Assembly (NCBI RefSeq): GCF_030345795.1
Contig: NZ_JAUALB010000001.1
Coordinates: 496,001 to 560,000, forward strand
DNA: 64,000 nucleotides
Source: Micromonospora sp. WMMA1363
Lineage (GTDB): Bacteria > Actinomycetota > Actinomycetes > Mycobacteriales > Micromonosporaceae
Reading direction: 5' to 3'
Of the stretch, positions 1 through 64,000 are shown in pieces. Within the stretch, counting starts at the first letter, position 1; each line of letters begins with the position of its first letter. The position numbers and the translations under genes are program-made. Under the pieces are notes generated by a model. That model had not been told where the DNA came from. It searched no databases and was given only the letters and a program-made list of their open reading frames with translations.

Positions 1-2
1 AC

Positions 3-986
3 GCCGGGTACGAGAAGGGGCTGGCCCAGGGTGGTACGGTGCTCGGCCTCAGCATCGCCGCCGGTGCGCTGCTCAGCGGCGGCCTGGTCGCGCTCGGCCC
101 GGTCGGGCCGGTCACCGCCCTCACCACGCCGGTCCTGGTGGCCGTGGTGTTCCAGCTGGTGTCGCTGCTGGCGTTGCTGACCCTGCTGGTCGAGACCCGT
201 CCGGCCGCCGGTGCCGGGGCGCTGCGATCCTCGGTCGCGGCGGCGCCGAGCATGCTCGGTCAGGCGTTCCGCCTGCTGCGCCGGTCCCGGGTACTGGCCG
301 CCCTGGTGGCAGTCGAGATCTTCTGGGGCTTCGGCATGGTCACCTTCGAGAACCTGCTGCCGGTACGCCTCGCCGAGGTCGTCGGCGACGCCGATCGCGC
401 CGCGGCGCTGCTCGGGCCGGGCAGTACGGTGGCCTGGCTGGTCTCGGCCGGCGGCGCCGCGCTCACCCCACTGCTGACCCGCCGGCTCGGTGCGGCGCCC
501 GTCGCCATGCTGCTGCACGTCGTACAGGGCGTCGCGGTGGTCGGCATGGGCCTGCTGGCCGGCCCGGTCGGCGTGCTGCTCGCCTACTTCGCCTGCTACG
601 CCATGCACGGTGGTGCCAATTCCGTCTACAAAGGGCTCGTGCACCGCCAGGTCGACGGGCCGCACCGGACCAGCGTGATCTCGCTGACGTCGATGGTGGG
701 GATGCCGTCCGCCGCCCTCGGCGGGGTGCTGCTCGGCATGGTCGCCGACCGCGCGGGCGTGCCCACCGCGATGCTGTTCGGCGCGGTGGTGCTGGCTGCC
801 GCCGCGCTGTTCTACCTGCCCGTCTGGCGGGCGGCCGGCGGCTGGCGCCCGCCGACCAACGCCACGTCGGCCGATCCCGCCCGCCCCGACCGCGGGCCGG
901 AATCAGGTGGCGCCGAGTTGGCTGACGCGGAGGCTGCGGCACCTCGTCGATCAGCGAGCCCAGTGCGGGGTGGTCGGCGTCGGTGA
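3..986 (+). CDS. MFS transporter, 3' part (5' end outside window)
   Basis: The reading frame is already open at the first bases of the window, so this is the C-terminal 327 residues of a larger protein. It contains several long hydrophobic segments separated by short charged loops, with Gly-rich helices (SIAAGALLSGGLVALG, then HVVQGVAVVGMGLLAG, then SMVGMPSAALGGVLLG), as expected for the second half of a major facilitator superfamily permease. The substrate cannot be read from this part. The last 45 or so residues after the final membrane segment are hydrophilic and low in complexity. They are encoded antisense to a decayed gene on the minus strand, so the natural stop codon may have been lost and the tail acquired by read-through. 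Confidence 0.8.
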   Translation, partial: AGYEKGLAQGGTVLGLSIAAGALLSGGLVALGPVGPVTALTTPVLVAVVFQLVSLLALLTLLVETRPAAGAGALRSSVAAAPSMLGQAFRLLRRSRVLAALVAVEIFWGFGMVTFENLLPVRLAEVVGDADRAAALLGPGSTVAWLVSAGGAALTPLLTRRLGAAPVAMLLHVVQGVAVVGMGLLAGPVGVLLAYFACYAMHGGANSVYKGLVHRQVDGPHRTSVISLTSMVGMPSAALGGVLLGMVADRAGVPTAMLFGAVVLAAAALFYLPVWRAAGGWRPPTNATSADPARPDRGPESGGAELADAEAAAPRRSASPVRGGRRR

Positions 987-1347
987 GGCGGACCACCGGC
1001 TGCTCCGGCTGCCCGGGCGGGGGCGTGGTGGTCCCCAGGAGGTACCACTCCCGCGCCGCACCACGACGAGGTGGCGGCCGAGGAGCCCCGGGCCGAGCCG
1101 GGGCAGGTGCAGCCACCGACCCGGGGCGAGCGTGCCCTCCGCGACGAGACCGGCCAAGACGTCGACCGCCGGCCGGGCGCGCCGGTCGCCCTGCCGGTCG
1201 TGCCCTGCGGTGTGGAAAGCAGCCAGCCCACCGTGCCGTCGCGCCGCCAGCCGCGGGGCATCCCGTCGTGCCACAGGGCAGGTCGGACGTACGCGCGTGG
1301 CCGGCCACCGAGAGCGGGGCCTGCCGTCCGACCAAGGCATTGTCCAC
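930..1347 (-). pseudogene. Decayed GNAT-acetyltransferase-like N-terminal remnant
   Basis: No intact gene occupies the 614 bases between the MFS stop and rarA. On the minus strand a protein-like signal starts at a GTG at 1347 (VDNALVGRQAPLSVAG), moves to another frame (AEGTLAPGRWLHLPRLGP), and returns to the first frame around 1060 (WYLLGTTTPPPG, then PVVRLTDADHPALGSLIDEV). This order resembles the N-terminal half of a common actinobacterial GNAT acetyltransferase family, where a VRL-x-x-x-D segment precedes the catalytic domain. The acetyl-CoA-binding half is missing. At least two frameshifts and the loss of the 3' half make it a pseudogene. The family assignment is from memory of the pattern. 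The bases from 1348 to about 1587 show nothing else recognisable. Confidence 0.4.
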
Positions 1348-1587
1348 GGTGATCCCCGCCCAGCCACCGTTCAACTGTGGAACACCCTCGGTGTCTCCTC
1401 GGGCTCCTCCTGCTCGCCCTGCACCTCGCCGGAGTGGGCCGCGGGTCGGGCAGCGGCCGGGGCCGCTGGTACTAGGGCCGACGCGTCCCGGCCGGGGCTG
1501 ACCGCGACCGATCACTCCCGGTCCGGCCGGCGCTTCGTTCCGGGCTCGGCCCGTGGCGCTGGTTCTGGCGTCACCGGCCGAGCCCGG

Positions 1588-1593
1588 TACTGT
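1588..1593 (+). promoter_or_regulatory. Putative -10 box of rarA (leaderless)
   Basis: TACTGT lies seven bases before the ATG of rarA. This places transcription start at or next to the start codon, and no ribosome binding site is visible between them. No convincing -35 box is seen. Confidence 0.4.
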
Positions 1594-1600
1594 TCCCGTG

Positions 1601-3097
1601 ATGGAGACCGACGCCCTCTTCACGCTCGCAGGCCCCGCCGCGCCCGTGGGTCCCGTCGGCGTGGACGGCTTCATTCCGGCCGGGGCGGATTCGCCGCTGG
1701 CCGTCCGGATGCGGCCGACCAGCCTCGACGAGCTGGTCGGTCAGGAACACCTCCTTGCGCCCGGTGCCCCGCTGCGCCAGCTCGTCTCCGGCGCCGCCCC
1801 GATGTCGATCGTTCTCTGGGGGCCACCGGGTAGCGGCAAGACGACCATCGCCCACCTCGTGGCCCGCGCCACCGATCGCCGCTTCGTCGCCATGTCGGCG
1901 CTGAACGCCGGGGTCAAGGACGTCCGTGCCGTCATCGAGACCGCCCGCCGGCAGCGCCGTGCCGGAGGTGCGCAGACGGTGCTCTTCATCGACGAGGTAC
2001 ACCGGTTCAGCAAGACCCAGCAGGACGCGCTTCTCGCCGCGGTCGAGGACCGGACCGTCACGCTGCTGGCCGCCACGACGGAGAACCCGTACTTCTCGGT
2101 CATCTCTCCACTGCTGTCCCGGTGCGTACTGCTCACCCTTCAGCCGCTCGACGACGCGGCGGTGCGCGAACTGCTCCGCCGTGCGGTCGCCGACGAGCGT
2201 GGTCTGCGCGACGCGCTCACCCTCGAGCCCGAGGCCGAGGAGCACCTCGTCCGGCTCGCCGCCGGAGACGTTCGCAAGGCGCTGACCGCCTTGGAGGCCG
2301 CTGCCGCCTCGGCGTCCGCCGTCGGTGCCGGCCGCATCGCGCTGACCACCGCCGAGCAGGCGGTGGACACCGCCGCGGTCCGCTACGACCGCGACGGCGA
2401 CGCGCACTACGACGTGATCAGCGCGTTCATCAAGAGCATGCGCGGCTCCGACGTGGATGCGGCGCTGCACTGGCTGGCCCGGATGCTGGTCGCCGGGGAG
2501 GACGCCCGGTTCGTCGCCCGCCGCCTGGTCATTTTCGCGAGCGAGGACGTCGGCATGGCTGACCCGGGAGCGCTCGGCGTGGCCACCGCCGCCGCCCACG
2601 CGGTGGAGTACGTCGGTCTGCCCGAGGCCCAACTCAATCTCGCCCAGGCCGTGATCCACCTGGCGACCGCGCCCAAGTCCAACTCGGCGACCAGCGCCCT
2701 CGGCGCCGCCCTCGCGGACGTCCGGTCCGGACGCGGCGGGCCGGTGCCGCGTGGGCTGCGCGACGCGCACTACGCCGGCTCGAAGGGCCTCGGTCACGGA
2801 GCCGGCTACCGTTACCCGCACGACGACCAGCGGGGCGTGGTCACCCAGCAGTACGTACCCGAGGACCTCGTCGGCACCAACTACTACCGGCCGAGCCAGC
2901 ACGGTGCCGAGCGGACCGTGGCCGACCGGTTGCCACTGCTGCGCCGGATTGTCCGGGGGCTGCCCGCCCCAGCCGCCCACTCGCCGGAGGCGGCGCCCGT
3001 CGGTGGTGCGACCGGCAGCGGCGGTCGACCCAGGCGGGCAGACGACGGCGGGGCGCACGAGGGCGGTAGGAACGCGGCCGAGGAGGGGCACCAGTGA
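1601..3097 (+). CDS. rarA: Replication-associated recombination protein A (RarA/MgsA), AAA+ ATPase
   Basis: This is a clamp-loader-like AAA+ ATPase that acts at stalled replication forks. The Walker A motif GPPGSGKT is at residues 74-81 and the Walker B FIDEVH follows near 129-134. A sensor segment ([12 protein letters not shown]) and the family-typical C-terminal region ([18 protein letters not shown], then the [19 protein letters not shown] signature) are present. The ATG at 1601 is chosen because an upstream GTG at 1553 adds 16 residues unlike the family, and a -10 box sits seven bases before the ATG. The protein is 498 residues, longer than usual because of a C-terminal Ala/Gly/Arg-rich tail of about 50 residues. 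The stop overlaps the next GTG start by four bases. Confidence 0.93.
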
Positions 3098-6000
3098 AGT
3101 CGCGTGGGGCGGAGCGACCCGAGGGCGGCGCCGAAGGGCGGCGCCCCAAGGGCCGTCGCTGGGGGCGGGGCAAGGCCGAGGCCGAGCCGGAGGAGCCGAT
3201 CAGCGGCGAGGAGCTGGGCTGGATCGACGACCTTCGTACGGCCAAAGCGCAGCGTACGGACCTGGGCCCGGGAGACGGGCCGGTCCACCCCCCGAAGCCG
3301 CCGGAACACGCCGGACCCGATGGGCCGCCGCGCGCTTCGGCGGCCACCCCGCCGGTGCGTCGCGGCGAGGCGGAGCCACCGCGGCCCGCCCCGGGCCCGT
3401 GGCCCGAAGGCCCGGAGCCGTCCGGTCCGGTGCGTCGGGGTGACACCCCGCCCGCCGGGCCGCATCCCCGTCCGCCCGTCCGTCCGGACCAGCCGGGGCG
3501 CCGTACATCCGGACGGCCGCCGGGGGGGCCTGAGGGGCCGGAGCGCGCGCGACCGGTCTCCGGGCCAGCCGCACCGGCACCTCGGCCGCAACCCGCGCCG
3601 CCGGCCGGCTCACCGGGACCACCGTCGGTGACCGCCCCGCGCCCTGGTGCGTCGAGTGGGCCGCTCACGGGGCCGCGAGTTCAGCCCGGGCCGCCGCCTG
3701 CCCGTGGCGCGGCCGCTCTGGACGCGGGGCCGTCCGCTCCGGTGAGTGCCCCGCCCAGCGCCCAGGCAGGGCCGGCCGCCCAGACCGTTCCCGCGCCAGC
3801 CGCCGCGCCGCCCGGCCGGCGCCCGGCGGCCCGCGCGGCCGTGACCGACCCCAACCGGTCCGGCGACCTGACTGGTTCCGGAACCCGGGCGCCCCGACCC
3901 GGTCCGGCCGTGCCGCCCGTCGGTGACACGGACTCCCGGCCCGGCCCGACGCGCCGTGGAGTCGGAGCCCCCGGTATGCCACCGGACGTCGGGCAGCACC
4001 CCGGGCACGTGCCCGGGGTGCTGCCCGACGCGACCGGTCGCGGTCGGGCGCCGAGCCGCCCGCCAGCGGCCGGTCCTACCCGTCACCCGGCCGGTGACGC
4101 CGACGAACCGGTCGTACCGCGTAGCGGCAACGCCCCGCCGGTGCCGGTCCTGACGCCGCCCGCCGGCTGGCGGGCAAGCGGCGAAGCACCGGCCAGGTCG
4201 GTCCCCGGCCCGGCGCGGCAGGTGCCGGGCGAGAGCGGTGAGCGGCGGCCCGCCGGAGACCCGGCCGGCCTGGCCCACCCCACCGCCGGGCGCCGGACCC
4301 GACGGGAGGACGGCCAGCCAACCGGTGGTCGGCGTGCCGCTCCGGAGGACGTTGATGGTGCGGTGCGTGGTCGGCGTGCCGCTCCGGAGGATGGCACGCC
4401 CCGTGTCCCGGGGCCGGCCGATGTGCCCGCCTCCCCACGTCGTGCTGGTGACGGAGACGACGGCCGGCTGGCCGCCGGTGGCCAGCGGGCCCGGCCGGAG
4501 CGCCCGGCCGACTGGCTGCGGCAGGCCGGCCGCACCCCACACAACACCGATCCCGAACTGCGGACCCTCGACCGTCCGGCGACTCCGCCCGGCTCGCCGG
4601 TGGCGCCGCGGCCTGGCCCGCCGGCCGGACGCCGCGCTGCGAACCCCGATGCCGGGCGTGCGATCACCGACGGGCCCCGCCCCGGGTTCGACCCGCCCCG
4701 CGATGGTGTGGACACCCGTCGGGCGCGGGTGGGCCGTGCCCGCCCGGCTGACGGCGCCCCCGCCGGGCCGGCTGCCGCCCGCGGGGCGGCGCGGCCCGCT
4801 GGACCGGTCACCCCGGACCGGCCACGTCCACCGGACGGCCCAGCCGGCGCCACGGGCCCCGACCGGCAGCCGGCCGCTGCCCGGGGTGGCCCGGGCGATT
4901 CCCGTACCGCCGACGGAGATGCCCGACCGGCCAGGCCGCCGCACGCGCCCGCACGTCCGGACGCCGGCCCGGTCCGGGGCGCTGCCTCCCCGCCTCGCCC
5001 CGGCGTCCCGGCACCACCGACCGGGCCCGCCGCCGGCGGCCCGACACCTCCCGGCGCCGCTCGTCCCGGTGGTACGCCGGGCAGCCCGTCCGGCCCGACC
5101 CCGACCCCGACGCCGGGCGTCGCTCGTCCGGGCGGTCCACGCGGCGCAGCAAACCCGCTTGGCGTGGCCCACCCCGGGGGCGCCCCGGCCGACGGTGGCC
5201 GGCCGGAACCGACCTCTGGTGGCCCGCGCCCGGCGGCAGGGGTGGCGCGACCGGCCGGACCGCGGTCCGGGCCGGACGAGCGGCCGCCCGGTCGGGCGCT
5301 GCCACCGCAACGGGAACCCGGTCGCCCGGAGCCGTCCGGCGTGCCACCGGTGCGGCCGTCCGAGCCGGCGCTCGCCCGCGCTGCCGTCGTGGCCCCGGTG
5401 GCGGCGACCGCCGGCCCACCGGACGGTCCGCCATCGCGGCGCCCCACCGAGCCCGCGGCCGACGATGCCACCGCGCCGAGTGGATCGGGCGGGGCCCGCT
5501 CGGAGCTGCGCCGGCGGATGCGCGAGCGCCGGCGACTGCGACTGGGTGTCCTCGTCCTGGTCAGCATCGTGCTGCTCGGTGCGGTCCCGCTCTTCTTCGG
5601 GATGCGGGCGCTGAGCCGTGACCCGGTCTTCGACACCCTCGACGGGTTGGACGTCCCGAGTTGGGCGGCGGTCGAGACGGTCGACGACGTCAGCGGCAGC
5701 CGCTGGTGTCTGCTCGACTGCCGGCTGCGGGAGCGCACCCTTGAGTCCGACGGGACGCCGGAGGAGACCGCCCAGGTGTACGAGGCGGCGCTGGCGCGGG
5801 ACGGCTGGCGGCGGTGGGAGGTGGAGCGCTGCCCGGAACAGGAGGAGAAGGGCAGCTACACCTGCTGGCGCCAGGACGAGCTGACTCTTGACCTCTGGGT
5901 GCGCCCGCCCACCTGCGTACCGCCGCCGGTGGACGGCGAGCCGGCGGTGGTGCCGTCGCCGGATCCGTCGACCGCAGCGAAGGAGTGCACCGGCTCGTTG

Positions 6001-6141
6001 GTGTCGGTGAAGGTCCGCAACGCGATCGACGACGACCGCACGCGGCCACAGCCGAGCACCGACCCGTCGCTGACCGGTGAGGATCCCTTCCCGACGCTGA
6101 GTGAGGACCCGCTCGGTGAGTTGACACCCTCACCGTCCTGA
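3094..6141 (+). CDS. Large Pro/Arg-rich membrane-anchored protein of unknown function
   Basis: The 1015-residue protein has no family I can name. It starts with a short charged segment ([18 protein letters not shown]). About 750 residues then follow of low-complexity Pro/Arg/Gly/Ala sequence, likely disordered and cytoplasmic. A single membrane helix lies at about residues 815-837 after an Arg cluster, so the C-terminus should be outside. The outer domain of about 178 residues is ordered in appearance and contains six cysteines (in WCLLDC, RCPEQ, TCW, PTCV, ECT), compatible with disulfides. It ends in a Ser/Pro/Asp-rich tail. GTG start overlaps the rarA stop by four bases, so the two are probably co-translated. 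Internal 25-bp direct repeats (4325-4349 and 4367-4391) show that the disordered part grows by duplication. Confidence 0.75.
3987..4030 (+). repeat. Perfect 44-bp palindrome inside the Pro-rich gene
   Basis: Two 22-base arms are exact reverse complements with no spacer (arm starts CGTCGGGCAGCACC; centre GGCAC|GTGCC). Pairing stops at the next base on both sides (A at 3986, C at 4031). It is translated in frame within the disordered region as [13 protein letters not shown]. It could form a cruciform or a very strong mRNA hairpin. Confidence 0.9.
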
Positions 6142-6293
6142 GTCGTTTTTCAGCACGGACGGTAGGGTCTGGGGCTGGCAGTCCTGCCTGCTCCCGTTGT
6201 TCGTCCCTGGGGGCGGGCGGCATGGTTGTCGTACGACGGTCGCGGCGTTCCGGTACGGCCCGGGGCCGCGGATTCGGCTCGAGGAGGACAGGC

Positions 6294-6755
6294 GTGGACT
6301 TTGGAGAGGTCGCGGCGCTGATCGCGGCGATCGCGTTCGCGATACTGGTGTTGATCCTGACACTGCCCATCCTGCGGCTACGGCACACGGTGGACGCCAC
6401 CACCCGGATGATCAACGACCTCAACGACCGCACCGCGCCGCTGCTCGGCGACGTCAACACCACCGTGAAGAACGTCAACACCGCGTTGGAGCAGGTGCAG
6501 ACCTCGCTGGACGGCGTCAACCTCCAACTCGCCAAGGTCGACACCATGACCAGCCACGCGCAGAACGTCACCGCCAACGTGGCCAACCTCGCCACCGTCG
6601 TCTCCGCAGCCGCGGCTAACCCGCTGGTCAAGGTCGCCGCCTTCGGTTACGGCGTGCGCAGGGCCGCTGCCGCCCGCCGGCACGCCGAGACCGAGCGCGA
6701 GGTCCGCGACACCATCAAGCAGCAGCGGCGGGCCGCCCGGCGCGGCAAGGGCTGA
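6294..6755 (+). CDS. DUF948-type membrane-anchored protein
   Basis: The 153-residue protein has one N-terminal membrane helix (about residues 5-27: ALIAAIAFAILVLILTLPIL). A long helical, probably coiled-coil region follows (DATTRMINDLNDRTAPLLGD to NVTANVANLATVV) and the C-terminus is basic. This is the architecture of the DUF948 family. The GTG at 6294 is chosen because GAGGAGGA lies five bases upstream and the membrane helix then begins right after the start. The upstream in-frame start at 6222 would add an Arg-rich segment with no support. It stands ahead of a second small membrane protein and alaS, as often seen in actinobacteria. No function is known to me. Confidence 0.75.
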   Translation: MDFGEVAALIAAIAFAILVLILTLPILRLRHTVDATTRMINDLNDRTAPLLGDVNTTVKNVNTALEQVQTSLDGVNLQLAKVDTMTSHAQNVTANVANLATVVSAAAANPLVKVAAFGYGVRRAAAARRHAETEREVRDTIKQQRRAARRGKG

Positions 6756-6787
6756 CCCCGGACGGGGGCGACCAGGAGGATGAGAGC

Positions 6788-7093
6788 ATGAGGCGGTTGT
6801 TCTGGCTCGGCATCGGGCTGGCCGTCGGCGTGGTGGTGGTCCGCAAGGCCACCCGGACCGCGCAGGCGTACACGCCGGCCGGGATCGCGAGTGGGCTGTC
6901 GGAATCCGCTGGCAGCCTGGTCGAGTCGCTGCGTAGCTTCGTGGAGGACGTCCGGATCGGGATGGCCGAGCGGGAGCAGGAAATCCACGAGGCATTCGCC
7001 CAGGGCGAGACGTTCGACGACCAGTTCGCCGAGCTGCGGGAGGACCCGCGCGTCGGCGACCGAGAGATTTTCCCGGAGGAACACCAGCGATGA
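6788..7093 (+). CDS. Small membrane protein, DUF6167-like
   Basis: The 101-residue protein has an N-terminal hydrophobic helix ([15 protein letters not shown]) and then an amphipathic, acidic region with helical character ([24 protein letters not shown]). A good ribosome binding site (AGGAGGA) lies about seven bases before the ATG. The stop overlaps the alaS start by four bases. Small proteins of this kind regularly precede alaS in actinobacteria and are catalogued as DUF6167, which I assign from context and pattern. The role is unknown; co-translation with AlaS is the only functional hint. Confidence 0.65.
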
Positions 7094-9768
7094 AGACGGC
7101 GGAGATCAAGCGGCGGTACCTCGCGCACTTCGAGGCGAACGGTCACGCCGTGGTGCCGTCCGCTCCGCTGCCCGCCATCAGCGACCCGAACCTGCTGTTC
7201 GTCAACGCGGGCATGGTGCAGTTCGTCCCGTACTTCCTGGGCCAGCAGACCCCGTCCTATCGGCGGGCGGTCAGTGTGCAGAAGTGCATCCGTACGCCGG
7301 ATATCGACGAGGTCGGCAAGACCAGCCGGCACGGCACGTTCTTCCAGATGAACGGCAACTTCTCCTTCGGTGACTACTTCAAGGACGGCGCGATCCCGCT
7401 CGCCTGGGACCTGGTGACCAAGCCAACCGAGGCGGGCGGCTTCGGGCTGAATCCGGAGCGGATCTGGCCGACCGTCTACCTGGACGACGACGAGGCGTAC
7501 GAGATCTGGCGGTCGGTGGGGGTGCCGGCCGAGCGGATCGTGCGCCGGGGCAAGGTGGACAATTTCTGGTCGATGGGCATCCCCGGCCCGTGCGGCCCGT
7601 GCTCGGAGCTGTTCTACGACCGGGGGCCGGAGTACGGCCGTGAGGGCGGCCCAGCGGTCGACGAGGACCGCTACATGGAGTTCTGGAACCTCGTCTTCAT
7701 GCAGTACGAGCGCGGCCCGGGAACCGGCAAGGAGGACTACCCGATCCTCGGCGAGCTGCCGGCGAAGAACATCGACACCGGCATGGGCCTGGAGCGGATG
7801 GCGTCGATCCTGCAGGGCGTGGACAACCTGTATGAGATCGACGAGGTTCGGCCGATCCTGGCCAGGGCTGCGGAGTTGACCGGCAGGCGGTACGGCGCGC
7901 GCTCCGGGCACGTGGCCAGCGAGTCACACCCCGACGACGTGCGGCTGCGGGTGATCGCCGACCACGTGCGCACCGCGCTGATGCTGATCGGTGACGGGGT
8001 GACCCCGAGCAACGAGGGGCGTGGCTACGTGCTGCGCCGCATCATGCGTCGGGCGATCCGGGCGGTACGACTGCTCGGCTGGCAGGACCGGGCGTTGCCC
8101 GAGCTGCTGCCGGTGGCCCGGGACTGCATGGCGCCGTCGTACCCGGAGTTGGCCACCGACTTCGACCGCATCTCGCAGTACGCGTACGCGGAGGAGGACG
8201 CCTTCCTCGCCACGCTGCGCGCCGGCACGACGATCCTGGACACGGCCATCGCCGAGACCCGCACGGCCGGCAAGGCGGCGATCACCGGCGAGCAGGCCTT
8301 CCAGCTGCACGACACGTACGGCTTCCCGATCGATCTCACTCTGGAGATCGCGGCCGAGCAGGGACTTCAGGTCGACTCTGAGGGCTTCCGCCGGCTGATG
8401 GCCGACCAGCGGTCTCGGGCGAAGGCTGACGCGCAGGCGCGCAAGACGGGCCACACCGACCTTTCGTCGTACCGCGGGGTGCTCGACGAGGGCGGCCCGG
8501 TCACCTTCACCGGTTACCACGAGGTCGCCCGCGAGGCGACGGTGCGGGCGGTGCTCGGCACCGACGGTCCGCGCCGGGCGGCGGTCGAGGGGGACACGGT
8601 CGAGCTGGTGCTCGACGTCACCCCGTTCTACGCCGAGGGCGGTGGCCAGCAGCCCGACCTTGGCATGATCACCGTGGCTGGTGGCCAGGTCGAGGTCCTC
8701 GACGTGCAGCAGCCCGTGCCGGGGCTGATCGTGCACCGGGCCCGGGTGCTCCGGGGCGAGGTGCGTACCGGCGAGGCTGGCTTCGCCGAGATCGACACCA
8801 GTCGCCGGCGGGCGATCTCCAGGTCGCACACCGCGACCCACCTGGTGCACCAGACCATGCGCAACGTCCTCGGCGAGTCCGCCACCCAGGCCGGCTCGCT
8901 GAACGCGCCGGGCCGGCTCCGGTTCGACTTCAACACCCCGACCGGGGTGGCGCCGAGCGTGCTGCGTGACGTCGAGCAGCAGGTCAACGAGGTGCTCCTG
9001 GCCGACCTGGAGGTGCACGCGTTCGTCACCTCGCTGGCGGAGGCGCGGCGGATCGGCGCGATGGCGCTGTTCGGCGAGAAGTACGGTGAGCAGGTGCGGG
9101 TGGTGGAGGTCGGCGACTACGCCCGGGAGCTGTGCGGCGGCACCCACGTGGCCCGGTCGGGCCAGCTCGGCCTGGTGAAGATCCTGTCCGAGTCGTCCAT
9201 CGGGTCCGGTGTCCGCCGGGTCGAGGCACTGGTCGGGATGGACGCGTTCGACTTCCTTGCCCGCGAGCATCTGCTGGTCTCCCGCCTGGCCGAGCTGTAT
9301 CGGGTGCCCAGCGACCAGGTGGCCGACCGGGTCGAGCAGACGGTGAGCCAGCTGCGCGACGCCGAGAAGGAGTTGGAGAAGCTGCGGGCCCAGCTGGTGC
9401 TCGGCGGGGCGGCGGCGTTCGCGGCGCAGGCCAGGGACGTGCGCGGAATCGCGTACGTCGGCACCGAGGCCCCGGAGGGCGCGGCTGGCAACGACGTGCG
9501 GACCCTCGCCCAGGAGATCCGCGGCAAGATCGACCCGGTGCGGCCGGCCGTGGTCGCGGTGGCCGCGCGGGCCAACGGCAAGGCGTCGCTGGTGGTGGCG
9601 GTCAACCCGGCGGCCCGTAGCCGTGGCCTGTCGGCGGCCGACCTCGTCAAGGCGGCCCTCTCCGGCCGTGGCGGGGGCAGCCCCGACCTGGCCCAGGGCG
9701 GCGGGCTGCCGGCTGCGGAAGCCGCCAACCTGCTGCTCACCGTCGAGAAGGCGGTCGCCGAGACGTGA
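7090..9768 (+). CDS. alaS: Alanyl-tRNA synthetase
   Basis: It charges tRNA-Ala in the cytoplasm. The class II catalytic core fills the first 450 or so residues, including the start [18 protein letters not shown], the motif [15 protein letters not shown], and [11 protein letters not shown]. The editing domain carries the zinc-binding HTATHLVH and the distal CGGTH motif. The C-terminal oligomerisation region (C-Ala, with a heptad-like stretch [16 protein letters not shown]) is complete, and 892 residues is the normal family length. The ATG overlaps the preceding stop. A strong hairpin follows 17 bases after the stop. Confidence 0.97.
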
Positions 9769-9784
9769 GGCGTCGACCGTGGGT

Positions 9785-9816
9785 GGCCAGGGCGGACCAT
9801 GTGGTCCGCCCTGGCC
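9785..9816 (+). terminator. Perfect hairpin after alaS
   Basis: GGCCAGGGCGGACCA and its exact complement are separated by two bases (15-bp arms). No T-tract follows, as is common for actinobacterial terminators. It lies between alaS and ruvX, so part of the transcription probably stops here. Confidence 0.65.
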
Positions 9817-9841
9817 CGTTCCGACCCGGGGGTTACAGTCG

Positions 9842-10303
9842 GTGACTGAACTGTCCCGAGGAGTCCGGCTTGGCGTGGACGTCGGTCAGGTCCGGGTGGG
9901 GGTGGCCCGGTCGGATCCGCACGGTGTGCTGGCCACGCCGCTGGTCACGCTGGCCCGTGACCGCACCGCGGCACCCGACGCGGTTCCCAGTGACATCGCA
10001 GAGTTGGCCGCACTGGTCGTGGAACACGAAGCGGTCGAGGTCGTCGTCGGGCTTCCGGTGACCCTTGCCGGAAAGCAGGGTCCGGCCGCTGTCCACGCAA
10101 CGGCGTATGCCGCCCGGTTGGGCGATGTCATTGCGCCCGTGCCGGTGACGCTCTCCGACGAGAGGATGTCCACCGTCGTGGCGTCTCGTAGGCTTGCGGA
10201 GCGTGGTGTCCGGGGACGACGACAGCGTGCGGTGGTCGACCAGGTCGCTGCGGTGGAGATTCTGCAGAGCTGGCTGGATGGGCAGCGGAGGCGGACAGGA
10301 TGA
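9842..10303 (+). CDS. ruvX: Putative pre-16S rRNA nuclease / Holliday junction resolvase homologue (RuvX, YqgF)
   Basis: The 153-residue protein belongs to the YqgF/RuvX RNase H-fold family. It has the leading acidic motif LGVDVGQVRVGVARSD, the central VVGLPVTLAG with the conserved Gly-Leu-Pro, and the C-terminal acidic segment near DERMSTVVASRRL and VVDQVAAVEIL. The GTG at 9842 is the last start that keeps the essential RLGVDVG strand. Its stop overlaps the mltG start by four bases, and the alaS-ruvX-mltG-aroE order is the classic actinobacterial arrangement. Ribosome-binding support for the start is weak. Confidence 0.88.
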   Translation: MTELSRGVRLGVDVGQVRVGVARSDPHGVLATPLVTLARDRTAAPDAVPSDIAELAALVVEHEAVEVVVGLPVTLAGKQGPAAVHATAYAARLGDVIAPVPVTLSDERMSTVVASRRLAERGVRGRRQRAVVDQVAAVEILQSWLDGQRRRTG

Positions 10304-11502
10304 TCGACGATCTGGACCTCGGGTTCGATGAGCGGGAACGGGGGGAGAAGGGCCGGCATCGGCGCAGCTACGTCCGCAAGCGCAAGGGTGGGTCGGGCGG
10401 TGGGCGCGGCAAGACCGTCCTGGCCCTGCTGCTGGCCCTCGTTTTGCTCGGCGGCATCGGAGGTGGCGCTTTCTACGGCTTCGAGCGGATCCAGAGCTAC
10501 CTCGTCACGCCCGACTACGCCGGCACCGGCACGGGCGAGGTGAACGTCGAGATCAAGCAGGGCGCTCTGATCGCCGACATGGCGGTCGCGCTCTACGACG
10601 CGGACGTGGTGCGGAGCACCAAGGCGTTCGTCGAGGCGGCGGAGGACGACCCTCTCAGTACGAACATCCAGCCGGGCGTGTACAAGCTGCGCAGGCAGAT
10701 GAGCGGCGAGAGCGCCGTCGCTGCGCTGCTGGACTTGACGAACAAGGTCACCAACACGGTCACCATCCCCGAGGGGCGCACCGCCAAGAACGTCTACCGG
10801 TTGCTCTCCGAGAAGACCAAGATCCCGGTCGGGGATTTCGAGGCCGCGGCGAAGGATCCAGTCGCGCTCGGCGTGCCGGACTGGTGGTTCAACCGGGACG
10901 ACGGCAAGAAGTCGGCGAAGTCTGTCGAGGGTTTCCTCTACCCGGACACGTACGAGGTCCCACCCACTCCGACGGCTGAGGGCATGCTCTCACTGATGGT
11001 GGAGAACTTCCTCGCCGTCGCCGACGAGATCCAGTTCGCTGACCGGGTGCAGAAGGAACGCAAGATCAGCCCGTACGAGGCGCTGATCGTCGCGTCGCTG
11101 GCCCAGGCCGAGGCGGGCAACGCCGACGATCTGGGCAAGATCGCCCGGGTCGCGTACAACCGGGTCTACAGCGGCACCTTCCCGTGCGACTGCCTGCAGT
11201 TCGACGTCTCGGTCAACTACTACTGGGAGCTGACCGGGAAGGAGACCAAGGCCTCGAAGGACATGACGCGGGCGGAGCTCTACGACGCGGAGAACCCGTA
11301 CAGCACCCATGCCCAAGCCGGGCTGACGCCGACCCCGATCAACAATCCGGGTAAGCAGGCGATGGAAGGCGCGATGAACCCGCCGGAGGGCAAGTGGCTC
11401 TTCTTCGTCGCGATCGACAAGGAGGGCCACTCGGCCTTCGCGGTGACCGACGCCGAACACAACCGCAATATCGAGAAGGCCAAGGAGAACGGCGTCCTCT
11501 GA
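10300..11502 (+). CDS. mltG: Endolytic murein transglycosylase MltG (YceG family)
   Basis: It cleaves nascent peptidoglycan strands at the membrane. A basic cytoplasmic tail of about 43 residues (RKRKGGSGGGRGK) precedes one membrane helix (VLALLLALVLLGGIGGGAFYG), after which the YceG domain is outside the cell. The catalytic glutamate lies in ASLAQAEAG. Further landmarks are YPDTYEV and the C-terminal GLTPTPINNPG segment followed by LFFVAIDKEGHSAF. At 400 residues the protein is complete. It overlaps ruvX upstream and its stop shares a base with the aroE ATG. Confidence 0.93.
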   Translation: MIDDLDLGFDERERGEKGRHRRSYVRKRKGGSGGGRGKTVLALLLALVLLGGIGGGAFYGFERIQSYLVTPDYAGTGTGEVNVEIKQGALIADMAVALYDADVVRSTKAFVEAAEDDPLSTNIQPGVYKLRRQMSGESAVAALLDLTNKVTNTVTIPEGRTAKNVYRLLSEKTKIPVGDFEAAAKDPVALGVPDWWFNRDDGKKSAKSVEGFLYPDTYEVPPTPTAEGMLSLMVENFLAVADEIQFADRVQKERKISPYEALIVASLAQAEAGNADDLGKIARVAYNRVYSGTFPCDCLQFDVSVNYYWELTGKETKASKDMTRAELYDAENPYSTHAQAGLTPTPINNPGKQAMEGAMNPPEGKWLFFVAIDKEGHSAFAVTDAEHNRNIEKAKENGVL

Positions 11503-12326
11503 TGGCGGTCGCACGGCGGGCGGCGGTGGTCGGCAAGCCGGTCGCGCACTCCCTCTCCCCATTGATCCACATCGCCGGCTACGCGGCGGCCGGTCTGAAC
11601 GGCTGGTCGTACTCCCGGTTCGAGTGCGCGGAGTGGGAACTGCCCGAACTGGTCGCCGGTCTCGGCCCGGAGTGGGCTGGGCTCTCGGTGACCATGCCGG
11701 GCAAGGAGGCGGCACTCGCGGTGGCGGCCGCCGCGTCACCGGCCGCCGCCGCCGTCGGCGCGGCCAACACGCTGGTACGACGGCCGGACGGCAGCTGGTA
11801 CGCGGACAACACCGACATCGCCGGCGTGGTCGAGGTGCTGACCGCGGCCGGCGTGGGCCCGGGCGCCCAGATGACCGTGCTCGGCGCCGGCGGCACCGCC
11901 CGGGCGGCGGTCGCCGCGTCGGCGCGACTGCGGGCCCGCACGGTGACCGTGGTGGCCCGGCGCGCGGTGGCGATCGACGAACTGCGCCCGGTGGCCCGGG
12001 CGGTGGGAGTACCGCTGGCCGGGGCGCCGTGGGACGAGGCCGCCACGTGGTGTGCCGCCGACGTGGTGATCTCGACCGTGCCGGCCGGCGTCGCCGACCC
12101 GCTCGCCGCCGCCGTGGCCTGGCGCCCGGACACGGTGCTCTTCGACGCCCTCTACCATCCGTGGCCGACCGCCCTGGCCGCCGCCGCGCAGTCCGCCGGC
12201 TGCCGGATCGTCTCCGGTCTCGACCTGCTGTTGGCCCAGGCGGTCGGCCAGTTCGAGCAGTTCACCGGCGTACCCGCACCTCGTGACGCGATGGCCGCCG
12301 CCCTGGCCGCGGCGCGGAGCGACTGA
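11502..12326 (+). CDS. aroE: Shikimate dehydrogenase
   Basis: It reduces 3-dehydroshikimate to shikimate with NADPH. The substrate-binding start VVGKPVAHSLSPLIH, the catalytic-lysine segment VTMPGKEAALA, the aspartate in NTDIAGV and the dinucleotide loop GAGGTARAA are all visible. The ATG at 11502 shares its A with the mltG stop, and the upstream extension is not family-like. The protein is 274 residues, the usual length. It is the first of five shikimate-pathway genes in this stretch, but is separated from aroC by an antiporter on the other strand. Confidence 0.94.
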   Translation: MAVARRAAVVGKPVAHSLSPLIHIAGYAAAGLNGWSYSRFECAEWELPELVAGLGPEWAGLSVTMPGKEAALAVAAAASPAAAAVGAANTLVRRPDGSWYADNTDIAGVVEVLTAAGVGPGAQMTVLGAGGTARAAVAASARLRARTVTVVARRAVAIDELRPVARAVGVPLAGAPWDEAATWCAADVVISTVPAGVADPLAAAVAWRPDTVLFDALYHPWPTALAAAAQSAGCRIVSGLDLLLAQAVGQFEQFTGVPAPRDAMAAALAAARSD

Positions 12327-12374
12327 CCGCTGGCTTCGCCACGTCGCGGCTCGTGGTCCGAACGGCCACCCGCG

Positions 12375-13616
12375 TCACGACGGTGGCCGTGGGTCGCCGC
12401 TCTGCCGTCGATCCCGCCGTTCCGCCGAGGCGGCCCGGAGTCGCTCGTACCAGTGCGGTGTCGTCGTCGGCTCGAAGATCCGGGCGATCACCACGTCGGT
12501 GGAGGAATGCGCCAGGATCGACAGCACCACGGTCAGCGCCACCAGGTGGAACACCTCGTCGCTGGCGGCGATACCGGCCTGGAGCACGAGCAGGCCGTAC
12601 ACCACCGAGGCGAAGCCCTTCGGGCCGAACCACATCGCTGCGAACTGCTCGGTGCGAGTCAGGTGCGAGCCGAGGAACGACACCGCGAGCGCGAGCGGGC
12701 GGGCCACCACGATGGCCAGGACCGCGAAGACCCAACCGGTCCAGTGGATCTCGCCGAGGAACTCCACCGAGATCAGCGCGCCGAAGACCAGCAGGGCGGC
12801 GAGCTTGAACAACTCGGCGATCAGCTCGCCGAAGTGCTCGAAGCTCTCCCGCTGCCGCTCGCCGAAGGTGGCGACGGTGATACCGGCGGCGAACGCGGCC
12901 AGGAACAGGTTGGCGTGGGTCACCAGCCCGAGCGCGAGCACCAAAAGGCCGATCGCCACCCCGTTGAGCGGCTCGTACTGGGTGGAGGCGGAGAAGAACC
13001 TCATCCTCTCCAGCCGTAGCGCGAGCCATGGCACCGCCACCCCGATCACCACGCCGAGCAGCAGCTCGGTGCCCAGTTCGTCCAGGTGCAGGTCGTCGGA
13101 GTTGGCGGCGATCGCCAGGAAGAGGATGACGAACGGCAACGCGAGGCCGTCGTTGATCCCGGACTCGACGTTGAGTAGGTGCCGCAGCCGGCCGGGCACC
13201 CGTTCGTTGCCGACCAGCGCTGCGGCGAAGACCGGGTCGGTGGGGGCGAGGACCGCGCCGATCAGCAGCGCTTCCGGCCAGCCCAGGCCGGCCACGTAGT
13301 GCGCGAGCAGCGCTGTGATCGCCAGGGTCAGCGGCAGGCCCCAGCCGAGCGCCCGGCCCGGTAGCCGCCACGCCGTCCGCAGGTCCGCGAATCCGACCCG
13401 CATGCCGTCGGTGAAGAGCACGGTGAACAGTGCCAGCTCGGCTAGGGTGGCGACGATCTCGCTGTCGGCGGTGATGTCCAGCACGCCGGTGGTGTCCGGG
13501 CCGAGTACGAAACCGGCGACCAGGAAGAGCACCGCGGTGGAGAGGATGGTCCGGTGCGCCAGGCTGGACAGCAGGACCGCGAGCAGCAGCACGGTCGCGA
13601 ACGCGAAGAGCAGCAC
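12375..13616 (-). CDS. Cation:proton antiporter, CPA1 (Na+/H+ exchanger) type
   Basis: The 413-residue integral membrane protein has about twelve hydrophobic helices and the CPA1 landmarks: [15 protein letters not shown] in the ion-binding region and [16 protein letters not shown] with the paired Asn-Asp. It would exchange Na+ or K+ for H+ across the cell membrane. An AGGAGG sequence lies a few bases before the ATG. It is convergent with aroE and divergent from aroC, so it is an inserted unit within the aro region, with its own promoter in the 13617-13795 gap. The C-terminal tail after the last helix is short and basic, with no regulatory TrkA domain. Confidence 0.88.
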
Positions 13617-13782
13617 CGGTGCCTCCTGAGGAGTCGATGGATTCGTCGCCGACCGGGCTTCCCGGCACTCCGTCCATGATCATACGGGTTCGCCGTGATC
13701 CGGTCTGCCGGCCGGCTACGGACGGCCGCGTCCGCAGGGCGGGACGGGCCGGCCACCCCACGTGGACGGCGAACGGTCGTGA

Positions 13783-13788
13783 CAGACT
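13783..13788 (+). promoter_or_regulatory. Putative -10 box of aroC (leaderless)
   Basis: CAGACT lies seven bases before the GTG start of aroC. No ribosome binding site is present between the box and the start, which suggests a leaderless transcript. Confidence 0.35.
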
Positions 13789-13795
13789 GGCCGCT

Positions 13796-14974
13796 GTGTT
13801 GCGCTGGTTGACTGCAGGGGAATCGCACGGTCCCGCCCTTGTCGCACTGCTCGAGGGGGTGCCGGCCGGGGTTGAGGTGACCACCGGGGACATCGCCGGT
13901 GAGCTGGCCCGGCGCCGGCTCGGCTACGGCCGGGGCGCGCGAATGTCCTTCGAGCGGGACGAGATCGAGATCGTTGGTGGTCTGCGGCACGGTGTCACTC
14001 TTGGCAGCCCGGTCGCCATCCGGATCGGCAACTCGGAGTGGCCGAAGTGGCGCACCGTCATGGCCGCGGACCCGGTCGACCCCGACGAACTGGCCAGGCA
14101 GGCCCGAAACGCGCCGTTGACCCGGCCGCGTCCCGGCCACGCCGACCTGGCCGGCATGCAGAAGTACGGGCACACCGACGCCCGCCCGATTCTGGAGCGG
14201 GCCAGCGCCCGGGAGACCGCCGCCCGGGTGGCGGTCGGCACGGTGGCGAAGGCACTGTTGACGCAGGCGCTCGGCGTCGAGATCGTCTCGCACGTGGTGG
14301 AGCTGGGGTCGGTCGCCGCGAAGCCCGGCCTGCGGCCGACCCCGGCCGACGCCGAGCGGATCGACGCCGACCCGCTGCGCTGCCTGGACCCGGAGGCGAG
14401 CGCGCGGATGGTCGCCGAGGTCGACGCGGCGAAGAAGGCCGCCGACACGCTTGGTGGCGTGGTCGAGGTCCTGGCCTACGGAGTGCCGCCGGGTCTCGGC
14501 AGCCACGTGCAGTGGGACCGCAAGCTCGACGCGCGGCTCGCCACCGCGCTGATGTCCATCCAGGCGATCAAGGGCGTGGAGATCGGCGACGGTTGGCTTC
14601 AGGCACGCTCGCGGGGCTCCGAGGCGCACGACGAGATCATCCCCACCGCCACCGGGGTTCGGCGGGTTACCGACCGGGCCGGCGGCCTGGAGGGCGGCAT
14701 CACCACCGGCGATCCGCTGCGGGTGAAGGCCGCGATGAAGCCGATCTCCTCGCTGAACCGGGCCCTGTCGACGGTGGACGTCACTACCGGCGAGCCGGCC
14801 ACCGCGATCAACCAGCGTTCCGACGTGTGCGCCGTGCCGGCGGCCGCGGTCGTCGCCGAGGCGATGGTGGCGCTGGTGCTCGCCGAGGCGGCGGTGGAGA
14901 AGTTCGGTGGGGACTCCGTCGTCGAGGCGCGCCGCAACCTCGCCGGCTACCTCGACGCTCTGTTGATCCGCTGA
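13796..14974 (+). CDS. aroC: Chorismate synthase
   Basis: It converts EPSP to chorismate using reduced FMN. The family signature [18 protein letters not shown] is at the very N-terminus, followed by [24 protein letters not shown], and the C-terminal [17 protein letters not shown]. The GTG at 13796 gives the standard start ([11 protein letters not shown]); the frame is open about 177 bases further upstream but that part is not family-like. The protein is 392 residues, which is normal. The stop shares a base with the aroK ATG, so the two are translationally coupled. Confidence 0.95.
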
Positions 14975-15477
14975 TGGCGCCGGTCTGCGTCCTTGTCGGG
15001 GCGCCGGGTTCCGGCAAGACGACCGTCGGGCAGGCGCTCGCCGCTCGGCTCGGCGTCGAGTTCCGGGACACCGACATCGACGTCGAGCGGATGGCCGGCA
15101 AGCCGATCCTGGAGATCTTCGTGGACGAGGGGGAGACGCGCTTCCGGGCCCTCGAACGGGCGGCGGTGTCGGAGGCGCTGGCCGCCGGCTCCGGGGTGCT
15201 CGCCCTCGGCGGCGGCGCGATCCTCGCCGCGGAGACCCGCGCCGCCCTCGTCGGCCACCGGGTGGTGCACCTCTCTGTGGAGCTGCCCGACGCGGTCAGA
15301 CGGGTGGGCCTCGGCGCCGGCCGGCCGCTACTCGCGATCAACCCACGGGCCACGCTCAAGCACCTGATGGAGCAGCGCCGGCCGTTGTACGCCGAGGTCG
15401 CCACCGCGACCGTGGTCACCGACGGCCGAGATCCCGCCGACATCGCCGCCGAGATCGCCGGCCAACTGAAGCGGTGA
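14974..15477 (+). CDS. aroK: Shikimate kinase
   Basis: It phosphorylates shikimate at the 3-hydroxyl. The P-loop GAPGSGKTTVG is at residues 8-18, the shikimate-binding DTDIDVE follows, then ALGGGAIL and the lid arginine in GRPLLAIN. The 167 residues correspond to the minimal kinase. The ATG overlaps the aroC stop by one base. aroB would usually follow directly; here a hydrolase and its divergent regulator are interposed. Confidence 0.94.
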   Translation: MAPVCVLVGAPGSGKTTVGQALAARLGVEFRDTDIDVERMAGKPILEIFVDEGETRFRALERAAVSEALAAGSGVLALGGGAILAAETRAALVGHRVVHLSVELPDAVRRVGLGAGRPLLAINPRATLKHLMEQRRPLYAEVATATVVTDGRDPADIAAEIAGQLKR

Positions 15478-15489
15478 GCGTCCGCCCGG

Positions 15490-16227
15490 TCACCGTGGCT
15501 GTCCCGCCCCGATCCGATCCAGCAACCCGGCCAGCGCCTTCGGTTCGCTGAGCATCGGCCAGTGCCCGGTCGGCAGCGCGTGCAGGTCGCTGCCGGCCAG
15601 CCCGGCGAAGAACGGGTGCCGCTGCGTGATCATCCGTTCCACCAGCTCGAGCGGGAACGTGCAGGCCACCAGGGCGGTCGGCACCGCCCGCCCGCCGGTG
15701 CGCCGGACCGGATCGGTGGCGGCGCGCAATGGATGCCCGGTGGCCCGCCGACGCAGCAGGGTCAGGACGGCGGCGTCCAGTCCGGCCAGGTTCTGCGGGT
15801 CGCTGGTCGGCTCCCAGGCGGGCGGGGGGAGCAGGTGGCCGTCGCCGATCCGCGTTCGCAGCCGCTCCTGTTCCTCCGGCGGGTTGCTGTCGAACTGTGC
15901 CATCCCGTCGGGCATCGGCCCGCTCTCCACGTAGACCACCCGGCCGACGCGGTCCGGGATCCGGTCCGCCGCCTGCGTCACCGGCAGCCCACCACCGGAG
16001 TGGCCGACCAGGACCACGTCGCGCAGGTCCGCCGTCTCGATGAGCCGGACGACGTCCCGGGTGTGCGTCTCCAGCCCGACCTCCGGGCCGGCCAGGTGGT
16101 CCCGCTCGGCCACGCCGGTGAGCGTCACCGGGTACACGTCGTGTCCCCGTCCGCGCAGGTCGGCCGTCACTTCCTGCCACACCCAGCCACCCAGCCAAAA
16201 TCCCGGCACCAGTACGAATGTCGCCAT
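15490..16227 (-). CDS. Alpha/beta hydrolase of the esterase/hydroxynitrile lyase-like type
   Basis: The 245-residue protein has the alpha/beta-hydrolase fold: an N-terminal strand with the oxyanion segment VLVPGFWLGGWVW, the nucleophile elbow GHSGGG (catalytic Ser), and a late His in LPTGHWPML. The small single-domain architecture without a signal peptide points to a cytoplasmic esterase or lyase. The substrate is not predictable. ATG at 16227 is preferred over the upstream TTG at 16239. It is divergent from the WYL regulator, 81 bases away, which makes that regulator its likely controller. Confidence 0.8.
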   Translation of the reverse strand: MATFVLVPGFWLGGWVWQEVTADLRGRGHDVYPVTLTGVAERDHLAGPEVGLETHTRDVVRLIETADLRDVVLVGHSGGGLPVTQAADRIPDRVGRVVYVESGPMPDGMAQFDSNPPEEQERLRTRIGDGHLLPPPAWEPTSDPQNLAGLDAAVLTLLRRRATGHPLRAATDPVRRTGGRAVPTALVACTFPLELVERMITQRHPFFAGLAGSDLHALPTGHWPMLSEPKALAGLLDRIGAGQPR

Positions 16228-16308
16228 CGCGATCCCCAATCTCGTGGTCTGGACGACAACTGTAGGATCGAATCCGGACAGATCCTGCCCGTTTTCGAGG
16301 AGTGTGCC

Positions 16309-17265
16309 GTGTCACATCCCGCCGGGAGAGTGCTCGGGCTGCTGGAGCTGTTGCAGAGCCACCACCGGCTCACCGGGGCCGAGCTGGCCACGCGGCTCGG
16401 CGTCGACGGGCGTACTGTCCGCCGGTACGCGGCCACGCTCGTGGAACTGGGCATTCCGGTGACCGCCGACCGGGGCCGGTACGGCGGGTACCGCCTGCGC
16501 CCCGGCTACAAGCTCCCCCCGCTGATGCTCACCGACGACGAGGCGGTCGCCGTCCTGCTCGGCCTGCTCGCCGCCGACCACCTCGGCCTCGGCACCGAGC
16601 AGCCGGCCACCGCCACCGCCACCGCCAAGATCCGCCGGGTGCTGCCCGCCGCGCTGGCCGACCGGCTCGCCGCCGTGGTGGAACACCTCGGGTTCACCCT
16701 GCGTCGCGTCGAGTCGACCGCCCGCCCCGCCACCGACACCCTGCTCGCGCTCGCCGACGCGGCCCGGCACGGCCGGCGCGTCCGGGTGACGCACCGTTCG
16801 CGGGCCGGCGACACCGCCGAGCGGGAGCTCGACCCGTACGGGCTGGTCTTCCACGCCGGCCGGTGGTACGTCACCGGCCACGACCACCGGCGCGCGGAGG
16901 TCCGCACCTTCCGGCTGGATCGGCTCGGCGCGGTGACGTCGGGGGACGAGACGTTCGTCGCGCCCAAGGGCTTCGACCCGGTGGCCCAGGTGGCCCGGTC
17001 CCTGGCCGCCGTCCCGTGGGCACACGAGGTCGAGGTGCTCCTGGCGGTCGACCTGGCAACCGCCCGGCGCCGCCTGCCGCCCAGCACGGCCGAGCTGTCC
17101 GCCACGGCCGACGGGGTGCTGATGCGGGTCCGGGCGGAGCGTCTGGACGGGATGGCGGTGCTGCTCGCCGGGCTCGGCTGGCCGTTCACGGTGGTCCGGC
17201 CGGACGCGCTGCGTGACGAGGTGGCCGCCCACGCGGAGCGGCTCGCCGACTGGGCGCGCCGGTGA
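16309..17265 (+). CDS. HTH-WYL domain transcriptional regulator
   Basis: The 318-residue protein begins with a winged-helix DNA-binding domain of the DeoR/HTH-11 type (ELLQSHHRLTGAELATRLGV, then GRTVRRYAATLVELG). The C-terminal WYL domain runs from about residue 150 (RVTHRSRAGDTAERELDPYG, then WYVTGHDHRRAEVRTFRLDR). WYL domains sense small ligands or nucleic acids. GTG start with GAGGAG six bases upstream. It is divergent from the alpha/beta hydrolase and probably regulates it through the short shared promoter region. The ligand is unknown. Confidence 0.85.
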   Translation: MSHPAGRVLGLLELLQSHHRLTGAELATRLGVDGRTVRRYAATLVELGIPVTADRGRYGGYRLRPGYKLPPLMLTDDEAVAVLLGLLAADHLGLGTEQPATATATAKIRRVLPAALADRLAAVVEHLGFTLRRVESTARPATDTLLALADAARHGRRVRVTHRSRAGDTAERELDPYGLVFHAGRWYVTGHDHRRAEVRTFRLDRLGAVTSGDETFVAPKGFDPVAQVARSLAAVPWAHEVEVLLAVDLATARRRLPPSTAELSATADGVLMRVRAERLDGMAVLLAGLGWPFTVVRPDALRDEVAAHAERLADWARR

Positions 17266-17309
17266 TCCCTACCTGTGGACGATGCGGGCGACGCGGGCCG
17301 TGGCTGGAC

Positions 17310-17315
17310 TAGGCT
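17310..17315 (+). promoter_or_regulatory. Putative -10 box of aroB (leaderless)
   Basis: TAGGCT ends seven bases before the aroB ATG. No Shine-Dalgarno sequence lies in between, so transcription probably starts at or beside the start codon. Confidence 0.4.
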
Positions 17316-17322
17316 GCCGGCG

Positions 17323-18399
17323 ATGGACGAGGTGACCCGGATCCCGGTCGGCGGCGAGCGGCCGTACGACGTGCTGGTGGGCCGCGATCTGCTCGGCGAG
17401 CTGCCCGCCCTGCTGCCCGAGGCGACCCGCGCGGCGGTGCTGCACGCGCCGCCGCTCAAGGAATTGGCCGACGCGATCGGCGACCGGCTCCGGACCGCCG
17501 GAGTCACCCCGCTGCCGATCGAGGTGCCCGACGCCGAGGGTGGCAAGCACATCGATGTCGCGGCGGCCTGCTGGGACCGGCTCGGCGAGGTGGGCTTCAC
17601 CCGTACCGACGCTGTGGTCGGCGTCGGCGGCGGCGCGGTCACCGACCTGGCCGGCTTCGTGGCGGCCTGCTGGCTGCGCGGTGTGCGGTGGGTGCCGGTG
17701 GCGACCTCCCTGCTCGGCATGGTGGACGCGGCCGTCGGCGGCAAGACCGGGATCAACACCGCCGCAGGCAAGAACCTGGTCGGGGCGTTCCACCCGCCGG
17801 TGGGGGTGCTGGCCGACCTCGGCACGCTCGACAGCCTGCCGACCGTGGACCTGGCGGCCGGGCTGGCCGAGGTGGTCAAGTGCGGGTTCGTCGCCGATCC
17901 GGTCATCCTCGACCTGGTCGAGCGGGACCCGGCCGTGGCCACCGACCCGGGTGCTCCGGTGACCCGCGAGCTGATCGAGCGGGCGATTCGGGTCAAGGCC
18001 GACGTGGTCTCCGGCGACCTGCGCGAGTCCGGTGTCCGCGAGGTGCTCAACTACGGCCACACGCTCGCCCACGCGATCGAGAAGGTCGAGGGCTACCGTT
18101 GGCGGCACGGCCACGCGGTGGCCGTCGGTCTGGTGTACGCCGCGGCGCTGGCCCGGCTCGCCGGCCGGCTCGACGGGGCCACGGCGGAGCGGCACCGCGC
18201 CGCGGTGGCCGCGCTCGGGCTGCCGACCCGGTACGCCGCCGACGCGTGGCCGCGGCTGCTGGCCACCATGCGGGTCGACAAGAAGGCCCGGGGCGACCGG
18301 CTGCGCTTCGTGGTGCTCGACGGTCTGGCTCGCCCGGGGGTCCTCGAGGGGCCCGACGACGAACTGTTGGCCGCGGCCTACCGCGAGGTCGCCGAATGA
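17323..18399 (+). CDS. aroB: 3-dehydroquinate synthase
   Basis: It cyclises DAHP to 3-dehydroquinate with NAD and a divalent metal. The NAD site [15 protein letters not shown] and the segments [24 protein letters not shown] and the metal-binding [11 protein letters not shown] plus HGHAVAVG are all present. The ATG at 17323 is chosen for the family-like start ([16 protein letters not shown]) and its position just after a -10 box. 358 residues is normal. The stop overlaps the aroQ ATG by four bases. Confidence 0.95.
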
Positions 18400-18827
18400 G
18401 GGTGTACGTGCTGAACGGCCCGAACCTGGGCTGCCTGGGCACCCGGCAGCCCGCGGTGTACGGCGGCACCAGCTACGCCGACCTGGTAGAGCTGTGCGAG
18501 CGGACCGGTCGGGGCCTCGGGCTGGACGTGACGGTGCGGCAGACCGACGCCGAGCACGAGTTGCTCGGCTGGCTGCACCGCGCGGCCGACGAGGAGGCGG
18601 CGGTGGTGCTCAATCCGGCGGCCTGGTCGCACTATTCGATCGCGCTCCGGGACGCCTGCGCGATGCTGCGTGCCCCGCTGGTCGAGGTGCACATCTCCAA
18701 CATCCACGCCCGGGAGGAGTTCCGGCACCATTCCGTCGTCTCCGCCGTGGCGACCGGGGTGATCTGCGGGCTGGGTGTGGACGGCTACCGCCTCGCCCTG
18801 CACCACCTGGCGGCCCGCTCCGCCTGA
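18396..18827 (+). CDS. aroQ: 3-dehydroquinate dehydratase, type II
   Basis: It dehydrates 3-dehydroquinate to 3-dehydroshikimate. The type II start [20 protein letters not shown] keeps the catalytic Arg and Tyr, although NLGCLG and RQP differ from the more usual NLNLLG and [18 protein letters not shown], which holds the catalytic His, is intact. 143 residues is normal. It overlaps aroB by four bases. The 256-base gap downstream (18828-19083) has no gene; near its end an AGTAGACTTGG sequence could serve the efp promoter. Confidence 0.93.
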
Positions 18828-19083
18828 TCGGTGAAACGTCACGACACGTCCGGTCGTGGACACGCCGCGCCATGCGGAGCGTGAAGCGGGGGCCCGCCCG
18901 GTCGATCGCCGTCGCGCCGTTCATCACCGGGTCGTGGTACGGGCGCGTGCAGGACGAGGGCGCGGAGCCCGTCGGTTGCCGGCCGCGCGGTGTGACCGCG
19001 GGTGGACGGTGGCGGGCGGGGCGCCGCCGACGCTGCTAGTAGACTTGGCAGGTCTGTCCGCCAATTGATGATCAAGGCAGGAA

Positions 19084-19641
19084 ATGGCCACCACCAACGA
19101 CCTGAAGAACGGCCTGGTACTCAACCTCGATGGTGAGCTGTGGGCCGTCGTCGAGTTCCAGCACGTCAAGCCTGGTAAGGGTGGTGCGTTCGTGCGTACC
19201 ACGCTGAAGAACGTGCTCTCCGGCAAGGTGGTCGACAAGACCTTCAACGCGGGCACCAAGGTCGAGACCGCCACAGTCGACAAGCGCACCATGCAGTACC
19301 TGTACGCCGACGGCGAGGACTACGTCTTCATGGACCTGGAGACGTTCGACCAGATCACCGTCCTCGGTGGCACGGTCGGTGAGGCGGCCAACTACCTGCT
19401 ACCCGAGGCCGAGGTGATCGTCGCCACCCACGAGGGCGTGCCGCTCTACGTCGAGCTGCCGACCAGCGTGGTGCTGGAAATCACGTACACCGAGCCCGGC
19501 CTCCAGGGTGACCGCTCGACCGGCGGCAACAAGCCGGCCACCGTCGAGACCGGCGCGACCGTGCAGGTGCCGCTCTTCATCACCACCGGCGAGAAGATCA
19601 AGGTCGACACTCGCGACGGCCGTTACCTCGGCCGCGCCTGA
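19084..19641 (+). CDS. efp: Elongation factor P
   Basis: It relieves ribosome stalling at polyproline stretches, which is relevant here because the genome encodes proteins such as the Pro-rich product at 3094-6141. The three-domain protein is 185 residues. The tip loop [12 protein letters not shown] carries Lys32. Actinobacterial EF-P commonly ends this loop with Pro, but here Gly follows. The ATG has AGGAA immediately upstream. The stop shares a base with the nusB start, so the two are coupled. Confidence 0.95.
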
Positions 19642-20075
19642 TGGCCGAGGGTCCCAAACAGCAGATGCCGGCGCGCCGCAAGGCGCGCAAGCGGGCGCTG
19701 GACGTGCTCTTCGAGGCCGACCTGCGGGGCCGTCCACCGATCGAGGTGCTCGCCGGCTACGTCGAGCGGATCGAGAAGCCGCGCCCGGAGCACCTGGGGT
19801 ATGCGGTCAGCCTGGTCGAGGGGGTCGCTGGCCACCTCGACCGGATCGACGAGCTGATCGCCAGCTACGCCGAGGGTTGGACGCTGGACCGGATGCCGGC
19901 AGTGGACCGCAACCTCGCCCGGATCGCCGTCTACGAGCTGCTCTACGTCGACGAGATCGACGACGCGGTGGCGATCAGCGAGGCTGCGGAGCTGGCCCGG
20001 CAGATGTCGACCGACGACTCGCCACGCTTCCTCAACGGAATCCTGGGGCGGATCGCCGAGTACGCGACCCGCTGA
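19641..20075 (+). CDS. nusB: Transcription antitermination factor NusB
   Basis: The 144-residue all-helical RNA-binding protein acts with S10 in rRNA antitermination. An N-terminal basic segment (RRKARKRALDVLFEADL) and the C-terminal NusB signature (DRMPAVDRNLARIAVYEL, then AISEAAELARQMSTDDSPRF and LNGIL) are clear. It overlaps efp by one base and is followed by a strong bidirectional terminator facing bldD. Confidence 0.95.
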   Translation: MAEGPKQQMPARRKARKRALDVLFEADLRGRPPIEVLAGYVERIEKPRPEHLGYAVSLVEGVAGHLDRIDELIASYAEGWTLDRMPAVDRNLARIAVYELLYVDEIDDAVAISEAAELARQMSTDDSPRFLNGILGRIAEYATR

Positions 20076-20084
20076 GCTGTGTCG

Positions 20085-20125
20085 GCGCGCGACGCGACAG
20101 GAACTTCGTCGCGCGACGCGACAGG
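20085..20125 (+). repeat. Tandem 16-17-bp GC-rich repeat after nusB
   Basis: CGCGCGACGCGACAGG occurs twice (around 20086-20101 and 20110-20125), separated by eight bases, directly after the nusB stop and before the terminator. No function is evident. Confidence 0.6.
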
Positions 20126-20132
20126 GACGACG

Positions 20133-20170
20133 AAAGGGCCCGTGCCGGACGCGGACGGCACGGGCCCTTT
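20133..20170. terminator. Bidirectional terminator between nusB and bldD
   Basis: AAAGGGCCCGTGCCG pairs perfectly with its complement across an eight-base loop. A-tracts on the left and T-tracts on the right make it serve both the plus-strand nusB and the minus-strand bldD transcripts. Confidence 0.85.
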
Positions 20171-20184
20171 GCGGTCGTCGGTGC

Positions 20185-20673
20185 TCAGGAGGCGAAGAAC
20201 GCCCGCGGATCGGCGACGAGCACACCGTGCTCGGTCAGCCGCTCGATCAGTCCGGACGGCGAGGCGTCGTAGACGATCGCCAGGGCGCGCAGGTCGTCGG
20301 CGCGGATCGACAGGACCCGTCCGTTGTAGTCCCCGCGCTGCTGCTGGATCGCCCGAGCGTACCGGGCGACGTAGGCGAGCTCCTCCGAGGCCTCGTCGTA
20401 GAGCCGCTCGAGGTCGAGCACGATCTTGCTGGTTGGCTCGTGGCGGACACCGCTGCCGTCGGGCAGCAGCTCGGAGACGGGAACGCGGTAGAAGTCGGCC
20501 AGCTCGGCGAGACGGGACACGGTGACGGCTCGGTCGCCGCGCTCGTACGAGCCGACCACCACGGCCTTCCACCGCCCGTTCGACTTCTCCTCCACGCCCT
20601 GCAGGGACAGGCCCTGCTGCTGGCGGATGGAGCGCAGGCGGGCGCCCAGCGACTTGGCGTACTCAGAGGGCAT
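20185..20673 (-). CDS. bldD: BldD, c-di-GMP-responsive developmental regulator
   Basis: The 162-residue protein is a Xre-type repressor of sporulation genes in filamentous actinomycetes. The helix-turn-helix domain covers about residues 8-70 (ARLRSIRQQQGLSLQGVEEK, GSYERGDRAVTVSRLAELAD). The C-terminal domain carries the c-di-GMP signature RGD at 113-115, eight residues, then R124-x-x-D127, which matches the known BldD motif. The ligand-dependent dimer should therefore be functional. It stands alone on the minus strand, convergent to nusB and divergent from pyrR. Its presence implies a morphologically differentiating host. Confidence 0.95.
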   Translation of the reverse strand: MPSEYAKSLGARLRSIRQQQGLSLQGVEEKSNGRWKAVVVGSYERGDRAVTVSRLAELADFYRVPVSELLPDGSGVRHEPTSKIVLDLERLYDEASEELAYVARYARAIQQQRGDYNGRVLSIRADDLRALAIVYDASPSGLIERLTEHGVLVADPRAFFAS

Positions 20674-20910
20674 TCGGACACTCCCAGTGCTGCTCGGGGT
20701 TCTCCCGTCGATCGCTACGGAGCGTGACGGTACGGGGATTGCGACAGCCGGTCAAGTGGTCGTGACCTTACCGTTGGGAGTGCTGCGGGAGTTGTCCCCA
20801 TTTCGTCGCCCTGAGCGCCGGGTCAGCGCCCGGCGACTGTCCGGGCCGTGACCACTGGTAACGTGGTCAGAGCCCCGGCCGGTCCCTGCGATTCGTGCCG
20901 GTCTTCCGAC

Positions 20911-20949
20911 GTCCTTTAACGACCCGTCCCGTGAGGCGGGAAAGGGGGT
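20911..20949 (+). promoter_or_regulatory. PyrR-binding leader RNA overlapping the pyrR ribosome binding site
   Basis: The leader shows the PyrR-binding stem-loop. CCTTT (20913-20917) pairs with AAAGG (20941-20945), and CCCG (20923-20926) with CGGG (20937-20940). The terminal loop holds the conserved purine-rich CGTGAGG. The 3' strand of the lower stem is the Shine-Dalgarno region AAAGGGGG, so UMP-bound PyrR should block ribosome access to pyrR and the genes coupled to it. This is translational control, as known for actinobacteria, not the transcription attenuation of Bacillus. A -10-like TAACGT lies at 20859-20864. Confidence 0.8.
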
Positions 20950-20954
20950 CCGCC

Positions 20955-21536
20955 GTGGCCTACTCACCGGCTGCCCGCTCGACGACCGCGCCGCAACCCT
21001 CGGTGAAGGTGATCCTCGCCAGTGCCGACGTGCAGCGCGTGGTCGACCGTATCGCCCACCAGATCCTGGAGAAGACCCAGGGCGCCCAGCACACCGTGCT
21101 GCTCGGCATCCCGACCCGAGGTGCGCCCCTCGCCCGGCGGCTCGCCGCCCGGATCAGCGCCTTCGAGGGGGTCGACGTCCCCGTCGGCGTGCTCGACATC
21201 ACCTTGTACCGCGACGACCTTCGCCAGCACGCCACCCGCGCGGTCGGGCCCACGGAGCTGCCTGTCGGCGGTATCGACGGCAAGCGGGTGGTCCTCGTTG
21301 ACGACGTGCTGTTCTCCGGCCGTACCGTGCGTGCCGCGCTCGACGCGCTGAACGACGTCGGCCGCCCCGCGTCGGTCCAGCTCGCCGTCCTGGTCGACCG
21401 CGGCCACCGCGAGCTGCCCATCCGCGCCGACTATGTCGGCAAGAACATCCCGACCTCGCTGGCCGAGAGCGTGAAGGTCACCCTCGCGGAGACCGACGGC
21501 ACGGACGAGGTCAAGCTTTTCGGGGGTGCCGCGTGA
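20955..21536 (+). CDS. pyrR: Bifunctional pyr operon regulator / uracil phosphoribosyltransferase
   Basis: The protein has the PRTase fold with the PRPP loop [21 protein letters not shown] and the N-terminal [22 protein letters not shown]. PyrR binds its own leader RNA when UMP is high and has uracil phosphoribosyltransferase activity. The GTG at 20955 sits six bases after AAAGGGGG. 193 residues fits the family. Its stop overlaps the GTG of the first of three junction repeats, which bridge to pyrB. Confidence 0.94.
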
Positions 21537-21686
21537 GCGCGAGGAGTGAGCTTGCGAGCCCCGCAGTCGCGAACGAGAGGTGGCGTCCGTGAGCGCGAGG
21601 AGTGAGCTTGCGAGCCCCGCAGTCGCGAACGAGAGGTGGCGTCCGTGAGCGCGAGGAGTGAGCTTGCGAGCCCCGCAGTCGCGAAC
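21533..21686 (+). repeat. Three tandem junction repeats between pyrR and pyrB
   Basis: Three copies of a 42-base core (starting GTGAGCGCGAGGAGTGAGC) begin at 21533, 21589 and 21645, a 56-base period. The first two units are 19-codon mini-ORFs ([19 protein letters not shown]) whose TGA overlaps the GTG of the next unit. The third runs in frame into pyrB ([20 protein letters not shown], then the pyrB start). A chain of GTGA overlaps thus links pyrR to pyrB without breaking translational coupling. The same core recurs at the end of argB; diverged copies lie in pyrC and before carA and argB. Confidence 0.9.
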
Positions 21687-21707
21687 GGAAGACCGGCAGA
21701 GCCCCGC

Positions 21708-22634
21708 ATGATCCGTCACCTGCTTTCCGGCGCGGATCTGGACGCCGCCACCGCGACCCGGATCCTGGACACCGCCGCCGAGATGGCCACCGTCGCCGGG
21801 CGTGAGGTCAAGAAGCTGCCTGCGCTGCGCGGCCGGACCGTGGTGAATCTCTTCTACGAGGACTCCACCCGCACCCGGATCTCGTTCGAGGCCGCCGCCA
21901 AGCGGCTCAGCGCCGACGTGATCAACTTTTCGGCGAAGGGCTCCAGCGTTGCCAAGGGGGAGAGCCTGAAGGACACCGCGCTGACCCTCCAGGCGATGGG
22001 TGCCGACGCTGTCGTCGTCCGGCATCCCGCTTCCGGAGCGCCGCACCGGCTCGCCGACTGGGTCGACGGCTCGGTGGTCAACGCCGGCGACGGCACCCAC
22101 GAGCACCCGACCCAGGCGCTGCTCGACGCGTACACGATGCGTTCCCGGTTGGGTCGGCTCGCCGGTCTCTCGGTCGCGGTGGTCGGGGACGTGTTGCACA
22201 GCCGGGTCGCCCGCTCCAACGTCCTACTGCTGTCCACCCTCGGCGCGAAGGTCACCCTGGTCGGCCCGCCGACACTCATCCCGGTGGACATCGCGGCGGC
22301 GCTCGCACCCGGCACCGACGTCTCGTATGACCTGGACGCGGTGCTTCCGCACTCGGACGTGGTGATCATGCTGCGGGTGCAGCGTGAGCGGATGAGTGAC
22401 TCCTACTTCCCGTCCGCCCGCGAGTACGCCCGCCGCTACGGCCTCGACGGCCCGCGCATGCGCCGGCTGCCCGAGCACTCGATCGTCATGCATCCCGGCC
22501 CGATGAACCGGGGCATGGAGATCACGCCAGAGGTGGCCGACTCGCCCCGCTCCACCATCGTCGAACAGGTCGCCAACGGCGTTTCTGTCCGGATGGCCGT
22601 CCTCTATCTGCTGCTCGGAGGGAGCAACCGGTGA
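21708..22634 (+). CDS. pyrB: Aspartate carbamoyltransferase, catalytic chain
   Basis: It joins carbamoyl phosphate to aspartate, the first committed pyrimidine step. The carbamoyl-phosphate loop [18 protein letters not shown] and the HPTQALLD motif (in [13 protein letters not shown]) are intact, as is [13 protein letters not shown] near the C-terminus. ATG at 21708 gives the family-like start [11 protein letters not shown] (308 residues). An in-frame GTG at 21645 inside the third junction repeat would add 21 residues and has a better-placed purine-rich stretch upstream, so an N-terminally extended form is possible. The stop overlaps pyrC by four bases. Confidence 0.94.
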
Positions 22635-23962
22635 CCGCGTACCTGATCACCAACGTGAGTGTCGTCGGCGCCGAGCCGACCGACCTGCTGATCCGCGACG
22701 GTGTCGTGACCGGGACCGGCGCGGGCATCGTCGCGCCGGACGCCACCGTGGTCGACGGCACCGGCCTGGTCGCTCTGCCCGGCCTGGTCGACCTACACAC
22801 CCACCTGCGCGAGCCGGGCCGAGAGGACGCCGAAACGGTCGAGACCGGCTCGCGGGCGGCGGCGCTGGGCGGCTACACGGCGGTGTGCGCGATGGCGAAC
22901 ACCTCGCCGGTGGCCGACACCGCCGGAGTGGTGGAGCAGGTCTGGCGGCTGGGCCGGGAGGCCGGGTTGGTCGACGTGCAACCGATCGGCGCGGTCACCG
23001 TCGGCCTCGCCGGCGAGTACCTGGCCGAGTTGGGCGCGATGGCCGATTCCGCCGCCCAGGTAAGGATCTTCTCCGACGACGGGCACTGCGTCGCCGACCC
23101 GAAGCTGATGCGCCGGGCCCTGGAGTACGTCAAGGCGTTCGACGGCATCATCGCCCAGCACGCCGAGGAGCCCCGGCTCACCGAGGGCGCGCAGATGCAC
23201 GAGGGTGAGGTGTCCACCCGCCTCGGCCTGACCGGCTGGCCGGCGGTCGCCGAGGAGGCGATCATCGCTCGGGACGTGCTGCTCGCCGAGCACGTGGGCA
23301 GCCGGTTGCACATCTGCCACGTCTCCACCGCGGGTAGCGTCGAGGTGCTGCGCCAGGCGAAGGCGCGGGGTGTGCGGGTCACCGCCGAGGTGACCCCGCA
23401 CCACCTGCTACTCACCGACGAGGTCGTGGGCGGGAGGGGCGAGCTGGCGAGCCCCGCGCTCGCGAAGGACTGGAGCCCCACAGGCGCCTACGACCCGGTG
23501 TACAAGGTCAACCCACCGCTGCGCACCGGCGTCGACATCGCCGCGCTGCGCACCGCGCTGGCCGAGGGCGTGATCGACATCGTCGCCACCGACCACGCCC
23601 CGCACGCCGTGGAGGACAAGGAGTGCGAGTGGGCGTACGCCCGGCCGGGCATGCTCGGCCTGGAGACGGCGCTGTCGATCATGCTGGACGTGCTCGGCCC
23701 GCAGTGGGATCTCATCGCCGAGCGGATGTCCCGCGCCCCGGCCCGGATCGCCGGCCTGGCCGACCACGGCCACGATCCGGCACCCGGCGCGCCGGCCAAC
23801 CTGACCCTGGTGGATCCGGCCGCCCGCCGCGCGATCGAGCCGGCGGAGTCGGCCAGCCGAAGCCGCAACACACCGTACGCCCGGATGACGCTGCCGGGTC
23901 GCATCGTGGCGACCTTCCTGCGCGGCGAGCCGACGGTCCTGGACGGAAAGGCTGTCAAGTGA
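22631..23962 (+). CDS. pyrC: Dihydroorotase with an in-frame repeat insertion
   Basis: It closes carbamoyl aspartate to dihydroorotate. The metal-binding [10 protein letters not shown] is near residues 54-63, [10 protein letters not shown] lies in the middle, and the catalytic Asp sits in ATDHAPHA. At 443 residues it is slightly long, because about 20 residues ([17 protein letters not shown] and neighbours) lie between HHLLLTDE and [12 protein letters not shown], where other actinobacterial enzymes have only a short link. That DNA matches the pyrR-pyrB junction repeat. All recognisable catalytic residues remain, so activity is likely. GTG start and GTGA overlap with pyrB. Confidence 0.93.
23426..23469 (+). 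repeat. Junction-repeat copy inserted in frame within pyrC
   Basis: About 35 of 44 bases match the pyrR-pyrB repeat core, and the stretch GCGAGCCCCGC is identical. It is read in the same frame as the other copies ([14 protein letters not shown] beside [14 protein letters not shown]) and begins at codon 266 of pyrC. Confidence 0.75.
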
Positions 23963-24021
23963 GCGCGAGGAGCGTAGCGCGGCGGGGTACCGCAGTCGCG
24001 AACGAAAGGCGGGCACGGTAA
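23959..24021 (+). repeat. Diverged junction repeat between pyrC and carA
   Basis: It starts on the GTGA overlap with the pyrC stop and encodes [20 protein letters not shown] before a TAA directly abutting the carA ATG. The ends match the other copies (GTGAGCGCGAGGAG and GCAGTCGCGAACGA), while the middle differs. Its final part shares GGGCACGG with the copy before argB. Confidence 0.8.
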
Positions 24022-25167
24022 ATGGGCAGGCGCAGGCCCGCGATCCTCGTTCTCGAGGACGGGCGCACGTTCCACGGCGAGGCGTACGGCAGCGTCGGGG
24101 AGACCTTTGGCGAGGCCGTCTTCAACACCGGTATGACCGGCTACCAGGAGACCCTCACGGACCCGTCATACCATCGGCAGGTGGTGGTGCAGACCGCGCC
24201 CCACATCGGCAACACCGGCGTCAACGGTGAGGACGACGAGTCCAGCCGGATCTGGGTCGCCGGGTACGTGGTCCGCGACCCTGCGCGGGTCGGCTCGAAC
24301 TGGCGTGCCACCGGCGGCCTTGAGGACCGGCTGGCCGCCGAGGGTGTGGCCGGCATCAGCGGCGTCGACACCCGGGCGCTGACCCGACACCTGCGTGAGC
24401 ACGGCGCGATGCGGGTCGGCGTGTCCAGCGTCGAGACCGACCCGCGGGCGTTGCTGGCCCGGGTTCACGGGTCGCCGCAGATGGTGGGCGCGGACCTCTC
24501 CGCCGAGGTGACCACCCCGAAGCCGTACGTGGTCGATGCGGTGGGCACCCACCGGTTCACGGTCGCGGCCCTCGACCTGGGCATCAAGCGCAACGTGCCC
24601 CGGCGGCTCGCCGCGCGCGGCGTCACCACCCATGTGCTGCCCGTCCACTCGACCGTGGATGACCTGCTCGCCACCGGTGCCGACGCGGTCTTCTTCTCGC
24701 CCGGCCCGGGTGACCCGGGCACCGCCGACGGGCCGGTTGCGCTTGCTCGCGAGGTGCTGACCCGCGAGGTGCCGTTGTTCGGCATCTGCTTCGGGAGCCA
24801 GATCCTCGGCCGGGCGCTCGGCTTCGGCACGTACAAGCTGGGCTACGGCCACCGCGGCATCAACCAGCCGGTGCTCGACCGCGCCACCGGCAAGGTCGAG
24901 GTGACCAGCCACAATCACGGCTTCGCGGTCGCCTTCCCCGGCACCGAGCCGGGTGCCGTCGTGCCGAACCAGGTGATCGACACCGAGTTCGGGGGCGTCG
25001 AGGTCTCCCACGTGTGCCTCAACGACAACGTGGTCGAGGGGCTGCGGGCGAAGGACGTGCCCGCCTTCACCGTCCAGTACCACCCGGAGGCGGCGGCCGG
25101 TCCGCACGACGCGGACTACCTCTTCGACCGCTTCGCCGAGCTTATCGAAGGCGGGAAGAATGCCTAA
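24022..25167 (+). CDS. carA: Carbamoyl-phosphate synthase small (glutaminase) subunit
   Basis: It hydrolyses glutamine and channels ammonia to CarB. The N-terminal CarA-specific domain ([20 protein letters not shown]) is followed by a class I glutamine amidotransferase domain with the nucleophile in [10 protein letters not shown] and the His/Glu pair in YHPEAAAGP. 381 residues is normal. The ATG immediately follows the TAA of the upstream repeat mini-ORF, so ribosomes could reinitiate there. It overlaps carB by eight bases. Confidence 0.95.
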
Positions 25168-28100
25168 GCGGACCGACCTGAAGCACGTCCTGGTGATCGG
25201 CTCCGGGCCGATCGTGATCGGGCAGGCCTGCGAGTTCGACTACTCCGGCACCCAGGCGTGCCGGGTGCTGCGCAGCGAGGGGATCCGGGTCAGCCTGGTC
25301 AACTCGAACCCCGCGACGATCATGACCGACCCGGAGTTCGCCGACGCCACCTACGTCGAGCCGATCACCCCGGAGTTCGTCGAACTGGTCATCGCGAAGG
25401 AGCGTCCGGACGCGGTGCTGCCCACCCTGGGCGGCCAGACGGCACTCAACACGGCTGTCGCGCTGCACGAGGCCGGTGTGCTGGAGAAGTACGGCGTCGA
25501 GCTGATCGGTGCCGACATCGACGCGATTCGGCGGGGTGAGGACCGGCAGCTGTTCAAGGACATCGTCGTCAGGGCGGGCGCCCGGATCGGTGTGCAGGAT
25601 CCGGCCGCGCTGGTGCCCCGCTCCCGGGTCTGCCACTCGATGGACGAGGTCCGCGACACCGTCGGTGAGCTGGGCCTGCCGGTGGTGATCCGGCCCTCGT
25701 TCACGATGGGCGGCCTCGGCTCCGGCATGGCGCACACCGACGGGGACCTGGCGCGCATCGCCGGCGCCGGCCTGGCCGCCAGTCCGGTGCACGAGGTACT
25801 CATCGAGGAGAGCGTGCTCGGCTGGAAGGAGTACGAACTCGAGCTCATGCGGGACCGGCACGACAACGTGGTGGTGGTCTGCTCGATCGAGAATGTCGAC
25901 CCGATGGGCGTGCACACCGGCGACAGCGTCACCGTGGCGCCGGCCATGACGCTCACCGACCGGGAGTACCAGCGCCTGCGCGACCTGGGCATCGCGGTGC
26001 TGCGCGAGGTCGGCGTGGACACCGGTGGCTGTAACATCCAGTTCGCGGTGAACCCGGCCGACGGTCGGATCGTTGTGATCGAGATGAACCCACGGGTGTC
26101 CCGCTCGTCGGCGCTCGCGTCGAAGGCGACCGGCTTCCCGATCGCGAAGATCGCCGCGAGGCTCGCCATCGGCTACACCCTCGACGAGATCCCCAATGAC
26201 ATCACGGGCAAGACCCCGGCGGCGTTCGAGCCGGCCCTGGATTACGTGGTGGTGAAGATCCCCCGGTTCGCGTTCGAGAAGTTCCCCGGCGCGGACCCGG
26301 AGCTGACCACCACGATGAAGTCCGTCGGCGAGGCGATGAGCCTGGGCCGCAACTTCACCGAGGCGCTCAACAAGGCGATGCGCTCGATGGAGACGAAGGC
26401 AGGCGGATTCTGGACGGTGCCGGATTCGGTCGTCGCTGCCGCGACGGGCGCCGGCCCGGCGGGCGCGACGAAGGAGGACACCCTCGCCGCCCTGCGGGTG
26501 CCGCACGACGGGCGGCTCTACACCGTCGAGCGGGCGCTGCGGCTGGGCGCGTCGGTCGCCGAGGTCGGCGCCGCGTCCGGCGGCATGGACCCGTGGTTCC
26601 TGGACCAGATCGCCGGCCTGGTGGAGCTGCGTGCCGAGATTGTCGACGCCCCGGTGCTCGACGTCGACCTGCTACGCCGCGCCAAGCGGGCCGGCCTGTC
26701 CGACCGGCAGCTCGCCGCGCTGCGTCCGGAGTTGGCGGCAGAGGACGGCGTCCGGACCCTGCGGCACCGGCTGGGTGTCCGGCCGGTCTACAAGACGGTG
26801 GACACCTGCGCCGCCGAGTTCGCGGCGACGACCCCGTACCACTATTCGTCGTATGACACGGAGACCGAGGTGCGCGGGTCGGACCGGCCCAAGGTGCTGA
26901 TCCTCGGGTCGGGGCCGAACCGGATCGGGCAGGGCATCGAGTTCGACTACTCCTGCGTGCACGCGGTGATGGCGCTGCGGGACGTCGGCTTCGAGACCGT
27001 CATGGTCAACTGCAACCCGGAGACTGTCTCCACCGACTACGACACCGCCGACCGACTCTACTTCGAACCGTTGACCTTCGAGGACGTCCTGGAGGTGTGG
27101 CACGCCGAGCACTCCTCCGGGCGGGCGGCCGGCGGCCCGGGTGTGGTCGGGGTGATCGTGCAGCTCGGCGGGCAGACCCCGCTGGGCTTGGCGCAGCGGC
27201 TCAAGGATGCCGGCGTGCCGGTGGTCGGCACCTCCCCGGAGTCGATCCACCTGGCCGAGGAGCGGGGCGCCTTCGGTTCCCTGCTGGCGCGGGTCGGGCT
27301 GCGCGCTCCGGCGCACGGCACCGCCACCTCGTACGACGAGGCGAAGGCGATCGCCGAGGAGATCGGCTACCCGGTGCTGGTCCGCCCCTCGTACGTGCTC
27401 GGCGGGCGCGGCATGGAGATCGTGTACGACGACTCGACGCTGCGCGGCTACATCGGCCGGGCCACCGACATCTCACCGGACCACCCGGTCCTGGTGGACC
27501 GCTTCCTCGACGACGCGATCGAGATTGACGTGGACGCGCTCTGCGACGCCGACGGTGACGTCTACCTTGGCGGCGTGATGGAACACATCGAGGAGGCCGG
27601 CATCCACTCCGGTGACTCGTCCTGTGCGCTGCCGCCGATCACCCTCGCCGGCTCGCACGTCGCCCAGGTTCGTCGGTACACGGAGGCGATCGCCCGGGGC
27701 GTCGGCGTGCGCGGCCTGCTCAATGTGCAGTACGCGCTCAAGGACGACCAGTTGTGGGTGTTGGAGGCGAATCCACGCGCGTCGCGGACCGTTCCGTTCG
27801 TGTCCAAGGCGACGGCGGTGCCGCTGGCGAAGGCGGCGGCCCGGATCGCCCTCGGCGCCACCATCGCCGAGCTGCGCGCCGAGGGGCTGCTCCCGCCGAG
27901 CGGGGACGGTGGCTCGTTGCCGCCGGACGCGCCGATCGCGGTCAAGGAGGCGGTACTGCCGTTCAAGCGGTTCCGCACGCCGACCGGTAAGGGGATCGAC
28001 TCGCTGCTCGGCCCGGAGATGAAATCCACCGGCGAGGTGATGGGCATCGACACGGCCTTTGGGCATGCCTTCGCCAAGTCGCAGTCCGCCGCGTACGGCT

Positions 28101-28537
28101 CGCTGCCGACCGCCGGCAAGATCTTCGTCTCGGTGGCCAACCGCGACAAGCGCGGGATGATCTTCCCGATCAAGCGCCTGGCCGATCTGGGCTTCGAGAT
28201 CATCGCGACCGCCGGCACCGCCGAGGTGTTGCGTCGGCACGGCATCGCCTGCGAGCAGATCCGCAAGCACTACGAGTCCGGCGCGGGCGAGGACGCGGTG
28301 TCGATGATCCTGGGCGGCGACGTGGTGCTGGTGGTCAACACCCCGCAGGGCTCCGGTGCCAGCGCCCGCTCCGACGGGTACGAGATCCGCAGCGCCGCGG
28401 TCACCGCGGACATCCCCTGTGTCACCACGGTCCCTGGCGCCGCGGCTGCGGTGATGGGCATCGAGGCGCACATCCGTGGCGACGTGCAGGTCCGGCCCCT
28501 GCAGGACCTGCACGCGACCCTGCGGGCGCCCCGGTGA
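25160..28537 (+). CDS. carB: Carbamoyl-phosphate synthase large subunit
   Basis: It makes carbamoyl phosphate from bicarbonate, ammonia and two ATP, for both pyrimidine and arginine synthesis; the arg genes lie further along this window. Two homologous ATP-grasp halves are visible, each opening with a GSGP motif ([18 protein letters not shown] and [19 protein letters not shown]). The C-terminal allosteric MGS-like domain follows ([20 protein letters not shown]). 1125 residues is within the family range. The start overlaps carA by eight bases. Confidence 0.97.
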
Positions 28538-28645
28538 CCGGCCGACCACCCGCACCCCGTCGTCTCGCAGCGACCGGTGGGCCGCCGGTTCCCCGGCGCC
28601 TGTCACCTCCGTGGCCGAGCCGGTGATCTGGTGGGGAGGTCGGCG

Positions 28646-29683
28646 GTGATCTTCGAGCGGGTTGTGCGGCCGATGCTGTTCCGGGTCGGAGGTGGCGACG
28701 CGGAGGCAGCGCACGAGTTCGCGCTGCGGCGGCTCGCGGGCCTGTCCCGGATGCCGGCGGCGCTGGCGGCGGTGCGGGCGCGGTACGCCGTGCGGGCGCC
28801 GCGGACGGTGTTCGGTGTCCGGTTTCCGAACCCGGTCGGGCTGGCCGCCGGGATGGACAAGGACGGTGTGGCGTTGCCGGCGTGGCCGGCGCTGGGCTTC
28901 GGGTTCGTCGAGGTCGGCACGGTGACCGCGCGTCCGCAGCCGGGCAACGACCGGCCGCGGCTGTTCCGGCTGCGCGACAGCGAGGCCGTGGTGAACGGGA
29001 TGGGCTTCAACAACGCCGGCGCCGAGGCCCTCGCGGCCCGGCTGGCGGCGTTGCCCCGCCCGATCGGCGTGCCGCTGGGCATCTCCCTCGGCAAGTCCAA
29101 GGTCACTCCGCTGGCGGAGGCGGTCGAGGACTATCGGGCGTCGTATCGCGTGTTGCGGGCCCACGGCGACTACTTCGCCGTGAACGTCTCCTCTCCGAAC
29201 ACGCCGGGTCTGCGGTCGTTGCAGGACCGGACGCACCTCGACGCGTTGTTGGCGGCCCTCGTCGGGGAGAAGCCGGTGCTGGTCAAGATCGCGCCGGACC
29301 TCACCGAGCCGGCGATCGCCGAGCTGCTGGAGGTCTGCCTGGCCCGGGGCGCGGCCGGGGTGATCGCCACCAACACCACCCTGGCCCGCGACGGGCTGGC
29401 CCCGGTCGACCAGGCGCGGGGGGCGCTGACCGGTGGCATGTCCGGCCGCCCGCTGGCCGCCCGGGCCCGCGAGGTGGTCGCGTTCGTGCACCGGGAGACC
29501 GGCGGCCGGCTGCCGATCGTCGGCGTCGGCGGCATCGTCGACCCGGATGACGCGGCGCGGATGATGGACGCCGGGGCGTCCCTGGTCCAGCTTTTCACCG
29601 GTTTCATCTATCGAGGCCCGGCGCTGGTCCGCGCCGCGGCCCGCACGGCCGCCGCCGCGCCCGGGAAGGTCCCGTCGCGGTGA
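28646..29683 (+). CDS. pyrD: Dihydroorotate dehydrogenase, quinone-dependent (class 2)
   Basis: It oxidises dihydroorotate to orotate with FMN, passing electrons to menaquinone at the membrane. The N-terminal helical segment ([13 protein letters not shown]) is the class 2 membrane-association extension. [15 protein letters not shown], the catalytic Ser region [19 protein letters not shown] and [12 protein letters not shown] are all present. The GTG at 28646 has GGGGAGG about six bases upstream; the frame opens earlier but without support. 345 residues. It ends the contiguous pyr block; the 222-base gap before bioA includes a pyrimidine-rich patch (29770-29830). Confidence 0.94.
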
Positions 29684-29905
29684 GGCGCCGGGCCGGAGCG
29701 GATCCACCGGCGGTACCCGGTCCGCCGGTGCGGCCTGGGCCGGGGGACTTCCGGCCCGGGACGAACTCCCGTGCTGTGTCCTCTGCTCTGCTTCACCCAC
29801 ACACCGCGCTGACGCCCTTTCTGAGCGTGTAGCGGTACGCGGAGCGAAGGTGGCGGGATGGCGAGGCCCCGGCGCCACGACCCGGGTGGGCAGGAAGGAG
29901 CTCAG

Positions 29906-31188
29906 GTGAGGCCAGAGCAGATCGCACGGATCCAGGCCATCGACGCGGCGCACGTGTGGCATCCGTACACGGCGGTGCCGCCGGCCAGTTCGCCGTACGT
30001 GGTCGAGAGCGCCCGGGGGTGCGGCTGCGGCTCGGCGACGGGCGGGACCTGGTCGACGGGATGTCGTCCTGGTGGGCGGCGATCCACGGCTACCGGCACC
30101 CGGTGCTCGACGCGGCGGTCACCGACCAGCTCGGTCGGATGAGCCACGTGATGTTCGGCGGGCTGACCCACGAGCCCGCCGTCACCCTGGCCCGCACCCT
30201 GGTCGAGCTGGCGCCGGACGGCCTGGAGCACGTCTTCCTCGCCGACTCCGGTTCGGTGAGTGTCGAGGTGGCCGTCAAGATGTGCCTGCAGTACCAGCGG
30301 GCCACCGGGCGGCCGGAGCGCCGCCGGCTGGGCACCTGGCGTGGCGGCTACCACGGTGACACCTTTCACCCGATGAGCGTCTGCGACCCCGAGGGCGGCA
30401 TGCACCACCTGTGGGGGGACGTGCTCCCCCGGCAGGTGTTCGCCCCGGTGCCGCCGAACGGCTTCGACACGCCACCCGACCCGGCGTACGAGGCGGCGCT
30501 GGCCGACGCGGTCGCCCGGCACGCCCACGAGCTGGCCGCGGTCATCGTCGAGCCGGTCGTGCAGGGTGCCGGTGGCATGCGTTTCCACCACCCGCACTAC
30601 CTGCGGGTGCTGCGGGAGGTGACCCGCGCTCACGGGGTGCTGTTGATCTTCGACGAGATCGCCACCGGGTTCGGCCGCACCGGCGCGATGTTCGCCGCCG
30701 AGCACGCCGGCGTGGCCCCTGACGTGCTCTGTGTGGGCAAGGCGCTCACCGGGGGATACCTGACCCTGGCGGCCGCGCTCTGCACCGCGGAGATCGCCCG
30801 GGGGATCTCCGCCGCCGGGGTGTTGGCGCACGGCCCCACGTTCATGGGCAATCCGCTTGCCTGCGCCGTCGCCAACGCCTCCCTCGACCTGCTGCGGGGC
30901 GGGGACTGGCCGGCCCAGGTGGGGCGGATCGAGGCGGGCCTGCGGGCCGGTCTGGAGCCGCTGCGCGCCGCCCCGGGCGTGGCGGACGTGCGGGTACTCG
31001 GCGCCATCGGGGTGGTGCAGCTCGACCACGACGTGGATCTTCCGGCGGCCACCGCCGCCGCGGTCGGCGAGGGCGTCTGGCTGCGACCGTTCCGGGACCT
31101 AGTCTACACCATGCCGCCGTACGTCGCCGACGACGCCGACCTGGCCCGGCTCCTCGCCGGGGTCGCGGCGGCGGTGAAGGCCGGCTGA
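29906..31188 (+). pseudogene. bioA: Adenosylmethionine-8-amino-7-oxononanoate aminotransferase (BioA), frameshifted
   Basis: It would transfer the amino group of SAM to KAPA in biotin synthesis. Translation from the GTG at 29906 (AGGAAGGAG upstream) gives the family start [20 protein letters not shown] up to VVESARG. The protein then continues only in another frame ([19 protein letters not shown] onward). The break falls in a run of five Gs at 30015-30019, and six would restore the frame. Downstream everything is intact, including [20 protein letters not shown] and the PLP lysine in [13 protein letters not shown]. This is either a recent one-base deletion or a sequencing error. Other biotin genes are absent, and bioA interrupts the usual pyrD-pyrF order. 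Confidence 0.85.
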
Positions 31189-31332
31189 GCCGCCTGGTCC
31201 AGACCAGTTGGGGAGTGCGTGGGGCGGCGCGGGTCGCGCCACGCAGACGCGCCGTCAGCGGGCGCGGGGACACGCGGGCCGGCACCGCCGACCGCCGAGG
31301 AGCGCGCGGTGGCGCGCGGAGGGAGAGCTGTG

Positions 31333-32199
31333 ATGGAGAGCTTCGGCGCCCGGCTGCACCGGGCCGTGACCGAGCGGGGTCCGCTCTGTGTGGGCATCGA
31401 CCCGCACCCGGGTCTCCTCGCCCGCTGGGGTCTCGACGACGATGTGTCGGGCCTCGACCGATTCGCCGGTACCGTCGTGGACGCCCTGGGCGACCGGGTC
31501 GCTGTGGTCAAGCCCCAGTCGGCCTTCTTCGAGCGTTTCGGGGCTCGTGGCGTCGCCGTCTTAGAGTCAACTATCCGACAGTTACGAAATTGCGGCTCGA
31601 TCGTTCTGCTTGACGCCAAACGTGGGGACATCGGCTCGACCGTTGCCGCGTACGCCTCGGCGTACCTCGATCCATCGAGCCCGCTCTATGTCGACGCGGT
31701 GACGGCAAGCCCCTATCTGGGGGTCGGCGCCCTCGCTCCGATGTTCGATCTGGCCACCGCGCACGGCGGCGGCGTGTTCGTGCTGGCGCTCACCTCCAAC
31801 CCTGAGGGAGCGGCCGTGCAGCGGGCCCGCGGCTCCGACGGGCGGACCGTCGCGCAAACGGTGATCGACGAGATTTCCCAGCTCAACGCGGGTGCACGGC
31901 CGCTGGGTAGCTTCGGGTTGGTGGTCGGAGCGACGATCGGCGAGACCGGCCACGACCTCTCCTCGGTCCACGGCCCGCTGCTGGCGCCGGGGCTCGGAGC
32001 CCAGGGTGCGACCGCCGCGGACCTCCGGATCGTCTTCGGTTCCAGCGTGCCCACGGTGCTGCCGTCGTACTCCCGCGAGGTGCTGAATGCCGGCCCCGAC
32101 GTCACCGCCCTACGGGCCGCCGCGGACCGCGTGTTGGCCGACTGTCGGGCCGCCCTGGCTGGCCCCGGACTGACTGATGGCTCGGTCACTTTCGGTTGA
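31333..32199 (+). CDS. pyrF: Orotidine 5'-phosphate decarboxylase, actinobacterial type
   Basis: It decarboxylates OMP to UMP. The long group II form (288 residues) carries the catalytic segment LLDAKRGDIGSTVAAYA with the Asp/Lys network, CVGIDPHPG near the N-terminus and ASPYLGVGAL. ATG at 31333 follows GGAGGGA by about eight bases. The stretch 31561-31620 is far lower in GC than its surroundings (about half versus roughly 70 percent). It holds two TTA leucine codons at 31561 and 31582, which in actinomycetes usually depend on the bldA tRNA. The encoded residues there are family-like. Confidence 0.93.
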   Translation: MESFGARLHRAVTERGPLCVGIDPHPGLLARWGLDDDVSGLDRFAGTVVDALGDRVAVVKPQSAFFERFGARGVAVLESTIRQLRNCGSIVLLDAKRGDIGSTVAAYASAYLDPSSPLYVDAVTASPYLGVGALAPMFDLATAHGGGVFVLALTSNPEGAAVQRARGSDGRTVAQTVIDEISQLNAGARPLGSFGLVVGATIGETGHDLSSVHGPLLAPGLGAQGATAADLRIVFGSSVPTVLPSYSREVLNAGPDVTALRAAADRVLADCRAALAGPGLTDGSVTFG

Positions 32200-32346
32200 T
32201 CTTCGCGCGTCCACGTTGCCGAAAGCTCCGCTGACCGCTAGTTTTCCCCGCGCTGGGAACCACGGATCCCTTGGTTCACAGCGACACCACGTTTCACAGT
32301 GCGGCGGTGCGTCCCGCCCGTCGCGATAGGGACCTGAGGAGAACTG

Positions 32347-32664
32347 GTGCCGCTCCCGTCACTGACCCCCGAGCAGCGCGCAGCAGCGCTGGAGAAGGCC
32401 GCGGAGATCCGCAAGGCCCGTGCTGAGCTGAAGGAGCAGCTCAAGCAGGGCAAGACCACCCTCGGAGCCGTCCTCGAGCGGGCCGAGTCCGACGACGTCG
32501 TCGGCAAGCTGAAGGTGTCCGCCGTCCTGCAGGCGATGCCGGGCATCGGCAAGATCCGGGCGACCCAGATCATGGAGAAGCTGAAGATCGCCGATAGCCG
32601 GCGCCTGCGGGGCCTCGGCGAGCAGCAGCGCAAGGCCCTGCTTGGGGAGTTCGCCGCCAACTGA
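32347..32664 (+). CDS. mihF: Integration host factor, actinobacterial type (MihF/sIHF)
   Basis: The 105-residue nucleoid protein bends DNA and is needed for phage integration and chromosome condensation in actinobacteria. The helical N-terminus (TPEQRAAALEKAAEIRKARA) is followed by the helix-two-turn-helix segment (SAVLQAMPGIGKIRATQIME). GTG start with GAGGAGAA upstream. The conserved neighbours pyrF upstream and gmk-rpoZ downstream confirm the assignment. The 147-base gap upstream probably holds its promoter. Confidence 0.95.
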   Translation: MPLPSLTPEQRAAALEKAAEIRKARAELKEQLKQGKTTLGAVLERAESDDVVGKLKVSAVLQAMPGIGKIRATQIMEKLKIADSRRLRGLGEQQRKALLGEFAAN

Positions 32665-32690
32665 GGCCGGCAGCCGTGTAGAAACAAGCA

Positions 32691-33224
32691 GTGAGCACGG
32701 ATGGCGAGACGCGCCCGGCGGCCCGGCTCACTGTCCTGACCGGGTCCTCGGGCGCCGGCCGGGACGGTGTCGCCGCGCTGGTCCGGGCGCGTTCTCCCGC
32801 CGTGTGGGCGCCGGTTCCGGTGACCACCCGGCCCCGACGCGACAACGAGGTGGACGGGGCCGACCGGGTCTTCCTCGCCTCCGCAGAGTTCGACCGGCTG
32901 CTCGCGGCCGGCAGCCTGCTGGAGTGGAGCCGGATGGGCCCGCACCGGCGCGGCACGCCGTCCGAGCCGCTGCGGACCCGGCTGGCCGCCGGTGATCCCG
33001 TCCTGCTCCCGCTCGACCTGGCCGGCGCGCTGTTGGTCCGGGCGGCGGTGCCGGACGCCCGGCTGGTCCTGCTGTATCCGCCCGGCGACGTCCCGGATCC
33101 GGTCACCGCGGCGCTCGTCGAACACTCCGTAGTACATGACCTGACCGAGCGGGTCGTGGACAAGCTGGTAGGATTGTTCGGTTCTTCTTTCCTGACTCCG
33201 GCCCGACCGCGCGTGCGCGGTTGA
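32691..33224 (+). CDS. gmk: Degenerate guanylate kinase homologue
   Basis: By position and by VTTRPRRDNEVDGADRVFL this is a guanylate kinase homologue (GMP to GDP). Several key positions are changed. The P-loop reads GSSGAGRDG with Arg24 in place of the ATP-binding Lys. The GMP-site Tyr of YGT is replaced (RRGT), and the E-x-D-x-QG motif is L-x-D-x-AG. The lid and following Arg-rich region expected after VLLYPPGD are largely missing, so the protein is only 177 residues rather than about 190-210. It may be an inactive or altered paralogue, with the true enzyme elsewhere. GTG start, with TAGAAA six bases upstream. Confidence 0.75.
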   Translation: MSTDGETRPAARLTVLTGSSGAGRDGVAALVRARSPAVWAPVPVTTRPRRDNEVDGADRVFLASAEFDRLLAAGSLLEWSRMGPHRRGTPSEPLRTRLAAGDPVLLPLDLAGALLVRAAVPDARLVLLYPPGDVPDPVTAALVEHSVVHDLTERVVDKLVGLFGSSFLTPARPRVRG

Positions 33225-33267
33225 CCGCCGGCACCGCGAGCGGTGTGAATGACGCAGAGGTCAACAC

Positions 33268-33534
33268 GTGGGATCCATCGCCACCAACCCCGAGGGCATC
33301 ACCAACCCGCCGATCGACGAGCTTCTCGAGAAGACCACGTCGAAGTACGCGCTGGTCATCTTCGCCGCCAAGCGCGCCCGACAGGTCAACGCCTACTACA
33401 ACCAGCTCGGTGAGGGCCTGCTGGAGTATGTCGGCCCGCTGGTCGAGACCACTCCGCAGGAGAAGCCGCTCTCCATCGCCATGCGCGAGATCAACGCGGG
33501 CCTGCTCACCGCCGAGCCAACCGACCAGCCGTAA
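33268..33534 (+). CDS. rpoZ: DNA-directed RNA polymerase omega subunit
   Basis: The 88-residue subunit stabilises RNA polymerase assembly. The omega signature is clear: [20 protein letters not shown] then [19 protein letters not shown], ending in [17 protein letters not shown] start at 33268. It sits between gmk and coaBC, the conserved actinobacterial order. Confidence 0.95.
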
Positions 33535-33548
33535 CCCGCAGCGCGCCG

Positions 33549-34757
33549 ATGCCCCCCCGGATCGTCCTCGGGGTCGGCGGCGGGATCGCCGCGTACAAGG
33601 CGTGCGAGCTGCTGCGGCTCTTCACCGAGTCGGGCCACCGGGTCCGGGTCGTCCCGACCGCGTCGGCGCTCCGCTTCGTCGGGGCGCCGACCTGGGCTGC
33701 CCTGTCCGGGCAGCCGGTCGCCGACGACGTCTGGTCCGACGTCCACGACGTGCCCCACGTCCGGCTCGGCCAACAGGCGGACCTCGTGGTCGTGGCGCCG
33801 GCGACCGCCGACTTGCTCGGCAAGGCCGCCCATGGGCTCGCCGACGACCTGCTCACCAACACGCTGCTCACCGCCCGCTGTCCGGTGCTCCTGGCACCCG
33901 CGATGCACACCGAGATGTGGGAGCACCCGGCCACGGTGACCAACGTCGCGACACTGCGGGCCCGCGGTGTCCGGGTCATCGAGCCGGCGGTCGGCCGGCT
34001 CACCGGCGCGGACAGCGGCAAGGGGCGGCTGCCCGACCCGGCGGAGATCTTCGCCGTCGCCCGGCGCGCTCTCGCCCGCGGCGTCACCGCCCCGGCGGAC
34101 CTGATCGGCCGGCACGTCGTGGTCACCGCCGGCGGCACCCGGGAGCCCCTGGACCCGGTGCGCTTCCTCGGCAACCGCTCCTCGGGCAAGCAGGGGTACG
34201 CGTTCGCCCGTACCGCCGTGGCGCGGGGCGCGCGGGTCACCCTCATCTCGGCTAATGTCGGGCTGCCCGAGCCGGCCGGAGTCGATCTGATGCGGGTCGG
34301 CACGACGGGTGAGCTGCGTGAGGCCACGATCGAGGCAGCCGTCGACGCGGACGCGGTGGTCATGGCGGCGGCTCCGGCCGATTTCCGTCCGGCGACCTAC
34401 GCGACTGGCAAAATCAAGAAGTCGGACGACGGCAGCGCGCCCACCATCGAACTCGTCACGAACCCGGACATCGCCGCCGAGCTCGGCCAACGCCGTCGCC
34501 CGGAGCAGGTGCTGGTGGTGTTCGCCGCGGAAACCGGCGACGCCGAGGCCAACGGCCGGGCCAAGCTCGCCCGTAAGCGGGCGGACCTCATCGTCATCAA
34601 CGAGGTCGGTCCGGACAAGGTCTTCGGCGCCGAGACCAACGCGGCTACCGTCATCGGTGCGGACGGCTCGGTCAGCCAGCTGCCCGAGCGGTCCAAGGAG
34701 GACCTCGCCGACGGCGTGTGGGATCTCGTCGTCGCCCGGCTCGCCGTCCGTTCCTGA
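33549..34757 (+). CDS. coaBC: Bifunctional phosphopantothenoylcysteine decarboxylase / phosphopantothenate-cysteine ligase
   Basis: It carries out two consecutive coenzyme A steps. The N-terminal flavoprotein CoaC half has LGVGGGIAAYKACELLRLF and APAMHTEMWEHPA. The CoaB half starts near residue 190 with VVTAGGTREPLDPVRFLGN and the dimer/ATP motif NRSSGKQGYAFA, plus ADFRP and the lysines of TGKIKK. 402 residues is complete. The ATG is 14 bases after rpoZ. Confidence 0.95.
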   Translation: MPPRIVLGVGGGIAAYKACELLRLFTESGHRVRVVPTASALRFVGAPTWAALSGQPVADDVWSDVHDVPHVRLGQQADLVVVAPATADLLGKAAHGLADDLLTNTLLTARCPVLLAPAMHTEMWEHPATVTNVATLRARGVRVIEPAVGRLTGADSGKGRLPDPAEIFAVARRALARGVTAPADLIGRHVVVTAGGTREPLDPVRFLGNRSSGKQGYAFARTAVARGARVTLISANVGLPEPAGVDLMRVGTTGELREATIEAAVDADAVVMAAAPADFRPATYATGKIKKSDDGSAPTIELVTNPDIAAELGQRRRPEQVLVVFAAETGDAEANGRAKLARKRADLIVINEVGPDKVFGAETNAATVIGADGSVSQLPERSKEDLADGVWDLVVARLAVRS

Positions 34758-34806
34758 CGGCTGGTATCGGGCACGACCGAAGGGGCCAACGCCGGACGCG
34801 GGTGAC

Positions 34807-34812
34807 TAAACT
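34807..34812 (+). promoter_or_regulatory. Putative -10 box of metK
   Basis: TAAACT lies in GACTAAACT, about 34 bases before the GTG start. A short leader with AGGAG just before the start follows. No SAM riboswitch structure is visible. Confidence 0.35.
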
Positions 34813-34845
34813 GCCGCGGAACGACGTCCACAACTTAGGAGTGCC

Positions 34846-36039
34846 GTGACACGCCGCCTCTTCACTTCCGAATCGGTCACGGAAGGCCACCCCGACAAGA
34901 TCGCTGATCAGATCAGTGACGGCATTCTCGATGCGCTCCTCGCGGAGGATCCGCGTAGCCGGGTCGCGGTGGAGACGTTGATCACGACTGGTCAGGTGCA
35001 TATTGCGGGTGAGGTGACCACGAAGGCGTATGCCGACATCCCGGCGATCGTGCGTCGGACGATCTTGGAGATCGGGTATGACTCGTCGAAGAAGGGTTTT
35101 GATGGTGCCTCGTGTGGGGTGAGTGTGTCGATTGGGGCACAATCGGCTGATATCGCACAGGGGGTGGACAACGCCTTCGAGTTGCGGACGGGTGGCTCGG
35201 AGAGTGCGTTGGATGCGCAGGGTGCCGGTGATCAGGGGATGATGTTCGGTTTTGCGTGTTCGGAGACGCCGGAGTTGATGCCGCTGCCGATCGCGTTGGC
35301 GCATCGTCTGTCGCGGCGTTTGTCGCAGGTGCGGAAGGACGGTACGGTTCCGTATCTGCGTCCGGATGGTAAGACGCAGGTGACGGTCGAGTATGCGGGG
35401 TTGCGGCCGGTTCGGTTGAACACGGTGGTGGTGTCGTCGCAGCATGCGGCGGATATCTCGTTGGAGTCGTTGCTGACGCCGGATGTTCGTGATCATGTGA
35501 TCGGGCCGGAGGTGGAGAGTCTCGGTTTGGATACCGAGGGTTACCGGTTGTTGGTGAATCCGACGGGTCGGTTCGAGATCGGTGGTCCGATGGGGGATGC
35601 GGGTCTGACCGGTCGGAAGATCATCGTGGATACCTATGGTGGGTATGCGCGGCATGGTGGTGGGGCGTTCTCGGGTAAGGATCCGTCGAAAGTGGATCGG
35701 TCGGGGGCGTACGCGATGCGGTGGGTGGCGAAGAACGTGGTCGCTGCGGGGCTGGCGGAGCGGTGCGAGGCGCAGGTGGCGTATGCGATCGGTAAGGCGC
35801 ATCCGGTGAGTTTGTTCGTCGAGACGTTCGGTACGGAGACGGTGCCCGTGGAGCGGATCGAGCAGGCGGTGTTGGAGGTGTTCGATCTGCGGCCGGCGGC
35901 GATCATCCGGGATCTGAACCTGATGCGGCCGATTTACGCGCAGACCGCGGCGTATGGGCACTTTGGTCGGGAGTTGCCTGACTTCACGTGGGAGAGCACC
36001 GACCGCGCCGCAGACCTCAAGTCGGTAGCGAAAGCCTGA
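34846..36039 (+). CDS. metK: S-adenosylmethionine synthetase
   Basis: It makes SAM from methionine and ATP. The start [19 protein letters not shown], the loop [12 protein letters not shown] and the C-terminal [20 protein letters not shown] are intact in a protein of 397 residues. The GTG follows an AGGAG. From about 34990 to 35960 the codon use differs sharply from its neighbours. Third positions are mostly G or T (GTG, TTG, TCG, GGT, GAT) rather than C, and GC is lower, while both ends of the gene look normal. This suggests that the interior was replaced from another lineage. The same bias creates a long but meaningless antisense ORF. Confidence 0.95.
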
Positions 36040-37999
36040 GCGGCACCACGCGCGGCGACCGGCGACCCGCCGAGGGGTCGCCGGTCGCTCGCGTCTGCGT
36101 CGACGTTCCCCTGGCCCACCTGGACCGTCCGTTCGACTACCTGGTGCCAGCGGCCCTGGACGCCGAGGCCCTCCCCGGCACCCGGGTGCGGGTCCGCTTC
36201 GCCGGACAGGTCGTCGACGGCTGGCTGCTGGAGCGGGTCGATGCCTCCGAGCACCCTCGGCTCTCGTACCTGGAGAAGGTCGTCTCCCCGGAACCGGTGC
36301 TGGCGCCGGAGATCGCGCGGCTGGCGCGCTCGGTCGCCGACCGGTACGCCGGCAGCCTCGCCGACGTGCTGCGCCTCGCCGTTCCACCCCGGCACGCCCG
36401 GTGGAGAAGGAACCGCACCAGCCGCCCGAGCCGGGCGAATCCCCGGCCGCCCTGGACGGCTGGCGTGACTACCCCGCCGGTCCGGCCCTGCTGCGGGCGT
36501 TCGCCGAGGGCCGGGCTGCCCGGGCGGTCTGGTCCGCGCTGCCCGGCGAGGCCTGGCCCGCCCGCTACGCCGAAGCGGTTGCCGCAGTCGTCGCGGGTGG
36601 TCGGGGCGCTGTCGTGGTGGTCGCCGACACCCGCGACCTCGACCGGCTCGACACGGCGCTGGCCGCAGCCCTCGGCCCCGACCAGCACGTGCGGCTCACC
36701 GCCGCGCTCGGCCCGGCCCGGCGGTACCGGGCCTTTCTCGCTGCCCGGCGCGGCGACGTCCCCGTGGTGATCGGCACCCGGGCGGCCATGTTCGCCCCGG
36801 TGCCCAGGCTCGGTTTGGTCGCCATCTGGGACGACGGTGACGACCTGCACGCCGAACCCCGGGCCCCGTATCCGCACGCCCGCGAGGTGCTGCTCACCCG
36901 CGCTCAGCTCGCCGACGCCGCGGCTCTGGTCGGCGGCTACACCCGCACCGCCGAGGGGCAGCTGCTGATCGAGACCGGGTGGGCCCGGGGGGTCGTGGCC
37001 GACCGGGCCACGGTGCGCGCCCGGATGCCGGCGATCGTGCCCACCGGCGACGATCCGCAGCTGGCCCGCGACCCCGGGGCGGCCACCGCCCGGTTGCCCA
37101 GCCTCACCTGGACCACCGCCCGCGCCGCACTGCGCGCCGACGCGCCGGTCCTGGTCCAGGTGCCCCGTCGCGGCTACCTGCCCTCGGTGGCCTGCGTCAC
37201 CTGCCGCGCCCCGGCCCGCTGTCCGCAGTGTGCCGGGCCCCTCGCGCTCCCGTCGGCGCGGGGTGCCCCCGCCTGTCGCTGGTGCGGGCGCGTGGCCGCC
37301 GCGTACGCCTGTCCGGAGTGCGGCGGGCGGCGCCTGCGCGCCTCGGTCACCGGTGCCCGGCGTACCGCCGAGGAACTGGGTCGGGCCTTCCCCGACGTGC
37401 CGGTACGGACCTCCGGCCGGGACGAGGTGCTCGCGGCCGTCCCCGGTGGCGCCGGCCTCGTCATCGCCACCCCCGGCGCCGAACCGGTGGCCGACGGCGG
37501 CTACGGTGCCGTGCTGCTGCTCGATTCGTGGGCCCTGCTCACCCGGGCCGACCTGCGGGCGGGTGAGGAAGCGCTGCGGCGCTGGCTCGCCGCCGCCGCG
37601 CTGGCCCGGCCCGCGGCGGCCGGCGGCCGGGTCGTGGTGGTCGCCGACGGCGCGCTGGCCCCGGTGCAGGCGCTGCTGCGCTGGGACGCGGGCTGGTTCG
37701 CCGCCCGGGAACTGGCCGAACGCCGGGAACTGGGCTTTCCTCCGGCGGTGCGGATGGCCAGCGTCACCGGATCGCCCGCGGCCGTCGCCGACCTGCTCGC
37801 CGAGGCCCGCCTGCCGCAGGGGGCCGAGGTGCTCGGCCCGGTCCCCGCCGACGGTGAGCGGGAGCGGATGCTGGTCCGGGTGTCCCGGGCCCGGGCCGCC
37901 GCCCTGGCCGGGGCACTGCACACGGCGGCTGGGGTGCGCGCCGCCCGCAAGGCCGCCGACCCGGTCCGGCTCCAGGTCGACCCGCTGACCCTGTTCTGA
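35988..37999 (+). pseudogene. priA: Primosomal protein N' (PriA, actinobacterial helicase-less type), frameshifted
   Basis: PriA directs replication restart. The N-terminal DNA-binding part (VARVCVDVPLAHLDRPFDYL up to VPPRHAR) is read in one frame and the rest (VEKEPHQPPEPGESP to VDPLTLF) in another. The break is at 36400-36401, where CCCGG should be CCCGGG; one missing G explains it. The remainder is complete, with eight cysteines in four CxxC pairs that bind zinc (CVTCRAPARCPQCAG, CRWCG, CPECGG). No Walker A motif exists, as is normal for actinobacterial PriA. The only usual start in the first frame is the GTG at 35988, inside metK. A sequencing error is as likely as a true mutation. Confidence 0.85.
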
Positions 38000-38212
38000 C
38001 CCACCGGCCCAGGCGACTTTGCGACGGGAAGCCGTAACGGTCCGTGACCGAAGTGGCAATGTCGGACACGCTGTGTGGGTGTAGGTGGGGATCCGGGTGA
38101 TAGCATCGCCCGTCATGTCGAGGTGCCCGGGTAGCGCGACGGTGACGGGAGCGCCTCGGTGCGGCGCGACGTCGATGAGCACAATCAGCCGGTGATCAGG
38201 GGTGGACCAGTC

Positions 38213-39196
38213 GTGACCGTTCCTCAGTCGATCGTCTTCAACGGTGACCTCGGCAGCGGCAAGAGCACCGTCTCCGTGGAAATCGCCAAACGTCTCGGCA
38301 TGCGCCGGGTCAGCGTCGGCGACCTCTACCGGCAGATGGCACAGGAGCGGCGGATGACCGCCCTCCAGCTCAACCTGCACGCGGAGTTGGACCAGGCCGT
38401 CGACGGCTACGTCGACCAACTCCAGCGGGACATCGCGGCCTCCGGCGAGCGGCTGGTGATGGACTCCCGGCTGGCCTGGCACTTCTTCACCGACGCGCTC
38501 AAGGTGCACATGATCACCGAGCCGGGCGAGGCGGCCCGACGGGTGCTGCTGCGGCCCTCCGGCCCCGCCGAGAGCTACACCTCGCTGGGGGAGGCAAAGG
38601 CCAAGCTCATGGAACGCAGCGAGAGCGAGCGGGGCCGGTTCATCGTCCGCTACGGCGTGGACAAGGCCCGACTGCGTAACTACGACCTCATCTGCGACAC
38701 CACCCGGGCCGCCGCCGAGGAGGTGATCGCGCACATCATCGACGTGTACGAGGGCCGGCTCGGTGCCGACGTGCTGCGGGAGGCTCCGCCGCTCTTGCTG
38801 CTCGACCCGGCCCGGGTCTATCCGACCGAGGACGTCGCGGCCCTGCGTGACCTGTGGGACGGCGCGTTCGTCGGTGATGTCGCCGCCGCCGGCGACGAGG
38901 CGCTGGAGCCGCTGCGGATCGGCTACACCGGCGAGTACTTCTTTGTCATCGACGGGCATCGTCGGCTCAGCGCCGCGCTCCAGCGCGGGTTCCGGCTGGT
39001 GCCCGCCCGGCTGGTGGCCGAGGTGGAGGAGCCGGTCGTCGGCGGGATGAGCGCGATCGACTACTTCGCCACCCAGGTGCGGCCCAGCCTGATCCACGAC
39101 TGGGAGGCCGCCCACAAGATCGAGCTACCGCTGCCGGAGCACGCGCTGCTGGGCGGAAGCGCGGTGCTGGCGGGGGAGCCCGGCGCCGGCGCCTGA
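38213..39196 (+). CDS. P-loop (d)CMP kinase-like domain fused to a ParB/sulfiredoxin-like domain
   Basis: The N-terminal domain is a P-loop kinase resembling cytidylate kinase: FNGDLGSGKST at residues 9-19, RVSVGDLYRQMA, and MDSRLAWHFFTDALKVHMI. From about residue 200 a second domain contains FVIDGHRRLSAALQRGFR, a GHRR motif like that of ParB N-terminal and sulfiredoxin folds, where it binds nucleotide phosphates. I cannot name the substrate. The GTG at 38213 has GGGGTGGA six bases upstream; GTG codons at 38159 and 38192 are alternatives. It is a single gene between priA and a P450, with a 213-base non-coding stretch ahead. Confidence 0.65.
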   Translation: MTVPQSIVFNGDLGSGKSTVSVEIAKRLGMRRVSVGDLYRQMAQERRMTALQLNLHAELDQAVDGYVDQLQRDIAASGERLVMDSRLAWHFFTDALKVHMITEPGEAARRVLLRPSGPAESYTSLGEAKAKLMERSESERGRFIVRYGVDKARLRNYDLICDTTRAAAEEVIAHIIDVYEGRLGADVLREAPPLLLLDPARVYPTEDVAALRDLWDGAFVGDVAAAGDEALEPLRIGYTGEYFFVIDGHRRLSAALQRGFRLVPARLVAEVEEPVVGGMSAIDYFATQVRPSLIHDWEAAHKIELPLPEHALLGGSAVLAGEPGAGA

Positions 39197-39285
39197 GGCG
39201 TACCCACGGTCCGGACGGGTTCGCGGTTCGTGGCGGCGGCGCGCATGATGGAGGCTTCGACGCTCTTCGACCCGGGAGGTCGGCC

Positions 39286-40545
39286 ATGGACGCCGCTGAG
39301 GCCCTCGCCCTGCTCATGTCGCCGGAGGGTCGGGTGGACCCCTATCCGACGTACGAGCGGCTGCGCGCCCACGGCCCGGTGACCCAGGTGGGGTCGGACC
39401 TCCACGTGGTCACCGGCTACGCCGAGGCCGACGCGATGCTCCGCGATCCCGCCTTCAGCGTGCTCGACGACGTGCTGCGCGACCGCTTCCTGCCCGGCTG
39501 GCGGGACAGCCCGGCGTTCGCCTCGATCTCCCGGTCGATGCTGCGTACCAACCCGCCCGATCACAGTCGGTTGCGCCGACTCGCGGCCGGGGCGTTCACC
39601 CCGCGGCGGATCGGGGCGATGCGTGCCGTGGTCACCGCGCAGGCGGACGCATTGGTCGACGTGATCGTCGAGCGCGCCCGCGCCGGTGAGCCGGTCGACT
39701 TCATGTCCGAGTTCGCGTACCCGCTACCGGTGGGGGTGATCTGCGCGCTGCTCGGCGTGCCCGCGGCCGACCGGCCGCTGTTCCGGCGCTGGGCCGGCGA
39801 TCTGACCGGCGTGCTGGAGCCGGAGATCACTGCCGAGGAGTTGGCCGTCGCCGACCGGGGCGCCGTCGAGCTAAGCGGCTACTTCGGCGAGTTGATCGCA
39901 GCCCGCCGCCGTGCGCCCACCGATGACCTGACCACCGCCCTGGTGCAGGTGCACGATGCCGACGGTGACCGGCTCTCCGGCGAGGAACTGCTGGCCAACC
40001 TGGTGGTCCTGCTGGTCGCCGGATTTGAGACCACCACCAACCTGCTCGGCAACGGGCTCGTCGTGCTGCTGGAGCACCCCCGCGAGGCCGACGCGCTGTG
40101 TGATCACCCCGAGTTCGCCCCGGCGTACGTCGACGAGTTGCTCCGGTTCGACTCCCCGGTGCAGCTCACCACGCGGCTCACCGGCACCGGCACGTCGTAC
40201 GACGGTGTCGACGTGCCGGCCGGGGGCTGGACGCTGCTGCTGCTCGGCGCGGCCAACCGGGACCCCCGGCGCTATCCGGAACCGGCACGCTTCGACCCGT
40301 GGCGCCCGCAGATCCACCCGCTGTCCTTCGGAGCGGGACCACACTACTGCCTGGGTGCCGGGCTGGCCCGCCTGGAGGCGCAGGTCGCCTTCCCACTGCT
40401 GCTGCGTCGGCTGCGCGGCCTCACGCTGGCCGGCGCGCCGCGCCGGCGGACCCGGCTGACCCTGCGCGGCTACGACACCCTCCCGGTCGCCGTCCCGGCC
40501 GCCGATCGCAGTGCGCCGGCCGGGACCAGCCCAGGCACTCCGTAG
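39286..40545 (+). CDS. Cytochrome P450
   Basis: The 419-residue soluble bacterial P450 has the I-helix oxygen-binding motif AGFETTTN, the ExxR motif in DELLR, and the haem loop FGAGPHYCLGAGLARLEA with the ligand Cys at residue 355. It would insert oxygen into an unknown substrate using a ferredoxin partner, not encoded nearby. The ATG follows GGGAGG by seven bases. The neighbours are housekeeping genes, so there is no evidence for a biosynthetic cluster. The start YPTYERLRAHGPV is typical of the CYP105/107-like group. Confidence 0.93.
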   Translation: MDAAEALALLMSPEGRVDPYPTYERLRAHGPVTQVGSDLHVVTGYAEADAMLRDPAFSVLDDVLRDRFLPGWRDSPAFASISRSMLRTNPPDHSRLRRLAAGAFTPRRIGAMRAVVTAQADALVDVIVERARAGEPVDFMSEFAYPLPVGVICALLGVPAADRPLFRRWAGDLTGVLEPEITAEELAVADRGAVELSGYFGELIAARRRAPTDDLTTALVQVHDADGDRLSGEELLANLVVLLVAGFETTTNLLGNGLVVLLEHPREADALCDHPEFAPAYVDELLRFDSPVQLTTRLTGTGTSYDGVDVPAGGWTLLLLGAANRDPRRYPEPARFDPWRPQIHPLSFGAGPHYCLGAGLARLEAQVAFPLLLRRLRGLTLAGAPRRRTRLTLRGYDTLPVAVPAADRSAPAGTSPGTP

Positions 40546-40590
40546 ACTGGTACGGCAGACCCGTCCCCAGCCACGAAGGAGCCACCCCGC

Positions 40591-41151
40591 GTGACCGTCC
40601 AGCCCATCCGTCTGTTCGGCGATCCGGTGTTGCGCACACCGGCCGATCCGGTGGTCGACTTCGACGTCGAGCTGCGCAAGCTTGTCGCCGACCTGACCGA
40701 CACGATGCGCGAGCAGAGCGGCGCCGGCCTCGCCGCGCCGCAGCTCGGCGTGGGGCTGCGGGTGTTCACCTTCGACGTCGACGACGTGGTCGGCCACCTG
40801 GTCAACCCGGTGCTGGAGTTTCCCGACGCCGAGGAGCAGGACGGCCCGGAGGGCTGCCTGTCCATTCCCGGACTCTACTTCGACACCAAGCGCCGGCAGA
40901 ACGTGATCGCCAAGGGCTTCAACGGCTACGGCGATCCGGTGCAGATCGTCGGCACCGGCCTGATGGCCCGGTGCGTTCAGCACGAGACCGATCACCTCGA
41001 CGGGGTGCTCTTCGTCGACCGGCTCGACCCGGCCGGCCGCAAGGAGGCGATGAAGGCGATCCGCCAGGCCGAGTGGTACGACCCCGCGGCTCCGCCCACG
41101 GTCAAGCTCAGCCCACACGCCGCCAGCAGCCCCTTCGGCCTTGGGAGGTGA
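40591..41151 (+). CDS. def: Peptide deformylase
   Basis: It removes the formyl group from nascent proteins, working with Fmt encoded next door. All three metal-site motifs are present: [20 protein letters not shown] and QHETDHLDG. The GTG start has AAGGAG upstream. A TAGACT box at 40543-40548, at the end of the P450 gene, could be its promoter. 186 residues. Confidence 0.95.
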
Positions 41152-41158
41152 CCGGCCG

Positions 41159-42082
41159 GTGCGTGTGATATTCGCCGGAACTCCGGCCGTCGCCGTCCCC
41201 GCCGTAGCGGCCGTGGCCGCCTCCCATGACCTCGTGGCCGTCGTCACCCGACCGGATGCCCCCGCCGGGCGCGGTCGTGGGCTGTCCCGCTCTCCGGTGG
41301 GCGCCTGGGCCGACGAGCACGACGTCGAGGTGCTCACCCCCGCCCGGCCGCGCGAACCCGAATTCCTCGACCGGCTGCGCGCGCTGGCGCCGGACTGCGT
41401 GCCCGTGGTCGCGTATGGCGCGTTGGTTCCACCGGTGGCACTGGCGGTCCCCCGGCACGGGTGGATCAATCTGCACTTCTCGCTGCTGCCCGCGTGGCGG
41501 GGCGCCGCGCCCGTGCAGCACGCCGTCCTGCACGGCGACGAGCTGACCGGAGCCAGCGTCTTCCAGCTGGAGGAGGGACTGGACACCGGGCCGGTGTACG
41601 GCACCCTCACCGACGAGATCCGTTCGACCGACACGTCGGGGGACCTGCTGGAAAGGCTCGCGCACTCCGGTGCGGGGCTGCTGGTCGCCGTCCTGGACGC
41701 GATCTCCGACGGCACCGCGCGGGCCGAGCCGCAGCCCGCCGACGGGGTGTCCCTGGCGCCGAAGCTCACCGTCGAGGACGCTCGGGTGCGCTGGACCGAC
41801 CCGGTGTTCGCGGTGGACCGGCGTATCCGCGCCTGCACTCCCGCCCCCGGGCCGTGGACCACCTTCCGCGACGAGCGGGTCAAGCTCGGCCCGGTCACGC
41901 CGGTCGCGAACGGCCCCGAGCTGAAGCCGGGCGAACTGCTGGCGGAGAAGTCCCGGGTACTGGCGGGCACCGCCACCACACCGGTGTGTCTCGGCGAGGT
42001 CCGGGCCGCGGGCAAGAAGGCCATGCCGGCGAGTGACTGGGCGCGCGGCGCCCGAGTGGCCACCGGGGAGGTCTTCGCGTGA
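41159..42082 (+). CDS. fmt: Methionyl-tRNA formyltransferase
   Basis: It formylates initiator Met-tRNA. The N-terminal formyltransferase domain shows [12 protein letters not shown], the catalytic Asn-His-Asp region ([20 protein letters not shown]) and [18 protein letters not shown]-terminal OB-like domain follows. The GTG at 41159 lies about nine bases after GGGAGGTG and gives 307 residues. The stop overlaps rsmB. Confidence 0.95.
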
Positions 42083-43692
42083 CCGGCCCGGCCGATCGCT
42101 CCGACCGCCCGGACTCCTCGCCTGCACAGCGTCCCGAACCCGACCGAGCCGGCCGGTCGGACGCTGCCCGCCCCGGCGATCCTGGTTCCCCGTCGGCTCG
42201 GCGCCCCGGTCGCGCTCGCGCGGTCCGGGCCGGGTCCGGGCGGCCGGGCGCGATCCGCGGGGAGCAGCCGGCCGGCGCCGGCCGTACCGACCGTGGAGCC
42301 CGGGCTGGCGGCGTCCTCGCCGGCCGCCGGTCGGCCCCGGCCGACCGACCCCGGTACGCGGCCTACCAGGCGATTGAGGCGGTCAACCGGGACGACGCGT
42401 ACGCGAACCTGGTGCTCCCGGCGATCCTCCGCGACGCCGGGCTGACCGGCCGGGACGCCGCGTTCGTCACCGAGCTGACCTACGGCACGCTGCGCCACCT
42501 GGGCACGCTCGACGCGATCCTCACCGACGCCGCCGGCCGGGACGTGGCCCGCATCGATCCGCCGGTGCGTGACGCGCTGCGGCTCGGGGCGTACCAGCTA
42601 CTGCACACCCGCGTCCCCGCCCACGCCGCGGTCTCGTCGACCGTCGACCTGGTCCGGACCGTCGGTCCGGGGGCGACCGGATTCGCCAACGCGGTGCTGC
42701 GGGAGGTGGCCGGCCGGGACATCGACGAGTGGGTGACGAAGCTGGCCCCGCCGATGGAGACCGACCCGATCGGGCATCTGTCCCTCGCGTACAGCCATCC
42801 GCAGTGGATCGTCCGGGCCTTCGCCGAGGCACTCGGCGGCGACCTCGGCGAGACTACCCGGCTGCTCATCGAGGACAATGAACGCCCGCCGGTGCACCTG
42901 TGCGCCCGTCCCGGGCTGACCGACCCGGCGGCGCTGGCCGACGAGGTCGGCGGCGCACCGGGCGCCTTCTCCCCGTACGCGGTCTACCTCGGCGGTGGCG
43001 CGCCGGGCGACCTGCCGGCGCTCGCCGAGGGCCGGACCCACGTCCAGGACGAGGGCTCGCAGCTGGTGGCCGGCGCGCTCGCAGTGGCGCCGCTGGACGG
43101 CCCGGACGGGCGGTGGCTGGACCTGTGCGCCGGGCCGGGCGGGAAGTCTGGGCTGCTGGGCGCCATGGCCGCCGAGCGCGGCAGCCGACTGACCGCGGTC
43201 GAGGTGTCCGAGCACCGTGCCGGCCTCGTCGCGCGGGCCACCCGGGGCCTGCCGGTCACGGTGCTGAACACCGACGGCCGTGCCGTCGGCGCCGACCCGA
43301 AGCTCCCCGAGGAGCACTTCGACCGGGTGCTGGTCGACGCGCCCTGCACCGGCCTGGGGTCGCTGCGCCGGAGACCCGAGGCGCGTTGGCGGCGCCAGCC
43401 GTCGGACCTGCCGGCGCTGACTCGTCTGCAGCGGGAACTGCTCGTCGCGGCGTTGCGGGCGGTACGCCCCGGTGGCGTGGTCGCCTACGTCACCTGCTCG
43501 CCACATACCGTGGAGACACACGTGACGGTCACCGAGGCGGCTCGCCGGGCCGGCGTGCCGATCGACTTCGTTGATGCCCGCCCGCTGATGCCCGCTGGTA
43601 TGCCTGGGCTCGGCGACGGGCCGACGGTGCAGCTGTGGCCGCACCGCCACGGCACCGACGCCATGTTCCTCGCGGTGCTCCGCCGAACCTAG
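42079..43692 (+). CDS. rsmB: 16S rRNA m5C methyltransferase RsmB
   Basis: It methylates a 16S rRNA cytosine. After a low-complexity Pro/Arg/Ala extension of about 90 residues comes a NusB-like RNA-binding domain ([20 protein letters not shown]). The SAM-dependent domain contains [15 protein letters not shown] and the two catalytic motifs, DAPCTGLGS and [10 protein letters not shown]. The extension is unusual and may be disordered; an internal start nearer 42355 cannot be excluded. The GTG overlaps the fmt stop by four bases. 537 residues. Confidence 0.93.
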
Positions 43693-43863
43693 GCTGCCCG
43701 CTGGCCTCGTCCGGCCGCGCCGAGGCGGGTCGGCGGGTCGGCGGGTCGTCCGGGTACCGGTGTCGCATCCGGGTGAACCGCCGACGCGCCGGTCGCCGTC
43801 CGGTTTCCGTGCGGGCCGCCGATTTCCTTGCGGGCCGGCGATGGTCCGCGGGACAAGGACCGG

Positions 43864-44760
43864 TCAGGTTGCCGGCAGACCCTGCGGGCCCACGCCGCGC
43901 ATGGAGCGGGTCAACTTCCGGTCGTCGCTCCACAGGAAACATCGCACGCCCCGGTCGCCCTCCTCCCACTCCCGCTCCGACGGCGGATAGAAGATCGACC
44001 CCGCCCGGTACGGCAGATCGCTGTTGTTGGGCACGTCGGCGAAGGCGGCGATGAGCCCCATGCAGCGCTGGTGGGCCCGCTGTTCGCCGCGGGTGAACTC
44101 CGCCCAGCTCATCTCGCGTTCCACATACACGCCGACGAACTCGGCCCGGTGCGGCTCGGTGCACAGCACGGGCGCCATGTAGTTGAGGTTGTCGTCGATC
44201 AACTTCGGGTCGAAGCAGCGGTGAACCAGCGTGGAGTCGCCGAGCATCGCCCCCCGCAGGCTGCCGGTGCGGTTGATCGGCCGGGTGTTGTCGATGCTGT
44301 CGGTTTCGCTGAGATCGCAGCGGAACCAGCGGGCGCCGGCCGCCCAGGCGGACACGGACGGCAGGGCGATGTTCAGCGTGAGCCGGGCGGAGTGCCAGTC
44401 GCCGCCGAGTATGTCGCGGACCCGCTGGTCGCAGTCGGCCCGGGCACCGCGCAGATCCGGCGAGCCCGGGTCAGGTCGGCGGGCCTTCGCCGCGACGGCG
44501 CCGTCGAAGGTCCCCACGTACATCGCCTCCGTCAGGTGGTTGCGGGCGCAGTCCACCGTTTCGTACGTGCTCGCCTGCACCACTGCGTTGATCCGCGGCA
44601 GGCAGACGGGCGCGGTCGGGACGAACAGCCGCGCCTCGGCGAGTGCGGGCCAGTCGTCGGTGAGGTCGCCGTCGGATCCGCCCGGCCGCACACAGCCGCT
44701 CAGTACGAGCGCGGCCGTGCCAACCAGCACCAGTGCCCTGAGAGGAAGCCACCGTCGCAT
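43864..44760 (-). CDS. Septum-formation-family lipoprotein
   Basis: The N-terminus is a lipoprotein signal ([22 protein letters not shown]), with the lipobox LSGC and the modified Cys about 22 residues in, so the protein is anchored outside the membrane. The 298-residue product has several cysteines and the pattern of the actinobacterial septum formation family ([43 protein letters not shown]). Its cell role is not established. It is convergent with rsmB and divergent from rpe. The 171-base gap after its end holds three tandem GGCGGGTC units near 43733. Confidence 0.8.
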
Positions 44761-45006
44761 CGTCCGCCCTTTCCGGGAGGCGGCGGTCGACCACCGGGAC
44801 CACCGGCCGGCGCGCCGCCGGTGGTCGTAGCGCCCACGTCGCCGTCTCTGATGGAGTGTTGCCGCCTTTCCGTCTTCCGGCCAGTCACGGATGACCCTTC
44901 GTCCCGTTTCACCGGCCGGGAATGGCCAATCCGCACTGCAGGTCACCACCGGGTCACAGGGTGTTCCGGTTGCTGCCGTGCCGTGGGCGGCTGGTGGCCG
45001 CGTTCG

Positions 45007-45012
45007 TACACT
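45007..45012 (+). promoter_or_regulatory. Putative -10 box of rpe (leaderless)
   Basis: TACACT stands six bases before the GTG start of rpe, with no ribosome binding site between. The 258-base divergent gap to the lipoprotein gene shows no other clear element. Confidence 0.4.
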
Positions 45013-45018
45013 GGCTCC

Positions 45019-45699
45019 GTGACCGTACCGCCGCCGATCGTCGCGCCGAGCATACTGGCCGCCGATTTCGCCCGCCTCGCCGACGAGGTCCGTGCCGTCG
45101 AAGATGCCGCCGACTGGCTGCACGTGGACGTCATGGACAACCACTTCGTGCCGAACCTGACCATCGGACTGCCGGTCGTGCAGAGTCTGCGGGGGGCTAC
45201 CACGATCCCCTTCGACGTGCACCTGATGATCGAGGATCCGCGGCGGTGGGCCCCGGGATACGCCGACGCCGGGGCGTACAACGTCACCTTCCACGCCGAG
45301 GCCTGCGACGATCCGGTGGCGCTGGCCAAGGACCTTCGGTCGGCCGGGGCGAAGGCCGGGCTGGCGATCGACCGGGATACCCCGATCGAGTCGTACCTGG
45401 AACTGCTGCCCAGCTTCGACACGCTGCTGATCATGACCATCAAGGCCGGCTTCGGCGGGCAGCGCTTCATCCCGCACCTGCTCGACAAGGTTCGCGCCGC
45501 GCGCCGCCACGTCGAGACCGGCCACCTGGACGTGCGGATCGAGGTCGACGGCGGGATCACCGCCGACACCATCGCACAGGCCGCCGAGGCCGGTGCCGAC
45601 GCCTTCGTCGCCGGCACCGCCGTCTACGGCGCGGACGATCCGGCCGAGGCTGTCCGGAAACTGCGGGCACGGGCGGAACACGCGGTCACCGGAGCCTGA
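45019..45699 (+). CDS. rpe: Ribulose-phosphate 3-epimerase
   Basis: It interconverts ribulose- and xylulose-5-phosphate in the pentose phosphate pathway. It is thereby linked to riboflavin synthesis, which uses ribulose-5-phosphate, in the operon that follows. The TIM barrel shows [44 protein letters not shown] and the phosphate loop [10 protein letters not shown]. The GTG at 45019 gives 226 residues, the normal size; the frame is open upstream but not coding. One base separates it from the next gene. Confidence 0.95.
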
Positions 45700-45700
45700 C

Positions 45701-46681
45701 GTGGAGCCCGCCGGCGACCGACCGGACGTCATCCTCGTCGTCGACGACGACGAGGACATCGCGCGTTTCGTGGAGTTCAACCTTCGGTTGCACGGCTACG
45801 AGGTGATCCACGCCGGCGACGGCCAGGAGGCCCTGGAGGTGATCGAGCGTCAGCGTCCCGACCTCGCGGTAATCGATCTGATGATGCCGCGCGTCGATGG
45901 TCTGGAGTTGACCCGGCGGCTGCGTGCCGATCCGATGACCGCGGTCCTGCCGGTGATCATGCTGACCGCCAAGGGAATGACGGTGGACAAGGTGCACGGC
46001 CTCAGCGCTGGCGCCGACGACTATCTGGTGAAGCCCTTCGACACCGCGGAACTGGTGGCCCGGGTCAGCTCCACCCTGCGGCGCAACAAGGAGTTCCGCG
46101 AGGTCTCACCACTGACCGGTTTGCCCGGAAATAGCCGTATACGCCGGGAGATTGCCGACCGGGTTCGGGTCGGGTCGGACTACGCGGTCGGTTACATCGA
46201 CATCGACCGGTTCAAGAGCGTGAACGACCGGTACGGCTTCGTCCGGGGCGACGACTTCATCTCGGCGTTGGCCCGCAGCCTGCACCGGGCCGTGGTGTCG
46301 GTGGGCCTGCCGCCGGCTTTCCTGGGCCACGTCGGCGGCGACGACTTCGTCTTCGTCTGTACGCCGGAGCAGGTCCGGCCACTCACCTCGCGGGTCTCGA
46401 CCGACTTCGAGAAGGCCGCCGACGCGCTCTACGACACGTCCGACGCCGCCCGCGGCTACGTCGAGCTGAAGGACCGGCGGGGAAACCTACGCCGGGCCGC
46501 TCTGGTCACCCTCTCCATCGGCGTCTCCGTCTCGGACGCCGACAAACGCATCACCAGCCCCTTGGCGGCGATGACGATCGCCTCGGAGATGAAGTCGGTG
46601 GCCAAGAGCCAGCCCGGTTCGTACGTGGCGGTGGATCGACGGCGCGGCGTCGCCGACTCGGGCGATCGGCATGTGAAGTAG
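45701..46681 (+). CDS. Response regulator with a GGDEF-type domain (GGDDF variant)
   Basis: The receiver domain (residues 9-125) has the acidic pocket VVDDDEDI, the phospho-acceptor D59 in VIDLMMPRVDG and the Lys of DDYLVKPF. The GGDEF domain follows, with LTGLPGN, DIDRFKSVNDRYGFVRGDDF and the signature GGDDF at 212-216. The conservative Glu-to-Asp change makes diguanylate cyclase activity possible but not certain. No RxxD inhibitory site precedes it. BldD in the same window is a c-di-GMP receptor. GTG start one base after rpe; no partner histidine kinase is nearby. 326 residues. Confidence 0.85.
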   Translation: MEPAGDRPDVILVVDDDEDIARFVEFNLRLHGYEVIHAGDGQEALEVIERQRPDLAVIDLMMPRVDGLELTRRLRADPMTAVLPVIMLTAKGMTVDKVHGLSAGADDYLVKPFDTAELVARVSSTLRRNKEFREVSPLTGLPGNSRIRREIADRVRVGSDYAVGYIDIDRFKSVNDRYGFVRGDDFISALARSLHRAVVSVGLPPAFLGHVGGDDFVFVCTPEQVRPLTSRVSTDFEKAADALYDTSDAARGYVELKDRRGNLRRAALVTLSIGVSVSDADKRITSPLAAMTIASEMKSVAKSQPGSYVAVDRRRGVADSGDRHVK

Positions 46682-46737
46682 CTCGCGGGGTGGCGACAGG
46701 CCCCCCAGAGCGTGTAAGACTTTCGGTGTACCCACCA

Positions 46738-46909
46738 CGCGCTGGCGGGACTCGGTGTAATTCCGAACCGGCGGTGATCCACGGTGCGACCGTGGTAAGC
46801 CCGCGACCCGGGAGCGGTTCGTCCGCCCGGTGGACCTGGTGAGAATCCGGGGCCGACGGTTGGGTGTGGGCATGCCCGCAGCCAGACAGTCCGGATGGGA
46901 GACAGCGCG
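46738..46909 (+). promoter_or_regulatory. FMN riboswitch (RFN element)
   Basis: The aptamer is complete. P1 pairs CGCGCTG (46738-46744) with CAGCGCG (46903-46909). Conserved blocks include GGTGTAATTCC, AACCGGCGGT, GTAAGCCCGCGACCCGGGAG, GTGAGAATCCGGGGCCGACGG and AGTCCGGATGGGAGA. A TAAGAC -10-like box at 46715-46720 would start the leader. About 165 bases separate the aptamer from ribD, and these contain no gene; they presumably form the expression platform. FMN should switch off the rib genes. Confidence 0.95.
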
Positions 46910-47074
46910 CGGGACGGACGGGCCGTACCAGCACCGCCACCTCGGCGTGCCGTGTCGGCCCCCCGGGGTCGGCCGTGCCGTCTCCCGGATTCTCCGCCGC
47001 CGCACGCCCGCGGCCCGATGCCGTCGCTCCTGTCGCCGCCCGCGTGCCGATCGGGCGAGTGAGAGGGCAGGCGC

Positions 47075-48136
47075 ATGGCCGGCGTCTCGGTCGATGAGGC
47101 GATGCGTCGCGCGGTCGAACTCGCCGCGCGTGGTCTCGGCACCACCAGCCCCAACCCGGTCGTTGGCTGCGTGCTGCTCGACGCGGACGGCCAGATCGTG
47201 GGTGAGGGCTTCCATGTGTACGCCGGCGGTCCGCACGCCGAGATCGTCGCCCTCGCCCAGGCGGGGGAGCGCGCCCGTGGCGGTACCGCCGTGGTCACGC
47301 TGGAGCCGTGCGATCACACCGGTCGCACCGGCCCCTGTAGTACCGCGCTGGTGCAGGCCGGGGTCGCCCGGGTGGTCATCGCCGTGCCCGACCCGAACCC
47401 GGTCGCCGCCGGCGGCGCCGCCACCCTGCGCGCCGCCGGGGTCCAGGTGGACATCGGAGTAGGCACCAGCGAGGCCGAGGCCGGCAACGTCGCCTGGCTC
47501 ACCTCGATGCGCCGCGGCTGGCCGTACGTCATCTGGAAGTACGCCGCGACGCTCGACGGTCGGTCGGCGGCCGCGGACGGCACCAGCATGTGGATCACCT
47601 CCGAGGCGGCCCGGATGGACGTGCACGCGCTGCGCGGCACCGTCGACGCCGTGATCGTCGGAGTGGGCACCGTGCTCGCCGACGATCCCCGCCTCACCGC
47701 CCGGAACCTGCGCGACGGCAGTCTCGCCATCCGGCAGCCGCTGCGGGTGGTGGTCGACTCCGCTGGGCGTACCCCAGCGGGGGCTCGGGTCCGCGACGGG
47801 GCATCGCGCACCTGGGTTGCCACCGCGGCTGAGGTCGGCGCCGGCCCGGACGGTCGGGTCGACCTGCCGGCGCTGCTCGCCGCCCTGCACGGCCGCGGGG
47901 TCCGGGCGGTGCTGCTGGAGGGCGGGCCGCGCCTGGCCGGCGCGTTCCTCGCCGCCGGGCTGGTTGACAAGATCGTCGGCTACGTCGCGCCCGGGCTGCT
48001 GGGTGCGGGCCCGACCGCGCTGGTCGACGCGGGCGTGACGACGATCGCCGAGGCCATCGACTGCGAGTTCGTCGACGTTACGCAGATCGGTCCGGATCTG
48101 CGGATCACCGCGCTGCCCCAGAAGAGGGAGGGCTGA
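47075..48136 (+). CDS. ribD: Bifunctional diaminohydroxyphosphoribosylaminopyrimidine deaminase / reductase
   Basis: It carries out the second and third steps of riboflavin synthesis. The N-terminal deaminase domain has the zinc site (HAEIVAL and EPCDHTGRTGPC). The reductase domain begins near residue 150 (PYVIWKYAATLDGRSAAADG) and ends with VDVTQIGPDLRITALP. 353 residues. The ATG follows AGGGCAGG by a few bases. It is the first gene after the FMN riboswitch; one base separates it from ribE. Confidence 0.95.
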   Translation: MAGVSVDEAMRRAVELAARGLGTTSPNPVVGCVLLDADGQIVGEGFHVYAGGPHAEIVALAQAGERARGGTAVVTLEPCDHTGRTGPCSTALVQAGVARVVIAVPDPNPVAAGGAATLRAAGVQVDIGVGTSEAEAGNVAWLTSMRRGWPYVIWKYAATLDGRSAAADGTSMWITSEAARMDVHALRGTVDAVIVGVGTVLADDPRLTARNLRDGSLAIRQPLRVVVDSAGRTPAGARVRDGASRTWVATAAEVGAGPDGRVDLPALLAALHGRGVRAVLLEGGPRLAGAFLAAGLVDKIVGYVAPGLLGAGPTALVDAGVTTIAEAIDCEFVDVTQIGPDLRITALPQKREG

Positions 48137-48137
48137 C

Positions 48138-48827
48138 ATGTTCACCGGCATCGTCGAGGAGTTGGGCGAGGTCGTCCGGGTCACCGAGACCGCGGGGGAC
48201 TCCGCGCTGGTCGCGATCCGTGGCCCGCTGGTCACCTCCGACGCTCGCCACGGCGACTCGATCGCGGTCAACGGCGTCTGCCTGACGGTGGTGGAGGCCG
48301 TCGACGGGACCTTCACCGCCGATGTGATGGGGGAGACGCTGCGTCGCTCCGCGCTCGGCGCGCTCGGACCAGGCGACCCGGTCAACCTGGAGCGCGCCGC
48401 TGCCCTCGGCAGTCGCCTCGGCGGGCACCTGGTGCAGGGGCACGTCGACGGTGTCGGTGCCCTGCTGGGCCGGGAGCCCGCCGCCCAGTGGGAGACCGTG
48501 CGGTTCCGTCTGCCGGCGGCCCTCGCCCGGTACGTGGTGGAGAAGGGCTCGATCACCGTCGACGGGGTGTCGCTGACCGTCGCCGACGTCGGACCGGACT
48601 GGTTCTCGGTCGGCCTGATCCCGACCACGCTCAAGCTCACCACCCTCGGCGCCCGAGGGGTCGGCGACCCGGTCAACCTGGAGGTCGACGTGCTGGCCAA
48701 GTACGTCGAGCGCCTGCTCGGCCCGCACCTGCCGGCGGGCCGGCCGGCCGGCGACCAGCCCGGTGCCCTCGGGCTGCCCGGCAGCGGGGGACTGTCCGGC
48801 GCGACGAACGCGGGCGGGGCGGCCTGA
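48138..48827 (+). CDS. ribE: Riboflavin synthase, alpha chain
   Basis: It dismutates two lumazines to riboflavin. Two homologous lumazine-binding repeats are seen, each with a start such as FTGIVEELGEV or VEKGSITVDGVSLTVADV and a GDSIAVNGVCLTVV-type motif. A 25-residue Gly/Ala-rich tail follows the second repeat. 229 residues. The stop shares a base with the ATG of the next small ORF. Confidence 0.94.
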   Translation: MFTGIVEELGEVVRVTETAGDSALVAIRGPLVTSDARHGDSIAVNGVCLTVVEAVDGTFTADVMGETLRRSALGALGPGDPVNLERAAALGSRLGGHLVQGHVDGVGALLGREPAAQWETVRFRLPAALARYVVEKGSITVDGVSLTVADVGPDWFSVGLIPTTLKLTTLGARGVGDPVNLEVDVLAKYVERLLGPHLPAGRPAGDQPGALGLPGSGGLSGATNAGGAA

Positions 48828-49009
48828 TGGGCCCGCTCGGCTGGCTGCTCGACGCGCAGGCGAACGTCGCCGGCTCGCCCGTGCTGGTCCGCGAGGTCGC
48901 CGGCAGCGTGTTCGGCCTCGCCTCCGCCCTGCCACGCCGCCTGGTGGCGGACGTCGCGGCCAACCGCCCCGCCCCGATCCCACCGACCTACTCGGAGGCC
49001 GCCGCATGA
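48827..49009 (+). pseudogene. 60-residue remnant of a PnuC/RibM-type riboflavin transporter
   Basis: The small ORF (starting [20 protein letters not shown], then [17 protein letters not shown]) overlaps ribE by one base. Its first 35 residues look like the N-terminus of PnuC-family vitamin transporters (soluble start, then the first membrane helix), which occupy exactly this position between ribE and ribBA in related actinomycetes. After FGLASAL the sequence turns into a short polar tail instead of six more helices. I read this as an internal deletion leaving an in-frame stub that still bridges ribE to the following repeat. The transporter identity is inferred; the ORF itself is real. Confidence 0.5.
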
Positions 49010-49085
49010 GCGAGCGAAGCGCGCGAATCATCAGGCTCAGCCCGGAGGTGCCTCATGGCGGCACGAAGCGAAGTGGAGTGCCGGC
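49006..49085 (+). repeat. Second type of intergenic repeat, before ribBA
   Basis: About 80 bases of unusual sequence (ATGAGCGAGCGAAGCGCGCG, AATCATCAGGCTCAG, CATGGCGGCACGAAGCGAAG) start on the ATGA overlap at the end of the transporter remnant and run to the ribBA ATG. They contain short GCGAAGC-type internal repeats. The layout mirrors the junction repeats of the pyr and arg operons but the sequence is different. I recognise it only as the style of intergenic repeat common in this family. Confidence 0.5.
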
Positions 49086-50351
49086 ATGAGTTCCTTCGCC
49101 AGCATCGAGCAGGCGGTGGCGGACATCGCCGCTGGCCGGCCCGTCGTCGTGGTCGACGACGCCGACCGGGAGAACGAGGGTGACCTCATTTTCGCGGCCG
49201 AGTTGGCCACGCCGGAGCTGCTCGCCTTCATGGTCCGGCACACCTCCGGCTACATCTGCGTGCCGCTCACCGAGAGCGAGTGCGACCGGCTGGACCTGCC
49301 GCCGATGTACCACACCAACCAGGACAAGCGCGGCACCGCCTACACGGTGACGGTCGACGCCCGGGAGGGCGTGAGCACCGGCATCTCGGCCGCCGACCGG
49401 GCACACACGGTCCGGCTGCTCGCCGACGCCGCCACCAGCCCCGCCGACCTGGCCCGACCCGGCCACGTCGTGCCGCTGCGGGCCCGGGAGGGCGGCGTGC
49501 TGCGCCGGCCGGGGCACACCGAGGCTGCGGTCGACCTGACCCGACTGGCCGGCCTGCGGCCGGCCGGAGTCCTCTGCGAGCTGGTCAACGACGACGGCAC
49601 CATGATGCGGGTGCCGGACCTGGAGAAGTTCTGCGCCGAGCACGCGCTGACCCTGGTCACCATCGCCGAACTGATCGCGTACCGGCGGCGTACGGAGAAG
49701 CAGGTCGAGCTGGTCGCCGATGCCCGGATGCCCACCCGGCACGGGCGGTTCCGGGCGCTGGGCTACCGCAGCGACTACGACTCGGCGGAGCACGTGGCGC
49801 TGGTCATGGGTGAGATCGGCGATGGCCGGGATGTGCTGGTGCGGGTGCACTCCGAGTGCCTCACCGGTGACGTGTTCGGCTCCGTACGCTGCGACTGTGG
49901 CCCGCAGCTCAACGCCGCCCTGGAGCGGGTCGCCCGGGAGGGACGGGGCGTGGTGCTCTACGTCCGCGGTCACGAGGGGCGGGGCATCGGCCTGTTGCAC
50001 AAGCTCCAGGCGTACCAGCTCCAGGACCTGGGCCGGGACACCGTCGACGCCAACCTCGACCTGGGCCTGCCGGCGGACGCGCGGGACTACGGCACCGGCG
50101 CGCAGATCCTCTACGACCTGGGCGTGCGCTCGATGCGGCTGCTGACCAACAACCCGGCCAAGCGGGCCGGACTGGAAGGGTACGGGCTGACCGTCATCGG
50201 GCGCGAGGGACTGCCGGTGCGACCGCACCCGGAGAACGTGCGCTACCTGCGCACCAAGCGGGACCGGATGGGGCACCTGCTGGACGAGTTGGACGAGGTT
50301 ACCGAGGCGCCGATGGGCCGCCCGGTCGCCGGCGACGAGATCGGAGTGTAG
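49086..50351 (+). CDS. ribBA: Bifunctional 3,4-dihydroxy-2-butanone 4-phosphate synthase / GTP cyclohydrolase II
   Basis: It supplies both precursors of riboflavin. The N-terminal RibB domain shows [17 protein letters not shown] and the loop [13 protein letters not shown]. The C-terminal GTP cyclohydrolase II domain begins near residue 205 with the zinc cysteines in [18 protein letters not shown] and the motif GHEGRGIGL. 421 residues is standard. Two bases separate it from ribH. Confidence 0.95.
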
Positions 50352-50353
50352 CC

Positions 50354-50854
50354 ATGGCGGGTTTCGGGGAGCCGGGCATCGACGCGGTCGACGCCACCGG
50401 CCTCACGGTGGGCGTCGTCGCGGCCCGGTGGCACGGCGACCTCACTGACCACATGCTGGACCGGGCGGTCGCCGCGGCTGAGGCCTGCGGGGCGCGCGCG
50501 GTGGTGGCCCGGGTGGCCGGTTCGGTGGAACTGCCGGTGGTGGCCCAGGCGCTCGCCCGCCGCTGCGACGTGGTGGTCGCTCTCGGCGTCGTGGTCCGGG
50601 GCGCCACCGCGCACTTTGACCACGTCTGCCGCTCGGTGACTGACGGGCTCACCCGCGTGGCGCTGGACGAGGGGAAGCCGGTGGCCCACGGCGTGCTGAC
50701 CGTCAACACCATCGAGCAGGCCCGGGATCGGGCCGGCCTGCCCGGCTCGGCGGAGGACAAGGGCTGGTCGGCGACTGTCGCGGCGCTTGACGCCGCCTTG
50801 GCGGTCCGCAGTGTGTCCGTCGCCGGTGGCCATCGGGTCGGCTTCGGCGGCTGA
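50354..50854 (+). CDS. ribH: 6,7-dimethyl-8-ribityllumazine synthase
   Basis: It condenses the two riboflavin precursors. The family pattern is present: GVVAARWHGDLTDHMLDRAV, the binding strand RVAGSVELPVVAQALA, and VALGVVVRGATAHFDHVC with the catalytic His region. 166 residues. It is the last gene of the rib operon; the 135-base gap that follows contains no recognisable gene. Confidence 0.94.
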   Translation: MAGFGEPGIDAVDATGLTVGVVAARWHGDLTDHMLDRAVAAAEACGARAVVARVAGSVELPVVAQALARRCDVVVALGVVVRGATAHFDHVCRSVTDGLTRVALDEGKPVAHGVLTVNTIEQARDRAGLPGSAEDKGWSATVAALDAALAVRSVSVAGGHRVGFGG

Positions 50855-50977
50855 CGCCTCCACGACCGGCCCGCTCGCCGACCGGCCCGCGCCGTGACCC
50901 GGTCTCCGACCGGCGCCGCGGGCGGACGAGTCCGGGTCTGTCACGGGCCCGGTGCGGGTGGCGGGCGGTCCGGTTGA

Positions 50978-50983
50978 GAGAAT
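50978..50983 (+). promoter_or_regulatory. Putative -10 box of hisE (leaderless)
   Basis: GAGAAT lies six bases before the GTG start of hisE, with no Shine-Dalgarno sequence between them. Confidence 0.35.
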
Positions 50984-50989
50984 CGGCGG

Positions 50990-51253
50990 GTGAAGACGTT
51001 CGAGGAGTTGTTCGCCGAGCTGCAGGCCAAGGCCACTGCCGGCACCCCGGGCTCGGGCACGGTCGCGGCCCTGGGAAAGGGGGTGCACTTCATCGGTAAG
51101 AAGGTCGTCGAGGAGGCCGCCGAGTCGTGGATGGCCGCCGAGCACGAGGGTCCCGAGCGGACCGCCGAGGAGATCTCCCAGCTGCTCTACCAGGTGCAGG
51201 TGCTCATGCTCGCCACCGGTCTCGACCTGAAGGACGTCTACCGACATCTGTGA
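50990..51253 (+). CDS. hisE: Phosphoribosyl-ATP pyrophosphatase
   Basis: It catalyses the second step of histidine synthesis. The 87-residue all-helical protein of the MazG-like fold has [33 protein letters not shown] with the metal-binding glutamates, and [17 protein letters not shown] start at 50990. hisG follows 48 bases later, so the first two steps of the pathway are encoded together. Confidence 0.94.
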
Positions 51254-51301
51254 GTGCGTCCCCCGCGTCGATCCTCCCCGATCATCAAGGAGCGCTCCGT
51301 C

Positions 51302-52147
51302 ATGCTACGTGTCGCCGTACCCAACAAGGGCGCCCTCGCCGAGTCGGCCGCCCAGATGCTGCGCGAGGCGGGCTACCGCCAGCGTACCGAACCGAAGGAC
51401 CTGGTCTGCCGGGACGAGTCCAACGACATCGAGTTCTTCTATCTGCGCCCGAAGGACATCGCCACCTACGTCGGCTCCGGTGACCTCGACGTCGGCATCA
51501 CCGGCCGGGACCTGCTGATCGATTCCGGTGCCCCGGCGGAGGAGGTGGTCGACCTGGCCTTCGGTCGGGCCACCTTCCGCTTCGCCGCCCGACCAACGGA
51601 CGTCGACTCGGTGCAGGAGCTGGGTGGGCACCGGATCGCCACCGCCTATCCGGGGCTGGTCGAGCGGCACCTCGTTGAACTGGGCGTCAAGGCCGACGTG
51701 ATCCGCCTGGACGGCGCAGTGGAGAACGCCATCCGGCTGGGTGTCGCCGACGTGGTCGCCGACGTGGTGGAGACCGGTGCCACGCTGCGACAGGCCGGTC
51801 TGGTGGTGTTCGGCGAGCCGCTGCTGCGTTCCTCGGCGGTGCTGGTCCGCCGGGCCGACGCGCCGACCCACCCGCAGTGCGAGCAGCTCCTGCGTCGGCT
51901 GCACGGGGTGCTCGTGGCCCGGCGCTACGTGATGCTCGCCTACGACGTCCCGGCGGCCCTGCTGGACCGGGCCAGCTCGCTGACCCCGGGCATCGAGTCG
52001 CCGACCGTGTCCCCGCTGCACCGGGAGGGTTGGGTCGCCGTGCAGGCAATGGTGCTCCGCGAACACGTGCACCGGATCATGGACGAGTTGTATGAGCTCG
52101 GCGCCCGCGCGATTCTCGTCACGAACATCCACGCCTGCCGGCTGTGA
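51302..52147 (+). CDS. hisG: ATP phosphoribosyltransferase, long form
   Basis: It catalyses the first, feedback-controlled step of histidine synthesis. The start LRVAVPNKGALAESAAQML, the substrate region GSGDLDVGITGRDLL and the PRPP loop VADVVETGATLRQAGL are followed by a C-terminal ACT-like regulatory domain (about residues 205-281), so it is the histidine-sensitive long form that works without HisZ. The ATG at 51302 follows AAGGAG by ten bases; the GTG at 51254 would add 16 unsupported residues. 281 residues. Confidence 0.95.
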   Translation: MLRVAVPNKGALAESAAQMLREAGYRQRTEPKDLVCRDESNDIEFFYLRPKDIATYVGSGDLDVGITGRDLLIDSGAPAEEVVDLAFGRATFRFAARPTDVDSVQELGGHRIATAYPGLVERHLVELGVKADVIRLDGAVENAIRLGVADVVADVVETGATLRQAGLVVFGEPLLRSSAVLVRRADAPTHPQCEQLLRRLHGVLVARRYVMLAYDVPAALLDRASSLTPGIESPTVSPLHREGWVAVQAMVLREHVHRIMDELYELGARAILVTNIHACRL

Positions 52148-52275
52148 ACCCTGCGGGATCCATGGTGATCGGTTGACCTCCGGCCACCGCGGGTCGGCTC
52201 GCCGGCAACGGGTCACCCGGCGGAGACCCACTCCGGGGTATGCGTGGCAGGGGCGGGTCGGCCCGGGCGGGATGG

Positions 52276-52281
52276 CAGACT
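52276..52281 (+). promoter_or_regulatory. Putative -10 box of the PH-domain gene (leaderless)
   Basis: CAGACT lies six bases before the GTG start, the same arrangement as at aroC and rpe. Confidence 0.35.
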
Positions 52282-52287
52282 GATGGG

Positions 52288-52761
52288 GTGAGCGAAACCG
52301 AGTCGATCCGTATCCGGCCCCACCGCATCCGGCTGGTCTGCTGGGCCTCGGCGGCCGCGTTGGTCGTGGTGTTCAGCGTGCTGGCCACGTCGCTGACCGG
52401 TCCGACCGGCAACGGCTACGGCAGCTTCCAGCGGGGTGATCAGCTCGCCATGATCGGCCTCGGTGTCTTCGGCGCGCTCGGCGTCCTGCTGTTCACCCGT
52501 CCGATGGTGCAGGCCGACGCGCGTCGCGTCCGGGTGCGCAACGTGATCGGCTCGTACGAGCTGCCCTGGGAGGTCGTGCGGGGGGTCCGCTTCGACCGGG
52601 GTGCGCCCTGGGCGAGCCTGGAACTGCACGACGACGACCTGCTGCCGATGGTGGCCCTCCAGGCCGCCGACAAGGAGCTGGCCGTCGAGGGGGTTCGGGC
52701 GCTGCGCCGCCTGCACCAGGCCCATCTGACCGACCAGGCCGAGCGCACCCCCGGTCGCTGA
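52288..52761 (+). CDS. PH-domain membrane protein of unknown function
   Basis: The 157-residue protein has two N-terminal membrane helices ([20 protein letters not shown] and [20 protein letters not shown]). A bacterial PH-like domain follows ([38 protein letters not shown]), typical of small actinobacterial membrane proteins next to hisG. The role is not known. GTG at 52288 is chosen for the -10 box just upstream and the lack of coding signal before it. The frame is closed by a polar tail. Confidence 0.75.
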
Positions 52762-52926
52762 CCCACCACCGCCCCGCTCGGTTCCACGGCAGGGGCCGCA
52801 ACGCGCGGTCAAGGCGTGCGCTCCCGCAGCGGGCTCGGGTTCGGGTTCGGCTGCTCGCCTCGGATGCTGGACGACGTCCCCGGGAGGCTGGACCGGGCGG
52901 GCCCGGGTCCTCTCCCGCCGCCCGGT

Positions 52927-53174
52927 TTGGGGAGGCCGCGACGGGGGTGTAGTGTTGTGGGGTCGACCAGGCTGTCCGCGGGTGCGCGGCGGTCATGAAA
53001 GTGGAGCGCCCTGCTCCCACCCGAGTCGCCGCACCGGTGGCCGGGTCCGGTCATCGGTTCCGGGCACGTCCCGGTTCCGGATGCGCGATCCTGTGATCGT
53101 GCCGACCGGTCGAGCGGGCCCTGGCATGTGCTGGGGCCTTCTGCTTTCCGGGGTCGGCTCCCATCCGGGAGCCG
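52927..53174 (+). promoter_or_regulatory. infC promoter and structured 5' leader
   Basis: A -35 TTGGGG (52927-52932), a 17-base spacer and a -10 TAGTGT (52950-52955) give a good promoter. The predicted leader is about 250 bases and carries no convincing gene. Near its end a perfect hairpin forms between CGGCTCCC (53155-53162) and GGGAGCCG (53167-53174), about 30 bases before the infC ribosome binding site. Long leaders of infC-rpmI-rplT operons often bind L20, so autoregulation is plausible. The remaining 165 bases upstream (52762-52926) show only short GGGTTC repeats. Confidence 0.55.
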
Positions 53175-53215
53175 CGGGGTCGGCCACGCAGGAAGAATCG
53201 ACTCGAGGAGGCCCC

Positions 53216-53845
53216 ATCAGCGTCGAACCACGCGTGAACGAGCAGATCCGGGCACGTGAGGTCCGACTGGTCGGCCCTGAAGGTGAGCAGGTGGGCATCG
53301 TCCCGCTGGAGCGCGCCCTTCAGCTGGCCGCGGACGTCGACCTGGACCTGGTCGAGGTTGCGCCGATGGCGCGCCCACCGGTGTGCAAGCTCATGGACTT
53401 CGGCAAGTTCAAGTATGAGAGCGCACTGAAGGCGCGCGAAGCGCGGCGTAACCAGCAGCAGACCGTCATCAAGGAGATGAAGCTCCGGCCAAAGATCGAC
53501 CCGCACGACTACGAGACCAAGAAGGGTCACGTGGTGCGGTTCCTCAAGGCCGGCGACAAGGTCAAGGTGACGATCATGTTCCGCGGTCGGGAGCAGAGCC
53601 GCCCGGAGCTGGGGTACCGGCTCCTGCGCCGACTCGAGTCCGAGATCTCGGAGCTGGGGTACGTCGAGGCCGCGCCGAAGCAGGACGGCCGAAATATGAT
53701 CATGGTGCTTGCGCCGCACCGCGCCACCAAGGCCGCCGCCACGGCGGCCCGCGGTAGCGCACTGCCGCGGGGCGAGCGGGAATCCGGCGCCGCCGAGGCG
53801 CCGCCGGCCGAGGCGGCCGGGCCCGCCGGGAGCACCGGCGAGTAA
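53216..53845 (+). CDS. infC: Translation initiation factor IF-3 (probable AUC start)
   Basis: It prevents premature 30S-50S joining and checks the start codon. The normal IF-3 N-terminus ([20 protein letters not shown]) is preceded by ATC at 53216, with GAGGAGG four bases upstream and no ATG, GTG or TTG nearby in frame. A rare AUC start is therefore likely, as IF-3 commonly represses its own mRNA through a non-standard start. The GTG at 53234 would lose the first six residues. The C-domain ([39 protein letters not shown]) is complete. 209 residues with an Ala/Gly/Glu-rich tail. Confidence 0.93.
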
Positions 53846-53865
53846 CAGGGGAGAAGACGTTCCAC

Positions 53866-54060
53866 ATGCCGAAGATGAAGAGCCACACCGGGATGGGTAA
53901 GCGCGTCCGGCTGACCGGCAAGGGCAAGGTCGTTGCCCAGCAGGCCGGCCTGCGTCACAACCTGGAGAAGAAGCCCTCCACCCGGACCCGCCGGCTGACC
54001 GGCACCGTCGAGCTGGCCAAGGCTGACGTGAAGCGCATCAAGAAGCTGCTCGGCCGCTGA
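53866..54060 (+). CDS. rpmI: 50S ribosomal protein L35
   Basis: The 64-residue basic protein starts PKMKSHTGMGKRVRLTGKGK and ends DVKRIKKLLGR, the standard L35 pattern. It lies 20 bases after infC and 32 before rplT, in the conserved infC-rpmI-rplT operon. Confidence 0.97.
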   Translation: MPKMKSHTGMGKRVRLTGKGKVVAQQAGLRHNLEKKPSTRTRRLTGTVELAKADVKRIKKLLGR

Positions 54061-54092
54061 CGCGCGCCACCTGAACCGACGAAGGAGTTGAG

Positions 54093-54485
54093 ATGGCACG
54101 CGTCAAGCGGGCTGTGAACGCCCAGAAGAAGCGCCGTACCCTGCTGGAGACCGCGAGCGGCTACCGCGGTCAGCGCTCCCGCCTGTACCGCAAGGCCAAG
54201 GAGCAGGTGCTGCACTCGATGCAGTACGCCTACCGGGACCGTCGCGACCGCAAGGGTGACTTCCGGCAGCTGTGGATCCAGCGGATCAACGCGGGCGCCC
54301 GCGCCAACGGGATGACCTACAACCGCCTGATCCAGGGACTGCGCCTGGCCGGCATCGAGGTCGACCGGAAGATCCTGGCCGACCTGGCCGTCAACGACGC
54401 CGCCGCGTTCGCGGCGATCGTCGAACTGGCCCGCGCCGCCGTGGCGGAGCAGGGCACCGGTGGCGCCGCGGCCCAGGCCGCCTGA
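54093..54485 (+). CDS. rplT: 50S ribosomal protein L20
   Basis: The 130-residue protein has the standard start [20 protein letters not shown] followed by [20 protein letters not shown] and the globular RNA-binding C-domain ([19 protein letters not shown]). It is a candidate repressor of its own operon through the infC leader. AAGGAG precedes the ATG. A short Ala/Gly tail is added at the end. Confidence 0.97.
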
Positions 54486-54517
54486 CCACCGCCCACGGTC
54501 GGATCGAGGCGTCTCCC

Positions 54518-55404
54518 ATGCAGCCAGTACCGCGCGGGAGGCGCCTCGACGCCGTCTTGGGGCCGTTCACCCCGCGTACCCCGCGGGTCGTGGCCGCCCG
54601 CCGGCTTCAGCGCCGCCGCGACCGCGAGGCCACCGGCCGGTTCCTGACCGAGGGACCGCAGGCCGTCCGGGAAGCCCTCGCCCGGCCCCGCACGGTCCTG
54701 GAGCTCTTCGGCACGCCGGCGGCCCTCGACCGGTACTCGGATCTGGCCGCCCGGGCGGCCGCCGACGACGTTCCGGTCTCCGAGGTCACCGCGGAGGCGC
54801 TCGCCGCGCTCACCGAGACCGTCGCCCCGCAGGGCCTGGTAGCGGTGTGCCGGCACCTCGACGTGCCCCTGGACGCCGCCCTCGGGCGCCAGCCGCGGCT
54901 GGTCGCGGTCCTTGCCGGCATCCGCGACCCGGGTAACGCCGGCACCGTCCTGCGTACCGCCGACGCGGCCGGCGCGCAGACGGTCGTCTTCGCCGGCGAA
55001 GCCGTCGACCCCTACAACGGCAAGGCCGTGCGGGCGTCGGCCGGCAGCCTCTTCCACGTTGACGTGGTACGCGCGCCCGACTCCCTTGTGGTGGTCGGCG
55101 CGCTGCGGGCCGCCGGGCTCGCCGTGCTGGCCACCACCGGGTCCGGCGCGGCCGACCTGGACGACCTCGCCGACGCCGGCCGGCTGGTCGCTCCCACCGC
55201 GTGGCTTTTCGGCTCAGAGGCGCACGGGCTGCCCGAGGAACTGACCGCCGCCGCCGATGCCCGGGTCCGGGTGCCGCTGCACGGACGTGCCGAGAGCCTG
55301 AACCTGGCTGCGGCCGCGGCGGTGTGCCTGTACGCTTCAGCGAGAGCGCAGCGACGGCCGTCGAGTGGTCGCGCGGCCGAGACTGCAGGGGAGAGCAGCC
55401 GCCC

Positions 55405-55408
<4 letters not shown>
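54518..55408 (+). CDS. TrmH (SpoU) family RNA 2'-O-methyltransferase
   Basis: The SPOUT-fold methyltransferase shows motif 1 (AGIRDPGNAGTVLRTADAAG), motif 2 (LFGSEAHGLPEEL) and motif 3 (RVPLHGRAESLNLAAAAAVC), the knot that binds SAM. An N-terminal substrate-binding domain (ATGRFLTEGPQAVREAL) suggests the 23S rRNA Gm2251 or a related site; the exact target is unknown. ATG at 54518 gives 296 residues; the frame is open upstream inside rplT but non-coding. It commonly sits between rplT and pheS in actinobacteria. Confidence 0.9.
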
Positions 55409-56643
<1,235 letters not shown>

Positions 56644-56684
56644 GCGGCTTGCGAGCACGAGTAACGGAGACGGTGGTCTGAGTC

Positions 56685-59264
56685 ATGCGAGTTTCTGTCA
56701 GTTGGCTGCGCGAGCACGTCGACCTGCCGACCCACCTGGCCCCGGCCGATGTGGAGCAGGCTCTGGTGAACCTCGGCCTCGAGGTCGAGTCCATCGTGGA
56801 TTTGGGCGAGACGGTCACCGGGTCGCTGGTGGTGGGTGCGGTCCGCGAGATCGAGGAGCTGACCGGCTTCAAGAAGCCGATCCGGTTCTGCCTCGTCGAC
56901 GTGGGCGGCGCCAACGGCACCGGCGAACTCCAGGAGATCGTTTGCGGCGCGCGGAATTTCGCCGTCGGTGACCGGGTGGTGGTGATCCTGCCCGGCGGCG
57001 TGCTGCCCGGCAACTTCGCCATCGGGGCGCGCAAGACGTACGGGCGCAACTCCAGCGGCATGATCTGCTCGGCGAAGGAACTGGGTCTGGGCGACGACCA
57101 CGCGGGCATCATCGTGCTACCCGCGTCCAGCCCGGCCGAGCCGGGCGACGACGCCCGGCCGGCGGTCGGGCTCGACGACGTGGTGGTCGAGGTCGAGCTG
57201 ACCCCGGACCGCGGCTACCAGATGTCGGTGCGCGGCATCGCCCGCGAGCTGGCCCAAGCCCTCGGGGTGCCGTTCCGCGACCCGGGGCTCGCGCCCGCGC
57301 CGGGCGCGACCGAGCAGCCGGCGTACCCGGTCGAGGTGCGGGACCCGGTCGGTTGCGACCGGTTCGCCGCCCGGATGGTCCGCGGTGTCGACCCGGCCGC
57401 GCCGTCGCCCGCCTGGATGGTGCGGCGGCTCACCACCGCCGGGATCCGGAGCCTCTCGCTTCCGGTGGACATCACCAACTACGTGATGCTCGAGCTGGGT
57501 CAGCCGATGCACGCGTTCGACGCCGACCGGATCGCCGGCCCGCTGGTGGTTCGCCGTGCCGAGTCGGGCGAGAAGCTGACCACCCTGGACGGTGTCTCCC
57601 GGGCACTCGTCGGGGAGGACATGGTGATCTGCGACGCCGGGCTGCCGAACCCCGTCGCGGGTGACGGCGCCGGCGCCCCGATCTCGCTCGCCGCGGTGAT
57701 GGGTGGGGAGAACAGCGAGGTGGTCGGGGGCACCACGAACGTGCTCTTCGAGGCCGCCCACTGGGATCCGGTGACGGTCGGGCGCACCGCCCGCCGGCAC
57801 AAGCTGTTCAGCGAGGCCGCGAAGCGCTGGGAGCGGGGGGTCGATCCGGCGCTGCCGTTGGTCGCCATCGAGCGGGCGGTCCGGCTGCTGGTCGAACACG
57901 GCGGTGGCACCGCCGGTGCGGAGATCCTCGACATCGACCACGTGCCGCCCCGGACGCCGGTCACCATTCCGGCCGACCTGCCCAGTCGGCGGGTCGGGGT
58001 GGAGTATTCCCCGACCCGGGTGGGCGCCCTGCTGGAACAGGTGGGCTGTGCGGTCGTGGTTGGCGCGGACCGGCTCGCCGAGGACCCGGGCGAGGTGGGC
58101 GTCCCGGCCGGCGGCGTGGTGGCGTTGACCGTCACCCCGCCGACCTGGCGGCCGGACCTCACCGACCCGGCCGACCTGGTCGAGGAGGTGGTCCGCCTCG
58201 ACGGGTACGACAAGGTGCCGTCGGTGCTGCCGGTGGCGCCCGCCGGCCGGGGGTTGACCTGGCAGCAGCGACGCCGGCGGGCGGTCGCCCGGGCGCTCGC
58301 CGACCAGGGGTACGTCGAGGTGCTGGCGCAGCCGTTCGTCGCCCCCGAACTGGCCGACCTGCTCGGACTGTCGGCCGACGACCCGCGCCGGCATGCGGTC
58401 CGGCTGGCCAACCCGTTGTCGGAGGAGGAGCCGCTGCTGCGTACCACGCTGCTGGGCCCGCTGCTCGGCATGCTCCGGCGCAACCTCGGCCGGGGCCAGC
58501 GCGACCTCGCCCTGTACGAGATCGGCTCGGTTTTCCTCCCACGTCCGGACGCGGGTGTTCCACCGCGGATGGGGGTGGAACAGCGCCCGTCGGACGCGGT
58601 GTTCGCCGCCGCCGACGCGGTCCTGCCGGACCAGCCCCGGCACGTCGCCGTGGTGCTCGCCGGAGAGGTCGAGCAGACCGGCTGGTGGGGCGCGGGCCGC
58701 GCGGCCGGCTGGGCGGACGCCGTCCAGGCGGGTCGCGATGTCCTCGCCGTCGCCGGTGTCCCAGGCGGCCAGGTCACCGTGCGGGCTGCCGAGTACGCGC
58801 CCTGGCACCCCGGTCGGTGCGCGCAGCTGCTGGTCGGTGGCGCCGTCGTCGGGTACGCGGGCGAGCTGCATCCGGCGGTCGTCGCGGCGCTGGAGTTGCC
58901 GCGGCGCAGCTGCGCCATGGAGCTGAACCTGGACGCGGTGCCCGCCGCGCCGATGCTCCAGGCGCCGGCCGTCTCGTCGTTCCCGCCCGCGCTGATCGAT
59001 GTCGCCCTGGTCGTCGACGCGTCGGTCCCCGCAGCGCAGGTTCAGCAGGCGCTGGTCGAGGGCGCCGGCGAGCTGCTGGAGTCGGTCCGCCTGTTCGACG
59101 TGTACGCCGCCGAGCAGCTGGGGGCGGGCCGCCGGTCGCTGGCGTACAAGCTGACGTTCCGGGCGCCCGACCGCACGCTGACGGTGGAGGAGGCGGTGGC
59201 CGCCCGCGACGCGGCGGTGGCCCGCGCCGCCGAACGCCACGACGCCACCCTCCGCGGCGCCTGA
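56685..59264 (+). CDS. pheT: Phenylalanyl-tRNA synthetase, beta subunit
   Basis: The beta subunit carries the editing and tRNA-binding domains. It starts with RVSVSWLREHVDLP, then the OB-fold EMAP-like domain (about residues 40-155: GSLVVGAVREIEELTGFKKP). The B3/B4 editing region, B5 and the catalytic-like domain follow (TVGRTARRHKLFSEAAKRWE). The C-terminal anticodon-binding fold (PALIDVALVVDASVPAAQV) is complete. 859 residues. A terminator follows 54 bases after the stop. Confidence 0.96.
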   Translation: MRVSVSWLREHVDLPTHLAPADVEQALVNLGLEVESIVDLGETVTGSLVVGAVREIEELTGFKKPIRFCLVDVGGANGTGELQEIVCGARNFAVGDRVVVILPGGVLPGNFAIGARKTYGRNSSGMICSAKELGLGDDHAGIIVLPASSPAEPGDDARPAVGLDDVVVEVELTPDRGYQMSVRGIARELAQALGVPFRDPGLAPAPGATEQPAYPVEVRDPVGCDRFAARMVRGVDPAAPSPAWMVRRLTTAGIRSLSLPVDITNYVMLELGQPMHAFDADRIAGPLVVRRAESGEKLTTLDGVSRALVGEDMVICDAGLPNPVAGDGAGAPISLAAVMGGENSEVVGGTTNVLFEAAHWDPVTVGRTARRHKLFSEAAKRWERGVDPALPLVAIERAVRLLVEHGGGTAGAEILDIDHVPPRTPVTIPADLPSRRVGVEYSPTRVGALLEQVGCAVVVGADRLAEDPGEVGVPAGGVVALTVTPPTWRPDLTDPADLVEEVVRLDGYDKVPSVLPVAPAGRGLTWQQRRRRAVARALADQGYVEVLAQPFVAPELADLLGLSADDPRRHAVRLANPLSEEEPLLRTTLLGPLLGMLRRNLGRGQRDLALYEIGSVFLPRPDAGVPPRMGVEQRPSDAVFAAADAVLPDQPRHVAVVLAGEVEQTGWWGAGRAAGWADAVQAGRDVLAVAGVPGGQVTVRAAEYAPWHPGRCAQLLVGGAVVGYAGELHPAVVAALELPRRSCAMELNLDAVPAAPMLQAPAVSSFPPALIDVALVVDASVPAAQVQQALVEGAGELLESVRLFDVYAAEQLGAGRRSLAYKLTFRAPDRTLTVEEAVAARDAAVARAAERHDATLRGA

Positions 59265-59318
59265 ACAGTGGGGAAGGCCCCCTCTCGCGGCCATCCCGGT
59301 TCATCCCGCTGATCACCC

Positions 59319-59352
59319 GGCCCGCCCCGTTTCGTGCGGGGCGGGCCTCTTT
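59319..59352 (+). terminator. Terminator after pheT
   Basis: GGCCCGCCCC and GGGGCGGGCC pair perfectly over a nine-base loop, followed by the T-rich TCTTTGCC. It separates the phe operon from the arg operon. Confidence 0.8.
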
Positions 59353-59383
59353 GCCGGCTACCTGTCGGCATCCTCATCATTTA

Positions 59384-59423
59384 CATGCAGCAGATTGCAT
59401 GACCATGCGGTGGCTGTTAGTCT
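59384..59423 (+). promoter_or_regulatory. argC promoter with an overlapping ArgR operator (ARG box)
   Basis: CATGCA-GCAGAT-TGCATG (59384-59401) is a perfect inverted repeat in an AT-rich patch, resembling actinobacterial ARG boxes. It overlaps a -35 TTGCAT (59395-59400), followed by a 17-base spacer and a -10 TAGTCT (59418-59423). ArgR with arginine bound here would block RNA polymerase and so the whole arg operon. Confidence 0.7.
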
Positions 59424-59450
59424 TCTTCGTATAGTCATGCGGAGGTGAGT

Positions 59451-60452
59451 ATGGGAATCCGAGTCGCCGTCGCCGGGGCGAGCGGCTACGCCGGGGGCGA
59501 GCTGGTGCGCCTGGTCGCCGGGCACCCAGAGTTCGACCTGGTGTCCGCCACGGCGCACAGCCAGGCCGGGCACCGGCTCGACGCGGTGCACCCGCAGCTC
59601 ACCGGACTGGACCTGGTGCTCACCGGGACCGACCCGATGGCCCTGGCCGACGTGGACCTCGTCTTCCTGGCTCTGCCACACGGGGAGTCGGCGGCGCTCG
59701 CCGCCCAACTTCCCCCCGACGCGCGCATCGTCGACCTCGGTGCCGATCATCGCCTCGCCGACCCGTACGACTGGGCCAACTACTACGGTGGCACCCACGC
59801 CGGGCAGTGGACCTACGGCCTGCCCGAGCTGCCCGGCCAACGGGAGCACATCGCCGCCGCCACCCGGGTGGCGAACACCGGCTGCTACGCAGCCGCGGTC
59901 ACCCTGGCGCTCGCTCCGCTGATCGCCGCTGGTGCGGCCCAAGCCGAGGACGTGGTGGCGGTCGCCGCGTCCGGCGCCTCCGGCGCCGGCAGGACCGCCA
60001 AACCCCACCTGCTCGCCAGCGAGGTGATGGGGGACCTGTCGCCGTACCGGGTCGGCGCGCACCAGCACGTTCCGGAAATCAAGCAGGCCACCGGCGCGAC
60101 CAGCCTGTCGTTTACCCCGGTGCTCGCGCCGATGCCGCGCGGCATCCTGGCCACCGTGACCGCCGTACCCGCCCGCGGCGTCGACCCGCAGGCGGTGCTC
60201 GCCGAGGCGTACGCCGACGCGCCGTTCGTGCACGTGCTGCCCGAGGGACGGTGGCCGCACACCGCCGCCACGCTCGGCTCGAACTCCTGCCACCTGCAGG
60301 CCACGGTGGATGTCGACTCCCGCCGGATGATCGTGGTGAGCGCGCTGGACAACCTCGGCAAGGGTGCCGCCGGCCAGGCCGTGCAGAACGCCAACATCAT
60401 GTGCGGTCTGCCGGAGACGGCCGGTCTGTCGGTCTGGGGAACCACGCCGTGA
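59451..60452 (+). CDS. argC: N-acetyl-gamma-glutamyl-phosphate reductase
   Basis: It reduces acetylglutamyl phosphate to the semialdehyde in arginine synthesis. The NADP loop RVAVAGASGYAGGELVRL, the catalytic Cys in RVANTGCYAAAVTLAL and the C-terminal NLGKGAAGQAVQNAN are conserved. ATG at 59451 is chosen because GGAGGT ends five bases before it; the GTG at 59445 lies inside that ribosome binding site. 333 residues. Its stop overlaps the GTG of a small repeat-rich ORF. Confidence 0.95.
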   Translation: MGIRVAVAGASGYAGGELVRLVAGHPEFDLVSATAHSQAGHRLDAVHPQLTGLDLVLTGTDPMALADVDLVFLALPHGESAALAAQLPPDARIVDLGADHRLADPYDWANYYGGTHAGQWTYGLPELPGQREHIAAATRVANTGCYAAAVTLALAPLIAAGAAQAEDVVAVAASGASGAGRTAKPHLLASEVMGDLSPYRVGAHQHVPEIKQATGATSLSFTPVLAPMPRGILATVTAVPARGVDPQAVLAEAYADAPFVHVLPEGRWPHTAATLGSNSCHLQATVDVDSRRMIVVSALDNLGKGAAGQAVQNANIMCGLPETAGLSVWGTTP

Positions 60453-60628
60453 GCACGAGGACCGTCGTCGCGACCGAAACCGCCACGGCGAGCGCGGGCG
60501 CCGCCGCGGCACGCGGCGTGGGCACCACCAGCTCGGCGTCGCTGAGTGAGGTGGGCGCGGTGGGCGCGGTGGGCGCGCTGAGCGAGGTGGGCGCGGTGGG
60601 CGCGCTGAGCGAGGTGGGCGCAGCGTGA
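60449..60628 (+). CDS. 59-residue repeat-rich small ORF between argC and argJ
   Basis: It starts on a GTGA overlap with the argC stop and ends on a GTGA overlap with the argJ start, so ribosomes could pass through all three. The first half (STRTVVATETATASAGAAA) is Ala/Thr-rich. The second half is built of SEVGAVGAL-type units, encoded by repeats of GTGGGCGCG and CTGAGCGAG. No homologous family is known to me. Whether the product matters or only the coupling does is open. It plays the same role as the junction repeats elsewhere but is a different sequence. Confidence 0.5.
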   Translation: MSTRTVVATETATASAGAAAARGVGTTSSASLSEVGAVGAVGALSEVGAVGALSEVGAA

Positions 60629-61797
60629 GCGTCACGACTCCCCGGGGGTTCCGGGCAGCCGGAGTGGCCGCCGGGCTCAAGACCGGCGACGCGCCCGATG
60701 TCGCCCTCGTGGTCAACGACGGCCCGGACGCCGGCGTGGCCGGCGTCTTCACCGCCAACCGGGTCAAGGCCGCTCCGGTGCTCTGGACCCAGCAGGTTGT
60801 GCACGGCGGCGTGGTCCGGGCGGTGGTCCTCAACTCCGGTGGCGCCAACGCCTGCACCGGCCCGGGTGGCTTCCAGGACACCCACACCACCGCCGAGCAC
60901 GCCGCCACCGCGCTGACGGCGGCCAGCCCGCGGCTGATGCTCGGCCCGGGTGAGGTCGCGGTCTGTTCGACGGGCCTGATCGGGGAGCGGCTGCCCATGC
61001 ATCGGCTGCTTCCCGGCGTCCGCGACGCCGTCCGGGCGCTCGGCCGCGACGGAGGATCGGCCGCCGCCGAGGCGATCATGACCACCGACACCCGGCAGAA
61101 GAGCGCGGTGGCCCACGGCAGTGGCTGGATTGTGGGGGGCATGGCCAAGGGCGCGGGGATGCTCGCCCCGTCGCTGGCGACGATGCTCTGCGTGCTCACC
61201 ACCGACGCGGTCGCCGGGCCGGAGCTGCTGGACGCCGCGCTGCGGGCCGCCTGCCGGGTGACCTTCGACCGGATCGACTCCGACGGTTGCATGTCCACCA
61301 ACGACACGGTCTTGCTGCTGGCCAGCGGCGCGAGTGGTATCACCCCGACCGAGGCGGACCTGACCGCCGTGGTCACCGCCGCCGCTCACGACCTGGCGCA
61401 GCAGCTCATCGCCGACGCCGAGGGCGCCACCAAGCAGATCGCGATCGACGTGGTCGGGGCCGCGAGTGAGGACGACGCCGTCGAGGTGGGCCGCAGCGTT
61501 GCGCGTAACAGCCTGGTCAAGACCGCGCTGTTCGGCAACGACCCGAACTGGGGGCGGATCCTTGCCGCGGTTGGCACCGCCGCCGCGGTGTTCGAGCCGG
61601 ACGCGGTCGACGTGGCGGTCAACGGCGTGTGGGTCTGCCGAAGCGGGGCAGCCGCGGAGGACCGGTCGAAGGTCGACCTGTCCGGCCGGGACGTCACGAT
61701 CCGGATCGACCTACAGGCCGGCGGCGCCGCCGCGACCATCTGGACCAACGACCTGTCGCACGCGTACGTGCACGAGAACTCGGCGTACCCGACGTGA
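60625..61797 (+). CDS. argJ: Bifunctional ornithine acetyltransferase / N-acetylglutamate synthase
   Basis: It recycles the acetyl group from acetylornithine to glutamate. The self-cleaving site is visible around [20 protein letters not shown], with the nucleophile threonine just after the Leu-Ala/Ala-Thr-Met stretch. [12 protein letters not shown] and [19 protein letters not shown] are also family landmarks. GTG at 60625. 390 residues. Its stop overlaps the GTG of the junction repeat before argB. Confidence 0.94.
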
Positions 61798-61856
61798 GCG
61801 CGAACAACGCGACGGAGCGGGGTCCCGCGGTCGCGAAGGGAAAGACGGGCACGGAC
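61794..61856 (+). repeat. Diverged junction repeat between argJ and argB
   Basis: It begins on the GTGA overlap with the argJ stop and reads [20 protein letters not shown] in frame into the argB ATG. The ends resemble the pyrC-carA copy (GTGAGCGCGA at the start and GACGGGCACGG at the end). Confidence 0.75.
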
Positions 61857-62852
61857 ATGAGCCTCACCACCGATCTCACCTGCGCCCAGGCCAAAGCCGC
61901 CACGTTGATCGAGGCGCTGCCCTGGCTGGCCCGTTACTCCGGCTCGACCGTCGTGGTCAAGTACGGCGGCAACGCGATGGTCGACCCGGAGCTGCAACGG
62001 GCGTTCGCCGCCGACATGGTGTTCCTGCGCTACGCTGGCCTGAAGCCCGTGGTGGTGCACGGCGGGGGCCCGCAGATCTCGGCGATGCTCGGCCGGCTCG
62101 GCATCAGCAGCGAGTTCCGGGGCGGCCTGCGGGTCACCACCGCCGAGGCGATGGACGTGGTCCGGATGGTGCTCGTCGGCCAGGTCGGCCGGGAACTGGT
62201 CGGGCTGATCAACGCGCACGGCCCGTTCGCCGTCGGCCTCTCCGGCGAGGACGCCGGCCTGTTCACCGCGGTGCGACGGCCCGCGTACGTCGACGGGCAA
62301 CCGATCGACGTCGGCCAGGTCGGCGACGTGGAGTCGGTGGACGTCTCAGCGGTCACCGACCTGATCGCGGCCGGCCGGATCCCGGTCATCTCGACCGTCG
62401 CGCCCGACGCCGACGGCGTGCTGCACAACCTCAACGCGGACACCGCCGCCGCCGCGCTCGCGGTCGCCCTGCAGGCTCGCAAGCTGGTTGTCCTCACCGA
62501 CGTGCCCGGCCTCTACACCGACTGGCCGGACACCGGCAGCCTGGTCAGCGAGATCAGCGCGGCCGAGTTGGCGAGGCTGCTGCCGTCCCTGGAGTCGGGC
62601 ATGGTTCCGAAGATGGAGGCCTGTCTGCGGGCGGTGCGTGGCGGGGTGCCCGCCGCGCACGTCGTCGACGGCCGCGTCGCCCACTCCACGCTGCTGGAGG
62701 TGTTCACGTCGGAAGGCTTCGGAACGATGGTCGTGAGCGCGAGGAGTGAGCTTGCGAGCCCCGCAGTCGCGAACGGGGAAGGTGTCGTGAGCGCGAGGAG
62801 TGAGCTTGCGAGCCCCGCAGTCGCGAACAGGGAAGGCACGGTCTCGTCATGA
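61857..62852 (+). CDS. argB: Acetylglutamate kinase with a repeat-derived C-terminal tail
   Basis: It phosphorylates N-acetylglutamate, usually the arginine-inhibited step. [32 protein letters not shown] and [13 protein letters not shown] mark the amino-acid kinase fold. The normal protein ends at about GFGTMVV; here two in-frame junction repeats add about 40 residues ([13 protein letters not shown] twice) to give 331 residues. The ATG at 61857 is the family start; the in-frame GTG at 61794 in the upstream repeat could extend the N-terminus. The stop overlaps argD by four bases. Confidence 0.94.
62733..62840 (+). repeat. Two tandem junction repeats inside the 3' end of argB
   Basis: The 42-base core, identical to that between pyrR and pyrB, begins at 62733 and again at 62787 (54-base period, a multiple of three). 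Both are read in the argB frame and replace its original stop. Confidence 0.9.
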
Positions 62853-64000
62853 GTGCGCTCGTCCGACGCTGGCAGCAGTCCATGATGGACAACTACGGCA
62901 CACCGCCGCTCGCGCTGGTGGACGGTTCCGGCGCCGTGGTGGTCGACGACGCCGGCCGGAGGTATGTGGACCTGCTCGGCGGTATCGCCGTCAACGCCCT
63001 CGGGCACGCCCACCCGGCCGTGGTGGCCGCCGTGTCCAAGCAGGTCGCGACTCTCGGCCACGTCTCCAACCTGTATGTCGCCGAGCCGCCGGTGGCCTTG
63101 GCCGAGCTGCTTCTCGCGCTCGCTGGCCGGCCCGGGCGGGTGTTCTTCGCCAACTCCGGCGCGGAGGCCAACGAGGCGGCGTTCAAACTCTCCCGTCTCA
63201 CCGGTCGTACCCACGTCGTGGCCGCTCGGGGTGGCTTCCACGGCCGGACCATGGGTGCCCTCGCGCTGACCGGCCAGCCGGCCAAGGCGGACCCGTTCCG
63301 CCCGCTGCCCGGCGAGGTCACCCACGTCGAGTACGGCGACGTGGCCGCGCTGGAGGCGGCGGTCACCGACACCACCGCCATGGTGATCCTGGAACCGATT
63401 CAGGGCGAGAACGGCGTCGTCGTTCCGCCCCCCGGCTACCTGGCCGCGGCCCGGCGGATCACCGCCCGACACGGCGCGCTGCTGGTCCTGGACGAGGTGC
63501 AGACGGGCATCGGCCGCACCGGCCACTGGTTCGCCCACCAGGCGCACGGCGTGGAGCCGGACGTCGTCACCCTGGCCAAGGGACTCGGCGGTGGCCTGCC
63601 GCTCGGCGCCTGCCTCGCCTTCGGCCCGGCCGCCGACCTGCTTCGTCCGGGCTCGCACGGCACCACCTTCGGTGGTAACCCGGTGAGCTGCGCCGCCGCC
63701 CTCGCGGTGGTGGCCACGATTGCCAACGAGGGGCTGCTCGACCACGTCAAGCGGATCGGGGAGCGGCTGCGTCGGGGGGTGGAGTCGCTCGGCCACTGCC
63801 TGGTCGACGGCGTCCGCGGCGCCGGGTTGCTGCTCGGAATCGCGTTGACCGCCCCGGTCGCTGCGGTCGTCACCGAGGCGCTGCGGGAGGCCGGCTTCCT
63901 GGTGAACGCCGTGCAGCCGGGCGTGATCCGACTCGCCCCGCCGCTGGTCTTGACCGTCGCCCAGGTCGACGCGTTCCTGGCCGCCCTTCCCGCGGCCCTC
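62849..64000 (+). CDS. argD: Acetylornithine aminotransferase, 3' end outside window
   Basis: It transaminates N-acetylglutamate semialdehyde with PLP. The open frame runs 384 codons to the last base of the window without a stop. PLP landmarks are [42 protein letters not shown] and the Schiff-base lysine in [13 protein letters not shown], followed by [17 protein letters not shown]. The family is about 390-400 residues, so nearly all of it is present. The ATG overlaps the argB stop, completing argC-argJ-argB-argD. Confidence 0.95.

Follow-up and report, generated by a model that had tools for sequence, protein, structure and literature searches.

A short repeat that stands between pyrR and pyrB in Micromonospora sp. 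WMMA1363 is likely to be a small, probably non-autonomous mobile element of the Micromonosporaceae that inserts at translation starts without disrupting translation. As read from its bases, the typical unit begins with G-TGA, which provides a new stop for the upstream gene together with a GTG start; it is mostly 3n+2 bp long (56 or 59 bp) and bears a Shine-Dalgarno (SD) sequence in its 3' tail. The repeat is widespread, and its association with start codons is real. Its mobile-type architecture is predicted to keep translation coupled, which would probably allow the element to spread through operons while the genes downstream stay expressed.

In the window, the whole 64,000-nucleotide stretch of DNA that was analyzed, three perfect 56-bp units lie between pyrR and pyrB (Table 1). 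The sequence-only reading had described three tandem 56-base units, each opening on a GTG that overlaps the preceding TGA, and TRF finds the same array (21532-21687, period 56, 2.8 copies, match 100%), with the pyrR stop inside the GTGA of unit 1. The unit is made up of a 42-bp core and a 14-bp tail; the tail is common to units 1 and 2, and unit 3 carries another, of 21 bp. Five perfect matches to the 42-base core are present in the window (21533, 21589, 21645, 62733, and 62787), against an expectation of 0.00 from 100 shuffles. The three identical cores at pyrR-pyrB would be explained most simply by local tandem amplification. ORF coordinates also agree with the description of units 1 and 2 as 19-codon mini-ORFs and of unit 3 as reading in frame into pyrB: the first two mini-ORFs consist of 19 codons and a stop and end on the TGA of the next GTGA, and the frame that opens at the unit 3 GTG is open through the pyrB ATG, 63 nt away (0 mod 3). 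The further claim, that stop/start coupling is never broken, holds for units 1 and 2 and not for unit 3, which is fused to pyrB without a stop. Since unit 3 has no stop before pyrB, pyrB would be read either as an N-terminally extended ORF or by a restart at its ATG, whose weak SD (-3.5 kcal/mol) is an exception among the SD hand-overs described below. The SD-like stretch ahead of unit 1 would be the original pyrB SD, which now precedes mini-ORF 1.

Table 1. Coordinates of the repeat units and adjoining genes in the window
Feature	Position	Strand	Remarks
pyrR	20895-21536	+	ORF as listed, its start being the ORF-list boundary; stop TGA 21534-21536 in the GTGA of unit 1
18 nt before unit 1	21515-21532	+	SD-like GGGGG, -8.1 kcal/mol to anti-SD
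Unit 1	21533-21588	+	42-bp core and 14-bp SD-bearing tail; mini-ORF 21533-21592
Unit 2	21589-21644	+	identical to unit 1; mini-ORF 21589-21648
Unit 3	21645-21707	+	42-bp core and different 21-bp tail; ORF in pyrB frame
pyrB	21708-22634	+	conserved start MIRHLL; weak SD before ATG
In-frame copy within pyrC coding sequence	23426-23467	+	14-residue peptide
Single unit, pyrC-carA	23959-24021	+	45-bp core, 18-bp tail; pyrC stop TGA 23960-23962 is the element's
Two units and tail, probable argB-argD junction	62733-62848	+	units spaced 54 bp; gene names by inspection

Other copies in the window show further ways in which the repeat meets coding sequence. The mini-ORF between pyrC and carA ends on a TAA (24019-24021) immediately 5' of the carA ATG at 24022. 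At what is probably the argB-argD junction, a single frame runs through the upstream ORF and both units as far as a TGA (62850-62852) that overlaps the ATG at 62849. Because that ORF reads through both units, its protein, probably ArgB, may gain a 39-residue C-terminal extension. Within pyrC, which encodes dihydroorotase, the element is in frame and constitutes an 18-residue loop insertion in 17 of 61 genomes, including the window's own; one of the 61 has a shortened insertion, and 43 have a short loop.

A search for the core in the complete genome and in relatives had been suggested, and it returned a dispersed family. The window's genome holds 25 copies at no more than 3 mismatches to a 30-base pattern; with relaxed half-patterns, the number of sites is about 40 by eye. 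Tandem spacings in this genome range from 53 to 62 bp, and runs reach six 59-bp units. In one draw of genomes, matches came from all 37 of the genus (the window's own included) and from none of the 24 that represent other families of the order. In an order-wide draw with a 27-base pattern, 45 of 298 genomes matched: 44/44 of the genus, again with the window's own, and 1/10 of the other members of the family, with no match to this pattern in the 244 genomes of other families. Across the family, matches were found in 57 of 150 genomes and 20 of 44 genera. A GTDB scan gave 80 records among the matches listed, and all are from Micromonospora, Salinispora, Verrucosispora, or other Micromonosporaceae. 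The repeat is a dispersed family of the Micromonosporaceae. No match to the element was found in a phage collection. Plasmid records contained a single match, in pLB1 of M. terminaliae: here the element's TGA serves as the stop codon of an annotated lysophospholipid acyltransferase gene, with the start of the glycerol-3-phosphate dehydrogenase gene 59 nt downstream of the unit GTG. A string and peptide search of an open-access literature collection matched 0 papers, and no description of the element was found among the titles and beginnings of abstracts listed by topic searches. One contig of the window's genome (G000:C12, locus L285, 3022 bases) carries the same junction twice, in opposite orientations and with a base missing from one copy; this looks like an assembly artifact of the site at C1:2165710.

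The sequence-only reading had staked the coupling idea on two properties of the genomic copies, their location at gene junctions and the conservation of frame. Location was assessed in 116 arrays taken from a pattern scan that was blind to position; these are a sample from among the matches listed, not a census, and coding frames were assigned by a GC3 heuristic instead of a gene caller. Among these listed arrays, 98 of 116 lie at a start codon by GC3 and 104 with an open-frame criterion added; 3 of the others are read through in frame and 9 fall in no class, although several arrays scored as "other" or "reverse" show a clear start on visual inspection (for example, L047, L052, and L106). Random positions in the same loci meet the GC3 start criterion in 349 of 6000 cases (5.8%). 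Of the 34 arrays in the window's genome, 29 lie at starts and 4 are read through, leaving 1 in neither group. We also collected 198 distinct arrays from the loci retrieved, with a resolvable start in all but 20. The downstream coding direction is forward in 189 of these, reverse in 5, and unclear in 4, and the upstream gene stops exactly on the element's TGA in 135 of the 186 arrays that have a forward upstream frame. The end of the core is usually 11 to 20 nt from the start codon. Among the 177 arrays whose start is resolved, a codirectional upstream gene is absent or unclear in 11, indicating that the target is start codons and not operon junctions per se. Neither in location nor in frame did the copies show the outcome that had been named as refuting, and the coupling idea stands.

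Frame was scored as the distance from the GTG of the last unit to the gene start, modulo 3. This distance was in class 2 in 133 arrays, class 0 in 36, and class 1 in 9 (n = 178), compared with 107, 124, and 118 for random positions. Shared descent inflates these site counts; counted per junction cluster, the classes 2, 0, and 1 hold 50, 13, and 4 (n = 67; P = 7e-12 for class 2 and P = 1.5e-7 for the depletion of class 1). Tandem spacings are distributed similarly, at 39, 21, and 4 (n = 64). The mini-ORF stop is located at start+1 in 117 of 177 arrays and at start-2 in 14. Frame is kept across several combinations of length (core of 42 with tails of 14, 17, and 11; 45 with 14 and 17; 47 with 12). 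The 47-bp core encodes an altered peptide and mostly retains 3n+2, and so it is the start-to-start frame, rather than the peptide, that seems to be conserved.

Class 2 makes up 105 of the 123 arrays in which the upstream gene ends on the element but 12 of the 25 in which it stops earlier (Fisher P = 1.4e-4); by cluster, the same contrast is 38/46 versus 8/13 and is not significant (P = 0.135). When arrays with a 42-bp core were counted by hand after those with a 14-nt tail had been set aside, classes 2, 0, and 1 held 16, 28, and 8 (n = 52), which indicates that after a change of length only the scarcity of class 1 persists. Much of the class 2 excess may be due to the inherited 56- or 59-bp length of the unit. 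Class 0 arrays are read through or have their stop just 5' of the start, as at carA, instead of overlapping it. Class 1 is the distance that would break the chain. Its scarcity over 67 junction clusters provides indirect genomic evidence that ribosomes read the mini-ORFs.

The mini-ORF could alternatively be a conserved regulatory leader peptide, acting for example through ribosome stalling in pyrimidine genes. The core is near-invariant and open in frame 0, and the proportion of synonymous change in that frame slightly exceeds expectation in all three core types (observed/expected, 0.32/0.26, 0.50/0.29, and 0.34/0.27, in a set of 141 A-type, 15 B-type, and 36 C-type cores). Frame 2 shows a similar excess in the A and C types, however (0.34/0.24 and 0.35/0.24). 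Since the frame 2 excess resembles that of frame 0, the synonymous signal is not frame specific, and selection on the peptide was rejected on this basis, the resemblance applying to two of the three core types. In addition, B-type cores encode a different second half, and the proteins downstream are diverse across the 67 junction clusters. These data make a leader peptide very improbable.

An element that takes over the stop and start of its neighbors might also be expected to alter ribosome binding, and pairing energies with what we take to be the anti-SD sequence were computed for 75 arrays. This set leaves out 38 arrays with a degenerate unit upstream, arrays lacking an upstream stop on the element, and repeated flanks. 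Pairing averaged -8.17 kcal/mol before the element GTG, with 88% of arrays at -4.5 or better, and -9.34 kcal/mol before the downstream gene, with 99% at -4.5 or better; in-gene controls averaged -3.20 kcal/mol, with 27% at that level. At the pyrR-pyrB junction, the value is -9.07 in 40 genomes with an empty site, and in 20 with a filled site it is -8.12 before the element and -10.30 before pyrB. Because pairing is strong at both spots, the native SD appears now to front the mini-ORF and the tail to serve the gene. The bases before the first unit resemble those before the gene (1.36 versus 0.63 when shuffled, with 0 of 500 shuffles as high). A simple blunt insertion does not account for this match.

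Comparison of orthologous junctions revealed both empty and filled sites. Judged by length, 40 of 61 genomes have an empty pyrR-pyrB junction and 21 a filled one, where the filled class includes decayed and variant copies. On a tree built from the operon's own genes pyrB and carA (59 genomes; 2 of the 61 were dropped because they had no anchor), the filled state occurs in 21/59 genomes at pyrR-pyrB, with at least 16 changes of state, and in 31/59 at pyrC-carA, with at least 15. The filled pyrC-carA junctions belong to several subfamilies, one with GATCC-type ends. The carA-carB junction is empty in 61/61 genomes, although pyrR-pyrB and pyrC-carA have been filled repeatedly. In a clean pair, L317 (empty) and L322 (filled), a precise 59-bp insert lies between CTGTCAA and GTAATGG, with an end ambiguity of no more than 2 bp. 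In L322, pyrC retains its final residues and terminates at the TGA supplied by the element, and the former TAA now closes the mini-ORF. Empty sites elsewhere are represented by 43 candidate pairs, mostly at pyr junctions, at least 2 of which are false (L022 and L072). At some filled sites (L287 and L294), the bases directly 5' of the element are altered as well. Copy number at one junction varies among species, and it may vary between strains too.

Slippage at each gene start could produce a plain local minisatellite, and tandem copies within a site are indeed often identical. A single core that occurs at about 40 places in one genome (by eye) and genus-wide, together with empty orthologous sites, makes this hardly credible as the whole account, and for the step of dispersal, slippage is refuted by the same dispersed copies and empty sites. 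A more serious alternative is that insertion is unspecific and that selection leaves only those copies that happen to lie at starts or in frame. In-frame copies do exist (in the pyrC loop of 18 of the 61 genomes, one of them with a partial copy; also L105 and L118), and distances of 0 mod 3 are tolerated, which fits such a filter. On the other hand, a filter of this kind would be expected to leave copies in ordinary intergenic DNA as well, whereas only 9 of the 116 listed arrays fall in no class; the core usually ends at a set range from the start codon, and the clean L317/L322 insertion is flush with the stop/start overlap. We consider the filter unlikely, though it deserves real weight. Being "selected to insert" and having "only harmless insertions survive" amount to the same pattern in these data and cannot be told apart by them.

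A second start-codon repeat family, of 80 bp, is present in 42 of the 61 genomes; example loci are L300 (in G026), at a pyrB-pyrC junction, and L384 to L395. Its units differ from the 56/59-bp family in length and in most of their sequence. By hand count, 21 of 24 arrays among the matches listed have spacings of 2 mod 3, 3 have 0 mod 3, and none has 1 mod 3, and a mini-ORF of 26 to 27 codons ends on NTGA at 13 of 14 loci. Twelve of 16 distinct 80-bp units share at least 12 nt with the C-type core, the best match being the 17-nt string ACGCAGCGAAGCGGAGT. Because this string is common to both, the 80-bp family is not a fully independent witness to the frame rule.

The string ACGCAGCGAAGCGGAGT occupies the loop region of a candidate hairpin in both the 80-bp units and the 45-bp cores. 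In the 80-bp units, 3 pairs of an 8-pair stem have changed on both sides (covariation 0.199 versus 0.112 when shuffled; 8/500). In the 45-bp cores, one pair is A-U in 10 and G-C in 10 of 21 sequences (0.184 versus 0.134; 0/500). Both stems were chosen post hoc, and the alignments were hand-picked (13 of 16 distinct 80-bp units, each cut down to its 3' portion and the NTGA that follows, and 21 of 30 cores). The shared stem-loop could be a mobile module, which we regard as a lead.

Hairpin covariation in the two families and their common string would fit a REP-like structured element moved by a Y1 (RAYT) transposase. Against this, the stems were picked after the sequences had been viewed, and a single covarying pair may represent one event. 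Units folded in windows show no excess stability, and minimum energies of ten variants are no better than those of shuffles (z from -1.84 to 0.43). Although structure as such stays a candidate because of the covariation in two unit types, folding energy was rejected as an explanation of the core. PF01797, the Y1 transposase family, has 0 matches in the window's genome and is present in 17 of 61 genomes. The link to a Y1 transposase was likewise rejected, given a genome so rich in copies and lacking PF01797. A REP-like origin is improbable on these data, if less so than a leader peptide.

The reading that we favor is the insertion of a translation-transparent element at start codons. A unit would insert just 5' of a start codon, and the upstream gene would then end on the unit's TGA. 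The native SD would come to precede the mini-ORF, the SD of the element's tail would be taken by the downstream gene, and the original stop/start overlap would terminate the mini-ORF. A distance of 0 mod 3 would give an ORF fusion or a stop just 5' of the start and be tolerated; at 1 mod 3, ribosomes would overrun the next start out of frame, and such distances are rare. Extra units probably arise by tandem duplication. Ribosomes would pass through the mini-ORFs by termination-reinitiation, sparing operons polarity, and spread may proceed via DTGA microhomology or start-site specificity. This suggests how parasitic DNA could live in operons: the native ribosome-binding site and stop are given over to the mini-ORF, and replacements are supplied. 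It also bears on annotation, as gene starts and ends beside units are easily miscalled; the pyrB ORF is longer by 21 codons and the probable argB ORF by 39.

Among known systems, the closest in description are the mycobacterial interspersed repetitive units (MIRUs), which were reportedly described by Supply et al. in 1997. MIRUs run in the same direction as the adjacent gene, as do 189 of the 198 arrays here. In the available portions of the sources, MIRUs are apparently mobile repeats inserted at start codons in such a way that the ORF of the unit is coupled to the gene at -4 nt (PMC12548453), with unit lengths of 77 and 53 bp (PMC4213456) and membership in a class of short repeats of 40 to 100 bp (PMC2734929). 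As far as those portions go, the Micromonosporaceae element resembles them in being short, dispersed, and partly tandem (spacings of 53 to 62 bp and at most six units per run), in inserting at start codons with a coupled unit ORF (stop at start+1 in 117/177), and in length, since 77 and 53 bp are also 3n+2. The host lineage differs, being the Micromonosporaceae here. Features seen in the Micromonosporaceae element are the SD hand-over, sites in both the empty and the filled state, an additional family with longer units, and in-frame insertion within a protein. The element appears MIRU-like, by comparison of descriptions rather than of sequences and within what the sources' available text covers, and we do not call it a MIRU.

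More speculatively, MIRUs and the 56/59-bp and 80-bp families might represent a general class of "coupling-transparent" actinobacterial mobile elements, characterized by a fused stop/start, 3n+2 length, and a ribosome relay. Those of the Micromonosporaceae would also hand over SDs and perhaps have in common a hairpin module responsible for their movement. Their insertion may be directed to starts in active translation, their copy number may adjust the dosage of downstream operon genes, and, as pyrC illustrates, they may be a source of new peptides within proteins. We offer this generalization tentatively and would not expect all of it to hold.

REP/RAYT elements are small, non-autonomous dispersed repeats, and the present element is like them in this and in showing some hairpin covariation. 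It differs in having no excess folding energy, in a host genome without a Y1 transposase, and in its nearly constant gene-direction placement at starts. Membership in REP/RAYT fails on the absent transposase. Rickettsia palindromic elements are repeats accepted in frame inside protein genes. The pyrC insertions (17 full and 1 partial of 61) are of this kind but are a minority location for an element that is mostly found at gene starts. Finally, termination-reinitiation couples overlapping gene pairs (PMC6728339 and PMC10666635, in the portions available). The element uses the same ATGA/TGATG type of overlap as such pairs; in those portions of the two sources it is a property of ordinary gene pairs, whereas here it belongs to a sequence that is probably mobile.
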